From positions 1 through 63,555 of the forward strand of contig QHXI01000114.1 in the NCBI GenBank assembly GCA_003222895.1: 63,555 nt of DNA. Direction: 5' to 3'. Of this stretch, positions 1-63,555 are shown one piece after another. The translations under genes and the position numbers were made by a program. The notes beneath the pieces were generated by a model. That model searched no databases and had not been told where the DNA came from. It saw only the letters and a program-made list of their open reading frames with translations. Within the stretch, counting starts at the first letter, position 1. Each line of letters opens with the position of its first letter. Source of the stretch: Acidobacteriota bacterium (GTDB taxonomy: Bacteria > Acidobacteriota > Blastocatellia > Pyrinomonadales > Pyrinomonadaceae).

Positions 1-1801
<1,801 letters not shown>

Positions 1802-1891
1802 GCGACGATCATCCGCCAACGCTTCGCTGATTTCAACTCAGCAAGTATAATCCCGCTGCTTTATCACACCTGATTTCTTCGGAGACAACTG

Positions 1892-2074
1892 ATGCTGAAC
1901 CGTCGCGCGCTGGCTATCGGCTTGATCGCTACTCTGCTGTGCCTGCCTATTTTCGCTCAAACGCAATCAGACAAGGATCTGCTCGAACGCATTCGCAAAG
2001 AAGAGCACGCTGGGGAAACCGCGATAACGCCGCTCAAATGCGGTAGATCAGTTTGCCAATCGGCTAGCTCTTAA
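1892..2074 (+). CDS. Short exported protein, probable N-terminal remnant of an M28-type peptidase
   Basis: Sixty codons. Residues 1-22 form a clear signal peptide (basic start, hydrophobic 'LIATLLCLPIFA', then AQ cleavage region). Residues 26-38, 'SDKDLLERIRKEEH', resemble the start of the mature region of exported M28 peptidases common in acidobacteria; after that the resemblance stops and the frame ends in 22 unrelated residues. I infer a peptidase gene cut by a deletion, with the stop falling by chance. It could also be a genuine small secreted protein. It is divergent from thiC and lies 23 bases before the peroxiredoxin. Confidence 0.4.
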   Translation: MLNRRALAIGLIATLLCLPIFAQTQSDKDLLERIRKEEHAGETAITPLKCGRSVCQSASS

Positions 2075-2097
2075 ATCATAAGGAGAGGAAAACAACC

Positions 2098-2562
2098 ATG
2101 GGTGTAGAAGTTGGAAAGCAGTTTCCGGAATTTAGTCTGCTGAATCAGGATCGCCAGATGGTTACGCTCGGCGATTTCGTCGGCAAGTGGCTGGTCGTTT
2201 ACGTCTATCCAAAAGATGACACGCCCGGCTGTACGATTCAAGGGAAGTCATTCACGGCGACGAAGCAGGAGTTTGATGACGCGAACATTTCGGTGGTGGG
2301 CGTAAGCGAGGACGATGTCGAGTCGCACAAGAATTTCTGCAACAAGTTTTCATTTACGATCGATTTGCTGGCCGATCCAAATCACGAATTGCTGGACGCG
2401 GCCGGCGTCGGCCAGAGCGAATACAAAGGAACGATGTATTGGAACCGCACCTCATTCGTGATCGATCCCCAGGGTGTTCTGCGCAAGGTTTATGAAAAGG
2501 TGAACCCTGAGGGTCACGAGCGCGTATTGCTCGATGATATCAAAGCAATGCAGGCCGCCTAA
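2098..2562 (+). CDS. Peroxiredoxin of the Bcp/PrxQ (AhpC-TSA) family
   Basis: A 154-residue cytoplasmic thiol peroxidase that reduces peroxides. The thioredoxin-fold core is seen in 'VVYVYPKDDTPGCT', placing the peroxidatic cysteine at C45. In classical Bcp a resolving cysteine follows five residues later; here that position is not Cys (sequence after C45 is TIQGKSF) and the only other cysteine is C81 in 'NFCNKF'. The enzyme would therefore be either of the alternative PrxQ type with a Cys far from C45 or a 1-Cys form. The start is well set by AAGGAGAGGAAAAC just upstream. No partner reductase is adjacent. Confidence 0.93.
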   Translation: MGVEVGKQFPEFSLLNQDRQMVTLGDFVGKWLVVYVYPKDDTPGCTIQGKSFTATKQEFDDANISVVGVSEDDVESHKNFCNKFSFTIDLLADPNHELLDAAGVGQSEYKGTMYWNRTSFVIDPQGVLRKVYEKVNPEGHERVLLDDIKAMQAA

Positions 2563-2618
2563 GATCAACGAATCGCCGGTAGTGGTACCAAGCGGCGTCA
2601 AGCCGTCGCACTCCAAAA

Positions 2619-3812
2619 ATGTCGCGCATTAACAGGCGTCAATTCATAAAGCGGAGCGCAATTGCCGCTGCCGGTATCAGTCTTGCGCGGGCGGGCGCCT
2701 TCGCTTCGATCGCGGTCAATCCGAAGAAGATCTTGATCATTGGCGCAGGCATGGCCGGGCTTTCTGCCGCGTACGAACTGACGCAACTTGGTCATGACGT
2801 GACCATCCTCGAAGCGCGCACACGTCCGGGCGGCCGGGTGCACACTTTGCGCGAACCGTTTTCTGACGGCTTATTTGCAGAAGCCGGCGCTGCGCGCATT
2901 CCCGACAATCATGATCTCACACTCAAGTATGTGAAGCTGTTCGAGCTGCCACTCGAGCCTATGTATCCCGCGCGTTTGTCGGCGCTGCGGTTCGAAGCAG
3001 GCAGCATGCGACAAGTGTCAATAGAAGGTTTCACTGAAGCCCTGGGCAAGGCGTTCGGCAGCGAACTCGGCGGCACACCGGCGCGCTTCTCAAAAATCAA
3101 AGGCGGAAACGATCTGCTGCCCAGGGCTTTCGCCGCACGACTGGCAAACAAAATTCTCTACGAATCGCCTGTAGTCAAAATCGATCAGGATGAGAAGAGT
3201 GCGCGTGTGACCTTCCTTCGTAAAGGAACACCAGAAACCAAGACTGCCGATCGCGTGCTGTGCGCGCTGCCGTTTTCACTGTTGCGCAACATCGCCATGC
3301 CGGCGAACTTTGCGGAGAAGAAGCTCGCGGCGATCAAAAATCTGAAATATGATTCCGTTTCTCGGGTTTACTTGCAGACAAAAAATCGTTCCTGGGAAGA
3401 GAAGGGCCTGAACGGTTTTGCGTTCACCAGAGAGTCGGTCGAGATTTGGCAACCGACGTGGAGCCAGCCGGGACCGCGCGGCATCCTCATGACCTATGCG
3501 CGTCCGGGCGAAGCTGAACGAATTGCCGCGATGAAAGAAACCGAGCGAATCAATTCGACCGTCGCGCAGTTGGATCCGATGTTTCCCGGATTGCGCGAGA
3601 GCTTTGAAAAATCAGCCACTAAGATCTGGATGGATGACGAATGGTCGCGTGGCGCGTGGGCCTTTGCAGGACTTGGTAATCTACTGATGTTCGGGGCGCC
3701 GGAAGGCCGAATACACTTTGCCGGTGAACATCTATCGTTTGCGTTTTCGTGGATGCAAGGCGCGCTGGATTCAAGCGCTCGCGCAGTGAAACAAATTAAT
3801 GAAGCCGCCTAG
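2619..3812 (+). CDS. Tat-exported flavin-dependent amine oxidase
   Basis: A 397-residue FAD enzyme of the monoamine/polyamine oxidase and L-amino-acid oxidase superfamily. It starts with a twin-arginine signal ('NRRQFIK' at residues 5-11, then a hydrophobic Ala-rich stretch), so it should act outside the cytoplasm with FAD bound before export. The dinucleotide fold '[15 protein letters not shown]' begins near residue 39, followed by '[15 protein letters not shown]', the typical second FAD motif. The C-terminal motif '[18 protein letters not shown]' covers the flavin. The substrate cannot be read from the sequence. No strong ribosome site precedes the ATG, but the Tat signal supports this start. 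It converges on moaA with a gap of 27 bases. Confidence 0.9.
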
Positions 3813-3839
3813 CTCTTAGCGTGGCAGTAGCCCCGACTC

Positions 3840-4862
3840 TCAACCGCCGATAAAACTCATCGATCGCGAAGGCGTGACAAATCCAGGATCGTTTATGTAG
3901 TGCCGCGGTTCCTTCTTCATCACCACTGATTGGATGAAGTCGACGATCTCCGCGCGCGAAGCTCCATCGCGAACCACGTCGCGCAATGAATGCTCCACCG
4001 TCGAGAAAAGACAGGTGCGGATTTGACCGTCAGAAGTGAGTCGAATGCGGGAACAAGCGCCACAGAAAGGCTCAGTGACTGGAGCGATGATGCCGATCTC
4101 GCCTGGCGCCCCATCCGAGAAACGATAACGAGAAGAAGTCTCGGATCCGCGCGCAACATCGAGAGGTTCAAGCGGAAATTTCTCACTGATCCGGTCGCGA
4201 ATCTCTTTTCCGGATACTACATCTTCGCGCGACCAGTCATGCCCTGAATCAAGCGGCATGAACTCGATGAAGCGCATCTTCACATCATGCTCGCGCGCGA
4301 ACGCGGCAAAGTCGGCAACTTCGTCTTCGTTGTGACCGCGGACGATCACAGCGTTAATTTTGATTGGTCGCAGGCCTGCGTCCTTCGCGGCTTCAATTCC
4401 TTCCATCACCCGATCCAAAACATCGACGCCGGTCATCTGCTTGAAGACGTCGCGTTTCAAACTGTCAAGGCTGATCGTTATTCGATCGAGGCCGGCTTCT
4501 TTCAAGCTGTGAGCGCGATGTGGCAGAAAGTATCCATTCGTGGTCAGCGCCAGATCCCGCAAGCCCTTCTTTTTGAACTGCGCGAGTTTGAAAATGATTT
4601 GTTCGATATCGCGACGCATCATTGGCTCGCCGCCGGTCAGACGAATCTTTTCAATGCCTAGCTCAACAAAGATGTCGCAGACGTATTCGATCTCTTCGTA
4701 CGAGAGCATCTGGTCTTTGTCGGCCATCGGCGGCTCGCCATGCGGCAGGCAATAGAAGCAGCGAAAATTGCAGCGGTCGGTGAGCGACACGCGCAGGTCG
4801 CGAATCGGTCGGTTGTATGAGTCTTTCAAAACCCTGCTGTTAATTTCGGTGAGAACCTGCAT
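3840..4862 (-). CDS. moaA: GTP 3',8-cyclase MoaA (molybdenum cofactor synthesis)
   Basis: MoaA is a radical SAM enzyme that begins molybdopterin synthesis from GTP. The radical SAM cluster is C31-x3-C35-x2-C38 in 'CNFRCFYC'; the second cluster is bound by C267, C270 and C284 in the C-terminal part ('CGACSRIRLTSDGQIRTC'). The protein ends in Gly-Gly, the conserved MoaA tail needed for activity. The open frame extends 47 codons further, but that stretch contains a transcription terminator of the upstream gene, so I place the start at the ATG at 4862, giving 340 residues, the usual size. No other moa gene is close; the MOSC protein at 39 kb is the only other gene here linked to this cofactor. 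Confidence 0.96.
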   Translation of the reverse strand: MQVLTEINSRVLKDSYNRPIRDLRVSLTDRCNFRCFYCLPHGEPPMADKDQMLSYEEIEYVCDIFVELGIEKIRLTGGEPMMRRDIEQIIFKLAQFKKKGLRDLALTTNGYFLPHRAHSLKEAGLDRITISLDSLKRDVFKQMTGVDVLDRVMEGIEAAKDAGLRPIKINAVIVRGHNEDEVADFAAFAREHDVKMRFIEFMPLDSGHDWSREDVVSGKEIRDRISEKFPLEPLDVARGSETSSRYRFSDGAPGEIGIIAPVTEPFCGACSRIRLTSDGQIRTCLFSTVEHSLRDVVRDGASRAEIVDFIQSVVMKKEPRHYINDPGFVTPSRSMSFIGG

Positions 4863-4868
4863 GCCGCA

Positions 4869-4898
4869 ATGATACGCCGCCCACGCATGGGCTTCAAA
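4869..4898 (-). promoter_or_regulatory. Possible promoter giving a leaderless moaA transcript
   Basis: On the minus strand TTTGAA (4898-4893) and TATCAT (4874-4869) are 18 bases apart, and the ATG of moaA follows the -10 box by only six bases. No ribosome site lies in between, so transcription could start at or next to the ATG. This is inference from a pattern only. Confidence 0.35.
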
Positions 4899-4931
4899 CG
4901 ATTGCCCAAATAGACAGCCTTTGCCGGCGCA

Positions 4932-4966
4932 GAAAAATGCAGGGCGAGTATATCTGCTCGCCCTGC
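4932..4966 (-). terminator. Intrinsic terminator after the 5033-6739 gene
   Basis: Read on the minus strand, a perfect 10-bp stem (GCAGGGCGAG / CTCGCCCTGC, loop of eight) is followed at once by ATTTTT. It lies 66 bases after the stop of the large unknown gene and before moaA, separating the two transcription units and arguing against the longer moaA reading frame. Confidence 0.85.
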
Positions 4967-5032
4967 CTTGGTACCCGGACGGACGGCTTAAACGGCTTGC
5001 CATCGAGCGTTAATCGGTCAAACCACCACCGA

Positions 5033-6739
5033 CTAAAGGTCGTTGATGATGTTTATTGCATAGTTGAACGGGGCAGTGTTTGAGCCACGCAGAGTATTGT
5101 CGCTAACGGCCAGGCTGATGTTGTAGGCGCAACGCGTACCGCGTTGCAGCTTATGCGAGCCTGCGGGCGGTACGGCCGCGCCGTTGTCGATGGCCGCGAT
5201 AATGTCCCACTCTGCAAGCACGCCCTCGGAGCCAGCCGCTAATGGCGCGTCGGCCCAGATGTCAGGCACGCGATGAGGCGGCAATACCGCAGGCGGAATC
5301 GATACACCACCAGGGACGCCGTTCCTCTGGAAAGCCATGGAGTAGCCGGTAAAGTTGTCGTTGGGATGGCCAGCCGTTGCGGCGTTAACCGCATCGGCAG
5401 CCCGGACGGCGGCGTCCCAAGCGATTCCACGAATCTCGCATTTCTTGCTGTTGAAATCCGAGAGCCTGAGGTCGAGGCAGCCGGTTAGCCCGCCGATGGA
5501 TTTAATCAATGCGACCGGGAAGTCGGCATCCAACCAAACATGCTGGATGTCGAAGAAAGTACGTACACCGGTGTCCTTGATAGCAAGTAGCAATGTGTAC
5601 TTGCCAGTGGGGTCTGACCATGTTCGGTCCACAATGTCGGGCACTGGCCAGCAGAAATTAGGAGGTGGAAATGGCGGAAACGACGGATTGGGGACACACT
5701 CCTGGCGCGTCGTCCAGCCTGGGTTATAGGTTAGGATTACACCTTCGTCAGTGGTCGAGTCCAGAACATTGTTGTCGCGCTGCGCGTTGGTGGTGTAGAT
5801 CACCTCGGAGATTTTCTGGCTGCCCGGAGGTGCAACTATTGGATCGCCGGGGTTAGGTTGCGGGAAGCTGAAGTCATGATCAGGAACAGCCCACATGTGA
5901 ACTTCGGCGATCTTGTCCGTGCCACACCCGTAAAACGTGGCCGAGCCAGACACCTGGATGCCGGGCGCCACCGAAGCAGGATCAATCGCGTGCCCTACTG
6001 GCGGAGGCACGCGGCATAAGACCTCATTCGGGTCGGCGGAAGTGTGTGCCCAAGCCCCGCCAACCTTCTTGATGTAGGCACGCCCTCCCTCCAGTTGGAA
6101 GCTGCTCCCACAGTGTTTTCGGATGTTGCCAATGCCGACTACGTGGAGTCTCACTTCGTAATCGGTCCAGTGGAGGAAGTCCGCACCCGCGCCTATAATG
6201 GCCTGCTGAGTATCCACGAAGCCGAGTTTCCCATTCGTCACCTGGTGGTTACCGAAAGTGAGCGTGGGGTCTGGATTGCCCGCACCGTCGGCGTAAACGA
6301 TACCTGTTGGTATGGTGGTGGTTCCGTGGTAAACCAATTCCAACTCATAACGGCTGAACCCGAATCCCGACGCCGTACCGATGATTGGTTCGAGGACGCG
6401 CCCGGAAAGTATATTTGCGTCACCGTGTTTACAGCCTGTCGGCTGCGTCACCCCGCATTTCAAACAAACGAAGTGCTTCTGACGCCAAATCAGCCAAATG
6501 AGCAGCAGGATCAGAAGCAGCAGTGTGATCCATGTCCATGGATCCAACCTTCCCTTCGGCCCGAAAGCACCAAACAGGCCGAACCAGTAGGCGATGAAGA
6601 TCGCGATCAGGATCAGCAGGATGATCACTTTGATAAGCAGCTCCCAACAGCCGCGCAGGCTTACATCGCCGTTCCGTTGGCGGGCTTGTTGTTGATTTAT
6701 GGGCTTGGTACTTGGCGGTTGGTTCCGTTGATCCATCAT
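5033..6739 (-). CDS. Unrecognised membrane-anchored, cysteine-rich protein
   Basis: A 568-residue protein I do not recognise. Residues 1-30 are polar and Gln-rich, followed by two hydrophobic segments (about 35-60 and 68-87). Next comes a metal-ribbon-like 'CLKCGVTQPTGC' near residue 93. The remaining 450 residues are Gly/Pro/Asp-rich, look beta-structured, and contain at least eight scattered cysteines ('KHCG', 'YGCG', 'RQEC', 'NFCW', 'TGCLDL', 'KKCEIRG', 'TRCAY'), suggesting disulfides outside the membrane. 'WDAAVRAADAVNA' to 'NDNFTGYSMAF' has the look of a domain found in other large exported proteins, from memory only. The start is chosen at the ATG at 6739 because AAGGAG lies five bases upstream. 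It is monocistronic, with its own promoter candidate and terminator. Confidence 0.8.
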   Translation of the reverse strand: MMDQRNQPPSTKPINQQQARQRNGDVSLRGCWELLIKVIILLILIAIFIAYWFGLFGAFGPKGRLDPWTWITLLLLILLLIWLIWRQKHFVCLKCGVTQPTGCKHGDANILSGRVLEPIIGTASGFGFSRYELELVYHGTTTIPTGIVYADGAGNPDPTLTFGNHQVTNGKLGFVDTQQAIIGAGADFLHWTDYEVRLHVVGIGNIRKHCGSSFQLEGGRAYIKKVGGAWAHTSADPNEVLCRVPPPVGHAIDPASVAPGIQVSGSATFYGCGTDKIAEVHMWAVPDHDFSFPQPNPGDPIVAPPGSQKISEVIYTTNAQRDNNVLDSTTDEGVILTYNPGWTTRQECVPNPSFPPFPPPNFCWPVPDIVDRTWSDPTGKYTLLLAIKDTGVRTFFDIQHVWLDADFPVALIKSIGGLTGCLDLRLSDFNSKKCEIRGIAWDAAVRAADAVNAATAGHPNDNFTGYSMAFQRNGVPGGVSIPPAVLPPHRVPDIWADAPLAAGSEGVLAEWDIIAAIDNGAAVPPAGSHKLQRGTRCAYNISLAVSDNTLRGSNTAPFNYAINIINDL

Positions 6740-6860
6740 CTTGTCTCCTTGACGGAATAGCACGTCATCGCCCTGTCTCAATAAAACAGACAAGGCCGAC
6801 TGTGCCTTTCCGTATTTATGCAAAAGACCTGACGAGGATTACTAAAAGACAGAGATACAA

Positions 6861-6902
6861 TAGGCTGGCTGACAGCCTAATGCTGTCGCTCTTGAATGTC
6901 AA
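6861..6902 (-). promoter_or_regulatory. Promoter candidate with palindromic operator-like site
   Basis: On the minus strand a perfect -35 hexamer TTGACA (6902-6897) is followed after 17 bases by TAGGCT (6879-6874) in -10 position. The -10 box sits inside a perfect inverted repeat, TAGGCTG-TCAGC-CAGCCTA (6879-6861). A repressor binding there would block RNA polymerase; alternatively it is a hairpin at the very start of the transcript. The leader to the ATG at 6739 would be about 130 bases. Confidence 0.5.
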
Positions 6903-7074
6903 TGAAAAACCTTGATTGTGAAAAATGGTAGGGGAATTAGCCCTAATCATGAGGTCATATATATGCGGGTTGACGCGACAACAGTTGCCGAGAATAGGGT
7001 GTTCTCTGGATGGGTACATCACCGGTCGGGCGACGGCCAAATCAAGTATTTCGTCCCGCTGTTCACAGGTTCGT

Positions 7075-7186
7075 CTATTTCACCGTCAACGTCGTCTTCG
7101 CAAAATATTCCGTGAGGTTGCCCGCGGTGCTCCATGACTTCGCGCTTGCCCCAGGCGATTATGTGAACGGAATAGACCCCCGTCTG
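7075..7186 (-). pseudogene. C-terminal fragment of a paralogue of the exported protein at 35739-36581
   Basis: Directly after the stop of the hydroxyacyl-CoA dehydrogenase, the minus strand encodes 'VYSVHIIAWGKREVMEHRG' and then, one frame over, 'NLTEYFAKTTLTVK' and a stop at 7077-7075. The intact protein at 35739-36581 ends 'TYSVYIIAWGKREVMEHRG' plus 'NLTEYFAKMTLAVK'. An extra G near 7120 explains the frame change. Nothing of the N-terminal 240 residues remains. This is the debris of a second copy of that gene, cut at the dehydrogenase boundary. Confidence 0.85.
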
Positions 7187-7187
7187 A

Positions 7188-8081
7188 TTACACCAGATTC
7201 ATCGGAGTTGGATCCTTCGCATCTTTCGTATAGTCGTAAAATCCGCGCCCTGATTTGCGCCCGTACAATCCAGCCATCACCATGCGCTTTAGCAACGTCG
7301 GCGGCGCGAATCGCTTCTCGCGAAATTCATTGAACATGATCTCAGCGATGTAGTAAGTCGTGTCGAGCCCAACAAAATCGCCGAGCGTGAGCGGCCCCAT
7401 TGGATAGCCGCAGCCGAGCTTCATCGCGTTGTCGATATCGACGATTGAACCGACGCCTTCTTCCAACGCGCGAATCGAATCGAGCAGGTAAGGCACTAGT
7501 AGGCGATTGACGATGAAACCAGTTTTGTCGCCGGCGCGGACCGGAACCTTGCCGAGTTTCTGCGCGAAAGAGATCGCGTCTTCGTAGACGTTTGCGTCGG
7601 TCAGGATCGTCCGCACGACTTCGACCAGCTTCATGATCGGTACGGGATTGAAGAAGTGCATCCCGATGAACCGTTTCTGCCGTTCCGCTGATGTCGGCGA
7701 CATCATCTGGGTGATTGAAAGCGATGAAGTGTTAGACGCGAAGATTGTTTCCGGCTTGCATAGACTGTCGAGCTGACGATATGTCTTCTGCTTCTCGTCA
7801 AGATTTTCGATGATTGCTTCAATAATGATGTCACAGTCGGACAAATCGTCGAACGAGGTCGTGCCGAACAGACGATCGCGCGCCTGCTTTTGCTGTTCGG
7901 CAGTAATGGTCCCTTTATCAGCAAATCGTTCGAGAGATTTTTCGATTGCGGCAAATCCTTTTTGCAGCAGCTCTTCTGAAACCTCGCGCACGGTCGTTTC
8001 GAATCCAGCCATCGCCGACGTTTGCGCAATGCCGGCTCCCATCAGGCCGCACCCCAGCACCCCAACTTTTTTGACTTCCAT
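7188..8081 (-). CDS. 3-hydroxybutyryl-CoA / 3-hydroxyacyl-CoA dehydrogenase
   Basis: A 297-residue NAD-dependent dehydrogenase of the single-domain Hbd/PaaH type, which oxidises 3-hydroxyacyl-CoA or works in reverse in butyrate or polyhydroxybutyrate routes. Residues 1-190 form the Rossmann domain: 'GVLGCGLMGAGIAQTSAMAGF' at the N-terminus, 'SNTSSLSITQM' and catalytic His in 'GMHFFNPVPIMKLVE'. Then 'DKTGFIVNRLLVPYL' opens the C-terminal helical domain, ending with 'GLYGRKSGRGFYDY'. AGGAGATAGGA precedes the ATG. No thiolase or crotonase gene is adjacent, so the pathway is open. Confidence 0.93.
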   Translation of the reverse strand: MEVKKVGVLGCGLMGAGIAQTSAMAGFETTVREVSEELLQKGFAAIEKSLERFADKGTITAEQQKQARDRLFGTTSFDDLSDCDIIIEAIIENLDEKQKTYRQLDSLCKPETIFASNTSSLSITQMMSPTSAERQKRFIGMHFFNPVPIMKLVEVVRTILTDANVYEDAISFAQKLGKVPVRAGDKTGFIVNRLLVPYLLDSIRALEEGVGSIVDIDNAMKLGCGYPMGPLTLGDFVGLDTTYYIAEIMFNEFREKRFAPPTLLKRMVMAGLYGRKSGRGFYDYTKDAKDPTPMNLV

Positions 8082-8100
8082 TCCTATCTCCTAATTATTT

Positions 8101-8243
8101 ATCCACAGATTAACGCAGATCACACAGATAAAGACTTAGCCACAAAAAAGCACAAAAGGCACAAGATCAAATTCTTCCTTTGTGCTTCTTGTGCCTTTTT
8201 GTGGCTTCCATTTCTTTCTGTGTAATCTGCGTAATCTGTGGAT
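8101..8243. repeat. Long imperfect palindrome, 'CCACAGATTAC / GCACAAAAAGGC' family, copy 1
   Basis: Nested inverted repeat of about 143 bases: the outer arms are ATCCACAGATTAACGCAGAT and its complement at the far end, and the inner arms are GCCACAAAAAAGCACAAAAG against CTTGTGCCTTTTTGTGGC. The arms are built of short repeated units with about 8-10 base spacing (CACAGAT, GCACAAA). Copies 2 and 3 are at 9203-9342 and 28268-28418; half an outer arm recurs at 41372-41395. Confidence 0.85.
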
Positions 8244-8249
8244 GACTCT

Positions 8250-9185
8250 TCACAACGTAATATCAAAATTCTTTGCCACCATAAAAAAGCTAATCGCGAC
8301 CACAAGCAACGCGACGATTTGTCCGATACGCCAGGCGATCGTCACGCTCGCCGGTTGGCCAGGTCGTTTGTAGCTCACCACCGCGGCCAGTGCCGCGCCT
8401 GACAGCAATCCGCCCAAATGCGCGGCGTTATCGATGATGCCGCGGCCGACGAATCCAATCGCGAGGTTCAACAAAATGATCGGCAACATGCCCGTACCAA
8501 ACGCGCGCTTGAAACCCTCGGGCAATTCGCGCCGGTACTTCACGCCGAAAACAAATAGCACGCCAACCAATCCGAACAACGCGCCTGATGCTCCCGCGGA
8601 GGGATCGTCATGGCTCTTAATCAGGAAACTTCCGATCACGCCGGGATGCGATCCCGAAATCACAGTTAGGTAACTTGCCAGCACACCCGCGATGCCCGTC
8701 ACGACCCAAAACACGACGAACTTTGCCGAGCCATAGAGTTTCTCCACCCATGGGCCAATCACCCAAAGGCTGTACATGTTGATAAGCACATGCGGCAGGT
8801 TGACGTGAATAAAAACCGGCGTGACCAGGCGCCAGTATTCGTGATCGTATCCAATCAAGTAGTTCGTCTTCGCGCCAAAGGCGAGCAGCACCGGTTCGGG
8901 AAAGCCGGTCCACAAAACCGCTGACGACGTCCCGCTGATTCCCCACATCAACAAAAAAATAAAAAAGTTCACGATCAGAAAGACGACCGTGAATATATAA
9001 GGACGGGACAATACCGCGCGCGCATAGCTCAAGTTGTAACGCTCATGCAGCGGCATGTGTCGCGCAGCCGCCAGCGCGATGGGCGCGCCGCACACGTGGC
9101 ACTCAGTTTCGCCCGCGCCAATCAGCGCGCCACAATTTCGACAGACACTCGGGCGGCTGAAATTGTTTGGTGGATTGTCAGGCAA
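8250..9185 (-). CDS. Rhomboid-family intramembrane serine protease with N-terminal zinc ribbon
   Basis: A 311-residue membrane protease. Residues 15-36 form a zinc ribbon with two CxxC pairs ('CRNCGALIG' and 'CHVCGAPI'). Six or more hydrophobic segments follow. The rhomboid signature is complete: 'HVNLPHVLINMYSLWVIG' in TM2, catalytic Ser in 'GASGALFG' and catalytic His in 'NAAHLGGLLSGA'. It would cleave membrane-protein substrates within or near the bilayer; the substrate is unknown. The zinc ribbon lies on the cytoplasmic side if the usual topology holds. The gene stands alone between two copies of the same long palindrome. Confidence 0.93.
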   Translation of the reverse strand: MPDNPPNNFSRPSVCRNCGALIGAGETECHVCGAPIALAAARHMPLHERYNLSYARAVLSRPYIFTVVFLIVNFFIFLLMWGISGTSSAVLWTGFPEPVLLAFGAKTNYLIGYDHEYWRLVTPVFIHVNLPHVLINMYSLWVIGPWVEKLYGSAKFVVFWVVTGIAGVLASYLTVISGSHPGVIGSFLIKSHDDPSAGASGALFGLVGVLFVFGVKYRRELPEGFKRAFGTGMLPIILLNLAIGFVGRGIIDNAAHLGGLLSGAALAAVVSYKRPGQPASVTIAWRIGQIVALLVVAISFFMVAKNFDITL

Positions 9186-9202
9186 CGAATTGAATTTGCA
9201 GT

Positions 9203-9342
9203 CCGCAGATTTCGCAAACTACACAGATAAAGAAATACTGAGCCGCAAAAAGGAACAAGAAGCACAAAAGGATTGTTTGGTTTTGTGCCTTTTGTGCTTT
9301 TTCGCGACTATGTCCCTTTCGGTGAAATCTGCGTAATCTGCA
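9203..9342. repeat. Long imperfect palindrome family, copy 2
   Basis: Same architecture as 8101-8243: outer arms 'CCGCAGATTTCGCAAAC' and 'ATCTGCGTAATCTGC', inner arms with GCACAAAAGG against CCTTTTGTGC. It lies between the start of the rhomboid gene and the end of the bacterioferritin-like gene, both read leftward, so it is both a leader and a 3' region. Confidence 0.8.
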
Positions 9343-9354
9343 TATGATCTTAAA

Positions 9355-9894
9355 CTACTTTTCGATCTTTCCCAATAGATTCACCAGATCGTCCGCGTGC
9401 TCTTCTTCGACCGCCAGGATCGTCTCCATCATGCGCCGGCTGGTCGGATCGTCATTGCCGAGATACTGGACGATGTCGCGATAGCTATCGATGGCGATGC
9501 GCTCGGCAACTAAGTCTTCCTTAATCATATCCGTCAGCGTTTCGCCTTCGACGTATTCGGCATGACTGCGCGTCAGTAAACCTTCAGGATTCAAATTAGG
9601 TTCGCCGCCAAGTTGCACGATACGTTGAGCGATTTGGTCGGCGTGCAACTGCTCGTCGTTAGAGTGCTGTAAAAATTCCGCAGCGACGCTATCAGCATTG
9701 ATGCCTGTCGCCATGAAATAATGGCGTCGATATCGCAGGACGCAGACGATCTCTGTCGCCAGCGCTTCGTTCAGAACCTTGATCACGGTTTCGCGATCGG
9801 CGCTATAGCCTTCAGTGACCGCGCCGTTTTCAATATGTTTTCGCGCGCGCTCGCGCAGAGTTTTGACATCGGTAAGAAACGGTTTTGATGACAT
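9355..9894 (-). CDS. Bacterioferritin-like di-iron protein
   Basis: A 179-residue ferritin-like four-helix protein. The metal ligands appear in order: Glu in 'LNEALATEIV', Glu and His in 'NDEQLHADQI', Glu in 'EDLVAERIAIDSY', and Glu and His in 'VEEEHADDL'. That pattern is the bacterioferritin/DPS-like di-iron site, so the protein probably oxidises and stores iron or protects from peroxide. The heme-ligand Met of classical bacterioferritin cannot be assigned with confidence. An N-terminal extension of about 30 residues precedes the first helix. AGGAGCATCC precedes the ATG. Confidence 0.88.
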   Translation of the reverse strand: MSSKPFLTDVKTLRERARKHIENGAVTEGYSADRETVIKVLNEALATEIVCVLRYRRHYFMATGINADSVAAEFLQHSNDEQLHADQIAQRIVQLGGEPNLNPEGLLTRSHAEYVEGETLTDMIKEDLVAERIAIDSYRDIVQYLGNDDPTSRRMMETILAVEEEHADDLVNLLGKIEK

Positions 9895-10188
9895 GGATGC
9901 TCCTGTTTAGACTCGAGCTACTGCGTCGCTCGCTCACTTCATAATTAATACGAATCGAGGGTGAGTCACGATATTACTAGCTCCATCAGACGCGGGCAAG
10001 CATCCTCATCGCGCGTGGGGATAATCTCTATCCGAGTGCTGAAGGAGACAAATACCGGGCGAAGACTAGGCACGCATCGCCGAAATTTGCGAAATCTTCC
10101 CCAAGCCGCGATAGCAAGGAATGGAAAAGCAGAGGTTGGATGTTAATCGAAAGCAGTTATAGCTCTTTTTTCAAGATACTAAAATTAC

Positions 10189-10232
10189 AAGGTTGCGCAG
10201 GGTCAACCTAAGCATATCCCTTGCGCAACCTT
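10189..10232. repeat. Inverted repeat with 11-bp arms
   Basis: AAGGTTGCGCA (10189-10199) and its exact complement TGCGCAACCTT (10222-10232) are separated by 22 bases; three more G-C pairs extend the stem with one bulge. On the minus strand it is followed by GTAATTTT, so it could be a weak terminator, or an operator far upstream of the subtilase. Confidence 0.6.
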
Positions 10233-10688
10233 CACAAGCGTTGGCGGTAGTCTATCCTCGGCAGTCAGACTTCATGGTGGCTTCTCCTGTAAAGAAGCAG
10301 TTCTCATCTTGGGTAAGATTAGAGTTAAGCGTTGCATTAGAGGGCAACGCGAAGGAATTGTTAAGAGGTTTGACGAAAGAGAATGCGAGATGTTTCGCAG
10401 GCTCGAACTCGGCCAACCGTAGACTAACTTGGTGGGCTGGACGATATACTAACCCCCAAAGTTAAGTCAATATTTGACTACCCCGCTTAACGTCGGTTCA
10501 AGTTCAAGCTTTAGCTTTCGGGCTTACAATCTATCGCTGAACTCTGGTCTGAAAATCTACTGAGGCGCATCCCTTCTCATCAATCTGCATGACAGTGCGA
10601 GCGGTCAACGACTCGGTCAATCAGACCAGATCATTCTTGGCCCTGCGCCAAAACTCCAAAAAAACAGTTGATTAATGACCTGACGCAG

Positions 10689-10704
10689 TTGGCACGACGC
10701 TTGT
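10689..10704 (+). promoter_or_regulatory. Sigma-54-like -24/-12 promoter for the subtilase/HD-GYP unit
   Basis: TTGGCACG-ACGC-TTGT matches the sigma-54 consensus TTGGCACG-N4-TTGC in all but the final C, with exact spacing. Start of transcription would be near 10716, about 70 bases before the subtilase ATG. The mismatch falls on the conserved -12 GC, so this needs proof. An enhancer site would be expected upstream; the palindrome at 10637-10651 is rather close for that. Confidence 0.5.
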
Positions 10705-10785
10705 TTTGTCTGCCTACTTCGCACGCCTGATGTGCGAGTTTAGTTGTACCGAAAAGCATTGATTCGTTTTAAGGAGCACCAGGGA

Positions 10786-12975
10786 ATGCGAAGGTCCTAT
10801 CTACTAATATCGTTACTCATCCTGTCGTTCGTTTCACCGCTCGCTAACTTTATGCCGGGCGTGAACACGTCGCACGCACAGACGAAATCCAACAAGCCGC
10901 GTGGCAACAAGCTCGCCGATTCTCTCCGCGAGCGTGTTGAGTCGGGTCGCAACAACCCCGGAGAGACCGCGCGCGTCATTCTTAATTTGAGTGAGACAGC
11001 GAATTCGCAGCAGCTAAGCCAGGCCTTGGGCCAGAGCGGCGCACGTTCACAAAAAAATCTGGACGCGCTGGGATTGATGGTAGCCGAAGTTCCCTTGAGC
11101 AAGTTGGAGGAAGCTGCCGCGCGCGACGATGTGTCATGGATATCGGCCGATCAGGAAGTGCGTTCGCTCGACAACTCAGTTCCTAACCCTGCGGACAACA
11201 CTAGTCACGTCGAAGTTACAACCGGCGCCAGCAAAATTTTGCCGAAAGATACCACGTGCGACATTGGTAGCGGCGTTGCGAATGGTGGCGCCGGAAACGG
11301 AATCGGCATTGCCATTTTGGATAGCGGCATTACCCCCTGTGACAACGCCGAGTTTGTGGGCTATCAATGGAAGCAAAGCAGCGGCACACTGGGCACCGGA
11401 CTCTTCTCGGACAAATACCTGGTTACTTACAACCGCATTAAGAAGCAAATAGATTTCACCGGCGAAAATCGGCTAGACGATGTCTATGGCCACGGAACCC
11501 ATACGGCCGGCATCGCGGCGGGCACGGGCCAATCAAGTGAGGATGACGCGAAAGATAAACCGAGCTTACCAACCTACGGCGGTATCGCGACCGGCGCAAA
11601 TCTAATCGACGTGCGCGTTTTGAACTCAAAGGGAATGGGTACAGTCTCAAACGTGATTGCTGGCATCAACTGGGCCATTCAGAATAAGACGACCTATAAC
11701 ATTCGCGTGATGAATCTTTCCCTCGGTACCGGCATCACTCAGAGTTACAAGACGGATCCTCTTTGCATCGCCGTCAGCAAAGCTGTGGATGCCGGCATCG
11801 TAGTTGTTGTGGCGGCCGGCAACTGGGGCAAAGACTCCGCCGGCAACAAAATTTTCGGCGGTATTCTTTCGCCGGCTAATTCTCCGCGAGTGATCACTGT
11901 CGGCGCGACGAACACACAGCAGACAATCAAGCGATCGGACGACGTCGTTACGACTTATTCGTCACGCGGCCCGACCCTCGTCGATGGATTGGCGAAACCG
12001 GATTTGGTTGCGCCCGGTAACCAAACCGGCGCGGCCGAAACAGCAGATACGGCTCCCTCGACCAATTACTCTTCAAGCAGTAATGACGGCGGACTTATCA
12101 AAACTCTCTTGAGTGGCAGTACAACTACGGTCACCCCGCAGCCGAATGGCTGGTATCAAGTCTTGAGCGGCACTTCTTTCGCCGCGCCCGCAGTTGCCGG
12201 AACGGTAGCGCTGATGGTGGAAGCGAATCCGTCGCTTACGCCTTCAATGGTAAAGGCTGTTTTGATGCGGACAGCAGAGCGCCTGCCGGTCTATGAAAGC
12301 ATGGTAGCCAATCAACAGATGACGAACTTTGGGCGCATCGTCACTGAAGGCGCGGGTGAACTAAACACCAGCGCCGCAGTGACTGTCGCGAAGGCAATTC
12401 GGCAAGACGCCAACAAGGCAAAGGTGGGCGACAATCTGATTACGAAAACGGGTGTTACGTATGCCAACTCCGGAGTGACATCGGCGATCGCGGGCGAGAA
12501 CATGCCGCTGAACAACGGCATCGTCTGGGTAGAAGGTGTGTCGTTCACCGATCGCTTGATGCTGACCAACGGTTACAAATTAGCAGATGGCACAACTTTG
12601 GGCAGCGGCTTTGTGCTCGCCGATGGCTTTGTCCTGGCTGATGGCACATACATTTTTTCGAGCGGCTTCGTGCTCGGCAGCGGCTTCGTACTCGGAAGCG
12701 GCTTTGTGCTTGCCAACGGCTTTGTGTTGGGCAGTGGTTTTGTGCTCGGCAGCGGATTTGTCCTGGGTAGCCAATACGCCTGCGCGGACGGGTCGCTTAA
12801 TACCGGGACTACAAGCGCGATGGCATTTGCTAACCAAACCACATGGGCTTCGAACTTAATTGATCCGAGCTCGATCACTACAAACGAAGAGCAGGTCATG
12901 ATCCTGGGCGAAGCCGCGATGCCGTTGAACGTGCTGAGGCTCTCGAGTTCCAGTCCGCTATTCCCGCATCGCTGA
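10786..12975 (+). CDS. Secreted subtilisin-like serine protease with GSGFVL repeats
   Basis: A 729-residue S8 peptidase. Residues 1-33 are a signal peptide, about 40-125 an I9-type propeptide inhibitor, and 150-530 the catalytic domain with D179 ('ILDSGI'), H236 ('YGHGTHTAG') and S464 ('SGTSFAAP'). A large insert lies between the Asp and His blocks ('SGTLGTGLFSDKYLVTYN'). Residues 606-662 hold eight copies of a GFVL-centred hexapeptide, and the last 65 residues are an unrecognised tail with one Cys. The start is the ATG at 10786, which has AAGGAGCACCAGGGA before it; an earlier frame start lacks a signal peptide. Six bases separate its stop from the HD-GYP gene, so the two are probably cotranscribed. 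Confidence 0.93.
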   Translation: MRRSYLLISLLILSFVSPLANFMPGVNTSHAQTKSNKPRGNKLADSLRERVESGRNNPGETARVILNLSETANSQQLSQALGQSGARSQKNLDALGLMVAEVPLSKLEEAAARDDVSWISADQEVRSLDNSVPNPADNTSHVEVTTGASKILPKDTTCDIGSGVANGGAGNGIGIAILDSGITPCDNAEFVGYQWKQSSGTLGTGLFSDKYLVTYNRIKKQIDFTGENRLDDVYGHGTHTAGIAAGTGQSSEDDAKDKPSLPTYGGIATGANLIDVRVLNSKGMGTVSNVIAGINWAIQNKTTYNIRVMNLSLGTGITQSYKTDPLCIAVSKAVDAGIVVVVAAGNWGKDSAGNKIFGGILSPANSPRVITVGATNTQQTIKRSDDVVTTYSSRGPTLVDGLAKPDLVAPGNQTGAAETADTAPSTNYSSSSNDGGLIKTLLSGSTTTVTPQPNGWYQVLSGTSFAAPAVAGTVALMVEANPSLTPSMVKAVLMRTAERLPVYESMVANQQMTNFGRIVTEGAGELNTSAAVTVAKAIRQDANKAKVGDNLITKTGVTYANSGVTSAIAGENMPLNNGIVWVEGVSFTDRLMLTNGYKLADGTTLGSGFVLADGFVLADGTYIFSSGFVLGSGFVLGSGFVLANGFVLGSGFVLGSGFVLGSQYACADGSLNTGTTSAMAFANQTTWASNLIDPSSITTNEEQVMILGEAAMPLNVLRLSSSSPLFPHR
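12601..12771 (+). repeat. Tandem 18-bp coding repeats (GSGFVL)
   Basis: Nine or so 18-base units of the form GGC AGC GGC TTT GTG CTC, encoding G-S/D/N-G-F-V-L. Eight GFVL cores are present, interrupted once by 'ADGTYIFS'. Synonymous positions differ between the units, so the repeat is kept at protein level rather than being a fresh DNA duplication. Confidence 0.9.
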
Positions 12976-12981
12976 TAATTC

Positions 12982-15027
12982 GTGGCTAAAATAGAAAAGA
13001 AGTCTCTGGTCTTTCAGACCATTGTCACAGTGGCCGGCCTGGCAACATGGTTGGCCTCTGTGGCTTTTCTTTTCACTCGACATCCGCCGCGGCAACAACT
13101 GATCTTGCTGGGTTTCGTGCCGCTAATCATCCTCATCAGTCTGTTCCCGAATACTTTCACACTGCCGAACGGCATCAAGCGCGACAAGATCACTTTTACC
13201 TTGTCCGATGCCTTCGTTTTTTTGATCGCCTGTTGGTACGGCACGCTGCCGGCGGTATTTATTGCCGGCGCGGAAGGTTTCGTTTCATCGCGCCGAAGCG
13301 TGCGTCGTCTTTCCAGCAATCTGTTTTCAGCGGGCATGATTTCGAGCGCGGCCGCGGCTGCAGGTCTAGTTTTGAATATGACGCTGCGCTACGGATTTCA
13401 TGCAACCGGCACGGCCGGCTACTACTCGTTCTTTGCGGTGACGGTAGCCCTGTTGCCGGCGACGGCGGTCCATGTGTTGGTAAATGTCGGACTGCTCTCT
13501 GGTCTGTTTTCGCTGCGCGGCAAAGTAAATTTCTTCCGCGCCTGGAAAGATAATCTCTCCTGGGCGGCGCCGATTGCCTTGCCGACCAGCGCAGTAGCCA
13601 GCCTCGCCTATCTCGCTTTGCAGTACAACTGGTTGGTAATGGTCATCATTGGCGCGCCGATTCTGATCGCGATCAATTTTGGCCACCGGCAGTATCGCAA
13701 CAACATGCATCAGCGGATCGAGCTTCTCGAGAAAGCTCACCGCGAAACGATCGAAGCACTCGCCGTTGCGATTAACGCCAAAGACGAAGTCACGCACGAG
13801 CATGTGCTGCGCGTGCAAATTTATGCGGCAGGCGTCGCGCGTTTGGTGGGCTGTGACGAGGCTGAGATCGAAGCGCTCCGCGCGGGCGCGTTGTTGCATG
13901 ATATCGGCAAGATCGCCGTGCCTGATTACATCCTGAACAAACCCGGGAAACTGACCGCTCCTGAATTCGAGCAGATGAAGATGCATACGGTCGTCGGCGC
14001 GCAGATTCTTGGCCGGGTAGACTTTCACTATCCGGTTGTGCCGATTGTTCGCCATCATCACGAACGCTGGGACGGCTGCGGGTATCCCGACGGGTTGAAA
14101 GGCGAAGACATTCCGCTCACCGCGCGCATCCTGACGGTGGTTGACTGCTTCGATGCGCTGCGCGAGGATCGTCAATATCGCCGCGGCTTGACACGCGAAG
14201 AGGCGATCGATTTTCTGATGAAGAACAGCGGCTCACAGTACGATCCGCGCGTCGTCGGCATCTTCATCACTCATCTGCCTGAGTTTGAGGCTGAGATCAC
14301 TGCACACAAGGGTCAACCGTTGCCGACGTTTGGAATTGAGGCTGTTGAGAAACTGTCAGAGGCCGCACAGCAGGTCGCTCCCGGCGCCGGTTTGGCGACT
14401 ACCGAGGCTGACGCGAGTTCCGAGTTTAGTTTCTCGCGGAAAGAACTTGCCGCGTTTTATGAATTGGTACAGTCAGTCAATGCGGCGCGGACCCGCAAGG
14501 AATTGATCAAATCCTTTGCCGAAAAGCTTTCTTCCGCTGTCGCATATGAGACGTGCGCGTTGACGTTGATCGATCCGCACTCCGGCGAAATAATTGTCGA
14601 ACATGCGCGCGGCACACATGCCAAAGCGATTCAAGACCGTCGCATCGTCCTCGGCGAAGGGATTACCGGCTGGGTGATCGCAAATCAAAAGCCTTTCTGC
14701 AACACCGATCCGCGTTTGGATTTTCCGCCAGCTGTGGCTGACCGCTTTCAAAATTATCGAACTCTGACTTCGTTTCCACTGCTGAAGCAAGAACAACTTT
14801 ACGGGGCCGTGACGCTGTACTCTTCAACTCTGAGCGAGTACAACGCAGAGCAGCAGAAACTCTTGCGGGAGTGTGCGTCCGTGCTCACGAACATGCTCTC
14901 TTTATTGCCGTCATCCCATTGTCACGCCAGCAAAGATTCGATTGACGGTAAAGCCACGCCTGGAATTAGCGACTTGTCTCAGGCAGGACTTGAAACCTTG
15001 GATTTGGAATCCGCCATGACGCACTGA
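12982..15027 (+). CDS. Membrane HD-GYP cyclic-di-GMP phosphodiesterase with GAF domain
   Basis: A 681-residue signalling enzyme starting at GTG. Residues 1-245 contain about seven to eight hydrophobic segments of a MASE-like sensor. Residues 255-430 form an HD-GYP domain with H306-D307 in 'HDIGK', then 'HHHERWDGCGYPDGLKG', the intact metal-binding and GYP motifs, so it should hydrolyse cyclic di-GMP. Residues 480-640 are a GAF domain ('VAYETCALTLID', 'GEGITGWVIANQKPF', 'FPLLKQEQLYGAVTLYSS') that may bind a small ligand. Six bases separate it from the subtilase stop, which argues for translational coupling and for a shared role, perhaps matrix turnover or dispersal. That link is inference. Confidence 0.92.
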   Translation: MAKIEKKSLVFQTIVTVAGLATWLASVAFLFTRHPPRQQLILLGFVPLIILISLFPNTFTLPNGIKRDKITFTLSDAFVFLIACWYGTLPAVFIAGAEGFVSSRRSVRRLSSNLFSAGMISSAAAAAGLVLNMTLRYGFHATGTAGYYSFFAVTVALLPATAVHVLVNVGLLSGLFSLRGKVNFFRAWKDNLSWAAPIALPTSAVASLAYLALQYNWLVMVIIGAPILIAINFGHRQYRNNMHQRIELLEKAHRETIEALAVAINAKDEVTHEHVLRVQIYAAGVARLVGCDEAEIEALRAGALLHDIGKIAVPDYILNKPGKLTAPEFEQMKMHTVVGAQILGRVDFHYPVVPIVRHHHERWDGCGYPDGLKGEDIPLTARILTVVDCFDALREDRQYRRGLTREEAIDFLMKNSGSQYDPRVVGIFITHLPEFEAEITAHKGQPLPTFGIEAVEKLSEAAQQVAPGAGLATTEADASSEFSFSRKELAAFYELVQSVNAARTRKELIKSFAEKLSSAVAYETCALTLIDPHSGEIIVEHARGTHAKAIQDRRIVLGEGITGWVIANQKPFCNTDPRLDFPPAVADRFQNYRTLTSFPLLKQEQLYGAVTLYSSTLSEYNAEQQKLLRECASVLTNMLSLLPSSHCHASKDSIDGKATPGISDLSQAGLETLDLESAMTH

Positions 15028-15040
15028 ACGAACGCCCACA

Positions 15041-17230
15041 TCATTCGACTTTCGCTGTCAGTTTAATTTCGTTCGGAGCGTTCGAATCGTTAACTACCTC
15101 GACCGGAGCTTGCCATTGCAGCGTTTTGATGCGGCAGACGCCGGTGTTATCTGCGCGACAATAAACAAAAGTAAAAGACACGCGGGCTGTCGCGGAACCG
15201 GCACCGGCGGCGATGGGAATGCGAATCGGAAAAGCCAATCCCTTCGCAGACTTGTTGACCTTGATCGGCGCGCTCTTCAATGACTGGCCGCCTGATTCAA
15301 TCGCGACTGAATATTTCTGCGGAGCCGTTGGATTCAGATGATAGCCCACCGGCAAATCAACACTAATGACGACGGCCGAGTCGCCCGCGTGAAGTTTTTG
15401 CGGCGGAAGCTTGATCTCTTCTGCGTTCGGCGCAACCTCTGCGGTCGTTGCGAGTTGATTCGTGGCCGGCGGTTGCAGTCCCTTGATCTGAAGCGTCTTC
15501 GTTTCTTTCGTCTTCAAATCGACGACGCGGATCGCGTGATTGTTTGTGTCAGCGACGTAAAGCTTGTCGTGCGCGACTGCCAAACCGCCGGGTTCATAGA
15601 AAGACGGCTTCGCCCCATCCGCCTGGCCGGGTCTTCCGGTGCCGGCAAATCCGCTCACTGAGCGCTTGCCCGGATCCAAAACTTTTATTTTGTGATTGTA
15701 CGTGTCGGCGACCAGCAGCTTGTCATTCCAACGCGCCAACCCGAGCGGATGTTGCAACCGCACGTCGTTGTCGAATCCATCTTTATCGCCGAAATCAAAC
15801 AAGTCGCCGCCGACCAGGGTGCGCACCTTCGGATTCGCATCGAGATTGATTGCCCGAATGATGTTTGCTTCGGCGTCAGAGACATACAAAGTTTTTCCGT
15901 CAGTCGCTAATGCCGACGGCTGCGCGAAGGCGGCTTCGTTGACTGGGCCGTCGAGCCGAGCTTCGCGACCCGTGCCTGCAAATTCAGATACTTCTCGCAT
16001 CGTGAGATCGAGTCGCCATATTTGATGCGGTCCAGCCATGGCGATGTAGAGTGTGCGACCGATCAACTGCAAATCCCAGGGCGAGTTAAGAGCAATCGTT
16101 CTCGCCATCCCGATTCGATCGTAGTCACGCGCTTGTTGGCCTGTGCCGGCGATCGTCGTGACTGTTTTCGCTTTCAGATCAACTGCGCGAATCAAATGAT
16201 TCTCTGTATCCGCGACATACAACGTATCGCCGTCGAGCGCCATTCCCTGCGGCCGGAAAAACGTTGCACGATCGAACGCGCCATCGTTTTGCCCGTGGGC
16301 GCCGGTGCCGATTGTTTCAATCAGAGTGCCGTCGATTGTGGCGACCACGATTCGGTTGTGATCCGAATCAGCGATGAACAAGCGATCGCTTTTCTCATCG
16401 GCGAGAATCTTTCCCGGAAACGCCAGCGGTAGATCGCCGATCTTCGCCTTCTCCAGAACCAGATTGAGCGGCGCTTCGTTCAACTCGCCGCGCTTGCGAA
16501 ACTCAGTGATTGAATCCGAAATGGCTTTGTCGAGTGCTTCGTATCCACCTTCACCAGACAACTTGCCGATAACGTAGCCCGCAGGATCGATCAAGTAGCG
16601 TGTCGGCCAGGCATTAACCGCGTACGCACTCCAAATCTTAAAGTCCGCGTCGTTGACGATCGGATGTTCGATCTCGTAACGCAGGACGATGCGGCGAATA
16701 TTCTCGGTGTCTTTTTCATTTTCAAATTTTGCCGAGTGCACTCCGATCACAACCAACTCGTTCGGATATTTTTTTTCCAGCTTCTTCAGATCGGGAATGA
16801 TGTGCATGCAGTTGATGCAGCCGTAGGTCCAAAAATCGAGCAGCACAACTTTGCCTTTCAGCGCCGCGAGCGACAGAGGCTTATCCGTATTCAACCAACC
16901 GCGACCGCCGCTGAGTTCCGGCGCGCGAATCTTTTCACGTTCCTGTACCGCCATTTCGAGACCTTTCGATCGATGAGCACTCACATATGTGACGGGGGCA
17001 ACAACAACCAGCGCAAAAAGTAAGAGGGCGCCAAACAAAGTGCGGCTTCGCCGCCCCGCAGTGCGGTAAGCCTCTAACTTACCGGCTCGTTGTTTCAGAG
17101 AAGAGTCGGAGGCTTCGCCTCCGGGTCGAGGCGCAGCCTCTCTCTTATTCTCCCTCATGCGACGGAAAGGCCGAGCCTTTCCGCACTCTGCTGCGGCAAA
17201 GCCGCATTCCGAATTCCAGGTGTTGCTCAT
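15041..17230 (-). CDS. NHLRC2-like protein: thioredoxin-like plus NHL propeller
   Basis: A 729-residue protein with the domain order of NHLRC2. After a 60-residue basic leader comes one hydrophobic segment ('LFGALLLFALVVVAPV'). About residues 100-240 are a thioredoxin-like domain with 'WTYGCINCMHIIPDL', the CINC variant seen in NHLRC2. Residues 265-560 hold NHL repeats ('ADSDHNRIVVATIDG', 'VADTENHLIRAVD', 'VADTNNHAIRVVD'), predicted to form a six-bladed propeller, and the last 130 residues form a beta domain with a Cys pair. The start at 17230 lies three bases after the stop of the upstream gene, suggesting coupling. Residues 10-60 are translated from a cluster of hairpin repeats (17042-17205) and are unlikely to be ancestral. 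Function is unknown. Confidence 0.87.
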   Translation of the reverse strand: MSNTWNSECGFAAAECGKARPFRRMRENKREAAPRPGGEASDSSLKQRAGKLEAYRTAGRRSRTLFGALLLFALVVVAPVTYVSAHRSKGLEMAVQEREKIRAPELSGGRGWLNTDKPLSLAALKGKVVLLDFWTYGCINCMHIIPDLKKLEKKYPNELVVIGVHSAKFENEKDTENIRRIVLRYEIEHPIVNDADFKIWSAYAVNAWPTRYLIDPAGYVIGKLSGEGGYEALDKAISDSITEFRKRGELNEAPLNLVLEKAKIGDLPLAFPGKILADEKSDRLFIADSDHNRIVVATIDGTLIETIGTGAHGQNDGAFDRATFFRPQGMALDGDTLYVADTENHLIRAVDLKAKTVTTIAGTGQQARDYDRIGMARTIALNSPWDLQLIGRTLYIAMAGPHQIWRLDLTMREVSEFAGTGREARLDGPVNEAAFAQPSALATDGKTLYVSDAEANIIRAINLDANPKVRTLVGGDLFDFGDKDGFDNDVRLQHPLGLARWNDKLLVADTYNHKIKVLDPGKRSVSGFAGTGRPGQADGAKPSFYEPGGLAVAHDKLYVADTNNHAIRVVDLKTKETKTLQIKGLQPPATNQLATTAEVAPNAEEIKLPPQKLHAGDSAVVISVDLPVGYHLNPTAPQKYSVAIESGGQSLKSAPIKVNKSAKGLAFPIRIPIAAGAGSATARVSFTFVYCRADNTGVCRIKTLQWQAPVEVVNDSNAPNEIKLTAKVE
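17042..17205. repeat. Cluster of six short hairpins inside the NHLRC2-like coding start
   Basis: Six perfect or near-perfect stem-loops follow one another: 17042-17054 (GCGGC-TTC-GCCGC), 17065-17083, 17107-17123 (CGGAGGC-TTC-GCCTCCG), 17128-17140, 17163-17183 (CGGAAAGGC with complement) and 17193-17205 (GCGGC-AAA-GCCGC). The sequence stays in frame with the surrounding gene on the minus strand. Confidence 0.85.
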
Positions 17231-17233
17231 TTC

Positions 17234-17566
17234 TCAACCTGCGAGAATTTGATCCAATCTATCCACCGCTCTTCTTAGATGGGGAATCGTTATCGATCCG
17301 CCGACCACCAACGCGACATTGAATGCGTCCATGAACTGTTCGCGCGTCACGCCGGCGTCGGCGCATTGTTTGATGTGATAAGTGATGCAATCGTCGCATC
17401 GCAAAACAATCGATCCCGCCAATCCCATTAATTCTTTCGTTTTCTTGTCGAGCGCGCCGTCCTCGTAGGCCTGCGTGTCCAACGCGAAAAATCTCTTGAT
17501 ACCGAGATGGCCGCTGCCGAGCAGCTTTTCGTTCATCTCTGAGCGATAACGATCAAAATCGTCCAT
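17234..17566 (-). CDS. AhpD-like / carboxymuconolactone decarboxylase family protein
   Basis: A 110-residue alpha-helical protein of the CMD family. The redox-type motif is 'RCDDCITYHIKQC', a CxxC followed by His, as in AhpD-like alkylhydroperoxidases, so a thiol-disulfide role is more likely than decarboxylation. The frame runs 28 codons further upstream, but GGAAAGGACGAAAGTG directly precedes the ATG at 17566 and the family alignment starts there. The downstream thioredoxin/NHL gene begins three bases after its stop; the pair may be functionally linked through thiol chemistry, which is inference. Confidence 0.87.
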   Translation of the reverse strand: MDDFDRYRSEMNEKLLGSGHLGIKRFFALDTQAYEDGALDKKTKELMGLAGSIVLRCDDCITYHIKQCADAGVTREQFMDAFNVALVVGGSITIPHLRRAVDRLDQILAG

Positions 17567-17725
17567 CACTTTCGTCCTTTCCCGCGACGCCAAATCGTTT
17601 TCGCTTGAATGTATCACACCCGCTTCATTCGTAAGAACATACGCATCCAATCATTAGTCGGATTTCAATTGACAGCCTTACAGTCGCATGGTTTCATGCA
17701 GCAGCGCCCGACGGCAACTCGCAAG

Positions 17726-18235
17726 ATGAGCACCCCCGAACCCGAAGTTCCGGCAATTCAGGAATCCGAAGCCGAACCGCTACTGCGTGATTTGTTCTCG
17801 TTTGCCGCCGGTAATCGCACCTTTGCGATTTTCGAAGACGAGGTTGAAGGAACCGCAGAATCAAAGCGTCCTGCGCGTCTGCCGCACGCACCGCCAGCCG
17901 TCCTGGGCGTGGTTTGCGTTCGTGGCCGAATGTTGACGACGCTTGATCCAGCCGCGCTGGTCGAAGCTGAACCGGTCAATTGGCCACAAGAAATACCTCT
18001 GGTGATTGCTTTGCGCGGCGACGAACAACTAGCGCTGGCAGCGGACTCGCTGCGCGAAACTATTACCATCGCCTCAACCGACATCGAGCAATTCGAGGGC
18101 GATCAATCCGACCGCCTTCAGCCCATCATCGTCGGCGTCGCGCGTCACGGCGGCGAAGAGCTTACGATCCTGAATCCAAGCGGGTTGTTTGCAGCTGCTT
18201 TTCAAAGAATCGAGCGCCGCCGACGGCGGTTTTAG
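17726..18235 (+). CDS. CheW-like domain protein
   Basis: A protein of about 169 residues built on one CheW-like domain: 'LFSFAAGNRTFAIFEDEVEG' resembles the CheW start, 'LGVVCVRGRMLTTLDPAAL' the central 'RG.V.pviDl' block, and 'IIVGVARHGGEELTILNPSGLF' the last strands. CheW proteins couple receptors to CheA. No CheA or receptor gene is near. There are three possible starts (17609, 17696, 17726) and none has a good ribosome site; I chose the last because the earlier residues look unlike the family. It is divergent from the AhpD-like gene. Confidence 0.75.
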   Translation: MSTPEPEVPAIQESEAEPLLRDLFSFAAGNRTFAIFEDEVEGTAESKRPARLPHAPPAVLGVVCVRGRMLTTLDPAALVEAEPVNWPQEIPLVIALRGDEQLALAADSLRETITIASTDIEQFEGDQSDRLQPIIVGVARHGGEELTILNPSGLFAAAFQRIERRRRRF

Positions 18236-18557
18236 GCGTTCGCTTTTCAGAATAACTCCAGCATCCCCACAACTTTACGCAATTCCCTCATAGGCTTGCG
18301 TTTCGTCGCGCTTGCCTGTCATACTTGCCCGCATTAGTTCCTACTCTCGCGCCACACTGGTGATGGCGCCGGTCCGTGCTTGAAGGCGACGACGTTCGGC
18401 TGAAGGAGAGTCAGGTTAGTTGTTAACAGTTAGGAGCCGCTCTCGCCAAGCAAGAGCACCGGGTGCGTCGCGTTCCACCGCGAAGGTTTTAGCTTTAAAT
18501 CAGCGATTGAAAGACCCGTCCGAGCTTCCCTTTTTCACTAGAGGATTAGAAATAGAA
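18236..18557. other. Leader region of the RNA-binding protein
   Basis: About 320 bases with no gene. The frame open from 18420 has no family resemblance before the ATG at 18558. The last 150 bases include short self-complementary stretches and probably are a structured 5' leader, as is common for RRM and cold-shock genes. I cannot name a riboswitch here. Confidence 0.5.
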
Positions 18558-18959
18558 ATGGCTACGAAACTTTATGTAGGGAACCTTTCGTTCCAGACTA
18601 CCAGCGACGACCTGAAAGACCATTTTGCGCAAGCGGGCACGGTCGAATCAGCATCAGTCGTTGAAGATCGCATGACAGGCCGCTCGCGCGGCTTTGGCTT
18701 TGTCGAGATGGCAACTCCCGAAGAAGCAGCGGCGGCAATCGAACAATTTAACGGGAAGGACTTCGCCGGTCGGAATTTGACCGTGAACGAAGCTCGTCCC
18801 AGAACAGATCGCGGACCGGGCGGGTATGGCGGCGGTGGTAACCGCGGCGGCTACGGCGGCGGTGGTGGTGGTTACGGCGGCGGTGGAGGCGGCAGAGATC
18901 GCGGCGACAGAGATCGCGACAAACGCCCCAGTCGCAACGACCGCGAACCGCGTTGGTAG
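18558..18959 (+). CDS. RRM-domain RNA-binding protein with Gly-rich tail
   Basis: A 133-residue protein. Residues 1-82 are one RNA recognition motif with both RNP signatures: RNP2 'LYVGNLS' and RNP1 '[10 protein letters not shown]'. Residues 88-133 are Gly-rich ('[12 protein letters not shown]') and end in Arg/Asp-rich residues, a disordered RNA-binding tail. Such proteins are abundant RNA chaperones, often cold-induced, in cyanobacteria and acidobacteria. The ATG at 18558 has GAGGATTAG upstream; the longer frame is rejected because RRM homology begins at the chosen start. An intrinsic terminator follows at 19029. Confidence 0.94.
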
Positions 18960-18964
18960 TTGTA

Positions 18965-19013
18965 GCGCGAGTTGCTAACTTGCGATCCCGATAGCGCAAG
19001 CTGTTAGCTTGCG
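18965..19013. repeat. Two hairpins of the 'GCGCAAGCTGTTAGCTTGCG' family
   Basis: CGCGAGTTGCTAACTTGCG (18966-18984) and GCGCAAGCTGTTAGCTTGCG (18994-19013) are successive stem-loops with related arms. A third relative, CGCAAGTTGCGAACTTGCG, lies at 36591-36609 after another gene's stop. Confidence 0.75.
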
Positions 19014-19028
19014 ACCTGGAAACAAATC

Positions 19029-19079
19029 AAGGCAAAGGTGAAAGGCGCTCATGCGTCAAATTCAATCTTTGCCTTTTTC
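19029..19079 (+). terminator. Intrinsic terminator after the RRM gene
   Basis: AAGGCAAAG (19029-19037) pairs with CTTTGCCTT (19067-19075) and is followed by TTTC; the 29-base loop contains further short pairing. It ends the RRM transcript. Confidence 0.7.
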
Positions 19080-19091
19080 ATTTGTTATCTG

Positions 19092-19177
19092 CCTCTCCCG
19101 TGAGAGAGGGTGGGGTGAGGGATTACGATTTGGCGCGCTAAGACCCTCACCCTAACCCGCTCTCAGAGGGAGAGAGA
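19092..19177. repeat. REPIN-like paired palindrome, 'CTCTCCC...GGTGAGGG' family, copy 1
   Basis: Two REP-like units face each other: CCTCTCCCGTGAGAGAGG-TGGGGTGAGGG at the left and its inverse CCCTCACCCTAACCCG-CTCTCAGAGGGAGAG at the right, with a loop of about 25 bases. Further copies are at 44173-44313, 45284-45377 and from 63488 to the window end. Confidence 0.85.
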
Positions 19178-19188
19178 ACTACTCCAAA

Positions 19189-21186
19189 TTACTTCCTAGC
19201 TTCAGGCGTGATTCGGAGCGTGATCCGCTTCCCATCGCGAATCAACTCGACTTCGTATTCCTGTCCCGCTTTCATTTCGCCCAAGGCGTAGGTGTAATCG
19301 TAGACGTTCTTCACGTCATGACCGGCCATCTTCACGACACGATCGCCGGCTTTGAGCCCAGCTTTCGCCGCCGGCGAATCGTCGCGCACGCCGTCCAACT
19401 TCAAGCCATCGTTCGTGTCCGCGTAATTCGGAATCGTGCCGAGATAGACGCGAAATCCGGTTGAGCGTCCCTGCGATTCGCTCTTTGCCACGGTGTACGT
19501 CGGCCGCTTGTCGCTGGTGTCGATGTCACGAACAATTCGTTCAACGAATGAAACAATCCGCGCTTCACCTGCATAATAGATCTTGTCCGCAGTGTCGGAA
19601 GGCTTGTGATAATCCTCGTGCGTGCCAGTCCAGAAAAACAGCACTGGAATCTGTTTCGAGTAGAACGATGAATGATCGCTGGGGCCATAGCCGTCTTCGT
19701 TGAGCGTGAGAACAAACTGTTTGCCTGGATCCATCGTTACGACCGGTTGACCGTTCGCCCCAACGACAATCGGCATCGCCGGCGCGTTGAGCGAGATGTT
19801 CGCTGAACCAACGACCGGCGCGTTCACTGAAACTTCAACGCTTTGCATCATATTTTCTTCGTTAACCATCGCGCGCCATTCTTGCGACGTGCCGATGCCG
19901 CCGATGATCAACTTCTTGTTCTGTAATCGTCCAATCATGTCCATATTGATCATTGCCACCGTGTTTGTGAGCGGTACGATAGGATGATTGACGTAGTAGC
20001 TCGATCCGATTAATCCTTCTTCTTCGCCGCTGAAGGCAATGAAGACGATCGTGCGACGCGGCTTGGGATTTGATGAAGATAAGATGCGGGCGAGTTCGAG
20101 TACGCCGGCAACACCGGAAGCGTTGTCATCCGCGCCGTGATGAATCTCGCCTTCACGCGGCGCGAGACTGCCTTCACCGCCGCGCCCGAGATGATCGTAA
20201 TGCGCGCCGATGACGATCGCTTCTTCTCTCAATACCGGATCGCTGCCGGGCAGGATGCCGACGACGTTGAAAGAAGGCGATTCGCGGCGAACGACGTCCG
20301 TGGATAGGCTAAGGTGCAGTCCTTTGGTCGGTAATCTAAGTAGCTGAGGTGAATTAATGGTCGGTTCGGTTCCCGAGATCGGTTTAGTAGTTCTGCTGTC
20401 TGCAGCCTTTTCGTATTCGGAGAGCTTTGGATCATGCGCGCCGAGGATGGTGGCAGCGGTTTGCCTTGAGACAACGAGGATGGGTATACCGGCTTCGCCG
20501 GCGTTGTCATAGCTAAGGCGATAGAGTCGATCGTCTTTGAATTTTTCTTCACTCGAAATAATTACGAGGCCCCGCGCTCCGGCCGCGCGCGCCGCCGCAA
20601 CTCTGAAACGAATTTGACCCGCGTTAACAAATTGACCATGAGGGTTGTCCCCATCAGGCGTGCCCGCTAGCACGATCGCCACCCGGCCTCGTGCTGACGA
20701 TCCCGCGTAATCGTCGTACTTTAACTCTGCTGATGAAATGCCGTAACCTGCGAAGACGATCTCATTTGCGTCGATCTTAGTATTCGTTGAAAACCCGAGC
20801 GGCATCCAATCTTCGCCGACCATGAACTGCGCCGTGTCATCGGCACGGCCGGGAGTGATGAAAAACAGATTGTTTTTCCCGAGCTCAACCCTGGAAACAT
20901 AAGGAAACGGTTGCAGGTATCGTGCTTGAGCTTCGGCGCGTGCCGGTTGCGGGGCCGGCATTCCAGGTCGCAAACCGAGCCGGCTGAACTCGCCGGCGAT
21001 GTAATTCGCCGCATCGTCCGCGCCCTTGGTTCCCGTGCGACGGCCGTCGAGCGCGTCCGAGGCGAGATAGCCGATAATCTGTTGTAAGCGATCGACGCTA
21101 GGGGCTGCGGTTGGTTGCTGGGCAACTGCACTGATGAAGAGCGCCGCTACTAACAGGAAGGCCGTCGACAATCTTTTGAAATTCAT
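19189..21186 (-). CDS. Exported M28-family aminopeptidase with PA and PDZ domains
   Basis: A 665-residue secreted metallopeptidase. Residues 1-22 are a signal peptide ('FLLVAALFISAVAQ'). Residues 120-290 contain a PA-type insert ('GRVAIVLAGTPDGDNPHG', 'GARGLVIISS'). The M28 zinc site follows: 'VIGAHYDHLG', 'HGADDNASGVAGVLELA', 'FSGEEEGLIGSSYY', and a distal His in 'PSDHSSFY'. Residues 575-660 form a PDZ domain ('DDSPAAKAGLKAGDRVVKMAG'). The start is the ATG at 21186 with AGAGGTAATCAA upstream; earlier codons belong to the repeat. It probably releases N-terminal amino acids from peptides outside the cell. Confidence 0.93.
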   Translation of the reverse strand: MNFKRLSTAFLLVAALFISAVAQQPTAAPSVDRLQQIIGYLASDALDGRRTGTKGADDAANYIAGEFSRLGLRPGMPAPQPARAEAQARYLQPFPYVSRVELGKNNLFFITPGRADDTAQFMVGEDWMPLGFSTNTKIDANEIVFAGYGISSAELKYDDYAGSSARGRVAIVLAGTPDGDNPHGQFVNAGQIRFRVAAARAAGARGLVIISSEEKFKDDRLYRLSYDNAGEAGIPILVVSRQTAATILGAHDPKLSEYEKAADSRTTKPISGTEPTINSPQLLRLPTKGLHLSLSTDVVRRESPSFNVVGILPGSDPVLREEAIVIGAHYDHLGRGGEGSLAPREGEIHHGADDNASGVAGVLELARILSSSNPKPRRTIVFIAFSGEEEGLIGSSYYVNHPIVPLTNTVAMINMDMIGRLQNKKLIIGGIGTSQEWRAMVNEENMMQSVEVSVNAPVVGSANISLNAPAMPIVVGANGQPVVTMDPGKQFVLTLNEDGYGPSDHSSFYSKQIPVLFFWTGTHEDYHKPSDTADKIYYAGEARIVSFVERIVRDIDTSDKRPTYTVAKSESQGRSTGFRVYLGTIPNYADTNDGLKLDGVRDDSPAAKAGLKAGDRVVKMAGHDVKNVYDYTYALGEMKAGQEYEVELIRDGKRITLRITPEARK

Positions 21187-21192
21187 TTGATT

Positions 21193-21246
21193 ACCTCTGC
21201 TTTCCTCTGCGTCCTCTGTGGTTGAAAGATCCATAAAACACGAAGA
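21193..21246. repeat. Second copy of the 'CCTCTGTG / CACGAAGAACACGG' palindrome family
   Basis: TTTCCTCTGCGTCCTCTGTGGTT and, after a short gap, ACACGAAGAACACGGAAA. It is related to 1744-1801 and lies between the propeller gene and the M28 gene, which are both on the minus strand, so a single transcript would carry it. Confidence 0.5.
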
Positions 21247-21257
21247 ACACGGAAAAA

Positions 21258-22298
21258 TCACTCAACCCAATCGGCGATAAAAATATTCGTGTCCCCCTGC
21301 TTTGCGTCGTGACGATTCGATGCGAAGACGAGCTTCTTTCCATCAGGCGAGAACATCGGAAAGCCATCAAAGGTTGGATTGTAAGTAATCCTCTCAAGAC
21401 CGCTGCCGTCCACCTTGATCACGTAGAGATCGAAATCGCGGCCCTTCGGATCGGCATTGTTCGAAGAAAAGATTATGCGCTTGCCGTCAGGAAAAAAGTA
21501 CGGGGCGAAGCTGGCCTTATTGAGATTCGTCACTTGTCGCTTATTCGATCCATCCGCATTCATCACCCAAATATCCAGCACCGTCGGACGAATCAAATTC
21601 TGTTTCAGCAGGGCGATGTAATCCGACTTTTCTTTTTCGCTCTGCGGATGATAAGCGCGATAGACGATTTGCTTGCCATCATACGACCAGAACGGCCCGC
21701 CGTCGTAACCAAGTTCATTCGTCAGACGCTTCACATTCTTGCCATCGGCATCCATCGTGTAGATGTCTAAATCGCCATCACGCTTTGAGGTGAACACGAG
21801 TTTGCCCTGTCGATTGATTGTCGTCTCAGCATCATAGCCCGGCGTGGTCGTCAGTCGCTTCAAATTCGAGCCATCAGGATTCGCGGTGAAAATATCGAAC
21901 GTGTCATACACCGCCCAAACGTAGCCTTGGGAAAAGTCCGGACGCGGCGGACATTGCTTGCCGCCGAGGTGCGTCGATGAATAAAGAATCTTCTTGTCGC
22001 CCGGAAAAAAATACGAGCACGTCGTGCGGCCATCGCCCGTCGAAACCATCTTTACATCCGACCCGTCGATGTTCATCGTGTAAATCTGATCGCATTCGCG
22101 CCCTTCGCGAGTCGATTGAAAGATCAGTCTCTTGCCGTCCGCAGAGAAGTAAGCCTCGGCGTTCTCACCGCCGAAGGTTAGTTGCTTCACGTTGCGCAGA
22201 TGCTTTTCTTGAGGCAGTGCGAGATCAGATTGCTGAGTCGCTGCACGCTCATGGCTAAAAGCAATCGACGAAAGAAGAATGAAGATCCATACGAACAT
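21258..22298 (-). CDS. Exported TolB-like beta-propeller (PD40/WD40-like) protein
   Basis: A 346-residue protein with a signal peptide (residues 1-16) followed by about six PD40 repeats, each with the pattern 'FSPDGKKLVFASNRHD' or 'IYTMNIDGSDVK': 'FSADGKRLIFQSTREG', 'FPDGKRIIFSSNN', 'DIYTMDADGKNVKRLT'. This is the fold of TolB's C-terminal propeller, but the TolB N-terminal domain is absent. The protein probably binds peptides or glycans at the cell surface. It is immediately upstream of the M28 peptidase, separated by a repeat, and may be coexpressed with it. Confidence 0.88.
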   Translation of the reverse strand: MFVWIFILLSSIAFSHERAATQQSDLALPQEKHLRNVKQLTFGGENAEAYFSADGKRLIFQSTREGRECDQIYTMNIDGSDVKMVSTGDGRTTCSYFFPGDKKILYSSTHLGGKQCPPRPDFSQGYVWAVYDTFDIFTANPDGSNLKRLTTTPGYDAETTINRQGKLVFTSKRDGDLDIYTMDADGKNVKRLTNELGYDGGPFWSYDGKQIVYRAYHPQSEKEKSDYIALLKQNLIRPTVLDIWVMNADGSNKRQVTNLNKASFAPYFFPDGKRIIFSSNNADPKGRDFDLYVIKVDGSGLERITYNPTFDGFPMFSPDGKKLVFASNRHDAKQGDTNIFIADWVE

Positions 22299-22333
22299 AG
22301 TTTTCAGGGAATGTGGCTTTTTGGTCAGGCTAA

Positions 22334-22579
22334 CTATTCGCGGGCTTCTCGTCTGGCACGCTGCGGCACCGCCGCGATGAGCGCGCGAAGCGCGGCGTTG
22401 ACAGATTCGGAATCGCTGAAGACTTTTGAAACTTCGGGGTCCAAGAGCACAACCACACGGTCTTTGGCGATCCGGCCCGCGAACCGATTACGCTTCGCTT
22501 TTGTGTAGTCGAAGTCGTACTCGGGTTGTATATCATCGTTCCGCTTTCCGCGCGCCTTAGGTTTCGATGTTTTCTTCAT
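22334..22579 (-). CDS. brnA: BrnA-type antitoxin
   Basis: An 81-residue basic protein. The C-terminal half 'VVVLLDPEVSKVFSDSESVNAALRALI' matches the ribbon-helix-helix part of the BrnA (COG3514-type) antitoxins, which bind the toxin and the operon's own promoter. The N-terminal 'YDFDYTKAKRNRFAGRI' is the toxin-contact segment common in this family. Its start overlaps the 3' end of the toxin gene by 23 bases, the usual toxin-first order of brnTA. The antitoxin looks complete even though the toxin is damaged. Confidence 0.85.
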   Translation of the reverse strand: MKKTSKPKARGKRNDDIQPEYDFDYTKAKRNRFAGRIAKDRVVVLLDPEVSKVFSDSESVNAALRALIAAVPQRARREARE

Positions 22580-22829
22580 ATTGTTTCCGCTCCTTCGGCG
22601 TATTCACACGTGCGCTGATAATTCGGATTCTCTCATTTGGCCGTTCGGTAAAACAAACAACGACCAAGCGCTTGTTTATCGAATGTCCAATAATCAGTTC
22701 GCGCGTCTCATTCTTTGAGTGTAGTTCGTCGTCAAAGATTCGCGCCAACGAGTCGTCGAAAACCGTAGTCGCTTCGTCAAAGCTTACACCATGCTTGACC
22801 CATTTGACCTGGCTTTGTCCTCGTCCCAT
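22557..22829 (-). pseudogene. brnT: BrnT-type toxin with frameshifted N-terminus
   Basis: BrnT toxins are small RNase-like proteins of the RelE fold. Residues 12-90 of the open frame match well: 'KHGVSFDEATTVFDD', 'RELIIGHSINKRLVVVCFTER', 'RIRIISARVNTPKERKQYEE'. The first ten residues (MGRGQSQVKW) do not. In another frame the DNA just upstream gives 'MPYNFEWDEDKARSN' from an ATG at 22846, exactly the missing BrnT start. One base lost near 22800 would explain this. The toxin is therefore inactive, or starts at 22829 with an altered N-terminus, or the base is a sequencing error. Confidence 0.8.
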
Positions 22830-22954
22830 TCAAAGTTATAAGGCATCTTTCATCTTCTTCAAGCAATCTTCCTATTCAATTGGTTCCTTTCGATTCAGCG
22901 TCGCGGCATCGTTGCCTCAAAAGTGTCGTTCAATTCAGTCACCATCAGTTTCGC

Positions 22955-24040
22955 TCAGCCATTCTTCTCTTCGAACTCCTTCATGAACTCAACCAGCGCT
23001 TCGCATCCTTCTTTCGGAAAGGCGTTGTAAATCGACGCGCGGATGCCGCCGACTGAACGATGACCCTTCAAGCCGTCCATGCCGGCAGCGGTGGCTTCGC
23101 TGGCGAATTTCTTTTCCAAATCTTCCGAAGGCAAACGAAAAGTTACATTCATTTGTGAGCGCGCATCCGGATCGGCGTGACCGCGATAAAACTCGGTTGC
23201 ATCGATCGCGTCGTAAATCAGCTCCGCTTTGGCTTCATTCTCAGCGTGCATTCCTGCGAGGCCGCCTTTGTCTTTGAGCCATTTGCAGACCAGATTGAGA
23301 ACGTAAATGCCCCAGGTGTTCGGCGTGTTATAGAGCGATTTGTTTTTGGCGTGCGTGTTGTAGTCGAGCATCGTCGCCAGGCCTTCGCGCCCGCGCGGCA
23401 GGAGATCTTCGCGCATGATCACGACCGTGACGCCGCTCGGGCCCATATTCTTTTGCGCGCCGGCATAGATCAATCCGTACTTCTCGACCGGGATCGGCTT
23501 TGACAAGATGTTCGAAGACATGTCCGCGACCAGCGGCACGGCGCCAACGTCAGGCTCAGTTTTGAACTCGACGCCTTCGATCGTTTCGTTCGAGGTCATG
23601 TGCACGTAACTCGCGCTCGGATTCAATTGCAGCTCATCCTGGCTCGGCACGCGCGTGAACCCGCCGTCGGCCATGTTCGCAGCGATGTCGGCGGTGCCAA
23701 ACTTCTGCGCTTCCTTAACCGCTTTCTTGCCCCAGCTTCCGGTGACGATGTAATCCGCCGATGAATCCAACGACAGAAAATTCATCGGCACCATCGCGAA
23801 CTGCAAACTCGCCCCGCCCTGCAAGAAAAGAACGGTGTAGTCCTTCGGAATGCCGAGCAGCTCACGCAGTCCGGCTTCCGCACCTTGAATGATTTCGTCG
23901 AAAGTTTTCGAGCGATGACTAATTTCCATCACCGACATGCCGACACCCGGCAGCGATAACATGTCGCGCTGCGCTTCTGCTAAAACGGGAACCGGAATTA
24001 CCGCCGGTCCCGCGCTAAAGTTAAAGATCCGTTCAGTCAT
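22955..24040 (-). CDS. serC: Phosphoserine aminotransferase SerC
   Basis: A 361-residue class-V aminotransferase that makes O-phosphoserine from 3-phosphohydroxypyruvate and glutamate, using pyridoxal phosphate. The N-terminus 'RIFNFSAGPAVIPVPVL' is typical, as are 'LFLQGGASLQFAMVPMN' and the PLP-lysine motif 'GAQKNMGPSGV'; the end 'HRSVGGIRASIYNAFP' is also diagnostic. The length matches the family. It is on the same strand as serA and an SDR gene, and separated from the SDR by 48 bases. AAAGCAAATG precedes the start. Confidence 0.97.
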   Translation of the reverse strand: MTERIFNFSAGPAVIPVPVLAEAQRDMLSLPGVGMSVMEISHRSKTFDEIIQGAEAGLRELLGIPKDYTVLFLQGGASLQFAMVPMNFLSLDSSADYIVTGSWGKKAVKEAQKFGTADIAANMADGGFTRVPSQDELQLNPSASYVHMTSNETIEGVEFKTEPDVGAVPLVADMSSNILSKPIPVEKYGLIYAGAQKNMGPSGVTVVIMREDLLPRGREGLATMLDYNTHAKNKSLYNTPNTWGIYVLNLVCKWLKDKGGLAGMHAENEAKAELIYDAIDATEFYRGHADPDARSQMNVTFRLPSEDLEKKFASEATAAGMDGLKGHRSVGGIRASIYNAFPKEGCEALVEFMKEFEEKNG

Positions 24041-24088
24041 TTGCTTTCTCCGAAAGCGGAGTCAGGAGCGGTTAAGGGGCCAGTTATT

Positions 24089-24886
24089 CTAGCCCCCGTC
24101 TCCCATCTCCCGTTTCCGATTATGTTTTCTGAGCACCGATCCCATCGCGCGCAAGATAAAGTTTCGCGGCACGACGCGTTCAGCTTCGACCGCTAAGAAA
24201 TTTGCCCAGCCGCAAATCACCGAACTCTTGCCGCGCTTGATCGCGCGCAAAGCTGTGTCGACAACTTCCTCAGGCGTTTGCACAAGGCGCGCAGGTGGCC
24301 TGTCCATCTGCGAAGCTTCGAAAAAACCAGTCTGTGTCACGCCCGGGCAGAGCGCCATCACCTTAATGCCGTGCGGCCGATTCTCTTCCCACAACGCCTC
24401 GGAAAACGAAAGCACGAACGCCTTCGTCGCCGCATACGTTGCCATAAAAGGCACGCCCTGAAATCCGGCGGTCGAGGCGACGTTGACGATCGCGCCGCTC
24501 TTACGTTCGCGCATCGGCTGGAGAAATCGATAAGTCAGTTCGACCAACGCGCGCACGTTCAAATCGATCATGCCGAGTTCACGATCCAGATCGAGTTTCG
24601 CGAAATCACCCATCGATCCAAATCCAGCGTTATTGACCAAAAAGTCGATTTGCAAATCGCGCTTAATCGCTTCTTCAAACAACTGCCGGGGCGCGCCCTT
24701 TTCGGCGATGTCCATTGCCACGAACTGCGCGCGAATGTTGGCGCTCCGGCCGAGTTCGTTACACAGCGCGATCAATTTCTCTTCGGTGCGCGCAACCAGC
24801 AACAGATTGTGACCGCGCGCGGCGAGGCGGTGAGCAAACGCCTCGCCAATTCCCGAAGAAGCGCCGGTGATGAGGGTGGTGTTCAT
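24089..24886 (-). CDS. Short-chain dehydrogenase/reductase
   Basis: A 265-residue classical SDR. The NAD(P) motif 'TLITGASSGIGEAFAHRLA' is at the N-terminus, 'LVNNAGFGSMGDF' follows, and the catalytic Ser-Tyr-Lys set is in 'NVASTAGFQGVPFMATYAATKAF'. A C-terminal 'ALCPGVTQTGFF' is typical of the DltE/YqjQ-like subgroup. The substrate is unknown. Its ATG overlaps the last codon of serA (ATGA), so it is cotranscribed with serine synthesis; whether it acts in that pathway is not shown. Confidence 0.9.
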   Translation of the reverse strand: MNTTLITGASSGIGEAFAHRLAARGHNLLLVARTEEKLIALCNELGRSANIRAQFVAMDIAEKGAPRQLFEEAIKRDLQIDFLVNNAGFGSMGDFAKLDLDRELGMIDLNVRALVELTYRFLQPMRERKSGAIVNVASTAGFQGVPFMATYAATKAFVLSFSEALWEENRPHGIKVMALCPGVTQTGFFEASQMDRPPARLVQTPEEVVDTALRAIKRGKSSVICGWANFLAVEAERVVPRNFILRAMGSVLRKHNRKREMGDGG

Positions 24887-26094
24887 TGAAGAGTCAGCAG
24901 ATCAATCTCGATGATATCTTCATTCCCCGCGCGCAATCGATCCAACATCGCGCTCGACGGCGCTTTGTCCAGATTGATTCGCGCGACGGCTGCTTCGGCG
25001 CCTTCGAAGATGATGTTTTCCATCTCCTGGACATTGATGCTTTCCGCTTTGATTGCGTCGAGCACTTGGGCCAAAACACCCGGTCGATCGCGGTGACGCA
25101 CGACCAGCCGATGCGTTGCCGGTGTGCCGGCGGCGAGATTTATGACGTTCGGCACGTGACCGGTTTCTTTGAATGACTTGATGATGCGAACAGTTTCGGC
25201 GGCGATCGCTTCCTGCGCCTGATCCGTAGAAGCGCCGATGTGATGCGTGCCGTAGACGCGCGTTTCGTTGGCGATTGGATCCTCGAAATCCGCGACTGCC
25301 GATGTTGGTTCAATCGCAAAGACATCGAGGCCGGCGCGAATTCCCTTGGCGTGAATCGCGTCCACCAGAGCGTCTTGATCGACAGTCTCGCCGCGCGAAG
25401 TATTGATGAAATACGATCCGTCCTGCATCGCATTAAAGAAGTCGGGCCCAATCAAATTTTTCGTCTCGGGCTTCAAAGCCACGTGCACACTCACAATGTC
25501 GGCTGCGCGCGCCACGTCGAGCGGCGATTCTTTTCTTTCGACGCCTAGTGTTTCGGCCTTCTCAGGCGTCAGGCTGCGACTCCACGCAACGACCGGCATG
25601 CCAAAGGCTTTCGCTCGCGGAATCATCTCCTGCCCAATTTTGCCGACGCCAACCAAACCGAGCGTACGTCCAAACAAGCCGCGCGCTTTGGAAAACTCTT
25701 TCTTGTTCCACTCGCCGGAACGCAAAGCGATGACGTTGTCGGCGATACGCCGATCGAGCGCGAGAATCAAGGCGAAGGCAACCTCTGCAACGGCGATTGA
25801 ATTCTTGCCCGGACAATTTGAAACATAAATTCCTCGACGCGATGCGGCCGCAACATCAATCGTGTTGTAGCCCGCACCCGCGCGCACGATCAGTTTCAGA
25901 GGTCCGGCAGCCAGCATCGGTTCAGTGATCTTCGTTCCGCGCACGACCAGCACGTCGGGTTGCTCTTTAGCAATCGCGTTGACGAGCGCGTCATCTTTGA
26001 GATCGGGTTGAAAAGAGATTTCGTAGCCGAGCGCTTGCAAGCCATCGCGACCGGACTGTTCGAATTTGTCAGCGATTAGAATTCTCATAGCCAT
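24883..26094 (-). CDS. serA: D-3-phosphoglycerate dehydrogenase with ACT domain
   Basis: A 403-residue enzyme that oxidises 3-phosphoglycerate, the first step of serine synthesis. Substrate and NAD domains are seen in order: 'VVRGTKITEPMLAAG', 'RAGAGYNTIDV', Rossmann 'GLVGVGKIGQEM', catalytic Arg in 'NTSRGETVDQDAL' and His in 'THHIGAS'. Residues 328-403 are an ACT domain ('HRDRPGVLAQVLDAIKAE'), which in this family senses serine, so feedback inhibition is likely. Either of two adjacent start codons (residues 1 and 3) may be used. No serB phosphatase gene is in the window. Confidence 0.96.
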   Translation of the reverse strand: MAMRILIADKFEQSGRDGLQALGYEISFQPDLKDDALVNAIAKEQPDVLVVRGTKITEPMLAAGPLKLIVRAGAGYNTIDVAAASRRGIYVSNCPGKNSIAVAEVAFALILALDRRIADNVIALRSGEWNKKEFSKARGLFGRTLGLVGVGKIGQEMIPRAKAFGMPVVAWSRSLTPEKAETLGVERKESPLDVARAADIVSVHVALKPETKNLIGPDFFNAMQDGSYFINTSRGETVDQDALVDAIHAKGIRAGLDVFAIEPTSAVADFEDPIANETRVYGTHHIGASTDQAQEAIAAETVRIIKSFKETGHVPNVINLAAGTPATHRLVVRHRDRPGVLAQVLDAIKAESINVQEMENIIFEGAEAAVARINLDKAPSSAMLDRLRAGNEDIIEIDLLTLQ

Positions 26095-26096
26095 TC

Positions 26097-26170
26097 AGCG
26101 TTCAGCTATCAGCTATTACCTATTAGCAACAGTGGCTGGCTGAAAGCTGACGGCTGCAAACTGATAGCTT
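26097..26170. repeat. 'AGCTATCAGCT' type imperfect palindrome
   Basis: CAGCGTTCAGCTATCAGCTATTACC and, 25 bases on, GGCTGAAAGCTGACGGCTG and CTGATAGCT: arms made of repeated AGCT-centred units facing each other. It fills the space between serA and the aldo/keto reductase. Confidence 0.6.
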
Positions 26171-27278
26171 ATTCTTCTTGATCGAAGACGTTCACCAAAT
26201 CGTCCGCGGACACGGGTTCGACTTGCACAAGCTGCAAATTTTCTTCGACGTGCCCGATGTGGCTCATCCCAACGAGCGCGGTCGCTATGCCTGGCGCCGA
26301 ACGCACGAATTGAATTCCGGTTTGCGCATCAGTTTGGAGCGACCCCAACGAGTCACGAATCGATTCAGGCAAGCCGCGCGCAACCTGCCCTTGCATGAGC
26401 GAGCCGCTCGCGATCGCCGCGATGCCAAGGCTCTGCGCGGCTTCGACCACGCTCACATATTCGTCGCCCAGTTTTTGGTTTTGAAAGAACAGAGCTTCCG
26501 GCATCGCCAGGTTTACCGGCAATTGAATGAAACGAAAGTGATGGCCGTCACCCGCCAGGTCGCGTGCCAATTCAACCATCGCTTCCAACGAATGATAGTC
26601 GTTCGAATCCGGCTCACCGCGAAATCCATTCCACGTCGCCACGCCGTAATGCTTAATCTTTTTATTCGCGATCGATTGTTCGAGAAACTCGAAAGCCGCC
26701 CGCAGTCGTTTGCGAAACTCATCATGCGAGACAGCGGACAACTGCGATTCGGGATTGTGAACGTAGTAAACATCAATGCAGGAAAGGTTCATGTTCCGCA
26801 AAGACTGTTCAAGCTGATTCTCGAGGTAACCCGGCGCCATGCAATGCGCGCCGCCCGCGATGTCGCCCCAATTTGCGATCCCGGTCTTGATGAACGTCTC
26901 TTCAACGTATTGCCGCACGTCGCGCGGCGGCGAACCTGCGAATGGCAAGTAACCGCCTTTCGTACAGATGACGAGTTCGTCTCGCGCGAATCCGCGACTC
27001 GCCAGTTCGCTTAGCGCAACCCCGATCGAAAGCTCGCTTCTTTGAAAACGATAATTCGCCGCCGTGTCGATCACATTAGCGCCGAGTTCCACTGCGCGGA
27101 CAACCGCGCCGGTATAGCGCCGATCAGTCTCTTCGGTCGGATTACCAAGATAAGTGCCGATCCCGATCGACGAGAGGAAAAGATTCTGCGCTTCACGAAA
27201 GTGATTAGCGGCAGTCTTGTTGAAGCGATCGCGATAACGCGCCGTGCCTGCGGGCGTCGCGCAACCATCAATCGGCAT
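26169..27278 (-). CDS. Aldo/keto reductase family protein
   Basis: A 369-residue NADPH-dependent oxidoreductase of the AKR superfamily. The TIM-barrel motifs are visible: 'SIGIGTYLG' near residue 37, catalytic Asp/Tyr region 'GANVIDTAANYRFQRSE', Lys in 'ELVICTKGGY', and 'IDVYYVHNPESQ'. The C-terminal NADP-binding part is 'AQTGIQFVRSAPGIATALVGM'. It is about 40-60 residues longer than typical AKRs, with a distinctive acidic C-terminus ('DDLVNVFDQEE'). The substrate is unknown. Its promoter region of 38 bases is shared with the divergent phosphatase gene. Confidence 0.88.
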   Translation of the reverse strand: MPIDGCATPAGTARYRDRFNKTAANHFREAQNLFLSSIGIGTYLGNPTEETDRRYTGAVVRAVELGANVIDTAANYRFQRSELSIGVALSELASRGFARDELVICTKGGYLPFAGSPPRDVRQYVEETFIKTGIANWGDIAGGAHCMAPGYLENQLEQSLRNMNLSCIDVYYVHNPESQLSAVSHDEFRKRLRAAFEFLEQSIANKKIKHYGVATWNGFRGEPDSNDYHSLEAMVELARDLAGDGHHFRFIQLPVNLAMPEALFFQNQKLGDEYVSVVEAAQSLGIAAIASGSLMQGQVARGLPESIRDSLGSLQTDAQTGIQFVRSAPGIATALVGMSHIGHVEENLQLVQVEPVSADDLVNVFDQEE

Positions 27279-27316
27279 CTTCGAATTCTCCGATTAACTG
27301 GATTAGAGTCAGCGCG

Positions 27317-28264
27317 ATGACTATACGCGGCGCGCGGTGCGGCTCGCAAGCGCCGCTTAGATCGACGAAGTCGGATGTGTTAGCGTGTGAATATCCGAGC
27401 GTGATCGCCTTGCCTGAATCGAAATATCAACGCGAAATCGAAGTTGCGACCGAACTCGCGCGCGACGCGGGAGCAATCTTGCTCGCGCACTATCACAGTT
27501 CGTTTCTGGTTGAGCAAAAGATAAACGCGTTGCAGGAAATCGAAGAAGTGACCGCCGCCGATCGCGAGGCAAACGATCTCATCGTGCACCGATTGCTATC
27601 GGAATTTCCTGACGACGGGATTCTCGCTGAAGAATCAAAAGACACGGAACGCCGGCTGGAAAAGGATCGCGTATGGCTGATCGATCCGATGGACGGCACA
27701 AAGAATTTCATTCAACGCGATGGCGATTTCGCGGTGCAGATTGGCCTCGCAATTAATGGCGAAGCTGTGGTGGGCGTTGTCTATCAACCAGTCCGCGATG
27801 TGCTGTATCGGGCCGCGCGCGATGCAGGATCGTGGATCGAGATGAAAGCCGAACCCGCAGCGCGCATGCAAGTTTCAAACGAAAACGATCCCGGTAACAT
27901 GATATTGGCGTCGAGCCGCTCGCATCGCAGCCCGCGCATGGAGCGGATCGTCGAATCGTTCGGGTTCAAGAAAGAAACGCGGCGCGGATCGGTCGGCGTG
28001 AAAGTCGGTTTGATTGCCGAGCAGCATGCCGACATTTACTTGCATCTTTCGCCGGGCACCAAACAGTGGGACACATGCGCTCCCGAAGTAATCTTGATCG
28101 AAGCCGGCGGTCGTTTGACCGATCTGTTCGGACAACCGCTGCGCTACAACGGCGTGCGCGTCGACAATCGCAACGGCATCGTCGCGAGCAACGGCGCGGC
28201 GCATGAATTGATGATCGAGAATTTGAAACCGCTGCTGCGAGAGTTTGGCCGGGTGCCGGTTTGA
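27317..28264 (+). CDS. Inositol-monophosphatase-family phosphatase, CysQ-like
   Basis: A Mg-dependent phosphatase of up to 315 residues. Metal-binding motifs: 'LAEESKD' (Glu), 'WLIDPMDGTKNF' (DPxDGT, the signature) and 'WDTCAPEVILIEAGG' near the C-terminus. The 'TKNFIQRDGDFAVQIGL' stretch favours the CysQ/3'(2'),5'-bisphosphate nucleotidase branch, which recycles PAP, over inositol monophosphatase. The first 28 residues look unlike the family, and a GTG at 27401 would give a better start; neither has a strong ribosome site. A long palindrome follows the stop directly. Confidence 0.85.
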   Translation: MTIRGARCGSQAPLRSTKSDVLACEYPSVIALPESKYQREIEVATELARDAGAILLAHYHSSFLVEQKINALQEIEEVTAADREANDLIVHRLLSEFPDDGILAEESKDTERRLEKDRVWLIDPMDGTKNFIQRDGDFAVQIGLAINGEAVVGVVYQPVRDVLYRAARDAGSWIEMKAEPAARMQVSNENDPGNMILASSRSHRSPRMERIVESFGFKKETRRGSVGVKVGLIAEQHADIYLHLSPGTKQWDTCAPEVILIEAGGRLTDLFGQPLRYNGVRVDNRNGIVASNGAAHELMIENLKPLLREFGRVPV

Positions 28265-28267
28265 TTC

Positions 28268-28418
28268 ATCCACAGATTACCCAGATTCAGGAAAAAAGCC
28301 AGCCACAAAAAAGGCACAAGAGGCACAAAAATAAAGGGCGGAAGAATAATTCCTTTTGTGCTTTTTGTGCATTTTCGTGGCTTGATCTTTTTTCTGTGAA
28401 ATCTGTGTAATCTGCGGA
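28268..28418. repeat. Long imperfect palindrome family, copy 3
   Basis: The third full copy of the 8101-8243 family, about 150 bases: CCACAGATTACCCAGATTC at the left against GAAATCTGTGTAATCTGCGG at the right, and inner GCCACAAAAAAGGCACAAG against CTTTTTGTGCATTTTCGTGGC. It lies exactly between the stops of two converging genes (stop at 28264, stop at 28421-28419), where it may end transcription from both sides. Confidence 0.85.
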
Positions 28419-28886
28419 CTAATTCAGCTCCTTCTTCAGCATCGCAATCTGTCCCGCATGATAAAGATCATGCTGAATCACTCCGTGCAGCGTCACGTAA
28501 ACACTCGACTTGCCTGCGAGGATCGGTTCATCCAAACGCGATTCCATCCCCAGCGAGATCGCGTCCACTAAAGCTAGATGCCCTCGATCCAGCGCAGCCT
28601 TCGTTTGTTCCCAGGCTGCTTCGCTCGAGTCATCCGGCGGCGGCCCATCTTCGGGAGAAGAAACGACAACTTCGGCTGCGTCTCCTTGCAAACGACGGCG
28701 TCCTACGTCTTCCCACACCGCTATGTGACGCACCAGTTCATAGATGCTATGCGCGCTTGCGAGCGGCCGCGCCTGCGCTTGTGCGGCAGTGACTCCGTTT
28801 AGCACTTCTTTCACCGATGGACCATGCCACGCACTGCCTTCATATGCTCGCTTGAGTTGATCCAGAATTCTTTCGATCTCAGTCAT
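28419..28886 (-). CDS. DinB-family protein
   Basis: A 155-residue four-helix-bundle protein of the DinB/YfiT type. The three-His metal site is seen as 'YELVRHIAVWED' (first His) and 'VIQHDLYHAGQIAML' (second and third), so metal binding is likely intact. Members include thiol S-transferases (bacillithiol, mycothiol) and proteins of unknown role. Here the substrate cannot be told. Monocistronic, diverging from the DUF1015 gene with 83 bases between the start codons. Confidence 0.9.
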   Translation of the reverse strand: MTEIERILDQLKRAYEGSAWHGPSVKEVLNGVTAAQAQARPLASAHSIYELVRHIAVWEDVGRRRLQGDAAEVVVSSPEDGPPPDDSSEAAWEQTKAALDRGHLALVDAISLGMESRLDEPILAGKSSVYVTLHGVIQHDLYHAGQIAMLKKELN

Positions 28887-28969
28887 CGCTTCTCCGTTTC
28901 CTACTTTTGCAAATCATACGATCGGCGGTTAGTCTTACGCCACAATCAAGATCATTTCCGGGAGAACAC

Positions 28970-30199
28970 ATGGCCATCATTCGTCCATTCAAAGCTCTTC
29001 GTCCGCCGGTCGAACGCGCCGCAGAAGTCGCCGCAGTTCCTTACGACGTGGTAAACACGGCAGAAGCGCGCGCACTCGCGTCGGGTAATCCGTTGAGTTT
29101 TCTGCACGTGTCTCGTCCGGAAATTGACTTGCCGGACGGCACTCCGATTTACAGCGATCGGGTTTACGGTAAGGCGGCTGAGAATTTCACTAAGCTAAAA
29201 AAAGACTGCCCGCTAAAAAATGAAGAGACGCCGAGCCTCTACTTCTATCGATTGATCATGGGCAATCACGAGCAGATTGGCATCGTTGCTTGTTGTTCAG
29301 TAGATGAGTACGACCGGGACATAATTCGCAAGCACGAGCGCACGCGGCGCGATAAGGAAGATGATCGCACGCGCCACATCCTTGTGCTGCGAGCGCAAAC
29401 CGGCCCAGTGTTTCTGACTTATCGCGCGCAAGAAAAGATCGATGGGCTGGTTGCTGAAGCGCTCTCTGGCAATCCGCCGTTGTATGACTTTGTCGCTAAC
29501 GATGACATTCGTCACACAATCTGGCGCGTGCCGAATTATCAGCGGCTGGTCGATGCGTTTGCCGGCGTTCCGTATCTCTACATCGCCGACGGCCATCATC
29601 GTGCAGCGAGCGCCAGCCGTGCGCGAGCGGAATTGAAGGAACAGAGTTTTGGCATCGTCGGCAATGAAGAATACAACTTCTTTCAATGCGTGCTGTTTCC
29701 CGATAACCAGTTGCAGATCCTTCCTTACAACCGCGTCGTGCGCGATCTGAATGGCATGTCATCCAAAGATTTTCTCGCGCGCGCCCGCGAAAGCTTCGAA
29801 GTAACTGAGAATGGATCGCCTTCACCAAAACAGCGCGGCAATTGGAGCGTGTATCTTGATGGTAAATGGTATGGACTTGCCCTGAAGGATGAAGGTTCGC
29901 GGCCGTCGGGCGCAGTTGAATCACTCGATGTGAGTGTCTTGCAGGATCGTCTGCTCGATCCAGTTCTCGGAATCAAAGATGTGCGCACCGACAAGCGGAT
30001 CGATTTCGTTGGCGGCATTCGCGGCACTGAAGAGTTAGAGAAGCTCGTGAATGAAGGCAAAGCAGCCGTCGCGTTCTCGCTTTACGCGACAACGATCGAC
30101 GATTTGCTGAAGGTGAGTGACGCCGGAGAAATCATGCCGCCGAAATCAACCTGGTTCGAGCCGAAGCTCAGGGATGGCTTGTTGAGTCACGAGATCTGA
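28970..30199 (+). CDS. DUF1015 family protein
   Basis: A 409-residue cytoplasmic protein of a widespread uncharacterised family (COG4198). 'MAIIRPFKALRPP', 'AAVPYDVVNTAEA' and 'IADGHHRAASASRAR' are family hallmarks. The DGHHR block resembles the catalytic-site motif of the ParB/sulfiredoxin-like fold, which includes the free serine kinases SerK and SbnI. From memory, DUF1015 genes often sit beside serA/serC; here they are about 3 kb from serA. A link to serine phosphorylation is therefore worth testing but unproven. The start is the ATG at 28970 with GGGAG upstream. Confidence 0.9.
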   Translation: MAIIRPFKALRPPVERAAEVAAVPYDVVNTAEARALASGNPLSFLHVSRPEIDLPDGTPIYSDRVYGKAAENFTKLKKDCPLKNEETPSLYFYRLIMGNHEQIGIVACCSVDEYDRDIIRKHERTRRDKEDDRTRHILVLRAQTGPVFLTYRAQEKIDGLVAEALSGNPPLYDFVANDDIRHTIWRVPNYQRLVDAFAGVPYLYIADGHHRAASASRARAELKEQSFGIVGNEEYNFFQCVLFPDNQLQILPYNRVVRDLNGMSSKDFLARARESFEVTENGSPSPKQRGNWSVYLDGKWYGLALKDEGSRPSGAVESLDVSVLQDRLLDPVLGIKDVRTDKRIDFVGGIRGTEELEKLVNEGKAAVAFSLYATTIDDLLKVSDAGEIMPPKSTWFEPKLRDGLLSHEI

Positions 30200-30478
30200 C
30201 GTGTCCGAAGCCCGACCGTAAGGGAGGGCTACTCATGCCACCATGGCGAAACGCGATTACATCGATTTTCAGGATAGAACTTCCCCACTAGGCTATCTAA
30301 TTCACTTTTCGGTGCTATGGCACTTGGCTACACATGGCAGTACGCCCTATCTGTGGACGGACGATGAGCTTCGTAGGGCGATCGATTACGTAATCAATGG
30401 GCAAGGTGATGAGCCGTTTCGATAAAGATCGTGGTGAAGTTGGTAGCCCTCCCTGACGGTCGGGCTTCTGACACGTCA
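30197..30478. mobile_element. MITE-like relic: 36-bp inverted repeats around a deleted RAYT transposase
   Basis: Two 36-base arms face each other: 30197-30232 and 30443-30478, differing at two positions only. Each carries TGACGTGTC at the outer tip and the REP core GAAGCCCGACCGT-A/C-AGGGAGGGC. The outer tips form the TGA stop codons of the two flanking converging genes, so the element fits the gap between DUF1015 and hemW exactly. Inside is a relic of a REP-associated tyrosine transposase (see 30243-30425). It could also act as a bidirectional transcription barrier. Confidence 0.85.
30243..30425 (+). pseudogene. RAYT (REP-associated tyrosine transposase) remnant
   Basis: The open frame codes 'MAKRDYIDFQDRTSPLGYLI'; skipping one C at 30303 continues as 'TFRCYGTWLH' (30304-30333), which is the conserved N-terminal block of RAYT/Y1-type transposases. 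After a junction near 30335-30345 the original frame gives 'YLWTDDELRRAIDYVINGQG', the conserved C-terminal end of the same family. The middle, with the catalytic HuH pair and Tyr, is gone. So the gene has both a one-base insertion and a large internal deletion and cannot be active. Confidence 0.85.
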
Positions 30479-31627
30479 AGCCAGGGCCGCAAACACTTCA
30501 TTCGATAGCAGTGCTCCACGCGTCGTCAGCTTGAGCAATTCGCCCTCGATTTCGATCAATCCGGCTGTGCGCAATCGATCGAGCTCGCCGTTGTATTCCT
30601 CGCGCAGATTTTTTCCAAACCGCGATTCATACGTCTGCAGATCGATTCCTTTCATCAGACGCAATCCCAGAAAAATCGATTCTGAGCGGGTCTCTTCATC
30701 ACTCAATATCGTTCGATCCACAATCGCCGAATCACCCTGCTCAATCATTTCGACGTACTTCGCCGCGTCCCGTTCATTGGCCCAACGTTGGCGCGCGCCG
30801 TCGTAGGAATGCGCGGAATTTCCAAAGCCATAATAAGGACTGCCTACCCAATACTTGGTGTTGTGACGCGATTCGAAACCAGGCAAGCAGAAGTTTGAGA
30901 TTTCGTAATGCTCATAACCGGCGGCACACATTTGATCGATCATCGTCGCGTACATCTCAGCCGCGAGATCGTCGTCAGGTTTCGGTCGCATGCCGCGGTT
31001 GATTTGATCCGCGAGCGGCGTGCCCTCGTGCACGTCGAGCAGATACAGCGAAAGATGTTCCGGTCTGAGTTTCAGCGCATCATCAAGATTTCGTTTCCAT
31101 CCGGCCATCGTCTGCCCGGGCAACCCAGCAATCAAATCAAGGTTGATGTTCGCGAATCGCGCATCGCGCAGAAGCGCAAACGTCTTTCGAACATCGGCTG
31201 AATCGTGCGTCCGGCCAAGCAACTTCAATTCACGATCGTCGAAAGTCTGCGCGCCGAAACTGGCCCGATTAATTCCGAGGCTTCGCCACGCGCGCATCGT
31301 TGCGCGTCTCGATTCGGGGTCGGCCCCGCCGTCTCCAGGATTAATCTCGAGAGAAATTTCCGGCGCATCGATTACCTCGAATCGATCTTTGACCGCACCC
31401 AGGCTTCGTTTGATTTGCTTTGTCGATAACAACGACGGCGTGCCGCCACCGAAATAAATCGTGTCGACCGTCGCCGGCTTATCAATCTCTCGCCAGTCAT
31501 GAATCTCTGAACAAAGCGCATCGACATACGTTTCGGCAATCTCGCTCTGGTACATTTCGGTCGCGAAATCGCAGTACGAACAGCGCGAGCGGCAGAACGG
31601 GATGTGGATGTACACGCCGGCATTCAT
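30476..31627 (-). CDS. hemW: HemW / oxygen-independent coproporphyrinogen oxidase-like radical SAM protein
   Basis: A 383-residue radical SAM enzyme. The N-terminus 'AGVYIHIPFCRSRCSYCDF' carries the CxxxCxxC cluster motif followed by Cys-Asp-Phe, the pattern of HemW rather than HemN. Other HemW blocks are 'TIYFGGGTPSLL', 'EINPG', 'GINRASFGAQTF' and 'HTKYWVGSPYYGFGNSAHS'. HemW proteins bind heme and deliver it to respiratory enzymes; older annotations call them coproporphyrinogen dehydrogenases. It diverges from lipA, with 41 bases between them. Confidence 0.93.
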   Translation of the reverse strand: MNAGVYIHIPFCRSRCSYCDFATEMYQSEIAETYVDALCSEIHDWREIDKPATVDTIYFGGGTPSLLSTKQIKRSLGAVKDRFEVIDAPEISLEINPGDGGADPESRRATMRAWRSLGINRASFGAQTFDDRELKLLGRTHDSADVRKTFALLRDARFANINLDLIAGLPGQTMAGWKRNLDDALKLRPEHLSLYLLDVHEGTPLADQINRGMRPKPDDDLAAEMYATMIDQMCAAGYEHYEISNFCLPGFESRHNTKYWVGSPYYGFGNSAHSYDGARQRWANERDAAKYVEMIEQGDSAIVDRTILSDEETRSESIFLGLRLMKGIDLQTYESRFGKNLREEYNGELDRLRTAGLIEIEGELLKLTTRGALLSNEVFAALA

Positions 31628-31668
31628 GACCTTTGCATTATAGATGCTAGAATGAAATTACCTTAAAG

Positions 31669-32562
31669 ATGTCCCGCGAACTTCGAGTACTCAATACCAA
31701 ACCGCGCCAGCCCAAACCTGAGTGGCTGCGGATTCGCCTGGGCGATCCGACGAACCAGAATAATCTGTTGAAGCTGATTCAAGGGCTAAACCTGCATACG
31801 GTTTGTCAGGAAGCGCGGTGCCCAAACATCTTCGAGTGCTGGGCTAACCGGACTGCAACCTTTATGTTGGGCGGCGACATCTGCACGCGCCACTGCGGCT
31901 TTTGCGCAGTGGGCAAAGGCGCGCCGGGCTCGCTTGACGTCAACGAACCACGCAACGTCGCTGCAGCTGTTCGTCATTTGAATCTCGCGCACACAGTGAT
32001 TACTTCGGTGAATCGTGACGACCTGCCTGACGGCGGCGCCGCGCATTGGGCCGAAACGATTCGTCAGGTACGCGCGCTGAATCCGGAATGCAAGATTGAA
32101 GTTCTGATTCCCGATTTCAATGGTGATCAGGACGCGCTGAACACCGTGCTCGATGCCAAACCGGACGTTCTCAATCACAACACCGAAACGATCGCGCGGC
32201 TCTATCGTCGTGTGCGCCCCGATGCCGATTACCAACAGTCGTTGACCTTAATTACACGCGCCTCGGATCGTCGCGATCGAGAGAAGAGCGTCATGCTGAC
32301 CAAGAGCGGCATCATGGTTGGACTCGGCGAAGAGTTCGACGAAGTTGTCGAGTTGATGAAAGATTTGCGCGCCGCTTCCTGCGACATCATGACGATCGGC
32401 CAATATCTGCAACCGCACGCGCGACGCTTACCGGTCGAGCGATATGTCACTCCCGAAGAGTTCGATCGCTGGCGCGACATCGGAATGGCGATGGGATTCA
32501 AGCACGTGCAGTCCAGCCCGTTGACTCGTTCGTCCTATCACGCGCGCGAACAAGCGGAATAA
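31669..32562 (+). CDS. lipA: Lipoyl synthase LipA
   Basis: A 297-residue radical SAM enzyme that inserts two sulfurs into protein-bound octanoyl groups. Both clusters are encoded: the auxiliary one by 'CQEARCPNIFEC' and the radical SAM one by 'CTRHCGFCAV'. 'PDFNGDQDALNTVLDAKPDVLNHNTET' and 'QYLQPHARRLPVERYVTPEEF' are diagnostic; the C-terminal 'SSPLTRSSYHA' carries the Ser ligand of the auxiliary cluster. No lipB is adjacent. The short divergent gap with hemW must hold both promoters. Confidence 0.97.
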   Translation: MSRELRVLNTKPRQPKPEWLRIRLGDPTNQNNLLKLIQGLNLHTVCQEARCPNIFECWANRTATFMLGGDICTRHCGFCAVGKGAPGSLDVNEPRNVAAAVRHLNLAHTVITSVNRDDLPDGGAAHWAETIRQVRALNPECKIEVLIPDFNGDQDALNTVLDAKPDVLNHNTETIARLYRRVRPDADYQQSLTLITRASDRRDREKSVMLTKSGIMVGLGEEFDEVVELMKDLRAASCDIMTIGQYLQPHARRLPVERYVTPEEFDRWRDIGMAMGFKHVQSSPLTRSSYHAREQAE

Positions 32563-32580
32563 TTCTCGCGAACTCCAGAA

Positions 32581-33366
32581 ATGAATCTCAAACGCAGCGT
32601 CGCGATCCTATCGATTGCGGCGTTTATCTTATTCGCGTTCGATTCATGCCGTCGGAAGCAGACGCGGAACCGTTTGGACGAATCGCATTTCCCGTCGATT
32701 GTGCTATGGGCTTGGGAGCGGCCGGAGGATTTGCGCACCTTGGACTCGAAACTCTTCGCGGTGGCCTTTCTCGCGCAGACGCTTACGTTGAGGGGCGATG
32801 AGGTGTTATTCACTCCGCGTCATCAACCGCTGAATGTTTCGCCCGATGCAAAATTGATGGCAGTAACGCGGATCGAATCGCAGAAAACGACCGGCCAACG
32901 CGCGGCGTTGAGCGAAACGCAAAAGCAAAAGCTGGTGTCATTAATCGTGAACACTGCGGGGCTCGGAAATGTTTCGGCGATTCAAATCGATTTCGATGCG
33001 GCGAGTTCTGAGCGCGATTTCTATCGCTCGTTATTGCGGGAACTGCGACAGCGGCTTCCGGATGGGGTTCCGCTTTCAATGACCGCGCTGGCTTCGTTTT
33101 GCGTGGGCGATCGTTGGCTCGATGATCTGCCGGTCGATGAAGCTGTCCCGATGATTTTTCGCTTGGGCGCCGACGATCGAACGATCAAGAACATGCTGGC
33201 CGGCGGCGATGATTTTCGCGAGCCGCTTTGTCGACGAAGTTATGGCGTCGCAACCGACGAAGTCTTCCAGATGAAACGTGATCCGTCGCGTCGCTTGTAC
33301 ATCTTCAACAACCGCCCATGGAACGAAACCAGCATCGCGGATTTGCAAAAAGGATGGTTGAAATGA
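32581..33366 (+). CDS. DUF3142-type exported or lipid-anchored protein
   Basis: A 261-residue protein with a hydrophobic N-terminus (residues 5-22) ending 'FAFDSC', a weak lipobox, so it may be a lipoprotein. 'FPSIVLWAWERPEDLR', 'IQIDFDAASSERDFYRSLL' and 'PLSMTALASFCVGDRWLDDLPVDEAVPMIFRLG' agree with my memory of the DUF3142 family. The fold looks like a TIM-barrel glycoside-hydrolase-like protein with the Asp residues in 'DFDA', but no function is established. It begins 18 bases after lipA and may be cotranscribed. Confidence 0.75.
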   Translation: MNLKRSVAILSIAAFILFAFDSCRRKQTRNRLDESHFPSIVLWAWERPEDLRTLDSKLFAVAFLAQTLTLRGDEVLFTPRHQPLNVSPDAKLMAVTRIESQKTTGQRAALSETQKQKLVSLIVNTAGLGNVSAIQIDFDAASSERDFYRSLLRELRQRLPDGVPLSMTALASFCVGDRWLDDLPVDEAVPMIFRLGADDRTIKNMLAGGDDFREPLCRRSYGVATDEVFQMKRDPSRRLYIFNNRPWNETSIADLQKGWLK

Positions 33367-33384
33367 CCGTGTGGTGAATTGGCT

Positions 33385-34491
33385 TTAGGTAAGAATCGTC
33401 ATTGCCGCATCGAGCATACGCATCTGCACACCCAGCCATTGCTTGCTCAACTCGCTCGCGTGGCAATCGACCGCGACGCTGTTAGCCAGGTCAGGCAACA
33501 TCACGCGTTCGCGAAAGTCAGCTATCAAATGAGCGTCGGTAAAGACAGCGACTATCTCCTGATAAATTCGATAGCTGAAATAATCGAAGTTTGACGATCC
33601 CGCGACCAGATACTCATCATCGATCAGCATCGCCTTCAGATGGCTCATGCCGTCGCGATACAGACGTAGATCGATCTGGGAACGCGCTGACTCAAGCCGC
33701 GCGTAATTCGCAAAATAACTCCAGTTGTTGGCCTTCGGCGTGACGATCTTCACATCGACGCCGCGGCGCGTCGCGTCGCGCAGATGTTCGTAAAAAGGAA
33801 AAGTTATGTAGGGGCTCTCGACGAAGATCGAATCGCGAGCCTCGTCGATCAAATCCAGCACGCGTTGAAAGAACGGGCGATTCCGGCGTCCATCTAACGT
33901 AAACAGTTCAAGATCGTTCGTCAGTTCTCTTGCCAGACGATCTTCTCCGTTCCAACTCGCCGCGAAATCATCCGAAAGAAAGTCGACGGCTTCGGCGTTA
34001 TCAATTCGCAGCATCATGTCGTGCCAAGCAGCGTTGTGTTCGCTGAAATTGATGCCGCCGAGGTAAGCAACGTCGTGATCGATAATGATCAGTTTCTTGT
34101 GATTGCGACTAAGCAATTTGCGCGGCGATAGGCCATACGGGTTTGTGAAGCCAATCTGAACGCCGGCTTGTTTCAGCTCGCTTATCATCGTCGCCGTTTC
34201 ATGCGCTTCATTGCGCAACTCACGATCGAAAAAGTTCGCGGGCGAGTACTTGAACCGGTCGCTCAAGACAATTCGCGTGAACGAATCGGCGAGAACTCGT
34301 TTGTCCGGCGCAGACGACGACGCGAGCGCTGCGGCTAACTGTTTACCAACTGAATCGCCTTCGAAGGCAAACGTCTGAACAAACACCAATCGCCGAGCGC
34401 CGGCGATGTCTTCGCGCAGTCGCGAGCAGAATTCGTTGAAGTCGACGAGAAGCTCTGTAGGCATGTCAGACGATTCGCGCTTGGTGCTCAA
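33385..34491 (-). CDS. Phospholipase D-like protein, cardiolipin-synthase type
   Basis: A 368-residue protein with two HKD motifs: 'NHKKLIIIDHDVAYLGGINFSE' (written in part) near residue 135 and 'SHLKAMLIDDEYLVAGSSNFD' near residue 287. Each supplies the HxKx4D catalytic set, so the protein should transfer or hydrolyse phosphatidyl groups; cardiolipin synthesis is the common role. Unlike E. coli ClsA it lacks N-terminal membrane helices, which places it nearer ClsB. Start could be residue 1 or 10. Confidence 0.88.
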   Translation of the reverse strand: MSTKRESSDMPTELLVDFNEFCSRLREDIAGARRLVFVQTFAFEGDSVGKQLAAALASSSAPDKRVLADSFTRIVLSDRFKYSPANFFDRELRNEAHETATMISELKQAGVQIGFTNPYGLSPRKLLSRNHKKLIIIDHDVAYLGGINFSEHNAAWHDMMLRIDNAEAVDFLSDDFAASWNGEDRLARELTNDLELFTLDGRRNRPFFQRVLDLIDEARDSIFVESPYITFPFYEHLRDATRRGVDVKIVTPKANNWSYFANYARLESARSQIDLRLYRDGMSHLKAMLIDDEYLVAGSSNFDYFSYRIYQEIVAVFTDAHLIADFRERVMLPDLANSVAVDCHASELSKQWLGVQMRMLDAAMTILT

Positions 34492-34625
34492 TGCGGGCGA
34501 GGACCGCCTATCCCGCGGCCTGATTGTATGCCATCACCTGCTGAAATCGCGAACTTTGCGCGCGGGTAAATCCAGAAATTCTTTGGTAGAATGCGGCACA
34601 ACCAGATTGCAGCGGAACTGCCCCG

Positions 34626-35609
34626 ATGCTTCACATTCATAACGGCGATTCAACTGCCGAGACCGCAAAAAAGACCGATCTGCCGGGCGAACATCTCGCG
34701 TGGCGCGAGGCACTGGTGTGCGGGCCGGCGCCGGGCCACCTGGCCGAAGAAGATTTTCTGAAAATGCGCGCTGCGCATCTGGCGCAATCCTACGGCGTGC
34801 AGTTTGAAAAATGCGAGACTGAATTGCGCGCGCAGCATCGAGCTTTGCGAAAGTTTTCCGATCATGAAGAAGTCGTGCTCTGGTTCGAACACGATCTGTT
34901 CTGCCAAGTGCAGTTGATCTATTTGCTTGATTGGTTCGCGGAGCGAGAGTTGGCCCAGACCAGATTGAGTCTGATCTGCATCGGCGATTTTTCGGGCATC
35001 GAAATTTTTCATGGACTCGGCCAGTTGAATGAACCGCAGTTGTCATCGCTGTTTCCCGAACGGAGAGAAGTCACCGCGGCGCAACTCCAGCTCGCGTCTG
35101 ACGCGTGGCGCGCATACTCCGGGCCGGATGCTTTGGGGTTGATTAGTCTGCTAAAGACTGATTTGTCGGCGTTGCCGTTTCTTGAAATCGCTTTGCGCAA
35201 ACACCTCCAACGGTTTCCTTCAACCCGCAACGGCCTGGGTCGAGTTGAAAATGCCGGCTTGGAATTGATCGCGAACGGTTATCGGAAATTCAAATCTCTT
35301 TTCCCCGCTTTCACGCGGCACGAGCGCGAATATGGTTTTGGTGACGCGCAGCTTTATCTAGAGCTGAAGCGCCTGGCGCATGCCGCAAATCCTTTTCTCA
35401 CAAATGGCGGCAATCCGACTTTGGATCCAGGACAAATTTTTCTTTCTTCATTTGAACTGACTGAGCACGGGCTCGCGGCGTTGGCGGGTGAGGAAGATTT
35501 CGTCGTCAAGAACGGAATCGACGAATGGCTCGGCGGCATTCATCTGAAAGGAAGCGAAGCCGCGTGGCGCTGGGATGATGACACGCAGCAGTTGCTTGTT
35601 AGTCTGTAG
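34626..35609 (+). CDS. DUF1835-type protein
   Basis: A 327-residue cytoplasmic protein. The N-terminal part 'LHIHNGDSTAETAKKTDLPGEH' and 'EVVLWFEHDLFCQVQLIYLLDWF' are the conserved blocks of the DUF1835 family. The C-terminal two thirds are helical, with 'FPSTRNGLGRVENAGLELI', also seen in relatives. The role is not known. The gene starts 135 bases from the divergent phospholipase gene and is followed closely by a secreted protein gene. Confidence 0.78.
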   Translation: MLHIHNGDSTAETAKKTDLPGEHLAWREALVCGPAPGHLAEEDFLKMRAAHLAQSYGVQFEKCETELRAQHRALRKFSDHEEVVLWFEHDLFCQVQLIYLLDWFAERELAQTRLSLICIGDFSGIEIFHGLGQLNEPQLSSLFPERREVTAAQLQLASDAWRAYSGPDALGLISLLKTDLSALPFLEIALRKHLQRFPSTRNGLGRVENAGLELIANGYRKFKSLFPAFTRHEREYGFGDAQLYLELKRLAHAANPFLTNGGNPTLDPGQIFLSSFELTEHGLAALAGEEDFVVKNGIDEWLGGIHLKGSEAAWRWDDDTQQLLVSL

Positions 35610-35738
35610 ACCACATCTCCAACGATGAACCGACATAGGATTGTTTATCGCTCCGAATGGGCGAGTTCGTTCGAGCGCGTTGACCATCGATTCGCGCGGC
35701 GGCTAGTATTCGCCGCAACCCGAAAGGAGCTTTCGCTC

Positions 35739-36581
35739 ATGTTCACCCGACGTTTCTTTTCGCTGGCTCTGGCCGCGACTGTTTCGCTCGTTGTCGTCGC
35801 GACTGCGCGCGCTCAATACAAACTCGAAACTTGCGAAGACTTGAAGATCACCGAGAAGCAGTACGGCATTAGCGTAGTCGAAACCGCGACCTGCATTAAT
35901 CCCATCAAAACTTTCAGTCCTAAAGGGACGCTGCGCAACGTCAACATCGTCTATTCGTTTCCACCCGTTCCGACCGGCGCGGGCGTCACGTTTATGGTCA
36001 CCAAGAACGATGCGAACGGCGAGTACGTGCAGAACACGGACTACGCGGTTTCGCCGAATCACACGACGGCTTACGCGCGCTTCACGATTAATCAACCCGG
36101 AAAATATTTTGTCCGGTTGGCGAATTACTACAACAAGACGCAGGTGTGGGCCACCTCTGATTTTACCGTCGGCGCTGACACTGTCGGGCCACGCGCTGTA
36201 GGCAACACGGCGGCAGGTCAAGGCAGAGTCTCAATCTGCAAATCGGTAGACGACAGTTGGAATTGCGTCGGCGGATCGAACGAGTGGAAAGCGAATGCCG
36301 GCTTCGATGTGCTGTTCAAGAACCCCACGCCGGTCGGCGTGGATTTCATCGGCATCATCTTTTACAAACAAGGCGCCGACGGCAAAGACGTCGAATTCAT
36401 CAACGAGTATCAGCAGAACATCGGCGACAAAAACCGTTTTTACGCGACTGGCGGCAACGAAGTCTCTCTGCCGCCGGGAACTTACAGCGTTTACATCATC
36501 GCCTGGGGCAAGCGGGAAGTGATGGAACATCGCGGTAATCTGACCGAATATTTTGCGAAGATGACGCTGGCGGTGAAATAG
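35739..36581 (+). CDS. Secreted protein of unknown function
   Basis: A 280-residue protein with a clear signal peptide (residues 1-25, 'SLALAATVSLVVVATARAQ'). The mature part looks beta-rich, with two or three Ig-like halves: 'TFSPKGTLRNVNIVYSFPPVP', 'YARFTINQPGKYFVRLANYYN' and 'GVDFIGIIFYKQGADG'. Two cysteine pairs ('TCEDL'...'ATCINP' and 'SICKS'...'WNCVGG') may form disulfides. AAAGGAG precedes the ATG at 35739. A decayed copy of its C-terminus is at 7075-7186, so the family has duplicated within this genome. Confidence 0.8.
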   Translation: MFTRRFFSLALAATVSLVVVATARAQYKLETCEDLKITEKQYGISVVETATCINPIKTFSPKGTLRNVNIVYSFPPVPTGAGVTFMVTKNDANGEYVQNTDYAVSPNHTTAYARFTINQPGKYFVRLANYYNKTQVWATSDFTVGADTVGPRAVGNTAAGQGRVSICKSVDDSWNCVGGSNEWKANAGFDVLFKNPTPVGVDFIGIIFYKQGADGKDVEFINEYQQNIGDKNRFYATGGNEVSLPPGTYSVYIIAWGKREVMEHRGNLTEYFAKMTLAVK

Positions 36582-36590
36582 ATCGTGAAG

Positions 36591-36609
36591 CGCAAGTTGC
36601 GAACTTGCG
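36591..36609. repeat. Hairpin of the 'GCGCAAG...CTTGCG' family
   Basis: CGCAAGTTGCGAACTTGCG is a stem-loop 10 bases after a stop codon, related to the pair at 18965-19013. It may stabilise or end the transcript of the secreted protein. Confidence 0.65.
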
Positions 36610-36641
36610 ATCGCCGTGAGTTCGTCATTCCACCAAGCTCG

Positions 36642-36884
36642 CTAAGCCGCCCGCTTTCTCTTCTCTTTGAACACCAGACGCATCAGCCACGCCGGCATGG
36701 ACCAGGTGTGGCCGTCGATATCTCGCTCAACAATTACGCGGCGCTGATCGTTCAAGCAGGTCTCGATGACCGTGATGGTCGCATCGCCGTCTGCGTACCT
36801 GCGGCCGATCAAGTCGGCATTAGCATCGGGTCGGGTCTCCACTCGTTTCGCTCGAAACGGCAGAGTAATTTGTCGCGCGCTCAT
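36642..36884 (-). CDS. Small basic protein of unknown function
   Basis: An 80-residue protein starting 'MSARQITLPFRAKRVETR', then 'GRRYADGDATITVIETC' and 'VIVERDIDGHTWSMPAWLMRLVF'. It has an AGAGG ribosome site six bases before the ATG at 36884. The pattern of a short beta domain ending in a basic 'KEKRKRAA' tail recalls small proteins carried near recombinases and plasmids in this phylum, but I cannot name the family. It converges on the secreted protein gene. Confidence 0.55.
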   Translation of the reverse strand: MSARQITLPFRAKRVETRPDANADLIGRRYADGDATITVIETCLNDQRRVIVERDIDGHTWSMPAWLMRLVFKEKRKRAA

Positions 36885-37062
36885 ATGAACCTCTCTGGGC
36901 GTTGACTGCGTCGCCACTAACTTAGATTACGACGCCGTCAAAGAAGTTGTTCTGAACTATCGGGAATTGTGCAGTACCGATGCTAAAGCTTGCGCGTTAA
37001 CAGCAGGTGAATAAAATGAGAACTTCTTGTGAAATTTGGGGCCTGCTCCAGCGGAGAAATCG

Positions 37063-37233
37063 ATGAATCATCTCAAGGCGCGTCTGCTCGCGCTCTTCGT
37101 CATCATCGTGTTCGCTGGTCTGACTTATTTCGGCTGGCGCCAATTGATGACGGAAGGAAAGTACTCGCTGAAACTCGCCCACCGCTTCGCGGCGAAATCA
37201 AACCACGCTTCTCGGTTCGGAGTTCTCTGCTAG
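37063..37233 (+). CDS. Small one-helix membrane protein, possibly truncated
   Basis: Fifty-six codons. Residues 1-35 ('ARLLALFVIIVFAGLTYFGW' is the membrane helix) look like a genuine small membrane protein; residues 40-56 are basic and of a different character, as if a second helix had been lost to a frameshift. CAGCGGAGAAATCG precedes the ATG. It lies 49 bases before the amidase. No function can be given. Confidence 0.4.
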   Translation: MNHLKARLLALFVIIVFAGLTYFGWRQLMTEGKYSLKLAHRFAAKSNHASRFGVLC

Positions 37234-37282
37234 GCTGCTTCAAACTTGTCCGCAAGTCCTCCAACGAATAATCTCTCCCACT

Positions 37283-39094
37283 ATGAACACTCGTCGTCAA
37301 TTTTTGATTCGCGCGCCGCTCGCCGCGCTCGTCGGGACCGTTGCCTGGAAACACGCGCTGACGTCTAACGCACAAACTCCGTCGCCGACTCCAACCACGG
37401 CCGGAGCGCCGCCGACGTTTGGCACCGGGCCAGGCGCAGGTCCGCCGGTCACTCCCGATACGTTCGCCGAAGCAGAAAAGCTGATGCAGGTGACGATGAC
37501 CCCGGGTGAGCGGCAGCAGGCTGCGGACACCTGGCGCACTTCGCTCGCGCAATATCTCGAACGCCGCACCGGACCACGCAAAGTCAGAATCACCGACACC
37601 GACGTGCCGGCAACGCTTTGGAATCCAATGCTTCCGGGGCTCAAAGTCGAGCCAACGCGCGAACAATTTATCAGATCGAAATCGATTAGCGCGCCGCTTC
37701 CTGCTGCGGACGACGACATCGCTTTCGCTCCGGTGACGCAACTGTCGCATTGGATCGAATCACGTAAGCTCACGTCTGAACGACTCACAAATATCTATCT
37801 GAGCCGTATCGAACGATTCGATCCCAAACTTAGATCGATCATCACGCTAACAAAAGATCATGCGCTCGCGCGTGCGAAACAAGCTGACCGTGAAATTGCT
37901 GCGGGCAGATATCGCGGGCCACTGCATGGCATTCCTTACGGCGTGAAAGATTTGCTCGACACCAAAGACATTCCAACCACGTATGGCGCTGAGCCATTTC
38001 GCAATCGTGTGCCGGCGGCGGATGCGTTCGTCGTGCGAAGGCTGAACGAAGCAGGCGCGGTGATGCTGGCGAAGCTTTCGCTCGGCGCGCTTGCCCTCAA
38101 CGACATTTGGTTCGGCGGACAGACGATGAACCCGTGGCTTTTGGAAGAAGGCGCGTCGGGATCGAGCGCCGGGCCGGGCGCCGCCACCGCCGCCGCGTTC
38201 GTCGCGTTTTCAGTCGGCAGCGAAACCGGCGGCAGCATCGTCAGTCCGGCGATGCGCTGCGGCGTCACCGGTCTGCGTCCGACGTTTGGCCGTGTCGCGC
38301 GCACCGGCGCGATGACGCTTTGCTGGTCGCTCGACAAACTTGGCCCAATGACGCGTTCAGTGGAAGACGCTATGCTCGTGCTGCACGCGATCAGCGGGCC
38401 AGACGCAGGCGATCCTTCGAGCCTGCCGAGCCGTCTCGACTTTGACGCGAACGCATCAATCGCCGGATTGAAAGTGGGTTACATCGCGCCATGGATGAAA
38501 GAGAGCCCGGCGACCGACGTCGACAGCAGCGCGATGGATACAATGAAGAGACTCGGCATGCATCTGCAGGAAGTGGCGCTGCCCGATTGGCCGTACAGTT
38601 CCCTGATGCCGATCCTGTTTGCCGAAGGCGCGGCGTCGTTCGAAGAGCTGGCGCTCAACAACCAACTCCGCGAATTGAAGGTCCAGGTCAAAGACGCGTG
38701 GCCCAACCTGTTTCGACAGGCGCGATTTCTTTCGGCGGTCGATTTCGTTCAGGCCGATCGCTTGCGCCGCAAAGTCGCGCTCGAAATGGCGCGCGTATTT
38801 AGAGATGTTGATCTATTGATAGTCCCGTCGCTGCGCGACGAGCAATTGACGATCACAAACTTCACCGGACATCCGTCGCTGACGATGCGCGCCGGTTTTG
38901 TGGAAGTATCGGAAGCGAGAAGCGACTGGGCTCCCGATCCGGCCAACCCTCTGCCCAGGTTCAATCCGCCGCGCCGCGTGCCGCACGGCGTCACGATCCT
39001 TGGGCGTCTGTTCGATGACGGTTTGCTGGGCCAGGTCGGCGTCGCGCTGGAACGAGAGTTCAATGTCGTGAAAGAGAGACCACCCGGGTTCTGA
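37283..39094 (+). CDS. Tat-exported amidase (amidase-signature family)
   Basis: A 603-residue enzyme. The N-terminus 'MNTRRQFLIRAPLAALVG' is a twin-arginine signal, then a Pro/Thr/Ala linker. The amidase-signature domain covers about residues 140-580 with the Ser-cis-Ser-Lys triad: Lys in 'GIPYGVKDLLDT', and two Ser in 'GSSAGPGAATAAAFVAFSVG' and 'SETGGSIVSPAMRCGV'. It resembles GatA, but export and lack of GatB/GatC nearby point to hydrolysis of small amides or peptides outside the cytoplasm. The AS domain has an unusually long N-terminal extension of about 130 residues. Confidence 0.92.
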   Translation: MNTRRQFLIRAPLAALVGTVAWKHALTSNAQTPSPTPTTAGAPPTFGTGPGAGPPVTPDTFAEAEKLMQVTMTPGERQQAADTWRTSLAQYLERRTGPRKVRITDTDVPATLWNPMLPGLKVEPTREQFIRSKSISAPLPAADDDIAFAPVTQLSHWIESRKLTSERLTNIYLSRIERFDPKLRSIITLTKDHALARAKQADREIAAGRYRGPLHGIPYGVKDLLDTKDIPTTYGAEPFRNRVPAADAFVVRRLNEAGAVMLAKLSLGALALNDIWFGGQTMNPWLLEEGASGSSAGPGAATAAAFVAFSVGSETGGSIVSPAMRCGVTGLRPTFGRVARTGAMTLCWSLDKLGPMTRSVEDAMLVLHAISGPDAGDPSSLPSRLDFDANASIAGLKVGYIAPWMKESPATDVDSSAMDTMKRLGMHLQEVALPDWPYSSLMPILFAEGAASFEELALNNQLRELKVQVKDAWPNLFRQARFLSAVDFVQADRLRRKVALEMARVFRDVDLLIVPSLRDEQLTITNFTGHPSLTMRAGFVEVSEARSDWAPDPANPLPRFNPPRRVPHGVTILGRLFDDGLLGQVGVALEREFNVVKERPPGF

Positions 39095-39270
39095 GCGCGA
39101 CACGTCACCGCAGAAACGTCGACGCCTTCTTTGCGCGCGTCGAGCAGATGACCGGCAGCCCGTCGCGGAAAGTTTTGTAAAGCGTCGGGGCGCTTTTCGC
39201 AACATGAATAATTGAAGCCGATGGTTGGATCTTTGGCCAGCAAGGGTTACATGTTTTCTCAGATCGAAAC

Positions 39271-40023
39271 ATGCTTATAGAAATCGGACACGTAGAAGCG
39301 ATCTTCCGGTATCCCGTGAAGTCCATGGCGGGCGAACGACTTGACGTCGCCGAGCTGGGCTGGCACGGCCTCGATGGCGATCGGCGCCTGGCATTCCGGC
39401 GGATTGATGACCGCGGCGAGTTCCCGTGGTTGAGCGCGGGCAAGCTTCCCGACCTGGTCACGTTTGTTCCACGTCGTCGTGAAGACAGTGCTCAGGAAGA
39501 AGTTCCGACGCATGTTCGCACGCCGAATGGCGAAGAGATGTCTATCTTCGGAGAGGACCTGGCCGCGGAAGTCGGGCGCCGGTACGGGGCTCCCGTGCAG
39601 ATGATGCAGTTGAAGCATGGCATCTTCGACGAAGCGACTATCTCAGTGATCGCCTCCGATACCGTGCGCGAGATTGGACGACTCGCAGGGCGTCGCATGG
39701 ACGTGAGACGATTTCGCCCGAATGTGGTAGTTCGTTTACTGAGATCGGTTCCCTTCCAGGAGGATGAATGGTTGGGCGGTGTGCTTTCATTCGGCGAGGG
39801 CGATGACGCCCCCGCCATCGCCGTCACAATGCACGACGTTCGCTGCTCGATGGTGAACCTTGATCCCGACTCGGCAAGTCGGGCTCCCGAAGTGCTGAAG
39901 GCGGTCGTTCGTGCGAACCAGAACAACGCGGGAATCTACGGCGCGGTCACTCGTATTGGTCGACTGGCGGTCGGTCAGACTGTGCTGCTTCGGGCGGCCA
40001 CCGAGAAAAGGGAACGTGGGTGA
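39271..40023 (+). CDS. MOSC-domain protein
   Basis: A 250-residue protein: residues 1-75 are the MOSC N-terminal beta-barrel ('AIFRYPVKSMAGERLDVAEL'), residues 90-240 the MOSC domain. The conserved cysteine that ligates the molybdenum cofactor is in 'HDVRCSMVNLDPDSA', matching the family RC-x4-DP pattern. MOSC proteins act in N-hydroxylated-compound reduction or sulfur transfer to the cofactor. It fits with moaA at 3.8 kb but is not linked to it. Confidence 0.88.
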   Translation: MLIEIGHVEAIFRYPVKSMAGERLDVAELGWHGLDGDRRLAFRRIDDRGEFPWLSAGKLPDLVTFVPRRREDSAQEEVPTHVRTPNGEEMSIFGEDLAAEVGRRYGAPVQMMQLKHGIFDEATISVIASDTVREIGRLAGRRMDVRRFRPNVVVRLLRSVPFQEDEWLGGVLSFGEGDDAPAIAVTMHDVRCSMVNLDPDSASRAPEVLKAVVRANQNNAGIYGAVTRIGRLAVGQTVLLRAATEKRERG

Positions 40024-40235
40024 TCGAAACACAAGTGTTGTAAAGCCATAATTATCTTGTCAAAACTCGCGCGCCAAGTGCCTGCTTGTCATGTTGGGTT
40101 TCTTGTTGCCGCATACATTGCTCGGCGATCATCGGAACGATCTTAGGTGTGCGTTGTTGCGATGCAGTCGTGACATCAACGACGATGTCGAGCAAATCAT
40201 TGAGCCCCGCATGACATGGTACTGGGGAGGATGAA

Positions 40236-40928
40236 ATGAGATTTCTACAATTTGTAATTCTGTTCCTATTAGTCTCTGTAGCCTTGTCGAAGGTTCCGGC
40301 GCTATCTGGCAAAACTCCCACTGACGTTGCACAAGTAACGACGCTCATCTTCCTACCGCAAGAACAGGAGATTGAACTTGCGTTGAGCGCCGGCCCAGAG
40401 CACCTGCGCAGCGAGGCAACGATTTACGTTTTTAGCACGAAAGGCTATGAAAAGATCCGGACCGGCAAAAATGGATTTACCTGCATGGTCAATCGCGATG
40501 GCAATCAAGCTGGTGATAACGATCTCAAGCCCACTTGTTGGGACGCTGAGGGCAGCGCCACGATTGTTCCGGTGATGCTTCGCGTTGGGCAACTGCTTGC
40601 GCAAGGACGAACGGCCGACGAAATCAAGCATGACATTGAAGCCGGATTCAGCGCCGGGCGTTTTTCCAGTCCGCGCAAGACCGGGATCGCGTACATGCTC
40701 AGGGGCGACGTGCAATACGATCCCAAAACTAAAGAAATCAGCAAGACATTATTCCCGCCTCACTACATGATCTACGCGCCAGGAGTTACAAATGCGGACA
40801 TTGGGATGGATATGGACGCATACAAAAAACACCCCGCACTGCCGCTCTTGTATTCGGGTTATTCGGGCGGAGCGCGCACGGCTTATATCATCGTGATGGC
40901 GACAGAAGACAAAGGACATCCTCACTGA
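40236..40928 (+). CDS. Exported protein of unknown function
   Basis: A 230-residue protein with a signal peptide (residues 1-18, 'FVILFLLVSVALS'). The mature part begins with 'TDVAQVTTLIFLPQEQEIELALSAGPEHL' (in part) and contains one possible disulfide pair ('GFTCMVNRD', 'KPTCWDAEG'). 'PPHYMIYAPGVTNADIG' and 'PLLYSGYSGGARTAYIIVM' look conserved-type but I do not recognise the family. GGGGAGGATGAA precedes the ATG. The last bases overlap the end of the convergent SnoaL-like gene. Confidence 0.75.
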   Translation: MRFLQFVILFLLVSVALSKVPALSGKTPTDVAQVTTLIFLPQEQEIELALSAGPEHLRSEATIYVFSTKGYEKIRTGKNGFTCMVNRDGNQAGDNDLKPTCWDAEGSATIVPVMLRVGQLLAQGRTADEIKHDIEAGFSAGRFSSPRKTGIAYMLRGDVQYDPKTKEISKTLFPPHYMIYAPGVTNADIGMDMDAYKKHPALPLLYSGYSGGARTAYIIVMATEDKGHPH

Positions 40929-41365
40929 CTTTGTTCTTCGTGCCCAACAAATCGCTGGACCGGCGCGGCTGAGTCGGCCACGTCGTTGGACCTCGACATG
41001 CTCTCGAGCGGAATCTTTGTATCCGCAAAGACTTGCCACAGGATGACCCGGCCGTCTTTCACAACTGCTTTCCACGCCGCCGGCAAACGCCAGCTTGTAT
41101 CGGACTTTCCTTTGAATGAACCGCTGGCGGAACCAAACATCGCAAAGGTGTCGCCCTGCTCGAATATCTCATTCACTTCGATCGAGTAGTCAGGAAACCA
41201 TTCGAAGTAGCCGCGCCAACCGGCGATCATCTTCTCTTTGTCAATAACTTCATTTCCATGCGCATCGATGAATCGATGGTCCCCGCTCATCAGTTCACCG
41301 AGACCTTCAACGTCGTGCGCGTTGATGCGATCGATGAAGACCTGGATTGTTTCTTTGTTCGTCAT
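40922..41365 (-). CDS. SnoaL-like (NTF2-fold) protein
   Basis: A 147-residue protein of the NTF2-like/SnoaL-type fold: 'IQVFIDRINAHDVEGLGELMSGDHRFID', 'GWRGYFEWFPDYSIEVNEIF' and 'AWKAVVKDGRVILWQVFAD' show the usual helix-sheet pattern and the central hydrophobic pocket. Family members are cyclases, isomerases or have no known activity. Half an outer arm of the CCACAGATTAC repeat lies just before its start, in the leader shared with the divergent porin. Confidence 0.8.
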   Translation of the reverse strand: MTNKETIQVFIDRINAHDVEGLGELMSGDHRFIDAHGNEVIDKEKMIAGWRGYFEWFPDYSIEVNEIFEQGDTFAMFGSASGSFKGKSDTSWRLPAAWKAVVKDGRVILWQVFADTKIPLESMSRSNDVADSAAPVQRFVGHEEQSQ

Positions 41366-41436
41366 AAGCAGTTATCCGCAGATTACCCGGATTTCACAGA
41401 TTGGCAAGTCAATGACGGCGACAATTTCTTTTCCTG

Positions 41437-41480
41437 TTAACTTCGATTTAACTTCGGATTCACTTCGCTGTAACTTGCCA
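41437..41480 (+). promoter_or_regulatory. Four tandem 11-bp repeats: probable Pho operator of the phosphate cluster
   Basis: TTAACTTCGAT, TTAACTTCGGA, TTCACTTCGCT and GTAACTTGCCA follow without a gap. The 11-bp period and the TTAAC core match the layout of known PhoB (7+4 bp) and PhoP (TTAACA) boxes. TAATCT at 41485 can serve as -10. The first gene downstream is the porin of the pst cluster, whose last genes are phoB and phoR, so autoregulation is expected. Confidence 0.75.
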
Positions 41481-41546
41481 AATGTAATCTGTCGCGTGCT
41501 TCAACACGCGCGCGTTTCTTTTCAACCCAAACAAATGAGGAATGCC

Positions 41547-43091
41547 ATGCTCAAAAATAGAACCAGTAATCTAATCACACGCGCAATTCTTGGACTCGCG
41601 GTCGTCTTGATCACTCAGGTGATTGTACGCGCACAAACAGATGTCGCGAACGCGATTCCGGTAGTGCCCGTCTCGTTAAAATCCAAAGACGAGCCGACAA
41701 CGACTGAGAAGTTCAAAGCGTTGGAAGAAGAGCTACAGGCCCAGCGGAAGAGCATCGAAGGCATGCGGGCGATCATTACCGAGCAACAGCGGGTGATCGA
41801 AACGCTCCTTCCTAAAGGTACGAGCGGCGAACTCAAAGCGAATGTCGCGTCGGACAAAGGCGCGATACTGGCTGCACCATCCACAGTGGACGCTGATCAA
41901 AACCAAACGAATCCGCTCGAAGATCGCGTCAAAAAACTCGAAGGCAAAGTCCTTTCGATCGGACCATTCCGTTTCAGCGGCGATTTTCGTCTGCGCTTTG
42001 ACGGCATCTTTCGCAAACCAGATTCAACTCCGCCTGCGGGCTTTGCGCCGCTGACGCATCAGCAGAATGCGCGCATGCGTTACCGGCTGCGCTTTAACTT
42101 CGACACGGACATCAATCCGAAAGTTAGTTTTCACGGACAACTTGCGACCGGTCCAATCAACAACGCGCTGACGATGGACCAGGACTTCGGCGAGACCGCA
42201 ACGCGTCATCCGTTGTTCGACGATGACATTCGCTTCAACGGCTTCAACGAAAAGTACGTCCTGTCGTTCAAGAACAACGGATTGAAAGCCGCGAGTCTCG
42301 AGCTGCGCGCCGGCCAATACATCTTAAGTAATCCGAACGTCGCGATCGTGACCGTGGGCAGCCCGCTTGCTTTGGCCGGCGACAAAGTCGGCTCGACCGG
42401 GCGCGCTGCAAATCTTTTCCACCAGGGCCTACTGCTGAATCAGAAATTCAACGACCGTTGGAGCAGCCAGTTCGGCGGTGACATTCAGATTTACCGCAAT
42501 CCAAATCAGATTCAGTTGGCTTCAACCGTGGCGGGCGTGCCGCTAATCGTGCAGAACGGCCTCGGCATCACTCTTTCAGGACCGCTCACCGGGACCGGCA
42601 ACGCGACGACCACAAACGGCGGCGCGATCTATACCGCCCGGAATTTCGAGATCGCGCGACTGACGTACCGCTTGAATTGGGCCGGATTCAAGAGCGGCGC
42701 GCGCATCTATCCGGTGACCTTCAACGTCCAGGCAGCGCGAAATGTCGGCGTTGGAATTCGGGAACGCGATGCGATGCTCGCAGCAATTCAAATCGGCAAG
42801 GTCGCCAATCGCGGCGACATCGCGTTCCTGTACGTGTTCTCACGAAAGGGCGCGAACTCGATGATCTCGCAGGTCACGGATGATGATTTGGGCACGAATA
42901 GCGGCGTCAACATTCGCACGCATCACTTCCGGTTCGATTACGGACTAGCGAAGAGAATCTCTCTGCAAAGCTTGCTTTACATTCAGAATGAATTGCGGAG
43001 CAGCGGCGACTTTCCGAATTTTTTCGTCCCGCTGAACGCATTCACCCCGCGCCAATATCGTCTGCAGGAACAAATTGTTTTCAGCTTTTAA
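41547..43091 (+). CDS. Putative outer-membrane porin with coiled-coil N-terminus
   Basis: A 514-residue protein: a signal peptide (1-30), a coiled coil at about 53-88 ('KFKALEEELQAQRKSIEG' and on), a second short helix with 'DRVKKLEGKVLSI', and then from about 130 to the end alternating strands of a beta-barrel ('RFSGDFRLRFDG', 'RMRYRLRFNFDTDI', 'FRFDYGLAKRISLQS'), closing with Phe, the usual final residue of outer-membrane barrels ('LQEQIVFSF'). A porin at the head of a pst operon suggests uptake of phosphate across the outer membrane. The start is chosen from GAGG six bases upstream. Confidence 0.85.
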   Translation: MLKNRTSNLITRAILGLAVVLITQVIVRAQTDVANAIPVVPVSLKSKDEPTTTEKFKALEEELQAQRKSIEGMRAIITEQQRVIETLLPKGTSGELKANVASDKGAILAAPSTVDADQNQTNPLEDRVKKLEGKVLSIGPFRFSGDFRLRFDGIFRKPDSTPPAGFAPLTHQQNARMRYRLRFNFDTDINPKVSFHGQLATGPINNALTMDQDFGETATRHPLFDDDIRFNGFNEKYVLSFKNNGLKAASLELRAGQYILSNPNVAIVTVGSPLALAGDKVGSTGRAANLFHQGLLLNQKFNDRWSSQFGGDIQIYRNPNQIQLASTVAGVPLIVQNGLGITLSGPLTGTGNATTTNGGAIYTARNFEIARLTYRLNWAGFKSGARIYPVTFNVQAARNVGVGIRERDAMLAAIQIGKVANRGDIAFLYVFSRKGANSMISQVTDDDLGTNSGVNIRTHHFRFDYGLAKRISLQSLLYIQNELRSSGDFPNFFVPLNAFTPRQYRLQEQIVFSF

Positions 43092-43110
43092 CGTGAAGAG
43101 GAGATCCCCA

Positions 43111-44166
43111 ATGTCATTTTCGAAAATCACCGCGCTTATTTTGGTCGCAACTTTTTCCATCGCGCTAACGGCTTGCAGCGGCGGCTCGAGCAACGAAATT
43201 CGTCTGCAAGGCGCTGGCGCGACTTTTCCAAATCCGCTTTATCAAAAGTGGCTGAGCGAGTACGGCAAAGCGCACGCGAACATCAAGATCGATTATCAAT
43301 CGATCGGATCGGGCGGCGGCATCAAGCAGATTCAAGCCCGCACAGTCGATTTCGGCGCGTCTGATTCGCCGATGAAAGATGAAGATCTGAAAGCCGCGCC
43401 GGGAGAAATCTTGCACATCCCCACCGTGCTAGGCGCAGTCGTGATCACCTACAACTTGAACGGGGTGTCGCAGCCGCTGCGGTTCTCTCCCGACGTAGTC
43501 GCGGACATCTTTCTCGGCAAGATCAAGAAATGGAACGACGCCCGCATCAAGGCTGACAACGCGAACGCGACTCTTCCCGACCTAGACATTACCGTCGCGC
43601 ATCGTTCCGACGGCAGCGGCACCAGCGCGGTCTTCACCGATTACCTTTCGAAAGTGAGTGCCGAGTGGAAAGAGAAAGTGGGCGCGGGCACATCGCCGAA
43701 TTGGCCCGTAGGAATTGGCGGCAAAGGCAACGAAGGCGTGACCGGCCAAGTGAAGCAAACGCCGAACACCATCGGTTATGTCGAGTTGGCTTATGCGGCG
43801 CAAAACAAATTGCCCGTCGCCTTGATCAAGAACAAGTCGGGAAATTTCATCGAGCCGACGATTGACGCGGTGACTGCGGCCGCGGCTGGTGCACTCGCGA
43901 CAACGCCTGACGACTTGCGTGTTTCGATTACGGATTCAGCGGGGGCCACGGCTTATCCGATTTCGAGCTACACCTACATCCTCGCGTACAAAAATCAATC
44001 TGACGAAGCGAAAGGAAAGGCGCTGGTTGATTTTATCTGGTGGGGGATTCATGACGGCGAATCGTTCGCGAAGGATTTGCTGTACGCGCCGCTGCCGGCA
44101 GAGATCGTGAAGCGCGCAGAAACCAAGATCAATTCCATCACGGCGAATGGAAAGGCGCTGCGGTAG
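43111..44166 (+). CDS. pstS: Phosphate-binding lipoprotein PstS
   Basis: A 351-residue periplasmic phosphate-binding protein. The lipobox 'IALTAC' makes C21 the likely lipidated residue, so it is membrane-tethered. 'LQGAGATFPNPLYQKWL' is the conserved N-terminus, 'SIGSGGGIKQI' and 'DFGASDSPM' bind phosphate, and 'VAHRSDGSGTSAVFTDYL' is the hinge-region motif. GAGGAG precedes the ATG at 43111, and the porin stop is 19 bases upstream. A REPIN-like hairpin pair follows the stop. Confidence 0.96.
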   Translation: MSFSKITALILVATFSIALTACSGGSSNEIRLQGAGATFPNPLYQKWLSEYGKAHANIKIDYQSIGSGGGIKQIQARTVDFGASDSPMKDEDLKAAPGEILHIPTVLGAVVITYNLNGVSQPLRFSPDVVADIFLGKIKKWNDARIKADNANATLPDLDITVAHRSDGSGTSAVFTDYLSKVSAEWKEKVGAGTSPNWPVGIGGKGNEGVTGQVKQTPNTIGYVELAYAAQNKLPVALIKNKSGNFIEPTIDAVTAAAAGALATTPDDLRVSITDSAGATAYPISSYTYILAYKNQSDEAKGKALVDFIWWGIHDGESFAKDLLYAPLPAEIVKRAETKINSITANGKALR

Positions 44167-44172
44167 ATAACT

Positions 44173-44313
44173 CCCTCTCCCTTTGGGAGAGGGCCGGGGT
44201 GAGGGCCTAGCGCGACCTAACCGGAATTTATTTCTCTTTTGGGCTTTCGTGAGTCGGACGAAAAAAGAAAATCCAATGGTCGCGTCACTAAGCCCTCACC
44301 CAAAGGGAGAGGG
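44173..44313. repeat. REPIN-like paired palindrome, copy 2, between pstS and pstC
   Basis: CCCTCTCCC-TTT-GGGAGAGGG (44173-44193) is a perfect 9-bp hairpin followed by a GGTGAGGG box; the inverse copy GCCCTCACCCAAAGGGAGAGGG lies at 44292-44313. The second half is inside the first codons of pstC. The stem right after pstS could protect the 3' end of its mRNA. Confidence 0.88.
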
Positions 44314-45277
44314 AAAAGGATCACGGGGCATCATTTCAGCTCTGTCTCGACGACTTTCCCCGACCGGCAACACCGGCGATGCGATATTTCGCACCGCGCT
44401 GTTTAGCGTTGCGTTGCTCGTTGTTTTGATCGTAGCCGGGATGATCGTCGCGTTGGCCTCGCACTCGACGCAGTCGATTCGTCAATTTGGTTTTAGCTTC
44501 CTGACTGGTCGCGAATGGGATCCAATAAAAGGCCAGTTCGGGGCTCTCGCTTTTGTTTACGGAACGATCGTTTCGTCGCTGATCGCGCTTTTGATTAGCG
44601 TGCCGCTGTCTCTAGGCATCGCAATCTTTCTCGTCGAACAAGCGCCGCGATATCTCGCTCGACCAATAACTTTTCTGGTCGAGTTATTAGCTGCGATTCC
44701 TTCGGTAGTGTACGGGTTGTGGGGAATTTTTGTGCTCGCGCCTTTCCTACGCGTGCATGTTGAGCCGCACCTCGCCCGCTGGTTCGGGTGGGTGCCGTTG
44801 TTTCAGGGACCAATCACCGGAATCGGATTGTTAACCGGCGGAGTGATTCTCGCGATCATGGTGACGCCGATCATTTCCGCGGTTGTGCGCGACGTCTTAG
44901 CGGCTGTCCCGAACACGCAGCGCGAAGCCGCGCTCGCGTTAGGGGCAACCAAATGGGAAACGACTTTTGTGGTGTTGGTCAATGGCGCGCCAGGAATTAC
45001 GGGCGCGGTGATTCTGGGTTTGGGTCGCGCGATCGGCGAGACGATGGCGGTGACGATGGTCATCGGCAATCGTCCGCAGATCAGCGCGTCGCTGTTTCAA
45101 CCTTCGTACACGCTTGCTTCAGTCATCGCGAACGAATTTACCGAAGCGACGGCGGACATTTACCTAAGTTCGCTAATCGAACTTGGTTTAATTCTCTTCC
45201 TGGTGACTTTCGTCGTGAACGCAATCGCGCGCCTGATGGTTTGGCGAGTCACGAGAAGAACGGCAGGAGCTATGTAG
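44276..45277 (+). CDS. pstC: Phosphate ABC transporter permease PstC
   Basis: A 333-residue inner-membrane permease with six hydrophobic segments. 'FLTGREWDPIKGQFGALAFVYGTIVSSLIALLISVPL' (in part) and 'EAALALGATKWETTF' (the EAA loop that docks on PstB) are clear. The ATG at 44276 lacks a good ribosome site, and codons 6-17 (SPHPKGEGKG) derive from half of a REPIN. An earlier ATG at 44183 is also within the repeat. The N-terminus must therefore have been rebuilt by the repeat; the permease proper starts near residue 36. Confidence 0.93.
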   Translation: MVASLSPHPKGEGKGSRGIISALSRRLSPTGNTGDAIFRTALFSVALLVVLIVAGMIVALASHSTQSIRQFGFSFLTGREWDPIKGQFGALAFVYGTIVSSLIALLISVPLSLGIAIFLVEQAPRYLARPITFLVELLAAIPSVVYGLWGIFVLAPFLRVHVEPHLARWFGWVPLFQGPITGIGLLTGGVILAIMVTPIISAVVRDVLAAVPNTQREAALALGATKWETTFVVLVNGAPGITGAVILGLGRAIGETMAVTMVIGNRPQISASLFQPSYTLASVIANEFTEATADIYLSSLIELGLILFLVTFVVNAIARLMVWRVTRRTAGAM

Positions 45278-45283
45278 TATTTT

Positions 45284-45377
45284 TCCCTCTCCCTCTGGGA
45301 GAGGGTCAGGGTGAGGGTTTGACGCGAATCGCGACTACCGCCCTCATCCCCATCCTTCTCCCGATGGGAGAAGGGGA
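45284..45377. repeat. REPIN-like paired palindrome, copy 3, between pstC and pstA
   Basis: CCCTCTCCCTCTGGGAGAGGG plus TGAGGG faces CCCTCATCCC with CTTCTCCCGATGGGAGAAG; about 25 bases separate the two units. It fills most of the space between pstC and pstA. Confidence 0.88.
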
Positions 45378-45423
45378 GTAAGGACGAACCGTACTCGCCG
45401 ATACCGCTCCGGGTTCTGTAAGT

Positions 45424-46272
45424 ATGAGCAAGACTTTTAGCAGATCAGATCGATTTCGCCGTTCTGTCAGCGCGGTGATGACTTCGCTGACCGCGCTCTG
45501 CACGCTCGTGGCTGTCGGCATCCTTGTCTTGATTCTTTCTTACATCGCGATGCGCGGAGTCAGCGCGTTGAATTTTCGATTTCTGATTGATACCCCTCGC
45601 CCCATCGGCGAAGGCGGCGGCATCGGCAACGCAATTGTCGGGTCAGGCATGTTGCTGCTGCTTTCGTGCGCTGTAGGAATTCCAGTTGGAATTGCTTGCG
45701 GAATTTATTTGTCAGAATTCGGGGGCGGTTGGTTTGTCAGCGCCGTGCGATTTCTAATCGACAGGCTCACCGGGATTCCCTCGATCGTCACCGGAGTTTT
45801 TGTTTATGCCGTCATCGTGCTGCGCATGAAACATTTTTCAGCGTTCGCCGGTGGCATCGCCCTGGCGCTAATCATGATTCCGATCGTCGCGCGTACGACT
45901 GAAGAAATGATCAAGCTCGTCCCGCATAGTTTGCGCGAAGGCGCGCTCGCGCTCGGCGCCCCGCAATGGCGAGTCACAATCGGCGTAGTTCTGCCGGCGG
46001 CCGCGTCGGGAATTGCCACCGGGGCGATGCTGGCGATTGCCCGCGTCTCGGGCGAGACGGCGCCGCTTCTGTTCACAGCGTTCGGTAGTCGGTTCTTTCC
46101 GCGAAACTTGAATGAACCAATCGCGTCATTAACCGTGCAGATTTACAACTATGCGATTTCGCCTTACGACGAATGGCACGCACAGGCGTGGGCCGCGACG
46201 CTTGTGCTGATGGCCCTGATTCTATCGATCAATATTTTGGTCCGTTTTCTAACGCGCCAGAAATTCCGTTAA
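45424..46272 (+). CDS. pstA: Phosphate ABC transporter permease PstA
   Basis: A 282-residue permease partner of PstC. Six hydrophobic segments; 'FLIDTPRPIGEGGGIGNAIVGS' (in part) and 'TTEEMIKLVPHSLREGALALGAPQWRVTI', the EAA loop, identify it. Its stop is three bases before the pstB start. The ATG at 45424 has weak ribosome pairing. Confidence 0.95.
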   Translation: MSKTFSRSDRFRRSVSAVMTSLTALCTLVAVGILVLILSYIAMRGVSALNFRFLIDTPRPIGEGGGIGNAIVGSGMLLLLSCAVGIPVGIACGIYLSEFGGGWFVSAVRFLIDRLTGIPSIVTGVFVYAVIVLRMKHFSAFAGGIALALIMIPIVARTTEEMIKLVPHSLREGALALGAPQWRVTIGVVLPAAASGIATGAMLAIARVSGETAPLLFTAFGSRFFPRNLNEPIASLTVQIYNYAISPYDEWHAQAWAATLVLMALILSINILVRFLTRQKFR

Positions 46273-46275
46273 CCG

Positions 46276-47100
46276 ATGTCATCGTCAACTTCATTTGCGA
46301 CGCCGAAATTCGAAGTGAAGAGCCACGCTTTGCTCCGCTCGACTGCAACCAAAATCGCGGTCGAGAATCTCGACTTCTTTTATGGCAAGACGCAGGCTTT
46401 GAGAGATATTTCGATCGAGATTCCCGAGCGTCAGGTGATGGCCTTCATCGGGCCTTCAGGTTGCGGCAAGACAACTTTTCTACGGACGCTCAATCGTATG
46501 AATGACGTGATTCCGGGAACGCGCGTCGAAGGCAATGTCACAATTGATGGCGCGGACATTTACGCAACCGGCGCGGACGTCGTCGAATTGCGGCGCAAAG
46601 TCGGCATGGTCTTTCAAAAATCGAACCCGTTTCCGAAATCGATCTTTGATAATGTCGCCTATGGTTTGAAGATCAATCGCGTCACGTCGAGCCGCTCCGA
46701 ACTCGAAGGCCGTGTCGAGGAAGCTCTGAAAGACGCGGCGCTGTGGAGCGAAGTGAAGGACCGTCTGAAAACTTCGGCGCTCGGACTGTCCGGAGGGCAG
46801 CAACAACGCTTGTGCATTGCGCGCGCACTCGCAATTCGGCCCGAAGTTATTTTGATGGACGAGCCGGCGTCAGCACTCGATCCGATCGCGACTTCAAAAA
46901 TAGAAGAGTTGATCTTCGATTTGAAAAAGCAATACACGATCGTGATCGTTACGCATAACATGCAACAGGCTGCGCGGGTGTCAGACTTGACGGCGTTCTT
47001 TCTACTCGGCAAGCTAATCGAAGTTAACAGCACCGAAAAGATGTTCACCGCGCCTAACCAGAAGCTGACCGAAGACTACATCACAGGAAGATTTGGATGA
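46276..47100 (+). CDS. pstB: Phosphate ABC transporter ATPase PstB
   Basis: A 274-residue ATPase. Walker A 'GPSGCGKTT', the PstB-specific '[14 protein letters not shown]', the signature '[16 protein letters not shown]', Walker B '[13 protein letters not shown]' and switch His in '[13 protein letters not shown]' are all present. An N-terminal tail of about 25 residues precedes the ABC domain. The stop overlaps the phoU start (ATGA). Confidence 0.97.
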
Positions 47101-47762
47101 GCACAGAAGTTCATCGACACCTTGACCAGGAACTGGACGCGTTGCGTGACGCAGTTTTGCGTTTGGGTGGCGAAGCCGAAACCGCGCTGCGACGTGCGAT
47201 GCATTCGCTGGCCGAAAGGGACAGTGCCGAGGCGCGCAACGTTTTGGACCACGACGACACAGTCGATCAAATGGAAGTCGACGTCGATCGACGCGCGATC
47301 GATATCTTTGCTCTGCGACAGCCCGCCGCGCGCGACCTGCGCTTTGTCATGTCGGTGACGAAAATGGCGCCCGTGCTGGAACGGATCGCGGATCATGCAT
47401 GCAACATTGCGCGCGCGGTCATCGATCTGAATAACGAACCAGAGTTGAATAACCATATTCGCATCCAACAGATGGGCGAGATTGCTTCGTCGATGCTCGC
47501 GCGGGCGCTCGAGGCCTTCACGCGCAGCGATGCTGCCACGGCGCGCGAAGTCATCAAACGCGACACGGAAATCAACAATCTCTATAACCAAATCTTCAAC
47601 CACTTAATTGAAATGATGGTCAAAGAGCCGGCGACCGCGACGCGCGACGCGCGCTTGTTGTTCGTCGCGAAGCACATCGAGAGAATCGGCGACTACGTCA
47701 CGGATATCTGCGAGCTGACCGTTTACATGGCCGAAGCCGCGATCATCAAGCATCGTCATTGA
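47097..47762 (+). CDS. phoU: Phosphate-signalling protein PhoU
   Basis: A 221-residue helical protein with two PhoU repeats; each bears an acidic metal-binding motif ('[20 protein letters not shown]' and '[18 protein letters not shown]'). PhoU links the Pst transporter to the PhoR kinase and holds the regulon off in high phosphate. Overlap of its start with the pstB stop shows coupling. It also commonly pairs with PiT transporters, and one follows here. Confidence 0.96.
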
Positions 47763-47862
47763 CGATTTCTGAAATTGATTTGAGTTACTAGCCAGTACCG
47801 CGAAAGTGTGATTGAATGGCCAACGCTTTCATTCATCTCAAAATTGTCTTCGACGCACACCA

Positions 47863-48921
47863 ATGACCGCCACAATAGCCATTGCGCTCTTGATAGTTCT
47901 GGTCGCGCTGGTTTTCGACTTCACTAACGGTTTTCACGACGCGGCGAATTCCATCGCGACCGTCGTCTCAACGCGAGTACTTTCGCCTCGGTACGCGGTG
48001 ATCTGGGCGGCGCTTTTCAATTTCATCGCATTTGCAATTTTTGGGACACGCGTCGCGAAAACAATTGGCGGCGATCTTGTGCGCATCGATCTGATTCGGC
48101 AGGACGTTCGGCTTTACGTGTTGTGCTGTGGCCTGATCGGGGCAATCATCTGGAATCTGATCACGTGGTACCTGGGCCTGCCGACCTCGAGTTCGCATGC
48201 GCTGATCGGAGGATACGGCGGTGCGGCGGTCGCAGCGTTTCGCGGTGTCAGCGGCTTACTGAAACCCGAAGGATGGATCAAGACGCTCGTATTTATCATC
48301 GCATCGCCGTTGATCGGATTTGTACTCGGATTCCTGCTAATGCTGGCCGTCTACTGGATCTTTCATCGTTGGACGCCGGCGCAAGTCGATAAGACATTTC
48401 GGCGGGGACAACTGCTTTCGGCGGCGGCATACTCGCTGGGCCATGGCGGTAACGATGCACAGAAGACAATGGGCATCATTACTGCAGTCCTGGCGACCGG
48501 CGGTCTGTTCAACTTGCATTTCGGGGACAAGGGATCGCTTCCCGCGATTCCGATTTATGTCGTGCTTGCGGCGCACGCGGCCATTGCGCTGGGCACGCTG
48601 TCTGGGGGTTGGCGGATTGTTCATACAATGGGATCGAAGATAACGAAACTGCGACCAGTAGGTGGATTCAGTGCAGAGACGGCGGGTGCGGCTACTTTGT
48701 TTGGAGCGACATTTTTTGGGATTCCAGTTTCGACAACTCACACAATCACCGGCGCGATCACCGGCGTTGGTTCAGTGACTCGATTGTCCGCGGTGAAATG
48801 GCAAGTCGCCGGACGAATTGTCTGGGCCTGGGTTCTCACCATTCCCGCTGCGGCTATTTTTGCGGCCATTTCCTTTTTCATCATCGAGCTAATTCACACG
48901 CTGGTAACAAAGATCACGTAG
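47863..48921 (+). CDS. Low-affinity inorganic phosphate transporter (PiT family)
   Basis: A 352-residue transporter with about nine membrane segments. The two PiT signatures are intact: 'FDFTNGFHDAANSIATVVST' at the N-terminus and 'SLGHGGNDAQKTMGI' in the second half. Such transporters move metal-phosphate with protons. The longer frame upstream is rejected because this ATG begins the family alignment. Placement between phoU and phoB puts both transport systems under one regulatory unit. Confidence 0.95.
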   Translation: MTATIAIALLIVLVALVFDFTNGFHDAANSIATVVSTRVLSPRYAVIWAALFNFIAFAIFGTRVAKTIGGDLVRIDLIRQDVRLYVLCCGLIGAIIWNLITWYLGLPTSSSHALIGGYGGAAVAAFRGVSGLLKPEGWIKTLVFIIASPLIGFVLGFLLMLAVYWIFHRWTPAQVDKTFRRGQLLSAAAYSLGHGGNDAQKTMGIITAVLATGGLFNLHFGDKGSLPAIPIYVVLAAHAAIALGTLSGGWRIVHTMGSKITKLRPVGGFSAETAGAATLFGATFFGIPVSTTHTITGAITGVGSVTRLSAVKWQVAGRIVWAWVLTIPAAAIFAAISFFIIELIHTLVTKIT

Positions 48922-48953
48922 ACTTCATCCACAACTGCCGGAACGTTTCTGCC

Positions 48954-49676
48954 ATGCCGAGACCTGCCTTGATAATCGAAGACGATCCCGACATTGCGGA
49001 AAGCGTCCGCTATAACCTCGAGACGGCCGGATTTAACGCGCTCGTGGCGCCGACGGGCGAGCAGGGCCTGACTCTCGCACTGGATGCCGTCAATCCACCC
49101 GCATTAATTGTTTTGGACCTGATGTTGCCGGGAATGAACGGTATGGATTTGTGCCGGCGGCTGCGCAAAGAGAATCGCACGCGCCGCACGCCGATCATCA
49201 TGCTGACCGCGAAGGCTTCAGAAACTGATCGAGTTGCCGGTCTGGATGTCGGCGCAGATGACTACATCGCGAAACCGTTTTCAGTTCGCGAACTGCTCGC
49301 GCGGGTACGTGCGGTGATGCGACGGGCTGAAGATGAAGGCGGTGAGCGTTACGATGACGGGCGACTCACGATTGATTTTGAGGACGTAAGAGCGTCATGC
49401 GATGGCACTGGCGTGAAACTGACTAATAAGGAATTTCAGTTGCTCGCAACGTTAGCGAAAAAGAAAGGTCGCGTTATCACCCGTCAGCAGTTGCTGGATC
49501 AGGTCTGGGGCTACAGCTATTACGGCGACGCGCGCACGCTGGACGTTCACATTCGTCGCCTGCGACAAAAGCTCGATCCGTGTGGCGACTGCATCGAAAC
49601 TGTCGTCGGAGTTGGCTACCGCTTCACCGGCTGTGGACCGCATTCCGTAGCAACCGCAAGTCAAGTCAATGGCTAA
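48954..49676 (+). CDS. phoB: Response regulator PhoB
   Basis: A 240-residue OmpR/PhoB-type regulator. The receiver has the acidic pair 'IIEDDPD', phospho-Asp in 'IVLDLMLPG', Thr in 'MLTAK' and Lys in 'DYIAKPFSVRELLARV'. The C-terminal winged helix ends in 'DVHIRRLRQKLDP' and 'VVGVGYRF'. Context in the pst cluster names it PhoB; it likely binds the 11-bp repeats at 41437-41480. A start at 48954 is clear because the frame further up overlaps the PiT gene. An overlap of eight bases joins it to phoR. Confidence 0.93.
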   Translation: MPRPALIIEDDPDIAESVRYNLETAGFNALVAPTGEQGLTLALDAVNPPALIVLDLMLPGMNGMDLCRRLRKENRTRRTPIIMLTAKASETDRVAGLDVGADDYIAKPFSVRELLARVRAVMRRAEDEGGERYDDGRLTIDFEDVRASCDGTGVKLTNKEFQLLATLAKKKGRVITRQQLLDQVWGYSYYGDARTLDVHIRRLRQKLDPCGDCIETVVGVGYRFTGCGPHSVATASQVNG

Positions 49677-50928
49677 ATCTCGGCGCGTTGTTTTCACTTG
49701 CATGGCTGTCGCGGCAGCTTTGCTCGTAACGTCTGCTTTATTGTCCGGCCCTCCTCGCTGGTTCGGAATCACAGCATTCATTTTCGTTGTTGGTCTGGCA
49801 TTTGGCGCCATGATCTCGAATAAATCAGCCGCGTCAAAGGTTACGGCTCATGAAACCGACGCCGTCACTACCGCGGAATTTTCAATCGATTTATTAAATG
49901 CCACACTAAACGAAATGCGCGAGGGCCTGCTGGTGATCGACAGCGAAATGCGCGTCGTAGCTTCGAATCATGCCGCGCGACACCTTTTCTCGAACGTCGA
50001 CGACTCGATCAACTCGCGACGACTGACGGAATTGACGCGAAATCCTGGGATTTATGACGCATTTCTCGACGCCGTCCGTGGGAAAGAACGCGCCGGCGTA
50101 AAAGTCGAAACGTTTGCGCCTGAACGCCGAGTCTTCGATTTGCACGTGGCGCCCTTGCATGCAACCGACGGCACGGCCGGGGCCGTCGGAGTTTTCTTTG
50201 ATGTCACCAGGCTTGAACGACTGGAATTGATCAGACAGGAGTTTCTTTCAAATGTGTCGCATGAGCTGCGAACGCCCCTGACTTCGATCGTGGCACTGGC
50301 CGAAACGCTTGAGGCCGGAGCTTTGGATGATCCAGAGAACAATCGACGCTTTCTGGCAATCATTCAAAAAAATGCTGCGCGCATGCATCGTTTGATCGAC
50401 GACATTCTCGAACTTAGCGCAATTGAAGCCGGCAACGTAAAGCTCCAGCGCGAATCAATTCAATTGCAGCCACTGGTCGAAGATATTATCAGCAGTGTTT
50501 CCACGACGGCGGCCGCGCGCAATATCAAAGTGAGCAATCTGGTCCAAACGAGCGCGGAAGTCTTCGCTGATCCGCATCGACTGATGCAAATGCTCACTAA
50601 CCTGATCGATAATGCGATCAAGTTTAATCGCGACAGCGGCACGGTTTCAGTCACATTCAAAAGCGGGGATTATGACCGAATCTCAGTCGAGGATACCGGC
50701 GAAGGAATTCCTTCGCATCATCTCGATCGTTTGTTCGAAAGATTCTATCGAGTCGACCGCGCCCGTTCGCGCGAGTTGGGGGGAACAGGTTTGGGCCTAG
50801 CCATCGTAAAGCATCTCGCTAAATCTCATGGCGGTGAAGTCTCGGTGGAATCGCGCTTCGGTGAAGGAACGAGATTCACAATCGAACTTCCGCGACTCGC
50901 CACAGATGCGGCGCGGATGGACCAATGA
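49669..50928 (+). CDS. phoR: Sensor histidine kinase PhoR
   Basis: A 419-residue kinase: two hydrophobic segments in the first 60 residues with hardly any periplasmic loop, as in PhoR; a PAS domain at about 75-180 ('MREGLLVIDSEMRVVASN'); HisKA with 'NVSHELRTPLTSI'; and an ATPase domain with 'NLIDNAIKFN', 'DTGEGIP' and 'GGTGLGLAIVKHL'. It senses phosphate through PstSCAB/PhoU rather than directly, and phosphorylates PhoB. It converges with the ZAS protein gene, one base apart. Confidence 0.94.
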   Translation: MAKSRRVVFTCMAVAAALLVTSALLSGPPRWFGITAFIFVVGLAFGAMISNKSAASKVTAHETDAVTTAEFSIDLLNATLNEMREGLLVIDSEMRVVASNHAARHLFSNVDDSINSRRLTELTRNPGIYDAFLDAVRGKERAGVKVETFAPERRVFDLHVAPLHATDGTAGAVGVFFDVTRLERLELIRQEFLSNVSHELRTPLTSIVALAETLEAGALDDPENNRRFLAIIQKNAARMHRLIDDILELSAIEAGNVKLQRESIQLQPLVEDIISSVSTTAAARNIKVSNLVQTSAEVFADPHRLMQMLTNLIDNAIKFNRDSGTVSVTFKSGDYDRISVEDTGEGIPSHHLDRLFERFYRVDRARSRELGGTGLGLAIVKHLAKSHGGEVSVESRFGEGTRFTIELPRLATDAARMDQ

Positions 50929-50929
50929 T

Positions 50930-51244
50930 CTAGTGTGACAGTTGATGCCTTTCGCTGAAGTCCGTCAGCAGCGTTAAGGCGCCACTGTTTCTCGCCAACA
51001 ATTTCTCTGCAAGCTCTCGCAATTGCGCGGGCATTTTCGCGCACGATGATTCTGCGACATCGCCGCGATGCCGCATCAGCAGTTGCAGTTCAGCACTACA
51101 GAAATCACACTGGTGCAAATGAATTTGGATCGAAGCCCGATCAGTAATGGCCAACCGATGCCGATGATAACCAAGGAGCTCTTCCGATGAAGGACACTCT
51201 GCGGTTTTCCGGAAATCGCTCGCTGCGGATGTTTGCGTCGTCAT
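50930..51244 (-). CDS. Small zinc-binding anti-sigma-factor-like protein (ZAS motif)
   Basis: A 104-residue soluble protein. 'ECPSSEELLGY' (C17) and 'HLHQCDFC' (H42-x3-C46-x2-C49) reproduce the H-x3-C-x2-C zinc motif of ZAS anti-sigma factors. It has no membrane segment, so it resembles soluble members such as RsrA-like proteins rather than membrane-bound ones. It is divergent from the sigma-like gene at 51721 with 476 bases between them, which suggests that the two work as a pair. Binding is inferred, not shown. Confidence 0.72.
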   Translation of the reverse strand: MTTQTSAASDFRKTAECPSSEELLGYHRHRLAITDRASIQIHLHQCDFCSAELQLLMRHRGDVAESSCAKMPAQLRELAEKLLARNSGALTLLTDFSERHQLSH

Positions 51245-51720
51245 GCTCTCTACTCGCCCAATCAGTGACCAAAAAGTTTTAATACGTCGATATTTCCAGA
51301 TTTTTGTTACCGACGTACTGCCCTTTTCTTCAGCAGAATCAGTGCTTTAGCAAGTGTGTAAAAAATTGTTGCCCAATGCTGGGCATCTTTGTTAGTATGT
51401 CCGTAGCTTGGGATCTGGAGTTAATCCGCTCCTTAGATCCCCGCAGTCTCGGTGACGGCCGGAATTTAGTCGTCATCGAACCGCAGCTTCCCGCGTTTGA
51501 CCTGACGACAAACAGGCACAAGCAAAATCTTTCCGGGACTGAAACTGACAAAACGAACAGCTATGCGCGTCGCGTTTAAGCCGCTCGCTCTCTTTCGAGG
51601 CGAGTAAGCTTGCCCCAGCAATCTCGCATTTTCTCACCGCGGCCAAATCCGACACGTCAAGGCGCACAGCACGCAGGATGAATTGATCATTCGATCAAGC
51701 GGACTAGCCGCCAACTAGTC
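51245..51720. other. Intergenic region with regulatory-looking palindromes
   Basis: 476 bases with no gene I can support. Three small palindromes stand out: TGCCCA-ATGC-TGGGCA (51370-51385), TTGATC-ATTC-GATCAA (51683-51698) and GACTAG-N7-CTAGTC (51702-51720), the last one touching the start codon of the sigma-like gene. TTGCCC-N17-TTAGTA (51369-51397) is a possible promoter that includes the first palindrome; the leader would be about 320 bases. Confidence 0.5.
51370..51385 (+). promoter_or_regulatory. Palindromic operator-like site TGCCCA-ATGC-TGGGCA
   Basis: A perfect 6-bp inverted repeat, spaced by four bases, lying between possible -35 (TTGCCC, 51369) and -10 (TTAGTA) boxes. A dimeric repressor site is the simplest reading; a hairpin is the alternative. 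Confidence 0.45.
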
Positions 51721-52941
51721 ATGCATCCACTCTCATTCTTTCGGGATAACACTACCGTGAAATCAATCACACAAAAGACAACGCCAGAAATGAACGTCAG
51801 CGTGCCTCGTGAAGTGTCTCGCCCCAGCCGATCTGCTGAACGCGCTTCCAGAGCTGGACACTGGGTTGAGAGTTTACGCAATTCTGACGTCAACCGTTTG
51901 TGGGCCGAACTGCACCGCATCGTTAGCAACCATCCCCTGGTCCGAGCTTCGCGCAGCGCGGGGCTTTTGATCGAAGAAGGGGCGAGCAGCGCCTACACCG
52001 ATCTCACTCAAGAACTCTTTGTACAACTGCTGACGAAGTCGCGCTTCCAGCACTACTTGGACACCGCGATGACCGACGCCGAGATCGAATGCGAGATCGG
52101 GCAGATCGAGCTGACTAATCTGTTGACCGCTGAGCTCAGAAAGCGCCACCCGGAAAGTTACCGGCTCGCGCGCCGCATTTCGACTTTGATTCAATCGAGC
52201 GCCAACTTCCGCCGCTTTGACAGCAGCGGCACGAATGACGAGCAGCATCGACGTCTCGCAGATCGTGTATACGGCTTGAGCGAATGGCCGGACAAAAAAC
52301 CAGGGCGCGGCTCGCACGAGATGGAGCAGCGAGCTCACATGATTCCCGTTCGCCAACGCGACACACGCATGGTTGGTTGCACTGGCGACGCGCAGATCGT
52401 AATTAGCAATTCTGATTTGGAAGATCTGATCGTGTCAGTGCTGGAAGCGATTGATGGGCCAGCCGACGTGCGCAGCCTGCGCAGTCTAGTCATGTCTCGC
52501 TTGCCAGTCATGGACATCTATCTCGTGCCGCTGGGCGGTGACGATCCTGATTCCGACGGGCCACACTACGATCCGGCTGACCTGCGCGAGAATCCTGAAG
52601 AAAGTCTTCTCCGTCACGAATCTCAACAGGAAGCTGCCGGTTCAGTCGACAAATTCCTGACGAATCTGCGCGGCAACGTCCGCGGCAAAATCAAGCAATA
52701 CAACCGGATGCTCGGCGTGCTTTGGCACTGCTACTTGAGCACTGATCACGCGACGCAATTGGAAGTTGCGGCCACATTAGGCGTTTCTGATTCATTGGTA
52801 TCGGACTATCGGCGCCGCATTGAGCAGGAACTGCGCGCCCTTTCCTTTACCGAAGTCGAGGAAGCGCGCATGTTCGAGTTGGCCCTGCGTGAGCGCGTCC
52901 GAACGATGGTTCCTGTCGACGCTGAAGTTATGGCGAGCTAG
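51721..52941 (+). CDS. Unusual sigma-70-like regulator
   Basis: A 406-residue protein, not a standard sigma factor. Residues 65-120 ('SSAYTDLTQELFVQLLTKSRFQHYLD') resemble region 2 of ECF sigma factors, where 'DLTQELF' is a hallmark. Residues 340-385 ('TQLEVAATLGVSDSLVSDYRRRIEQELRAL') resemble the region-4 helix-turn-helix. About 200 residues with acidic and loop-rich content separate them, and a basic tail precedes them. The start at 51721 has no ribosome site and may instead be M24 (51790). It is followed by a strong terminator. It may control the polysaccharide genes downstream, which is inference from position. Confidence 0.65.
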   Translation: MHPLSFFRDNTTVKSITQKTTPEMNVSVPREVSRPSRSAERASRAGHWVESLRNSDVNRLWAELHRIVSNHPLVRASRSAGLLIEEGASSAYTDLTQELFVQLLTKSRFQHYLDTAMTDAEIECEIGQIELTNLLTAELRKRHPESYRLARRISTLIQSSANFRRFDSSGTNDEQHRRLADRVYGLSEWPDKKPGRGSHEMEQRAHMIPVRQRDTRMVGCTGDAQIVISNSDLEDLIVSVLEAIDGPADVRSLRSLVMSRLPVMDIYLVPLGGDDPDSDGPHYDPADLRENPEESLLRHESQQEAAGSVDKFLTNLRGNVRGKIKQYNRMLGVLWHCYLSTDHATQLEVAATLGVSDSLVSDYRRRIEQELRALSFTEVEEARMFELALRERVRTMVPVDAEVMAS

Positions 52942-52975
52942 ACCGCGCATTCGGCGTGAACGATCGAGAGTTGAT

Positions 52976-53010
52976 GAAGAAGCGCGGGCCCGCCTGCGCT
53001 TCTTCGTTTT
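52976..53010 (+). terminator. Intrinsic terminator after the sigma-like gene
   Basis: GAAGAAGCGC pairs perfectly with GCGCTTCTTC (10 bp, ten-base GC-rich loop) and is followed by GTTTT. So the polysaccharide cluster is not simply read through from the sigma-like gene, although its own promoter is not apparent in the 18 bases left. Confidence 0.85.
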
Positions 53011-53028
53011 AAGAACTGAGTGCCGCAC

Positions 53029-54498
53029 ATGCTTAAACGTTCGTCAGCGCAAGACTACGAAACGGTTACGCGATCAAGTTCGCGACGAGGCGGGCAATCG
53101 AACGCCGTTGAGCGCTCGCGGCCAAACAGCAAGATCGAATGCGCGGCGTCCGTCGTGCCCACGCCGGTGGGCGCGTCACTCGATTCTGCTAAAACATTTC
53201 TAAAGCACGGTCACGTCTTATCGTTCGCGGTACTCTTTCTTTTCACCATAGTTCTTTATGGACGTCCCGCCGAGTTCTACCCATCACCGTTTACGAATTC
53301 TATCGCGCTGGTAATTGGCGTCATCACGCTTGCGACCTTTCTCGCGACGCAGTTTTCGCTGGAGAGCTCGCTCACTACGCGGACTTCAGAGGTGAATCTA
53401 GTGTTGCTTCTCATGCTCACCGGATTGCTCTCAATTCCGTTGGCGATCGATCCAGCAATCGCATGGCAGGAATTCAGCGGCACTTTTGTTCGCGGCATTT
53501 TGATCTTCATTGTCATCGTGAACGTCGTGCGCACAGAAGCGCGTCTGAAAGGGTTGCTGTTTCTGGCCGTAGTCACAGCAATCGCCTTGAGCGCCGGCGC
53601 CATTAATGAATATCGATTGGGTGTGATGTTGACCGAAGGCTATCGGGTGTCAGGTCGCGGCGCGGGGTTGTTCGGAAACACGAACGACATGGCCCTGCAC
53701 CTGGTGACGATAATGCCAATATCGGTCGCCTTCTTTTTCGGATCGCGCGGTGCGCCAAGAAAAATTCTGCACGCAGCCTGCGCTGTGATCATGATCGCCG
53801 GAATTCTGCTTTCGTACTCACGCGGCGCTTTCCTGGGAATGCTGGTCGCGTTTGTGTTCTTCGCGCTGAAGATCGGCAAGCGCAGTCGTTTCGAAGTCGC
53901 GGCCGTTTTTCTGGCGCTATTCGGAGCGATCCTGCTGCTGGCGCCGAGCGGCTACGGAACACGACTGCTCTCGATCTTTATTCCGGGACTAGACGCAGAG
54001 GGTTCCGCCGATTCACGTCGTGGTGAATTGCTGCGATCTCTCTACGTCGCGCTTCGTCATCCGCTGCTGGGCATCGGCATGGGAAATTATCAGCCCAACA
54101 TGTCTTATCGCGGCCTGGTAACACACAACTCGTACACGCAGGTCGCGTCAGAGATGGGCGCAACGGCGGTCGCGCTTTACACGATGTTCCTCGTCAAACC
54201 GCTGCGAAAGGTTTCCGTGATTGTGCGCGAGACATTTGGAGTGAAAGAGAAATCGAACTTCTATTATCTCGCGCTCGGACTACAGGCTTCGCTGCTGGTT
54301 TACATGGTTTCAAGTTTCTTTCTTTCCGTGGCCTATACGTGGAATGTTTATTACCTGGTTGGCTATGCCGTTTGCTTCCGTCGAATTTATGAAAGTGATA
54401 CCGGTGAATCTGTTGTTGTCGAAAAACGGAAACGCGGAAGAATTGACGAAGCCGCTGCCCCACTCGTCGACGCCGAGCAACACGTCGCAGCAGCATGA
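53029..54498 (+). CDS. O-antigen polymerase/ligase-like membrane protein (Wzy/WaaL family)
   Basis: A 489-residue protein. The first 60 residues are polar; about 11-12 hydrophobic segments follow. The 'SYSRGAFLGMLVAF' motif and the extracellular loop with 'HPLLGIGMGNYQPNMSYRG' and 'THNSYTQVASEMG' are the Wzy_C pattern shared by O-antigen ligases and exopolysaccharide polymerases. Which of the two reactions it performs is open; a neighbouring Wzx favours polymerase. A GTG at 53020 is an alternative start. Its stop overlaps the next ATG by four bases. Confidence 0.87.
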   Translation: MLKRSSAQDYETVTRSSSRRGGQSNAVERSRPNSKIECAASVVPTPVGASLDSAKTFLKHGHVLSFAVLFLFTIVLYGRPAEFYPSPFTNSIALVIGVITLATFLATQFSLESSLTTRTSEVNLVLLLMLTGLLSIPLAIDPAIAWQEFSGTFVRGILIFIVIVNVVRTEARLKGLLFLAVVTAIALSAGAINEYRLGVMLTEGYRVSGRGAGLFGNTNDMALHLVTIMPISVAFFFGSRGAPRKILHAACAVIMIAGILLSYSRGAFLGMLVAFVFFALKIGKRSRFEVAAVFLALFGAILLLAPSGYGTRLLSIFIPGLDAEGSADSRRGELLRSLYVALRHPLLGIGMGNYQPNMSYRGLVTHNSYTQVASEMGATAVALYTMFLVKPLRKVSVIVRETFGVKEKSNFYYLALGLQASLLVYMVSSFFLSVAYTWNVYYLVGYAVCFRRIYESDTGESVVVEKRKRGRIDEAAAPLVDAEQHVAAA

Positions 54499-55649
54499 GT
54501 ACAAAGTTCGCAGCCGAGATTCTGTTTTGGTTGAGCGCCGCCGCGCTCAGCTACACGTACATCGGTTATCCAGTGCTGATTGCTTTGATCGCGACGCTGC
54601 ATCCGCGAAAAATCCGGCGCGCGCATCATGAACCGTCGGTAACCATCATCATTGCTGCCTACAACGAAGAACGCGCGCTCGCGACGAAATTAGAAAACAC
54701 GCTCGCGTTGGACTATCCTCGCGACTTGATTGAAATAATTGTTGCTTCAGATTGCTCAAGTGATGGGACCGATGCGATCGCGAGGAGTTTTGCTAATCGC
54801 GGAATCAAACTTCATCGACAACCCGAACGTCTCGGAAAAACCGCAGCCCAAAATGCCGCAGTTGAAAGAGCGCGTGGCGCCATCATCGTCTTTTCAGACG
54901 CCACGAGTCTCTATCAGCCAGACGTGCTGCGAAAGATGATGCCGAATTTTGCGGATGCGAGCGTTGGTTGCGTCGCCGGGCGTTTGATTTATGTCGACCC
55001 GAGCGACTCGCGCGTCGGACGCGGAGCAAAGTCGTACTGGGGTTACGAAACTTTCTTGAAGCGACAAGAAAGCCGGGCGTTTTCTTTGATTGGCGCTTCC
55101 GGCTGTCTATACGCCGTGCGTCGCTCAGCATACGTGCCGCTCTATAACGAAGCCTGCAGCGATTTCATCATCGCGACGAAGATGATCGAGCAAGGCTTGC
55201 GCACGATCTATGAAGCGGATGCAGTTTGCACGGAAGAGACAAATCAACGCCATGATAACGAACTGAAGATGCGGGTGCGGATTATCGCCCAAACGTTTAC
55301 AGATCTCTGGCGCCATCGCTCGATCATGAATCCGCTGCGCAGCGGTTTCTATGCAGTCGAACTTTTTTCGCACAAAGTGATGCGTTACTTCGTTCCGTTC
55401 TTTCTCCTCGCGTTGTTCGTGTCTTCCACGGCGCTTTCATCCGTTGCGCTGCCGTACCGAATTCTGTTTCTGGCTCAATCCGGCGGCTATCTGTGCGCGG
55501 CATTCGCGTGGCTCCTTGAAAACTTTGGCGTGCGCAGTCGCGTGCTGGCGTTGCCGCATTATTTCGTGCTGGCAAATGTCGCGTCAGTGATTGCGTTGTT
55601 CAAGTTCCTGCGAGGTGAAAAGTACGCGCGGTGGGAGCCGATTAGGTGA
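54495..55649 (+). CDS. Glycosyltransferase family 2, membrane-bound
   Basis: A 384-residue enzyme with an N-terminal membrane helix, a GT2 domain ('VTIIIAAYNEERALATKLENTL', 'DCSSDGTDAIAR', DxD-like 'VFSDATSLY', and the acceptor block 'GASGCLYAVRRSAY') and two to three C-terminal helices. The organisation is that of the processive cellulose/hyaluronan-type group, but the usual QxxRW is not evident, so it may add single sugars to a lipid carrier. Its start overlaps the polymerase stop. Confidence 0.9.
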   Translation: MSTKFAAEILFWLSAAALSYTYIGYPVLIALIATLHPRKIRRAHHEPSVTIIIAAYNEERALATKLENTLALDYPRDLIEIIVASDCSSDGTDAIARSFANRGIKLHRQPERLGKTAAQNAAVERARGAIIVFSDATSLYQPDVLRKMMPNFADASVGCVAGRLIYVDPSDSRVGRGAKSYWGYETFLKRQESRAFSLIGASGCLYAVRRSAYVPLYNEACSDFIIATKMIEQGLRTIYEADAVCTEETNQRHDNELKMRVRIIAQTFTDLWRHRSIMNPLRSGFYAVELFSHKVMRYFVPFFLLALFVSSTALSSVALPYRILFLAQSGGYLCAAFAWLLENFGVRSRVLALPHYFVLANVASVIALFKFLRGEKYARWEPIR

Positions 55650-55655
55650 AGGTGA

Positions 55656-55690
55656 GATTTCAAATTCTAAATTTCAGATTTCAGATCCAA
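55656..55690. repeat. AT-rich 'AAATTTCAGATTTCAG' repeat
   Basis: TTTCAAATTCTAAATTTCAG followed by ATTTCAGATC: short units of TTTCAGA/AAATTT, lower in GC than the flanks, between two glycosyltransferase genes. I recall related AT-rich intergenic repeats in other soil bacteria; a genome count would decide. Confidence 0.4.
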
Positions 55691-55692
55691 GA

Positions 55693-56871
55693 ATGAAACC
55701 GAACGTCTTATTTATTATCGACAGCTTCGAGCAAGGCGGCAGCGAGCGCCAGGCGCTGCAACTCTTGCGCGATCTGCATCACAGCGGCAGATGTAACATG
55801 CGTCTGGTTTGTCTCCAGAACAAAGGAACTTTGCGAGCCGAAGCAGAACAGCTGGGCATCGGTGAGATTCACGAATATGCCCTGACGAGCTTCTACGATC
55901 TGAATTTTCTGAAGCAGCTTCGTCGTCTGGTTCGCTTCGTCAAGCAAAACGAAATCGACGTCGTCCACACGCACTGCTTCTATACGAACATCTTCGGAAT
56001 GGCGGGAGCTTTTCTCGCGGGCGTGGCGGCACGCATAACTTCAAAAGGCGAGACCGACGGCTTTCGCACGCCGATGCAGAAGCGTGCTGAACGATTTTCC
56101 TTTCGGCTGGCCCACCGCGTAATCGCGAACTGTTTGGTGGTGCAGCATCAATTGATTCGCGAAGGCGTCAATCCGAAGCGAATCATTCAGCATTATAACG
56201 GACTTGATTTGGAACGAATGAAAGTTCGATCCGATCTTACACGCGAAGAGGCTCGGGCAATGTTTGGCTTACCAAACGATCGAAGATTCGTCACGATCGT
56301 CGCGAACCTCCGCAATCCGGTGAAGGATCATCTGATGTTTCTGCGCGCGGCGGCAAGCGTGCGCGCAGCGATACCCGATGCCGCCTTCGTGATTGCCGGC
56401 GAAGGTGAATTGATGCCGAGTCTGCGCCAACTCGCACGTGCGCTTGGAATCGCAAACGACGTTCATTTCATCGGCCGATGCGATGGTGTCGCAAGCTTGC
56501 TATTCGCGTCTGACGTTGGTGTGTTGAGTTCGAAGGCTGAAGGTTTCGCGAACGCCATTCTCGAATACATGGCCTCCGGTCTTCCGGTTGTCTCAACTGA
56601 TGCGGGCGGCGTCCGTGAAGCAATCATCGAGGGCGAAACTGGTTTTATCGTTCCGAGCGGCGACGACGAACTGATGGCTGAACGAATCATTCAAGTGATG
56701 CGCGACAACGACAAAGCGCGCGCAATGGGCACACTAGGTAAAGCGATCGTCGCGGAAAACTTTTCCAGCGATCGGCATTTGAAAAATACTCTGGAGTTGT
56801 ACGAAGAACTACTGGCGACGGCCAAGCGGGTCGCCACTCACGGCCGGGCCGAATGGCAACCGAACCAATAG
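55693..56871 (+). CDS. Glycosyltransferase family 4
   Basis: A 392-residue GT-B enzyme. 'FIIDSFEQGGSERQALQLL' is the N-terminal Gly loop, 'DVVHTHCFYTN' follows, and the C-terminal nucleotide-sugar site is 'SSKAEGFANAILEYMASGLPVVSTDAGG' (in part; the EX7E pattern with E at 'AEG' and 'LEY'). The ATG at 55693 is taken because the repeat upstream would otherwise be translated. It likely adds a sugar to the repeat unit made by this cluster. Confidence 0.93.
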   Translation: MKPNVLFIIDSFEQGGSERQALQLLRDLHHSGRCNMRLVCLQNKGTLRAEAEQLGIGEIHEYALTSFYDLNFLKQLRRLVRFVKQNEIDVVHTHCFYTNIFGMAGAFLAGVAARITSKGETDGFRTPMQKRAERFSFRLAHRVIANCLVVQHQLIREGVNPKRIIQHYNGLDLERMKVRSDLTREEARAMFGLPNDRRFVTIVANLRNPVKDHLMFLRAAASVRAAIPDAAFVIAGEGELMPSLRQLARALGIANDVHFIGRCDGVASLLFASDVGVLSSKAEGFANAILEYMASGLPVVSTDAGGVREAIIEGETGFIVPSGDDELMAERIIQVMRDNDKARAMGTLGKAIVAENFSSDRHLKNTLELYEELLATAKRVATHGRAEWQPNQ

Positions 56872-57545
56872 CAGCACGCGCGTGGACCATGCACGCGAGC
56901 GCCCCGCGAACATCGGCAAGCAAAAAAGCGACGCATCGCCGTCGCTTTCTAGTTATTGCGGTGGCTCTTTTCGGATTCGCGCCATTGGGCGCGTGGCTTG
57001 CCGCGCGTCTGCTGGTCGTCAAAGCCGACATTGCTGCGCCCGACGTGATCGTTGTGCTCAGCGGGTCTTCGACTTATGTCGAGCGCGCCAGCCGAGCCGC
57101 GAATTTGTACTCCGAGGGTCGCGCGCCCCTGATTCTTCTGACGGACGATGGGCTGATCGGTGGCTGGGATCATCGCGAAGATCGCAATCTCCACTACTAC
57201 GAAATGACCGCGCAGCGCCTGCAACAACTGGGCGTGCCGAAAGATCGGATTCAGGTAATTCCGGGCCTCGCGTCGGGAACTTATGAAGAGACTTTGCTGA
57301 TTCGCGACTACGCGACCTCGCACAACCTGAAACGAATTCTGATCGTCACTTCGGCATATCATTCACGCCGCGCGCTTTGGTCCATACGCCATGCTTGCGA
57401 AGGCAGCGGCATCGAGATCGGCATCGACAGTCCGGCGCCCGGATGGCAGACGCCAACATTATGGCGTTGGTGGACAAAGCGTTGGGGATGGAAAGTTGTC
57501 GGCGGCGAGTACGTGAAGATGATCTATTACTGGACTAAGTATTGA
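56853..57545 (+). CDS. DUF218 (YdcF/SanA/ElyC-like) membrane protein
   Basis: A 230-residue protein: one membrane helix ('LVIAVALFGFAPLGAWLAARL' in part) and a DUF218 domain with 'VIVVLSGSSTYVERASRAANLY', 'SGTYEETLLIRDY' and 'RILIVTSAYHSRRALW'. Family members affect envelope and peptidoglycan or enterobacterial common antigen metabolism, with no fixed reaction. Its start overlaps the preceding stop by 19 bases, though M13 (56889) is an alternative, and its end overlaps the end of the next, convergent gene by 19 bases. Confidence 0.88.
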   Translation: MATEPIAARAWTMHASAPRTSASKKATHRRRFLVIAVALFGFAPLGAWLAARLLVVKADIAAPDVIVVLSGSSTYVERASRAANLYSEGRAPLILLTDDGLIGGWDHREDRNLHYYEMTAQRLQQLGVPKDRIQVIPGLASGTYEETLLIRDYATSHNLKRILIVTSAYHSRRALWSIRHACEGSGIEIGIDSPAPGWQTPTLWRWWTKRWGWKVVGGEYVKMIYYWTKY

Positions 57546-58714
57546 CGGCGCCGATTGATCGTATCGTGATAGAGGGCCATCAACGATCTTGCGTATTGCT
57601 CCGGCGAATGATTCTTTGTAATCAAAGTCGCTGCGTTCTTAGTCAACCGCTCTGCTAATTCTTCGTCGCCTAAAACTCTTTTGATCGCCGCGGCCATCTG
57701 CTTCGGATCGTTTGCCGAAATTAGCAACGCGCTCGTTTCATTCTCGACAATCTCAGGCACGCCACCGACGGAAGTTGCCACGACGGGGACATTCGCCGCC
57801 ATCGCTTCCAACAGCACGTTCGGCGAACCTTCGCTGTGCGACGGCAGCACGAACACATCGGCGACAGCATAAAAATGCTGAACGTCGCGAACCTGTCCGA
57901 CAAAACTTATTCGTTCGTGGCATGCGGAATTGTTCGCTGCTGCCAGCAATCGCTCCCGTTCCGGTCCATCACCAACGATCATTAGGCGCGCATGAAGTTC
58001 GAGCTCGCTTTCACACAATCTCGCAAACGCGTCGATCAGGTCGATTTGGGCTTTCTCTTTCGATAACCGGCCAATTGAAAGAATGATTCTCTCGTTTTCA
58101 GTTAAGCCGTAACGCTGTCTTAACGATTTGACGTCGGCCGGACTTGCGGCTGCCAAAGGGCGAATCGCGTTGTGCTGGACTGAAATCTTTTCGATGGGTA
58201 TGCCGGTAATGCTCGTCAGCTCGCGCGCGAAAGCCTGGCAAACCGTCACCACCAGATCCGCTTTTGGCAGCGACCAACGATCGAGCCGATTGTAGACGCG
58301 CATCTTTCGATCGGTTGTCGTGTAGCCGTGATGAAACGCAACCCATGGATACTTTCGCCAGAGCCGTGAACGCCGCATCAGAAAATGCGACTTCACCGAA
58401 TGCGTCACCAGGATGTCAGGCTGATGCCCTTCAACTAATTTTTGTAACGAGGGAATAACGCTCAGGTCGAAACGGCGGCGTTCCTGAATAACTTCGACTT
58501 CGATTCCGGCATCGCGAAAAGTCTGAATAAATTCATTCGGCTGATCCTGAAGGTTACCCCGAGCGAACGTGATGACGCGACCTTCGACTGACGGTTCGCT
58601 TGCATCAGCCAGCTCACGAACCGTTCGATAGAATTCGAGCGTGACCTTAGCCACGGCATTCATCGTGGTGGCCTCAACTATCGAAAGTACTTTAAACGGC
58701 GACGATTGCGGCAT
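57527..58714 (-). CDS. Glycosyltransferase family 4 (minus strand)
   Basis: A 395-residue GT4 enzyme. 'FVLPSHSEGSPNVLLEAMA' is the EX7E donor site and 'ATSVGGVPEIVEN' follows; 'LSIGRLSKEKAQIDLIDAFA' and 'VTHSVKSHFLMRR' lie ahead of it. The N-terminal 'VLSIVEATTMNAVAKVTLEF' is of the PelF-like or capsular type. Start at the ATG at 58714, which leaves five bases to the end of the upstream GT4 gene. It is opposite in direction to the genes on both sides. Confidence 0.92.
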   Translation of the reverse strand: MPQSSPFKVLSIVEATTMNAVAKVTLEFYRTVRELADASEPSVEGRVITFARGNLQDQPNEFIQTFRDAGIEVEVIQERRRFDLSVIPSLQKLVEGHQPDILVTHSVKSHFLMRRSRLWRKYPWVAFHHGYTTTDRKMRVYNRLDRWSLPKADLVVTVCQAFARELTSITGIPIEKISVQHNAIRPLAAASPADVKSLRQRYGLTENERIILSIGRLSKEKAQIDLIDAFARLCESELELHARLMIVGDGPERERLLAAANNSACHERISFVGQVRDVQHFYAVADVFVLPSHSEGSPNVLLEAMAANVPVVATSVGGVPEIVENETSALLISANDPKQMAAAIKRVLGDEELAERLTKNAATLITKNHSPEQYARSLMALYHDTINRRRQYLVQ

Positions 58715-58719
58715 GATTA

Positions 58720-59952
58720 TTAGCGAGTTGCCAGCAGGTTCGAATAGACATTCATAAGCGACGCGCCGAGAGTCGACCACTCGTAGCGCTCGGCGATTAG
58801 CGCGCGTGCAGCAGCAACGATTCTCGATCGAAGCGTTTCGTCCTCGAGGATCTTTGTAATCTTTCCGGCCAGGTCACGATCATCGTCGGCGAGCAGAATG
58901 TTTTCAGCAGGCATGACCTTCAATCCTTCGGCGCCCAGCGTCGTAGATACAACCGGTATCCCTGCGGCCATCGCTTCCAGAATCTTTAGACGACTACCGC
59001 CGCCGACCCGCAGTGGCACGACAGCCGCGATAGCCTCGCGATAGTAAGGTCGCACATCCTTAACGCTGCCGGTTACTTCAATGCCGGCGATCGATGAAAG
59101 CTCTCGCACGGCTGGAGATGGATCGCGGCCGACAATTGTAAAGAGGAGTTCTGGTTTCTTCCCGTGCACGATTGGCCAGACGTTGCGCGCGAAATTGATC
59201 ACCGCATCGATGTTCGCGTGATAATCCATCGAGCCCACGAATACGATTCGCCGTTTTGTGCCTAATCCGTTTTGCTCTGTCGCGTAGTAGGCTGCATCGA
59301 CTCCATTTTCAATTACAAAAACTTGCGCCGACGAATTAATCTGAGACAACCGTTCGGCATCTTGTTCGCTGACCACAATGTGCGCATCAAATTGATCGAG
59401 GGCGCGCTTCTCTGCTTCATCCATCAGCCGCGCAGTTTTGTTCGCGTACGCTCGACGCGCGAAACTCTTAGCACGCTCGCTGTACTGGCGCATCACTTCA
59501 GACTCGACGTTGTGCCAGTCGCAAACAACCAACGGAGGCTTGAGCGCGGCTCGAATCGTTGGTAGGTAATTCATCAGATGAATGCTTTCAACTTGAACCA
59601 GATCGAATTCCTGTTCATTCAACAACGCAGCAAGCGCCTGCTTCATCTCTTTAGTCGTGTAGTTCAGCAAAGGCAAAGGCGTCTTTCCCGTCGCGCCTCG
59701 CAAAACTTTACCCAGGGAATAGCCCGCGTCGCGCCTGACCATTTCGATCCGTTCGTAAACCGTCTTCAATTCAGGCGAATGCGCATCCCGCTCTGCAAAA
59801 GCCAGCAGCGTCATCCTGAATTTTTCGGATAGCGTCCGCGCCAGATGATAGTTTCGAAGCTTCGCGCCGGTATCGAGCGGCCAGGGGACGCGCGGCGCAA
59901 ACTGCAACACCTGCAGGTTCGACAGGTCTGTTTTCAGGTCAGGATCTCCCAA
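58720..59952 (-). CDS. Glycosyltransferase family 4, EPS/PEP-CTERM-associated type
   Basis: A 410-residue GT4. The N-terminus 'LQFAPRVPWPLDTGAKLRNYHLA' is characteristic of the group called Stp1-like in exopolysaccharide loci with exosortase. 'FVGSMDYHANIDAVINFARNVWP' and 'VGGGSRLKILEAMAAGIPVVST' (both in part) are the later hallmarks. It forms a two-gene minus-strand unit with the gene after it. No exosortase gene is in the window. Confidence 0.92.
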   Translation of the reverse strand: MGDPDLKTDLSNLQVLQFAPRVPWPLDTGAKLRNYHLARTLSEKFRMTLLAFAERDAHSPELKTVYERIEMVRRDAGYSLGKVLRGATGKTPLPLLNYTTKEMKQALAALLNEQEFDLVQVESIHLMNYLPTIRAALKPPLVVCDWHNVESEVMRQYSERAKSFARRAYANKTARLMDEAEKRALDQFDAHIVVSEQDAERLSQINSSAQVFVIENGVDAAYYATEQNGLGTKRRIVFVGSMDYHANIDAVINFARNVWPIVHGKKPELLFTIVGRDPSPAVRELSSIAGIEVTGSVKDVRPYYREAIAAVVPLRVGGGSRLKILEAMAAGIPVVSTTLGAEGLKVMPAENILLADDDRDLAGKITKILEDETLRSRIVAAARALIAERYEWSTLGASLMNVYSNLLATR

Positions 59953-60073
59953 CGATGCGTTTCCGACACACCGGAAACAGATTCTAACGGCAAAACCGGA
60001 GCAATCTGCAGAAATTTTCGGCGGTTCGGCAAAATTCTTGGATTAGAACGCGCCTTCGTCTTGTATACTGTTC

Positions 60074-61684
60074 ATGGCAGTTTTCCCGCCAGGCGCGCTC
60101 CACCGCGCGAGCCCAAACCGAATAATTTCCGCGATGCCGTGCCAAGAAACGTCACCAGCGTATCAGTTCGTCGATGAACGCGATCGTTATTTTCGAACTG
60201 ATCATTTAAAAGCCAATTTAGGCGCGCGCTCCGCACGAGGCGGGGCGGTCACGCTGACGGCACAAGTGTGCAAATTCGTGCTTAGCACTTTGTCAGCGAT
60301 CGTGCTCGCACGTTTGTTGACACCGCAGGACTACGGATTGATCGGGATGGTGGCGATCGTCGTCGGCTTCCTCGGAATGTTTCAGTACCTCGGTCTCTCG
60401 ACCGCGACGGTGAAATGGTCTGAGCTGAACCATCAACAAGTCAGCACGCTCTTCTGGATGAACATCGCATTAAGCGCCGTGATCATGTTGCTGATCATTG
60501 CCACGACACCGCTGGCCGTCTGGTTTTATAAAGAGCCACGGCTGGCCGGGATCATGTTCGGTTATGCGGTTGCGACGCTGTTAACCGGTTTGGCAATTCA
60601 GCATGAAGCAATCCTGATTCGTCAGATGCGTTTCGCGGTGACTGCTGCGATCGAAATTTCAGCGATGGCAATCGCTCTGGCGGCCGCGATTGTGGCGGCT
60701 TATCTCGGGGTTGGTTATTGGGCGCTGGTGATTAATCAACTGGTATTGGCGCTCGTCACCGTCATCGGTCTCTGGTCAGCCTGTCGCTGGCGTCCGAGCC
60801 TGCCTTCGCGCGGCGCGGGCGTGCGCTCGATGGTTTCCTATGGAGGCAATCTCACCGGCTTCAACATGATGAATTATTTTGCGCGCAACCTTGATAACTT
60901 GCTGCTCGGAAAATTCTGGGGCCCTTATCAACTCGGTGTGTATTCGCGCGCTTACCAAATGCTTTTGATGCCAATGTCGCAGATCAATGCGCCGCTGATG
61001 TCGGTCGCCGTTCCGGCACTGAGTCGCTTGAGCGATTCGCCGGCGCGCTACCGCGCAGCATTCCTCAAGATCGTTGAAAAGATCGCAATGCTTACGATCC
61101 CCGGTGTCGTTTTCATGATTGCGACCTCGGATTGGCTGGTGCTCTTCCTGCTTGGCCCGAAGTGGCACGACACCGGCCGCATTTTCATGTTGCTCGGGAT
61201 CGCTGCGCTCGTGCAGCCGGTTACGCGCGCAACTCTTTGGTTATTCACGACGCAAGGGCGCGCGAGCGAATTGTTCGCGTGGGGCGTCATCAGCGCGATC
61301 ATCGCGGTCGTTTCCATCGTCGCGGGTTTGCCCTGGGGAGCGTTCGGCGTCGCGGCTGGATACGCGGCTTCGGATCTATTAATCACGACGCCTTTGCTGT
61401 TCTGGTTCGCCGGCCGTCGCGGTCCAGTTAAGACGAGCGACTTCTACGTAACTATCGCTCCGGCGTTTTGCGCGGCGCTGTGCTCGCTCGCGGCGTTGCT
61501 GATATTCAGGCCGTGGCTTTCCGCGTGGCCGCTACTCATCGGCCGGCTCGCCGTTGCTTTCGTCATTACGGCAATCGTTTCAGTGGCCGTGTTCTCAGCT
61601 CTACCTGCGGGGCGTCTGGCGCTGCAGAGTTTCAAAGAAATGACTCTCATGCTCTTCAAGCGCCAACGCGCCTCGACCGTTTGA
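60074..61684 (+). CDS. Polysaccharide flippase (WzxC-like)
   Basis: A 536-residue transporter with 12-14 hydrophobic segments. 'ARLLTPQDYGLIGMVAIVVGFL' after the first helix, 'GLSTATVKWSELNHQQVSTLFW' and the mid 'YGGNLTGFNMMNYFARNLDNLLLGKFWG' are typical of the WzxC/RfbX branch, which flips lipid-linked oligosaccharide. The first 60 residues are polar and unlike the family; M21 (60134) is a candidate start. It fits the Wzy-type protein upstream as part of a Wzx/Wzy system. Confidence 0.93.
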   Translation: MAVFPPGALHRASPNRIISAMPCQETSPAYQFVDERDRYFRTDHLKANLGARSARGGAVTLTAQVCKFVLSTLSAIVLARLLTPQDYGLIGMVAIVVGFLGMFQYLGLSTATVKWSELNHQQVSTLFWMNIALSAVIMLLIIATTPLAVWFYKEPRLAGIMFGYAVATLLTGLAIQHEAILIRQMRFAVTAAIEISAMAIALAAAIVAAYLGVGYWALVINQLVLALVTVIGLWSACRWRPSLPSRGAGVRSMVSYGGNLTGFNMMNYFARNLDNLLLGKFWGPYQLGVYSRAYQMLLMPMSQINAPLMSVAVPALSRLSDSPARYRAAFLKIVEKIAMLTIPGVVFMIATSDWLVLFLLGPKWHDTGRIFMLLGIAALVQPVTRATLWLFTTQGRASELFAWGVISAIIAVVSIVAGLPWGAFGVAAGYAASDLLITTPLLFWFAGRRGPVKTSDFYVTIAPAFCAALCSLAALLIFRPWLSAWPLLIGRLAVAFVITAIVSVAVFSALPAGRLALQSFKEMTLMLFKRQRASTV

Positions 61685-61726
61685 TCGATTAAGTCAGAAT
61701 CGCCTGCAGTAGCGGGCGGGCTTTGT

Positions 61727-62776
61727 ATGCTGAAGAAACTGAAACAGACAACACTGCAATCGCTGAAGTCAGTCGGCGTCTCGACGATGGTCCATAACAG
61801 TCGATGGCGGCGCGGGCGGCTGCTGATTCTCGCGTATCACGGCATCTCGGTACTTGATGAGCACGAATGGAACTACACGCAATACATGTCGGCGGAAGTT
61901 TTCCGTCTACGTTTGCAGCAACTGAAAGATTCGCGTTGTGCGGTGTTGCCCTTGGGCGAAGCCATCGAGCGTCTCTACAAAAACGATTTACCCGATCGAG
62001 CTGTCGCGATCACTTTCGATGACGGCACCGCGGATTTTTATCACCAGGCATTTCCGCTGATCAAAGAATTCGACGTGCCGGTAACGCTTTACCTCACAAC
62101 ATTCTACACGCATTACCAGCGGCCGGTGTTCGACCTGATGGTTTCCTATCTGTTGTGGAAAGGGCGCGAAAAAACATTAGACCTGACGCGATTGATTAAG
62201 GTTGATTCGCAGATCGGTCTGCGCAGCTTTAAAGCCCAAGACCGAGCGCGGGTCGCGATCCTCGAATTCGCTCACCGGCAAAAACTTTCAGCCGAAGAAA
62301 AGGATGCCCTGGCTGAAGAACTCGCGGGCAATCTGAAACTTGATTACGACTTTCTGCTTGAAAAAAGAATCATGCAGAACCTTGCACCGGCGGAAGTAAC
62401 CGAGCTCTCGGCTGCGGGAATTGACATTCAGTTGCACACTCATCGCCACCGCACACCGAAAGATCGCCAATTGTTCCTTCGCGAAATCGAAGACAACCGC
62501 AAGAGCATCGAGTGCCTAACCGGCCAATGCGCCACCCATTTTTGTTATCCGAGCGGCGCTTACGATCGAACGTTTTTGCCGTGGCTGAAAGAATCAGAAG
62601 TCGTGTCTGCAACGACCTGCGAACCCGGGTTCGCTTCAATGAATGCTGATCGTTTGCTGCTTCCGCGAGTCCTCGACAATCCCGCGCTGGCGCCGATCGA
62701 ATTTGAAAGTTGGTTGACCGGCGTCTCAGCCGCGCTGCCGCGGCGACGCGTACCCGCCCACCGAGTGATTGGATGA
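61727..62776 (+). CDS. Polysaccharide deacetylase (NodB-like)
   Basis: A 349-residue carbohydrate esterase family 4 protein. NodB motifs: 'AITFDDGTADFYHQAFPLI' (Asp-Asp), 'DIQLHTHRHRTPKD' (metal His pair) and 'CYPSGAYDRTFLPWL'. The usual third Arg-rich motif is 'LLLPRVLDNP'. Between motifs one and two is an insert of about 100 helical residues. No signal peptide is seen, so it may act on lipid-linked or cytoplasmic intermediates. It removes acetyl groups from sugars of the polymer. Confidence 0.92.
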   Translation: MLKKLKQTTLQSLKSVGVSTMVHNSRWRRGRLLILAYHGISVLDEHEWNYTQYMSAEVFRLRLQQLKDSRCAVLPLGEAIERLYKNDLPDRAVAITFDDGTADFYHQAFPLIKEFDVPVTLYLTTFYTHYQRPVFDLMVSYLLWKGREKTLDLTRLIKVDSQIGLRSFKAQDRARVAILEFAHRQKLSAEEKDALAEELAGNLKLDYDFLLEKRIMQNLAPAEVTELSAAGIDIQLHTHRHRTPKDRQLFLREIEDNRKSIECLTGQCATHFCYPSGAYDRTFLPWLKESEVVSATTCEPGFASMNADRLLLPRVLDNPALAPIEFESWLTGVSAALPRRRVPAHRVIG

Positions 62777-62783
62777 AGCAACC

Positions 62784-63555
62784 ATGAGTAATCCAAACAT
62801 CACATTAGGATCATTGAAGCAATTCGTGCCGGCGCCGCTGAAACGCGCCGTGAAGGATTTGCACACGCAGATCAAACTGCGTCACGCGATCGAGCGCATC
62901 GCAAGTCTTCCGCTCGGGTCAGTCCCAACGCCTGAAATGCTGATCGAGTTGCAAGCCGGTTGGTCCAATGACGGTTTCGCGGCGCGCATCGATCTTCTGA
63001 ATGAGATCGCCACTCGCGCAGCCACGACCAAAGGTCCGATCCTCGAATGCGGCAGCGGCATGACCACGCTGCTCGTGGGTTTGCTTGCCGGTCGTCGCGG
63101 AGTCAGGACGTACTCGCTGGAACATATCGACGAGTGGCGGGCGCGCGTCCTTGATACGATCGAGCATTTTGAAATTCCGAACGTTGAAATTTTACGCACA
63201 CCGCTGCGCGACTTCGATGGATTCAGTTGGTACGACGCACCTTTACCTGAGTTGCCCAGGAGTTTCGACTTGGTCATTTGCGACGGGCCGCCCGGAGAAA
63301 CTCTCGGCGGGCGCTACGGCCTGTTACCAATGATGCGAGAACGCCTCGGCCAAGGCGCGGTAATTCTGCTCGATGACACCGAACGACCAGGCGAAGCCGA
63401 AGTGCTGCAACGTTGGATGAGCGAAGCGTCTTTTAACGTCACGATGCATGAAAGCGCCGATGGATCGTTTGCTGTTCTCAGGATGCGCCCTTCTCCGTCT
63501 GGGAGAAGGGATGGGGATGAGGGGTTAACGGTAAACTCGCGACATGCCCTCACCC
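62784..63555 (+). CDS. SAM-dependent methyltransferase-like protein (3' end beyond window)
   Basis: The frame begins at an ATG 7 bases after the deacetylase stop and reaches the window edge without a stop, giving 257 residues. 'GPILECGSGMTTLLVGLLAG' is the SAM-binding loop, 'YSLEHIDEWRARV' the second motif, 'FDLVICDGPPGETLGGRYG' the catalytic region, as in class I enzymes that act on small substrates or sugars. The last 25 codons, from 63488, are made of a REP-like repeat and probably replace the original end. Likely in the polysaccharide operon. Confidence 0.85.
   Translation, partial: MSNPNITLGSLKQFVPAPLKRAVKDLHTQIKLRHAIERIASLPLGSVPTPEMLIELQAGWSNDGFAARIDLLNEIATRAATTKGPILECGSGMTTLLVGLLAGRRGVRTYSLEHIDEWRARVLDTIEHFEIPNVEILRTPLRDFDGFSWYDAPLPELPRSFDLVICDGPPGETLGGRYGLLPMMRERLGQGAVILLDDTERPGEAEVLQRWMSEASFNVTMHESADGSFAVLRMRPSPSGRRDGDEGLTVNSRHALT
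63488..63555. repeat. REPIN-like palindrome, copy 4, cut by the window edge
   Basis: CCCTTCTCCGTCTGGGAGAAGGG followed by ATGAGGGG, then 25 bases and GCCCTCACCC at the edge: the same design as the copies at 19 and 44-45 kb. It lies in the reading frame of the methyltransferase. Confidence 0.8.

Follow-up and report, generated by a model that had tools for sequence, protein, structure and literature searches.

Between the convergent DUF1015 and hemW genes of an Acidobacteriota bacterium lies an element of 282 bp, the two ends of which are inverted repeats and the interior of which reads as the two ends of a transposase. What is this element: a mobile unit in the making, a pair of hairpins retained by the neighboring genes, a new small protein, or the remains of something already known? 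We examined it in a stretch of 63,555 nucleotides (the window), in the rest of its draft genome (G000) and in the genomes of relatives. In our judgment it is very probably (about 0.9) a dead REPtron, i.e., a Y1 transposase gene together with its flanking REPs, and so an element of a familiar sort that has decayed, rather than a new mobile one.

A repeat search of the window returned an inverted repeat of 47 nt at 30197-30243 and 30432-30478 (85% identity). Its outer parts, 30197-30232 and 30443-30478, are identical at 34 of 36 positions (94%), in agreement with an earlier note on this DNA, and when 24 bases of the arm were searched for in the window, allowing three mismatches or fewer, they turned up at two places, the two arms themselves (shuffle mean 0.00). 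Boundary census, core count and single-strand fold together delimit the REPs. The left REP (30201-30229, forward strand) consists of GTGTC, the foot CCGA (30205-30208) and a hairpin core (30210-30229) with a GTAA loop and tandem G-A mismatches; the right REP (30446-30474, reverse strand) consists of GTGTC, the foot CAGA (30467-30470) and a core at 30446-30465. In both arms GAAG precedes the CCC stem. The hairpin pair now encloses 180 bases of relic, and the two cores are separated by 216 bases, mostly transposase remains.

The same note had described the arms as carrying a REP core, and this core is dispersed genome-wide. The 20-base sequence GCCCGACCGTNAGGGAGGGC, with at most three mismatches, was found at 129 places in the genome (67 + 62), and the reversed control gave none (0 + 0); the arm is therefore a genuine dispersed repeat rather than a sequence unique to this locus. 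The exact core stands at 54 of the listed places, as counted from the listing. We then aligned 91 copies (at most two mismatches) with their flanks, drawn from 73 stretches of this genome rather than from the whole of it. The conserved unit (GTGTCAGAA plus core) starts with GTGTC, nine bases ahead of the core, and the bases beyond it are unconserved except for a preference for C or A at position -10. Of the 91 copies, 76 have a CnGA foot (positions -5 to -2), and in 68 it reads CAGA; GTAG-like CnGT feet account for 5 of 91, and an exact GTGTC precedes the foot in 59 of 91. The arrangement of the two arms, GTGTCnGAAG followed by the core, is the commonest REP subtype in this genome.

These REPs are also organized in pairs. 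In the stretches scanned, which hold 125 REP places at up to five mismatches, 49 of the 52 adjacent pairs within 300 bases are head to head, and 27 of those 49 have 13-17 bases between their cores; the genome's head-to-head pairs are REPINs. The largest gap among the 49 belongs to the element studied here (216 bases), followed by a second relic on contig C134 (136 bases). With REPINs as described in the available part of PMC3116915 the element shares two inverted, head-to-head REPs, but it carries 216 bases of mostly transposase remains in place of a short spacer. In many REPINs one arm is the variant GCCCGCGCGTNAGCAAGGGC; examples that pair it with GCCCGACCGTNAGGGAGGGC are G000:C41:1047/1082, C42:44366/44401 and C65:17445/17481, and as a core it flanks class-3 transposase genes elsewhere (L199, L253). 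At G000:C88:81774-81987 (L016) two REP pairs stand in tandem, with similar inner edges, apparently through local duplication.

What lies between the arms, all on the forward strand, can be read as a transposase in pieces. An N-terminal block, MAKRDYIDFQDRTSPLGYLI, runs in the frame of an ATG from 30243 to 30302; blastp aligns it with the genes of G004, G006 and G010 at 70-80% over 17-20 residues, and it corresponds to positions 1-16 of a profile (HMM A2) that we built from 31 relatives and ran on 5,073 stop-to-stop segments of at least 12 aa from 77 loci of this genome. Comparison with the relatives' genes shows that a single C is inserted at 30303, shifting the frame, after which the block continues in the next frame as TFRCYGTWLH (30304-30333; HMM positions 14-32, E 8.8e-5). 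A deletion junction follows at 30331-30336, and then a C-terminal block, GSTPYLWTDDELRRAIDYVINGQGDEPFR, with its TAA stop (30336-30425; HMM positions 135-163, i-Evalue 2.1e-8), which is 80% identical to G003:C152 over 30 residues. This block retains the putative catalytic tyrosine of a Y----Q motif and reads YVINGQ. In the frame of the ATG the whole-sequence E value is 1.3e-10, and the match to model positions 1-16 is weak by itself (i-Evalue 3.5). The profile thus meets the start of the protein, its frame-shifted continuation and its end in that order, with the middle absent. Both the inserted C and the two transposase blocks with a missing middle had been proposed from the letters alone; the profile search, which could have left the blocks without any such similarity, and the DNA alignment bear them out.

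At the DNA level, positions 5-137 of the element align with 45-169 of G010:C55 and positions 136-216 with 510-590; about 340 bases, including the NHxH motif, are therefore missing from the relic. The junction reads CTACACATGG, as against CTxCAYGG and GACAYGG in relatives, and the break, which falls between two "HG" positions of the protein, may have occurred at a shared sequence of two bases or at a longer one, both being compatible with the junction. Both halves together with their arms align to G010:C55 and, in short pieces, to G022:C113, and the C-terminal half with its arm aligns to G060:C5, G003:C644 and G003:C152. NHxH and most of the fold were lost with the deletion. What survives is the first strand together with the helix that bears the putative catalytic tyrosine, a residue the position of which we infer from IS608; in the predicted fold of one intact relative this helix spans residues 152-164. 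The 60-aa open reading frame that remains gave only HTH_psq at E 0.19, under the cut-off, in Pfam and no match in NCBIfam, so its identity rests on the relatives, whose reading frames of about 170-210 aa its blocks match at both ends, and on the profile built here.

Which kind of Y1 transposase was it? The Q of an IS200 transposase stands in the motif Y---Q. PMC6006769 divides the Y1 transposases into class 1 (TnpAIS200), in which Y---Q is the signature of subclass 1.2, class 2 (RAYT/TnpAREP, with Y---NP) and a small class 3. The last is characterized in the available text of that paper by Y----Q, NHVH, a length of about 178 aa and flanking hairpins with a CnGA foot; its hosts are Planctomycetes, Acidobacteria and Proteobacteria, and its members are regarded as possible intermediates between IS200 and RAYT. 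The earlier note took the relic for a RAYT. Its view that a REP pair here holds what is left of the pair's own transposase, one of the Y1 kind, stands, but the class changes: given Y----Q and the CnGA foot, which reads CCGA and CAGA at the two arms, we assign the relic's transposase to class 3 TnpAY1 rather than to the class-2 RAYTs, by the published motifs.

The relatives carry the same motifs. Y161 and Q166 are invariant in our alignment A1; in A2, Y161 is invariant and Q166 nearly so. Among 78 relatives from named genomes, Y----Q is present in 72, NHxH in 77 and both in 71, and Y---NP in none. Since NHxH is deleted from the relic, the relic counts as class 3 only as a dead member. Some relatives' hairpins read GTAG. 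The best 80 relatives include 51 from Acidobacteriota and 20 from Planctomycetota, by record title. Both of the two intact relatives tested exceed the cut-off of PF01797 (Y1_Tnp), for which the relic by itself is too short. Two relatives score below the cut-offs of the NCBIfam models REP_Tyr_transpos (26.9 and 14.7 bits vs. 80) and IS200 (32.2 and 20.6 bits vs. 55). Membership of IS200/IS605 class 1 was considered and rejected, because the relatives space the two residues of the motif by four positions rather than three and because of the IS200 score. The predicted fold of one relative (mean pLDDT 83) has 19 PDB matches at E 1e-4 to 1e-3 (TM by query about 0.34-0.50), all of them Y1 transposases of IS200/IS608/ISDra2/RAYT type, including the E. 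coli RAYT-REP complex 4er8; a PDB sequence search with A1 gave no match.

As far as class 3 is described in the available part of PMC6006769, the family studied here shares with it Y----Q, the relatives' NHxH, a length of about 170-180 aa, extended N-terminal conservation and flanking hairpins with CnGA feet in many copies. It differs in that the copy here is dead, with HxH lost and the frame shifted, and in that its hairpins also occur head to head as REPINs, an arrangement not seen for class 3 in that part of the paper. With the REPtrons of class 2 RAYT/TnpAREP, as portrayed in the accessible portions of PMC2817692, PMC3116915 and PMC3733652, the family has in common a Y1 gene between REPs, genome-wide REP dimers and, for one relative, a predicted fold resembling 4er8, but the element lacks Y---NP and the GTAG/GTRG foot, and two relatives fall below the REP_Tyr_transpos cut-off. 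The TIRYT/TIRtron of Acidobacteria, to judge from what is available of PMC3733652, likewise has RAYT-like Y1 genes flanked by inverted repeats; compared by description only, it and class 3 may be one family.

If the element is what remains of a REPtron, intact examples should stand between hairpins of the same family. The earlier note had suggested looking for full genes flanked by the same kind of arm, and we found three: at G005:C21, in the same genus, an intact gene (173 aa counted from the ATG) enclosed by inverted hairpins of this REP family; at G022:C113, a gene in the same setting; and at G060:C5, a gene that has REPs of this family to either side. These genomes hold 60 (G005), 84 (G022) and 19 (G060) REPs at no more than one mismatch. 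Broken copies also adjoin REPs of this family, one frameshifted in G010 and others as fragments in G003. The class-3 genes examined in G001 and G006 had no adjoining REP of core GCCCGACCGTNAGGGAGGGC. The intact homologues between same-family hairpins identify the element as a dead REPtron.

Flanking repeats are general in this class of genes. When the two flanks of each gene were compared for inverted matches, the highest score reached at least 20 in 60 of 77 class-3 genes (L249, one of the 60, matches on a run of N, and the long matches at L220, L228, L251 and L263 are arrays rather than single hairpins), compared with 5 of 151 mismatched pairs, which share REP families and thereby have raised control scores. 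The comparison started from 80 loci from named genomes; L234 and L254 were set aside for short flanks, and one of the remaining 78 was lost to a length filter. A GTGTC foot on both sides, with one mismatch allowed, marks the 9 of 78 proteins nearest to the relic (0 of 20,000 permutations), in a test that was devised post hoc on genes related by descent. The idea that the type-A REP core tracks protein similarity to the relic was rejected (13,189 of 20,000 permutations).

The flanking genes show where the element ends and the host begins. The DUF1015 gene (28907-30199, forward strand; Pfam DUF1015, E 4.6e-102) ends with TGA at 30197-30199, and the convergent hemW-like gene (30476-31627, reverse strand; radical SAM and HemN_C by Pfam) ends with TGA at 30478-30476. 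The arms as drawn above contain both stops, and it had been suggested that the tips of the element supply them. This does not hold: in five relatives, all without this element at their DUF1015/hemW junctions, each of the two proteins has its last residue at the same place and a stop of its own. DUF1015 stops with TGA in G006 and G003, TAG in G001 and G002, and TAA in G005, and HemW with TGA in all five (a sixth relative, G004, is cut by a contig end and stands outside this comparison). The outer TGA is host sequence, because the REP consensus starts at GTGTC, and the arm match appears longer because both genes happen to end in TGA. In the five relatives' junctions (L078-L082) differing palindrome-rich sequence, judged by eye, occupies 119-209 bases between the stops, and the junction (30200-30475 in the window) is apparently a repeat-tolerant spot. 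G006 is the closest of the relatives when judged by DUF1015 identity (88%). Seven bases past its stop, with spacing exactly as here, lies a degenerate stretch resembling the left arm, GAAGCCTGACCGT; one of 300 base shuffles scores equally anywhere in the junction (with the G002 row uncounted). This trace suggests that the insertion may predate the split from G006.

A second relic lies at G000:C134:95866-96064 (L020), where two REPs enclose 136 bases ending in NGQGDEPFR and a stop. At the orthologous site G003:C152 (L061) the piece enclosed by REPs is longer; alignment of the two sites covers 1,379 bases of flank at 78% and 28 bases of C-terminal-block DNA at 86% (E 8.5e-4). The same site holds a lone REP in G002 and a degenerate REP in G005, and within 700 bases of it G001 and G006 have no REP at up to four mismatches; G004, which could not be anchored, was left out. 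Such a series is as expected if this relic decayed in place. Across the 77 own-genome loci, HMM A2 recovered the element studied here, a distant class-2-like gene (L107, the same as the L036 gene) and a sub-threshold match (L035), and it missed the C134 remnant, which rests on the weaker signs of its NGQGDEPFR end (match E 2.19), the 28-base DNA match and the orthologous site.

No gene in G000 matched the class-3 profile at E 1e-10, and a full-length class-3 query returned only the relic's own pieces there; each of the six other genomes of the genus has at least one match to the profile, some of them broken or fragments. An intact class-3 gene is thus likely to be absent from G000, judging from a draft that is 96.4% complete and could therefore lack a copy, and the REPs may have outlived their transposase. 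Of 13 genomes with at least 17 REPs, four have no class-3 match (G000, G007, G068 and G071); REP number and the presence of a class-3 gene are loosely associated (Fisher p 0.007, with a threshold chosen afterwards and genomes that are not independent). Other Y1 genes do occur in G000. At C158:32634-33806 (L035, L162) a frameshifted Y1 transposase is flanked by an inverted pair of REPs that belong to a rare subtype, with the foot CAGT or similar. Its motif is another one, which in its relative L032 reads Y---Q--HH, and it contains palindromes of its own; it was considered as a possible driver of the REPs. Open class-2-like genes (Y---NP) lie at C42:59628-60284 (L036), C71:55276-55593 (L037) and C129:52287-52535 (L038), and these could act on REPs in trans.

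The most likely course of events would begin with a gene for a class 3 TnpAY1, an HUH/Y1 single-stranded-DNA transposase, lying with two inverted REP hairpins between DUF1015 and hemW. By analogy with IS608 and the E. coli RAYT, the intact protein would bind the hairpin and its CnGA foot, and its tyrosine would cut and rejoin the strand. The intact ancestor, or a close sister, would have spread REPs through single-strand cleavage at CnGA feet; since the arms are of the commonest REP subtype, the simplest reading credits the spread to the gene at this locus or to one of its close sisters, the C134 relic for instance, and it is on this basis that we infer a causal link from the relic gene to the REP population. 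The gene would have died through the deletion of about 340 bases and the one-base insertion at 30303, in either order. The deletion, the frameshift, the homology, the repeat family and the intact homologous REPtrons are matters of observation.

Could the element instead be mobile in its reduced form? It was proposed to show the making of a REPIN or MITE, a non-autonomous unit that arose by internal deletion and was moved in trans by an intact transposase. The anatomy is that of a MITE, with intact inverted ends and a deleted middle, and Bertels and Rainey (PMC3116915, in its available part) proposed that REPINs derive from REPs flanking an ancestral element. Against this, the 282-bp element is single-copy in G000 (40 of 114 first-look candidates scored); apart from the element itself, only C134 matches any of its interior, partially and at 76%, and C134 is a separate relic, the site of which has its ortholog in G003:C152. 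A genome search with the C-terminal block gave only these two places. Moreover, 72,556 plasmid records held no match, G000 yielded no intact class-3 gene that could move the element, and the other head-to-head pairs are mostly short-gapped, with no transposase remains of at least 12 aa found in them. We therefore regard mobility of the reduced form as very improbable. Alternatively, the deletion may be older than the relic's arrival here, the shortened copy having come in through gene conversion or capture between two REPs; in favor of this, there is no known intact gene at the site, and G006 has at most a left-arm trace. G010:C55 closely resembles the relic, however, in its blocks, in both arms and in the distances outside the deletion, and at C134 the sister relic decayed in place, which makes a ready-made arrival improbable.

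Two further readings give the present element a function. REPs of E. coli act as transcription terminators and stabilizers of mRNA 3' ends, and the pair here might likewise be kept as a two-sided terminator or 3' stabilizer for DUF1015 and hemW, with the relic as passive filler. The element fills the entire gap of 276 bases between the convergent stops, and the palindrome-rich gaps of the five relatives (by eye) look as if hairpins were tolerated or favored at this place. Taken singly, however, the hairpins fold only modestly better than shuffles (z -1.03 and -1.04, with DNA parameters), and the transposase sequence is left unexplained, so this could be an added role only, and we think it unlikely. 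The 60-aa frame (30243-30425) might also be a new functional mini-protein made of two transposase ends, such as a regulator that binds hairpins; it still has its start codon, open frame and stop, and the C-terminal block is back in frame after 30303. The chance of regaining the frame is one in three, however, ten residues are in the wrong frame, HxH and most of the fold are absent, and no other match at E <0.001 spans both blocks in one stretch in 97 genomes. Such a protein strikes us as extremely improbable. A dead REPtron remains our preferred reading.

The dead REPtron bears on a question that PMC6006769, in its available part, left open, namely whether class 3 is IS-like or REPtron-like. 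The flanking repeats of 60 of 77 genes, the foot agreement (post hoc) and the head-to-head REPINs in this genome all touch on it. Tentatively, and with more doubt than confidence, one may go further: the class-3 transposase responsible for spreading the 129 REP sites would be dead in two places and is not found elsewhere in the draft, with a REP/REPIN population that is still uniform (54 exact cores), so that class 3 would behave like a genuine REPtron and not like an insertion sequence, and the REPINs would persist without their own enzyme, by host selection or through other Y1 transposases acting in trans. Persistence after loss of the transposase is not unprecedented, given that REPINs are still present in E. 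coli genomes without a RAYT (PMC8049555, in its available part). A genus that has class-3 genes in sister species and, here, a dead gene with surviving REPs is a natural test of REPIN persistence after such a loss. In the literature searched, which included few subscription journals, only PMC6006769 and PMC3733652, in the parts available, touch on REPINs in Acidobacteria, and a search for RAYT remnants with REPs gave PMC3390384, the remnants of which, in its accessible text, are those of an integron, prophages and other transposons. The value of the locus lies in tying a poorly known class of transposases to a REP population, in a genus some species of which still have the gene alive; the finding itself, though real, is of an ordinary kind.

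The window contains other repeats as well. An inverted repeat of 94 bases (80%) at 8113-8206 and 9241-9334 surrounds about 1 kb. The dispersed repeat "CTTTCTGTGTAATCTGCGTAATCTGTGG" at 8214-8245, with related copies, is a separate family. The repeated palindromes CCCTCTCCC...GGGAGAGGG at 44172-44215, 45284-45327 and 19143-19178 form a separate REP-like family.
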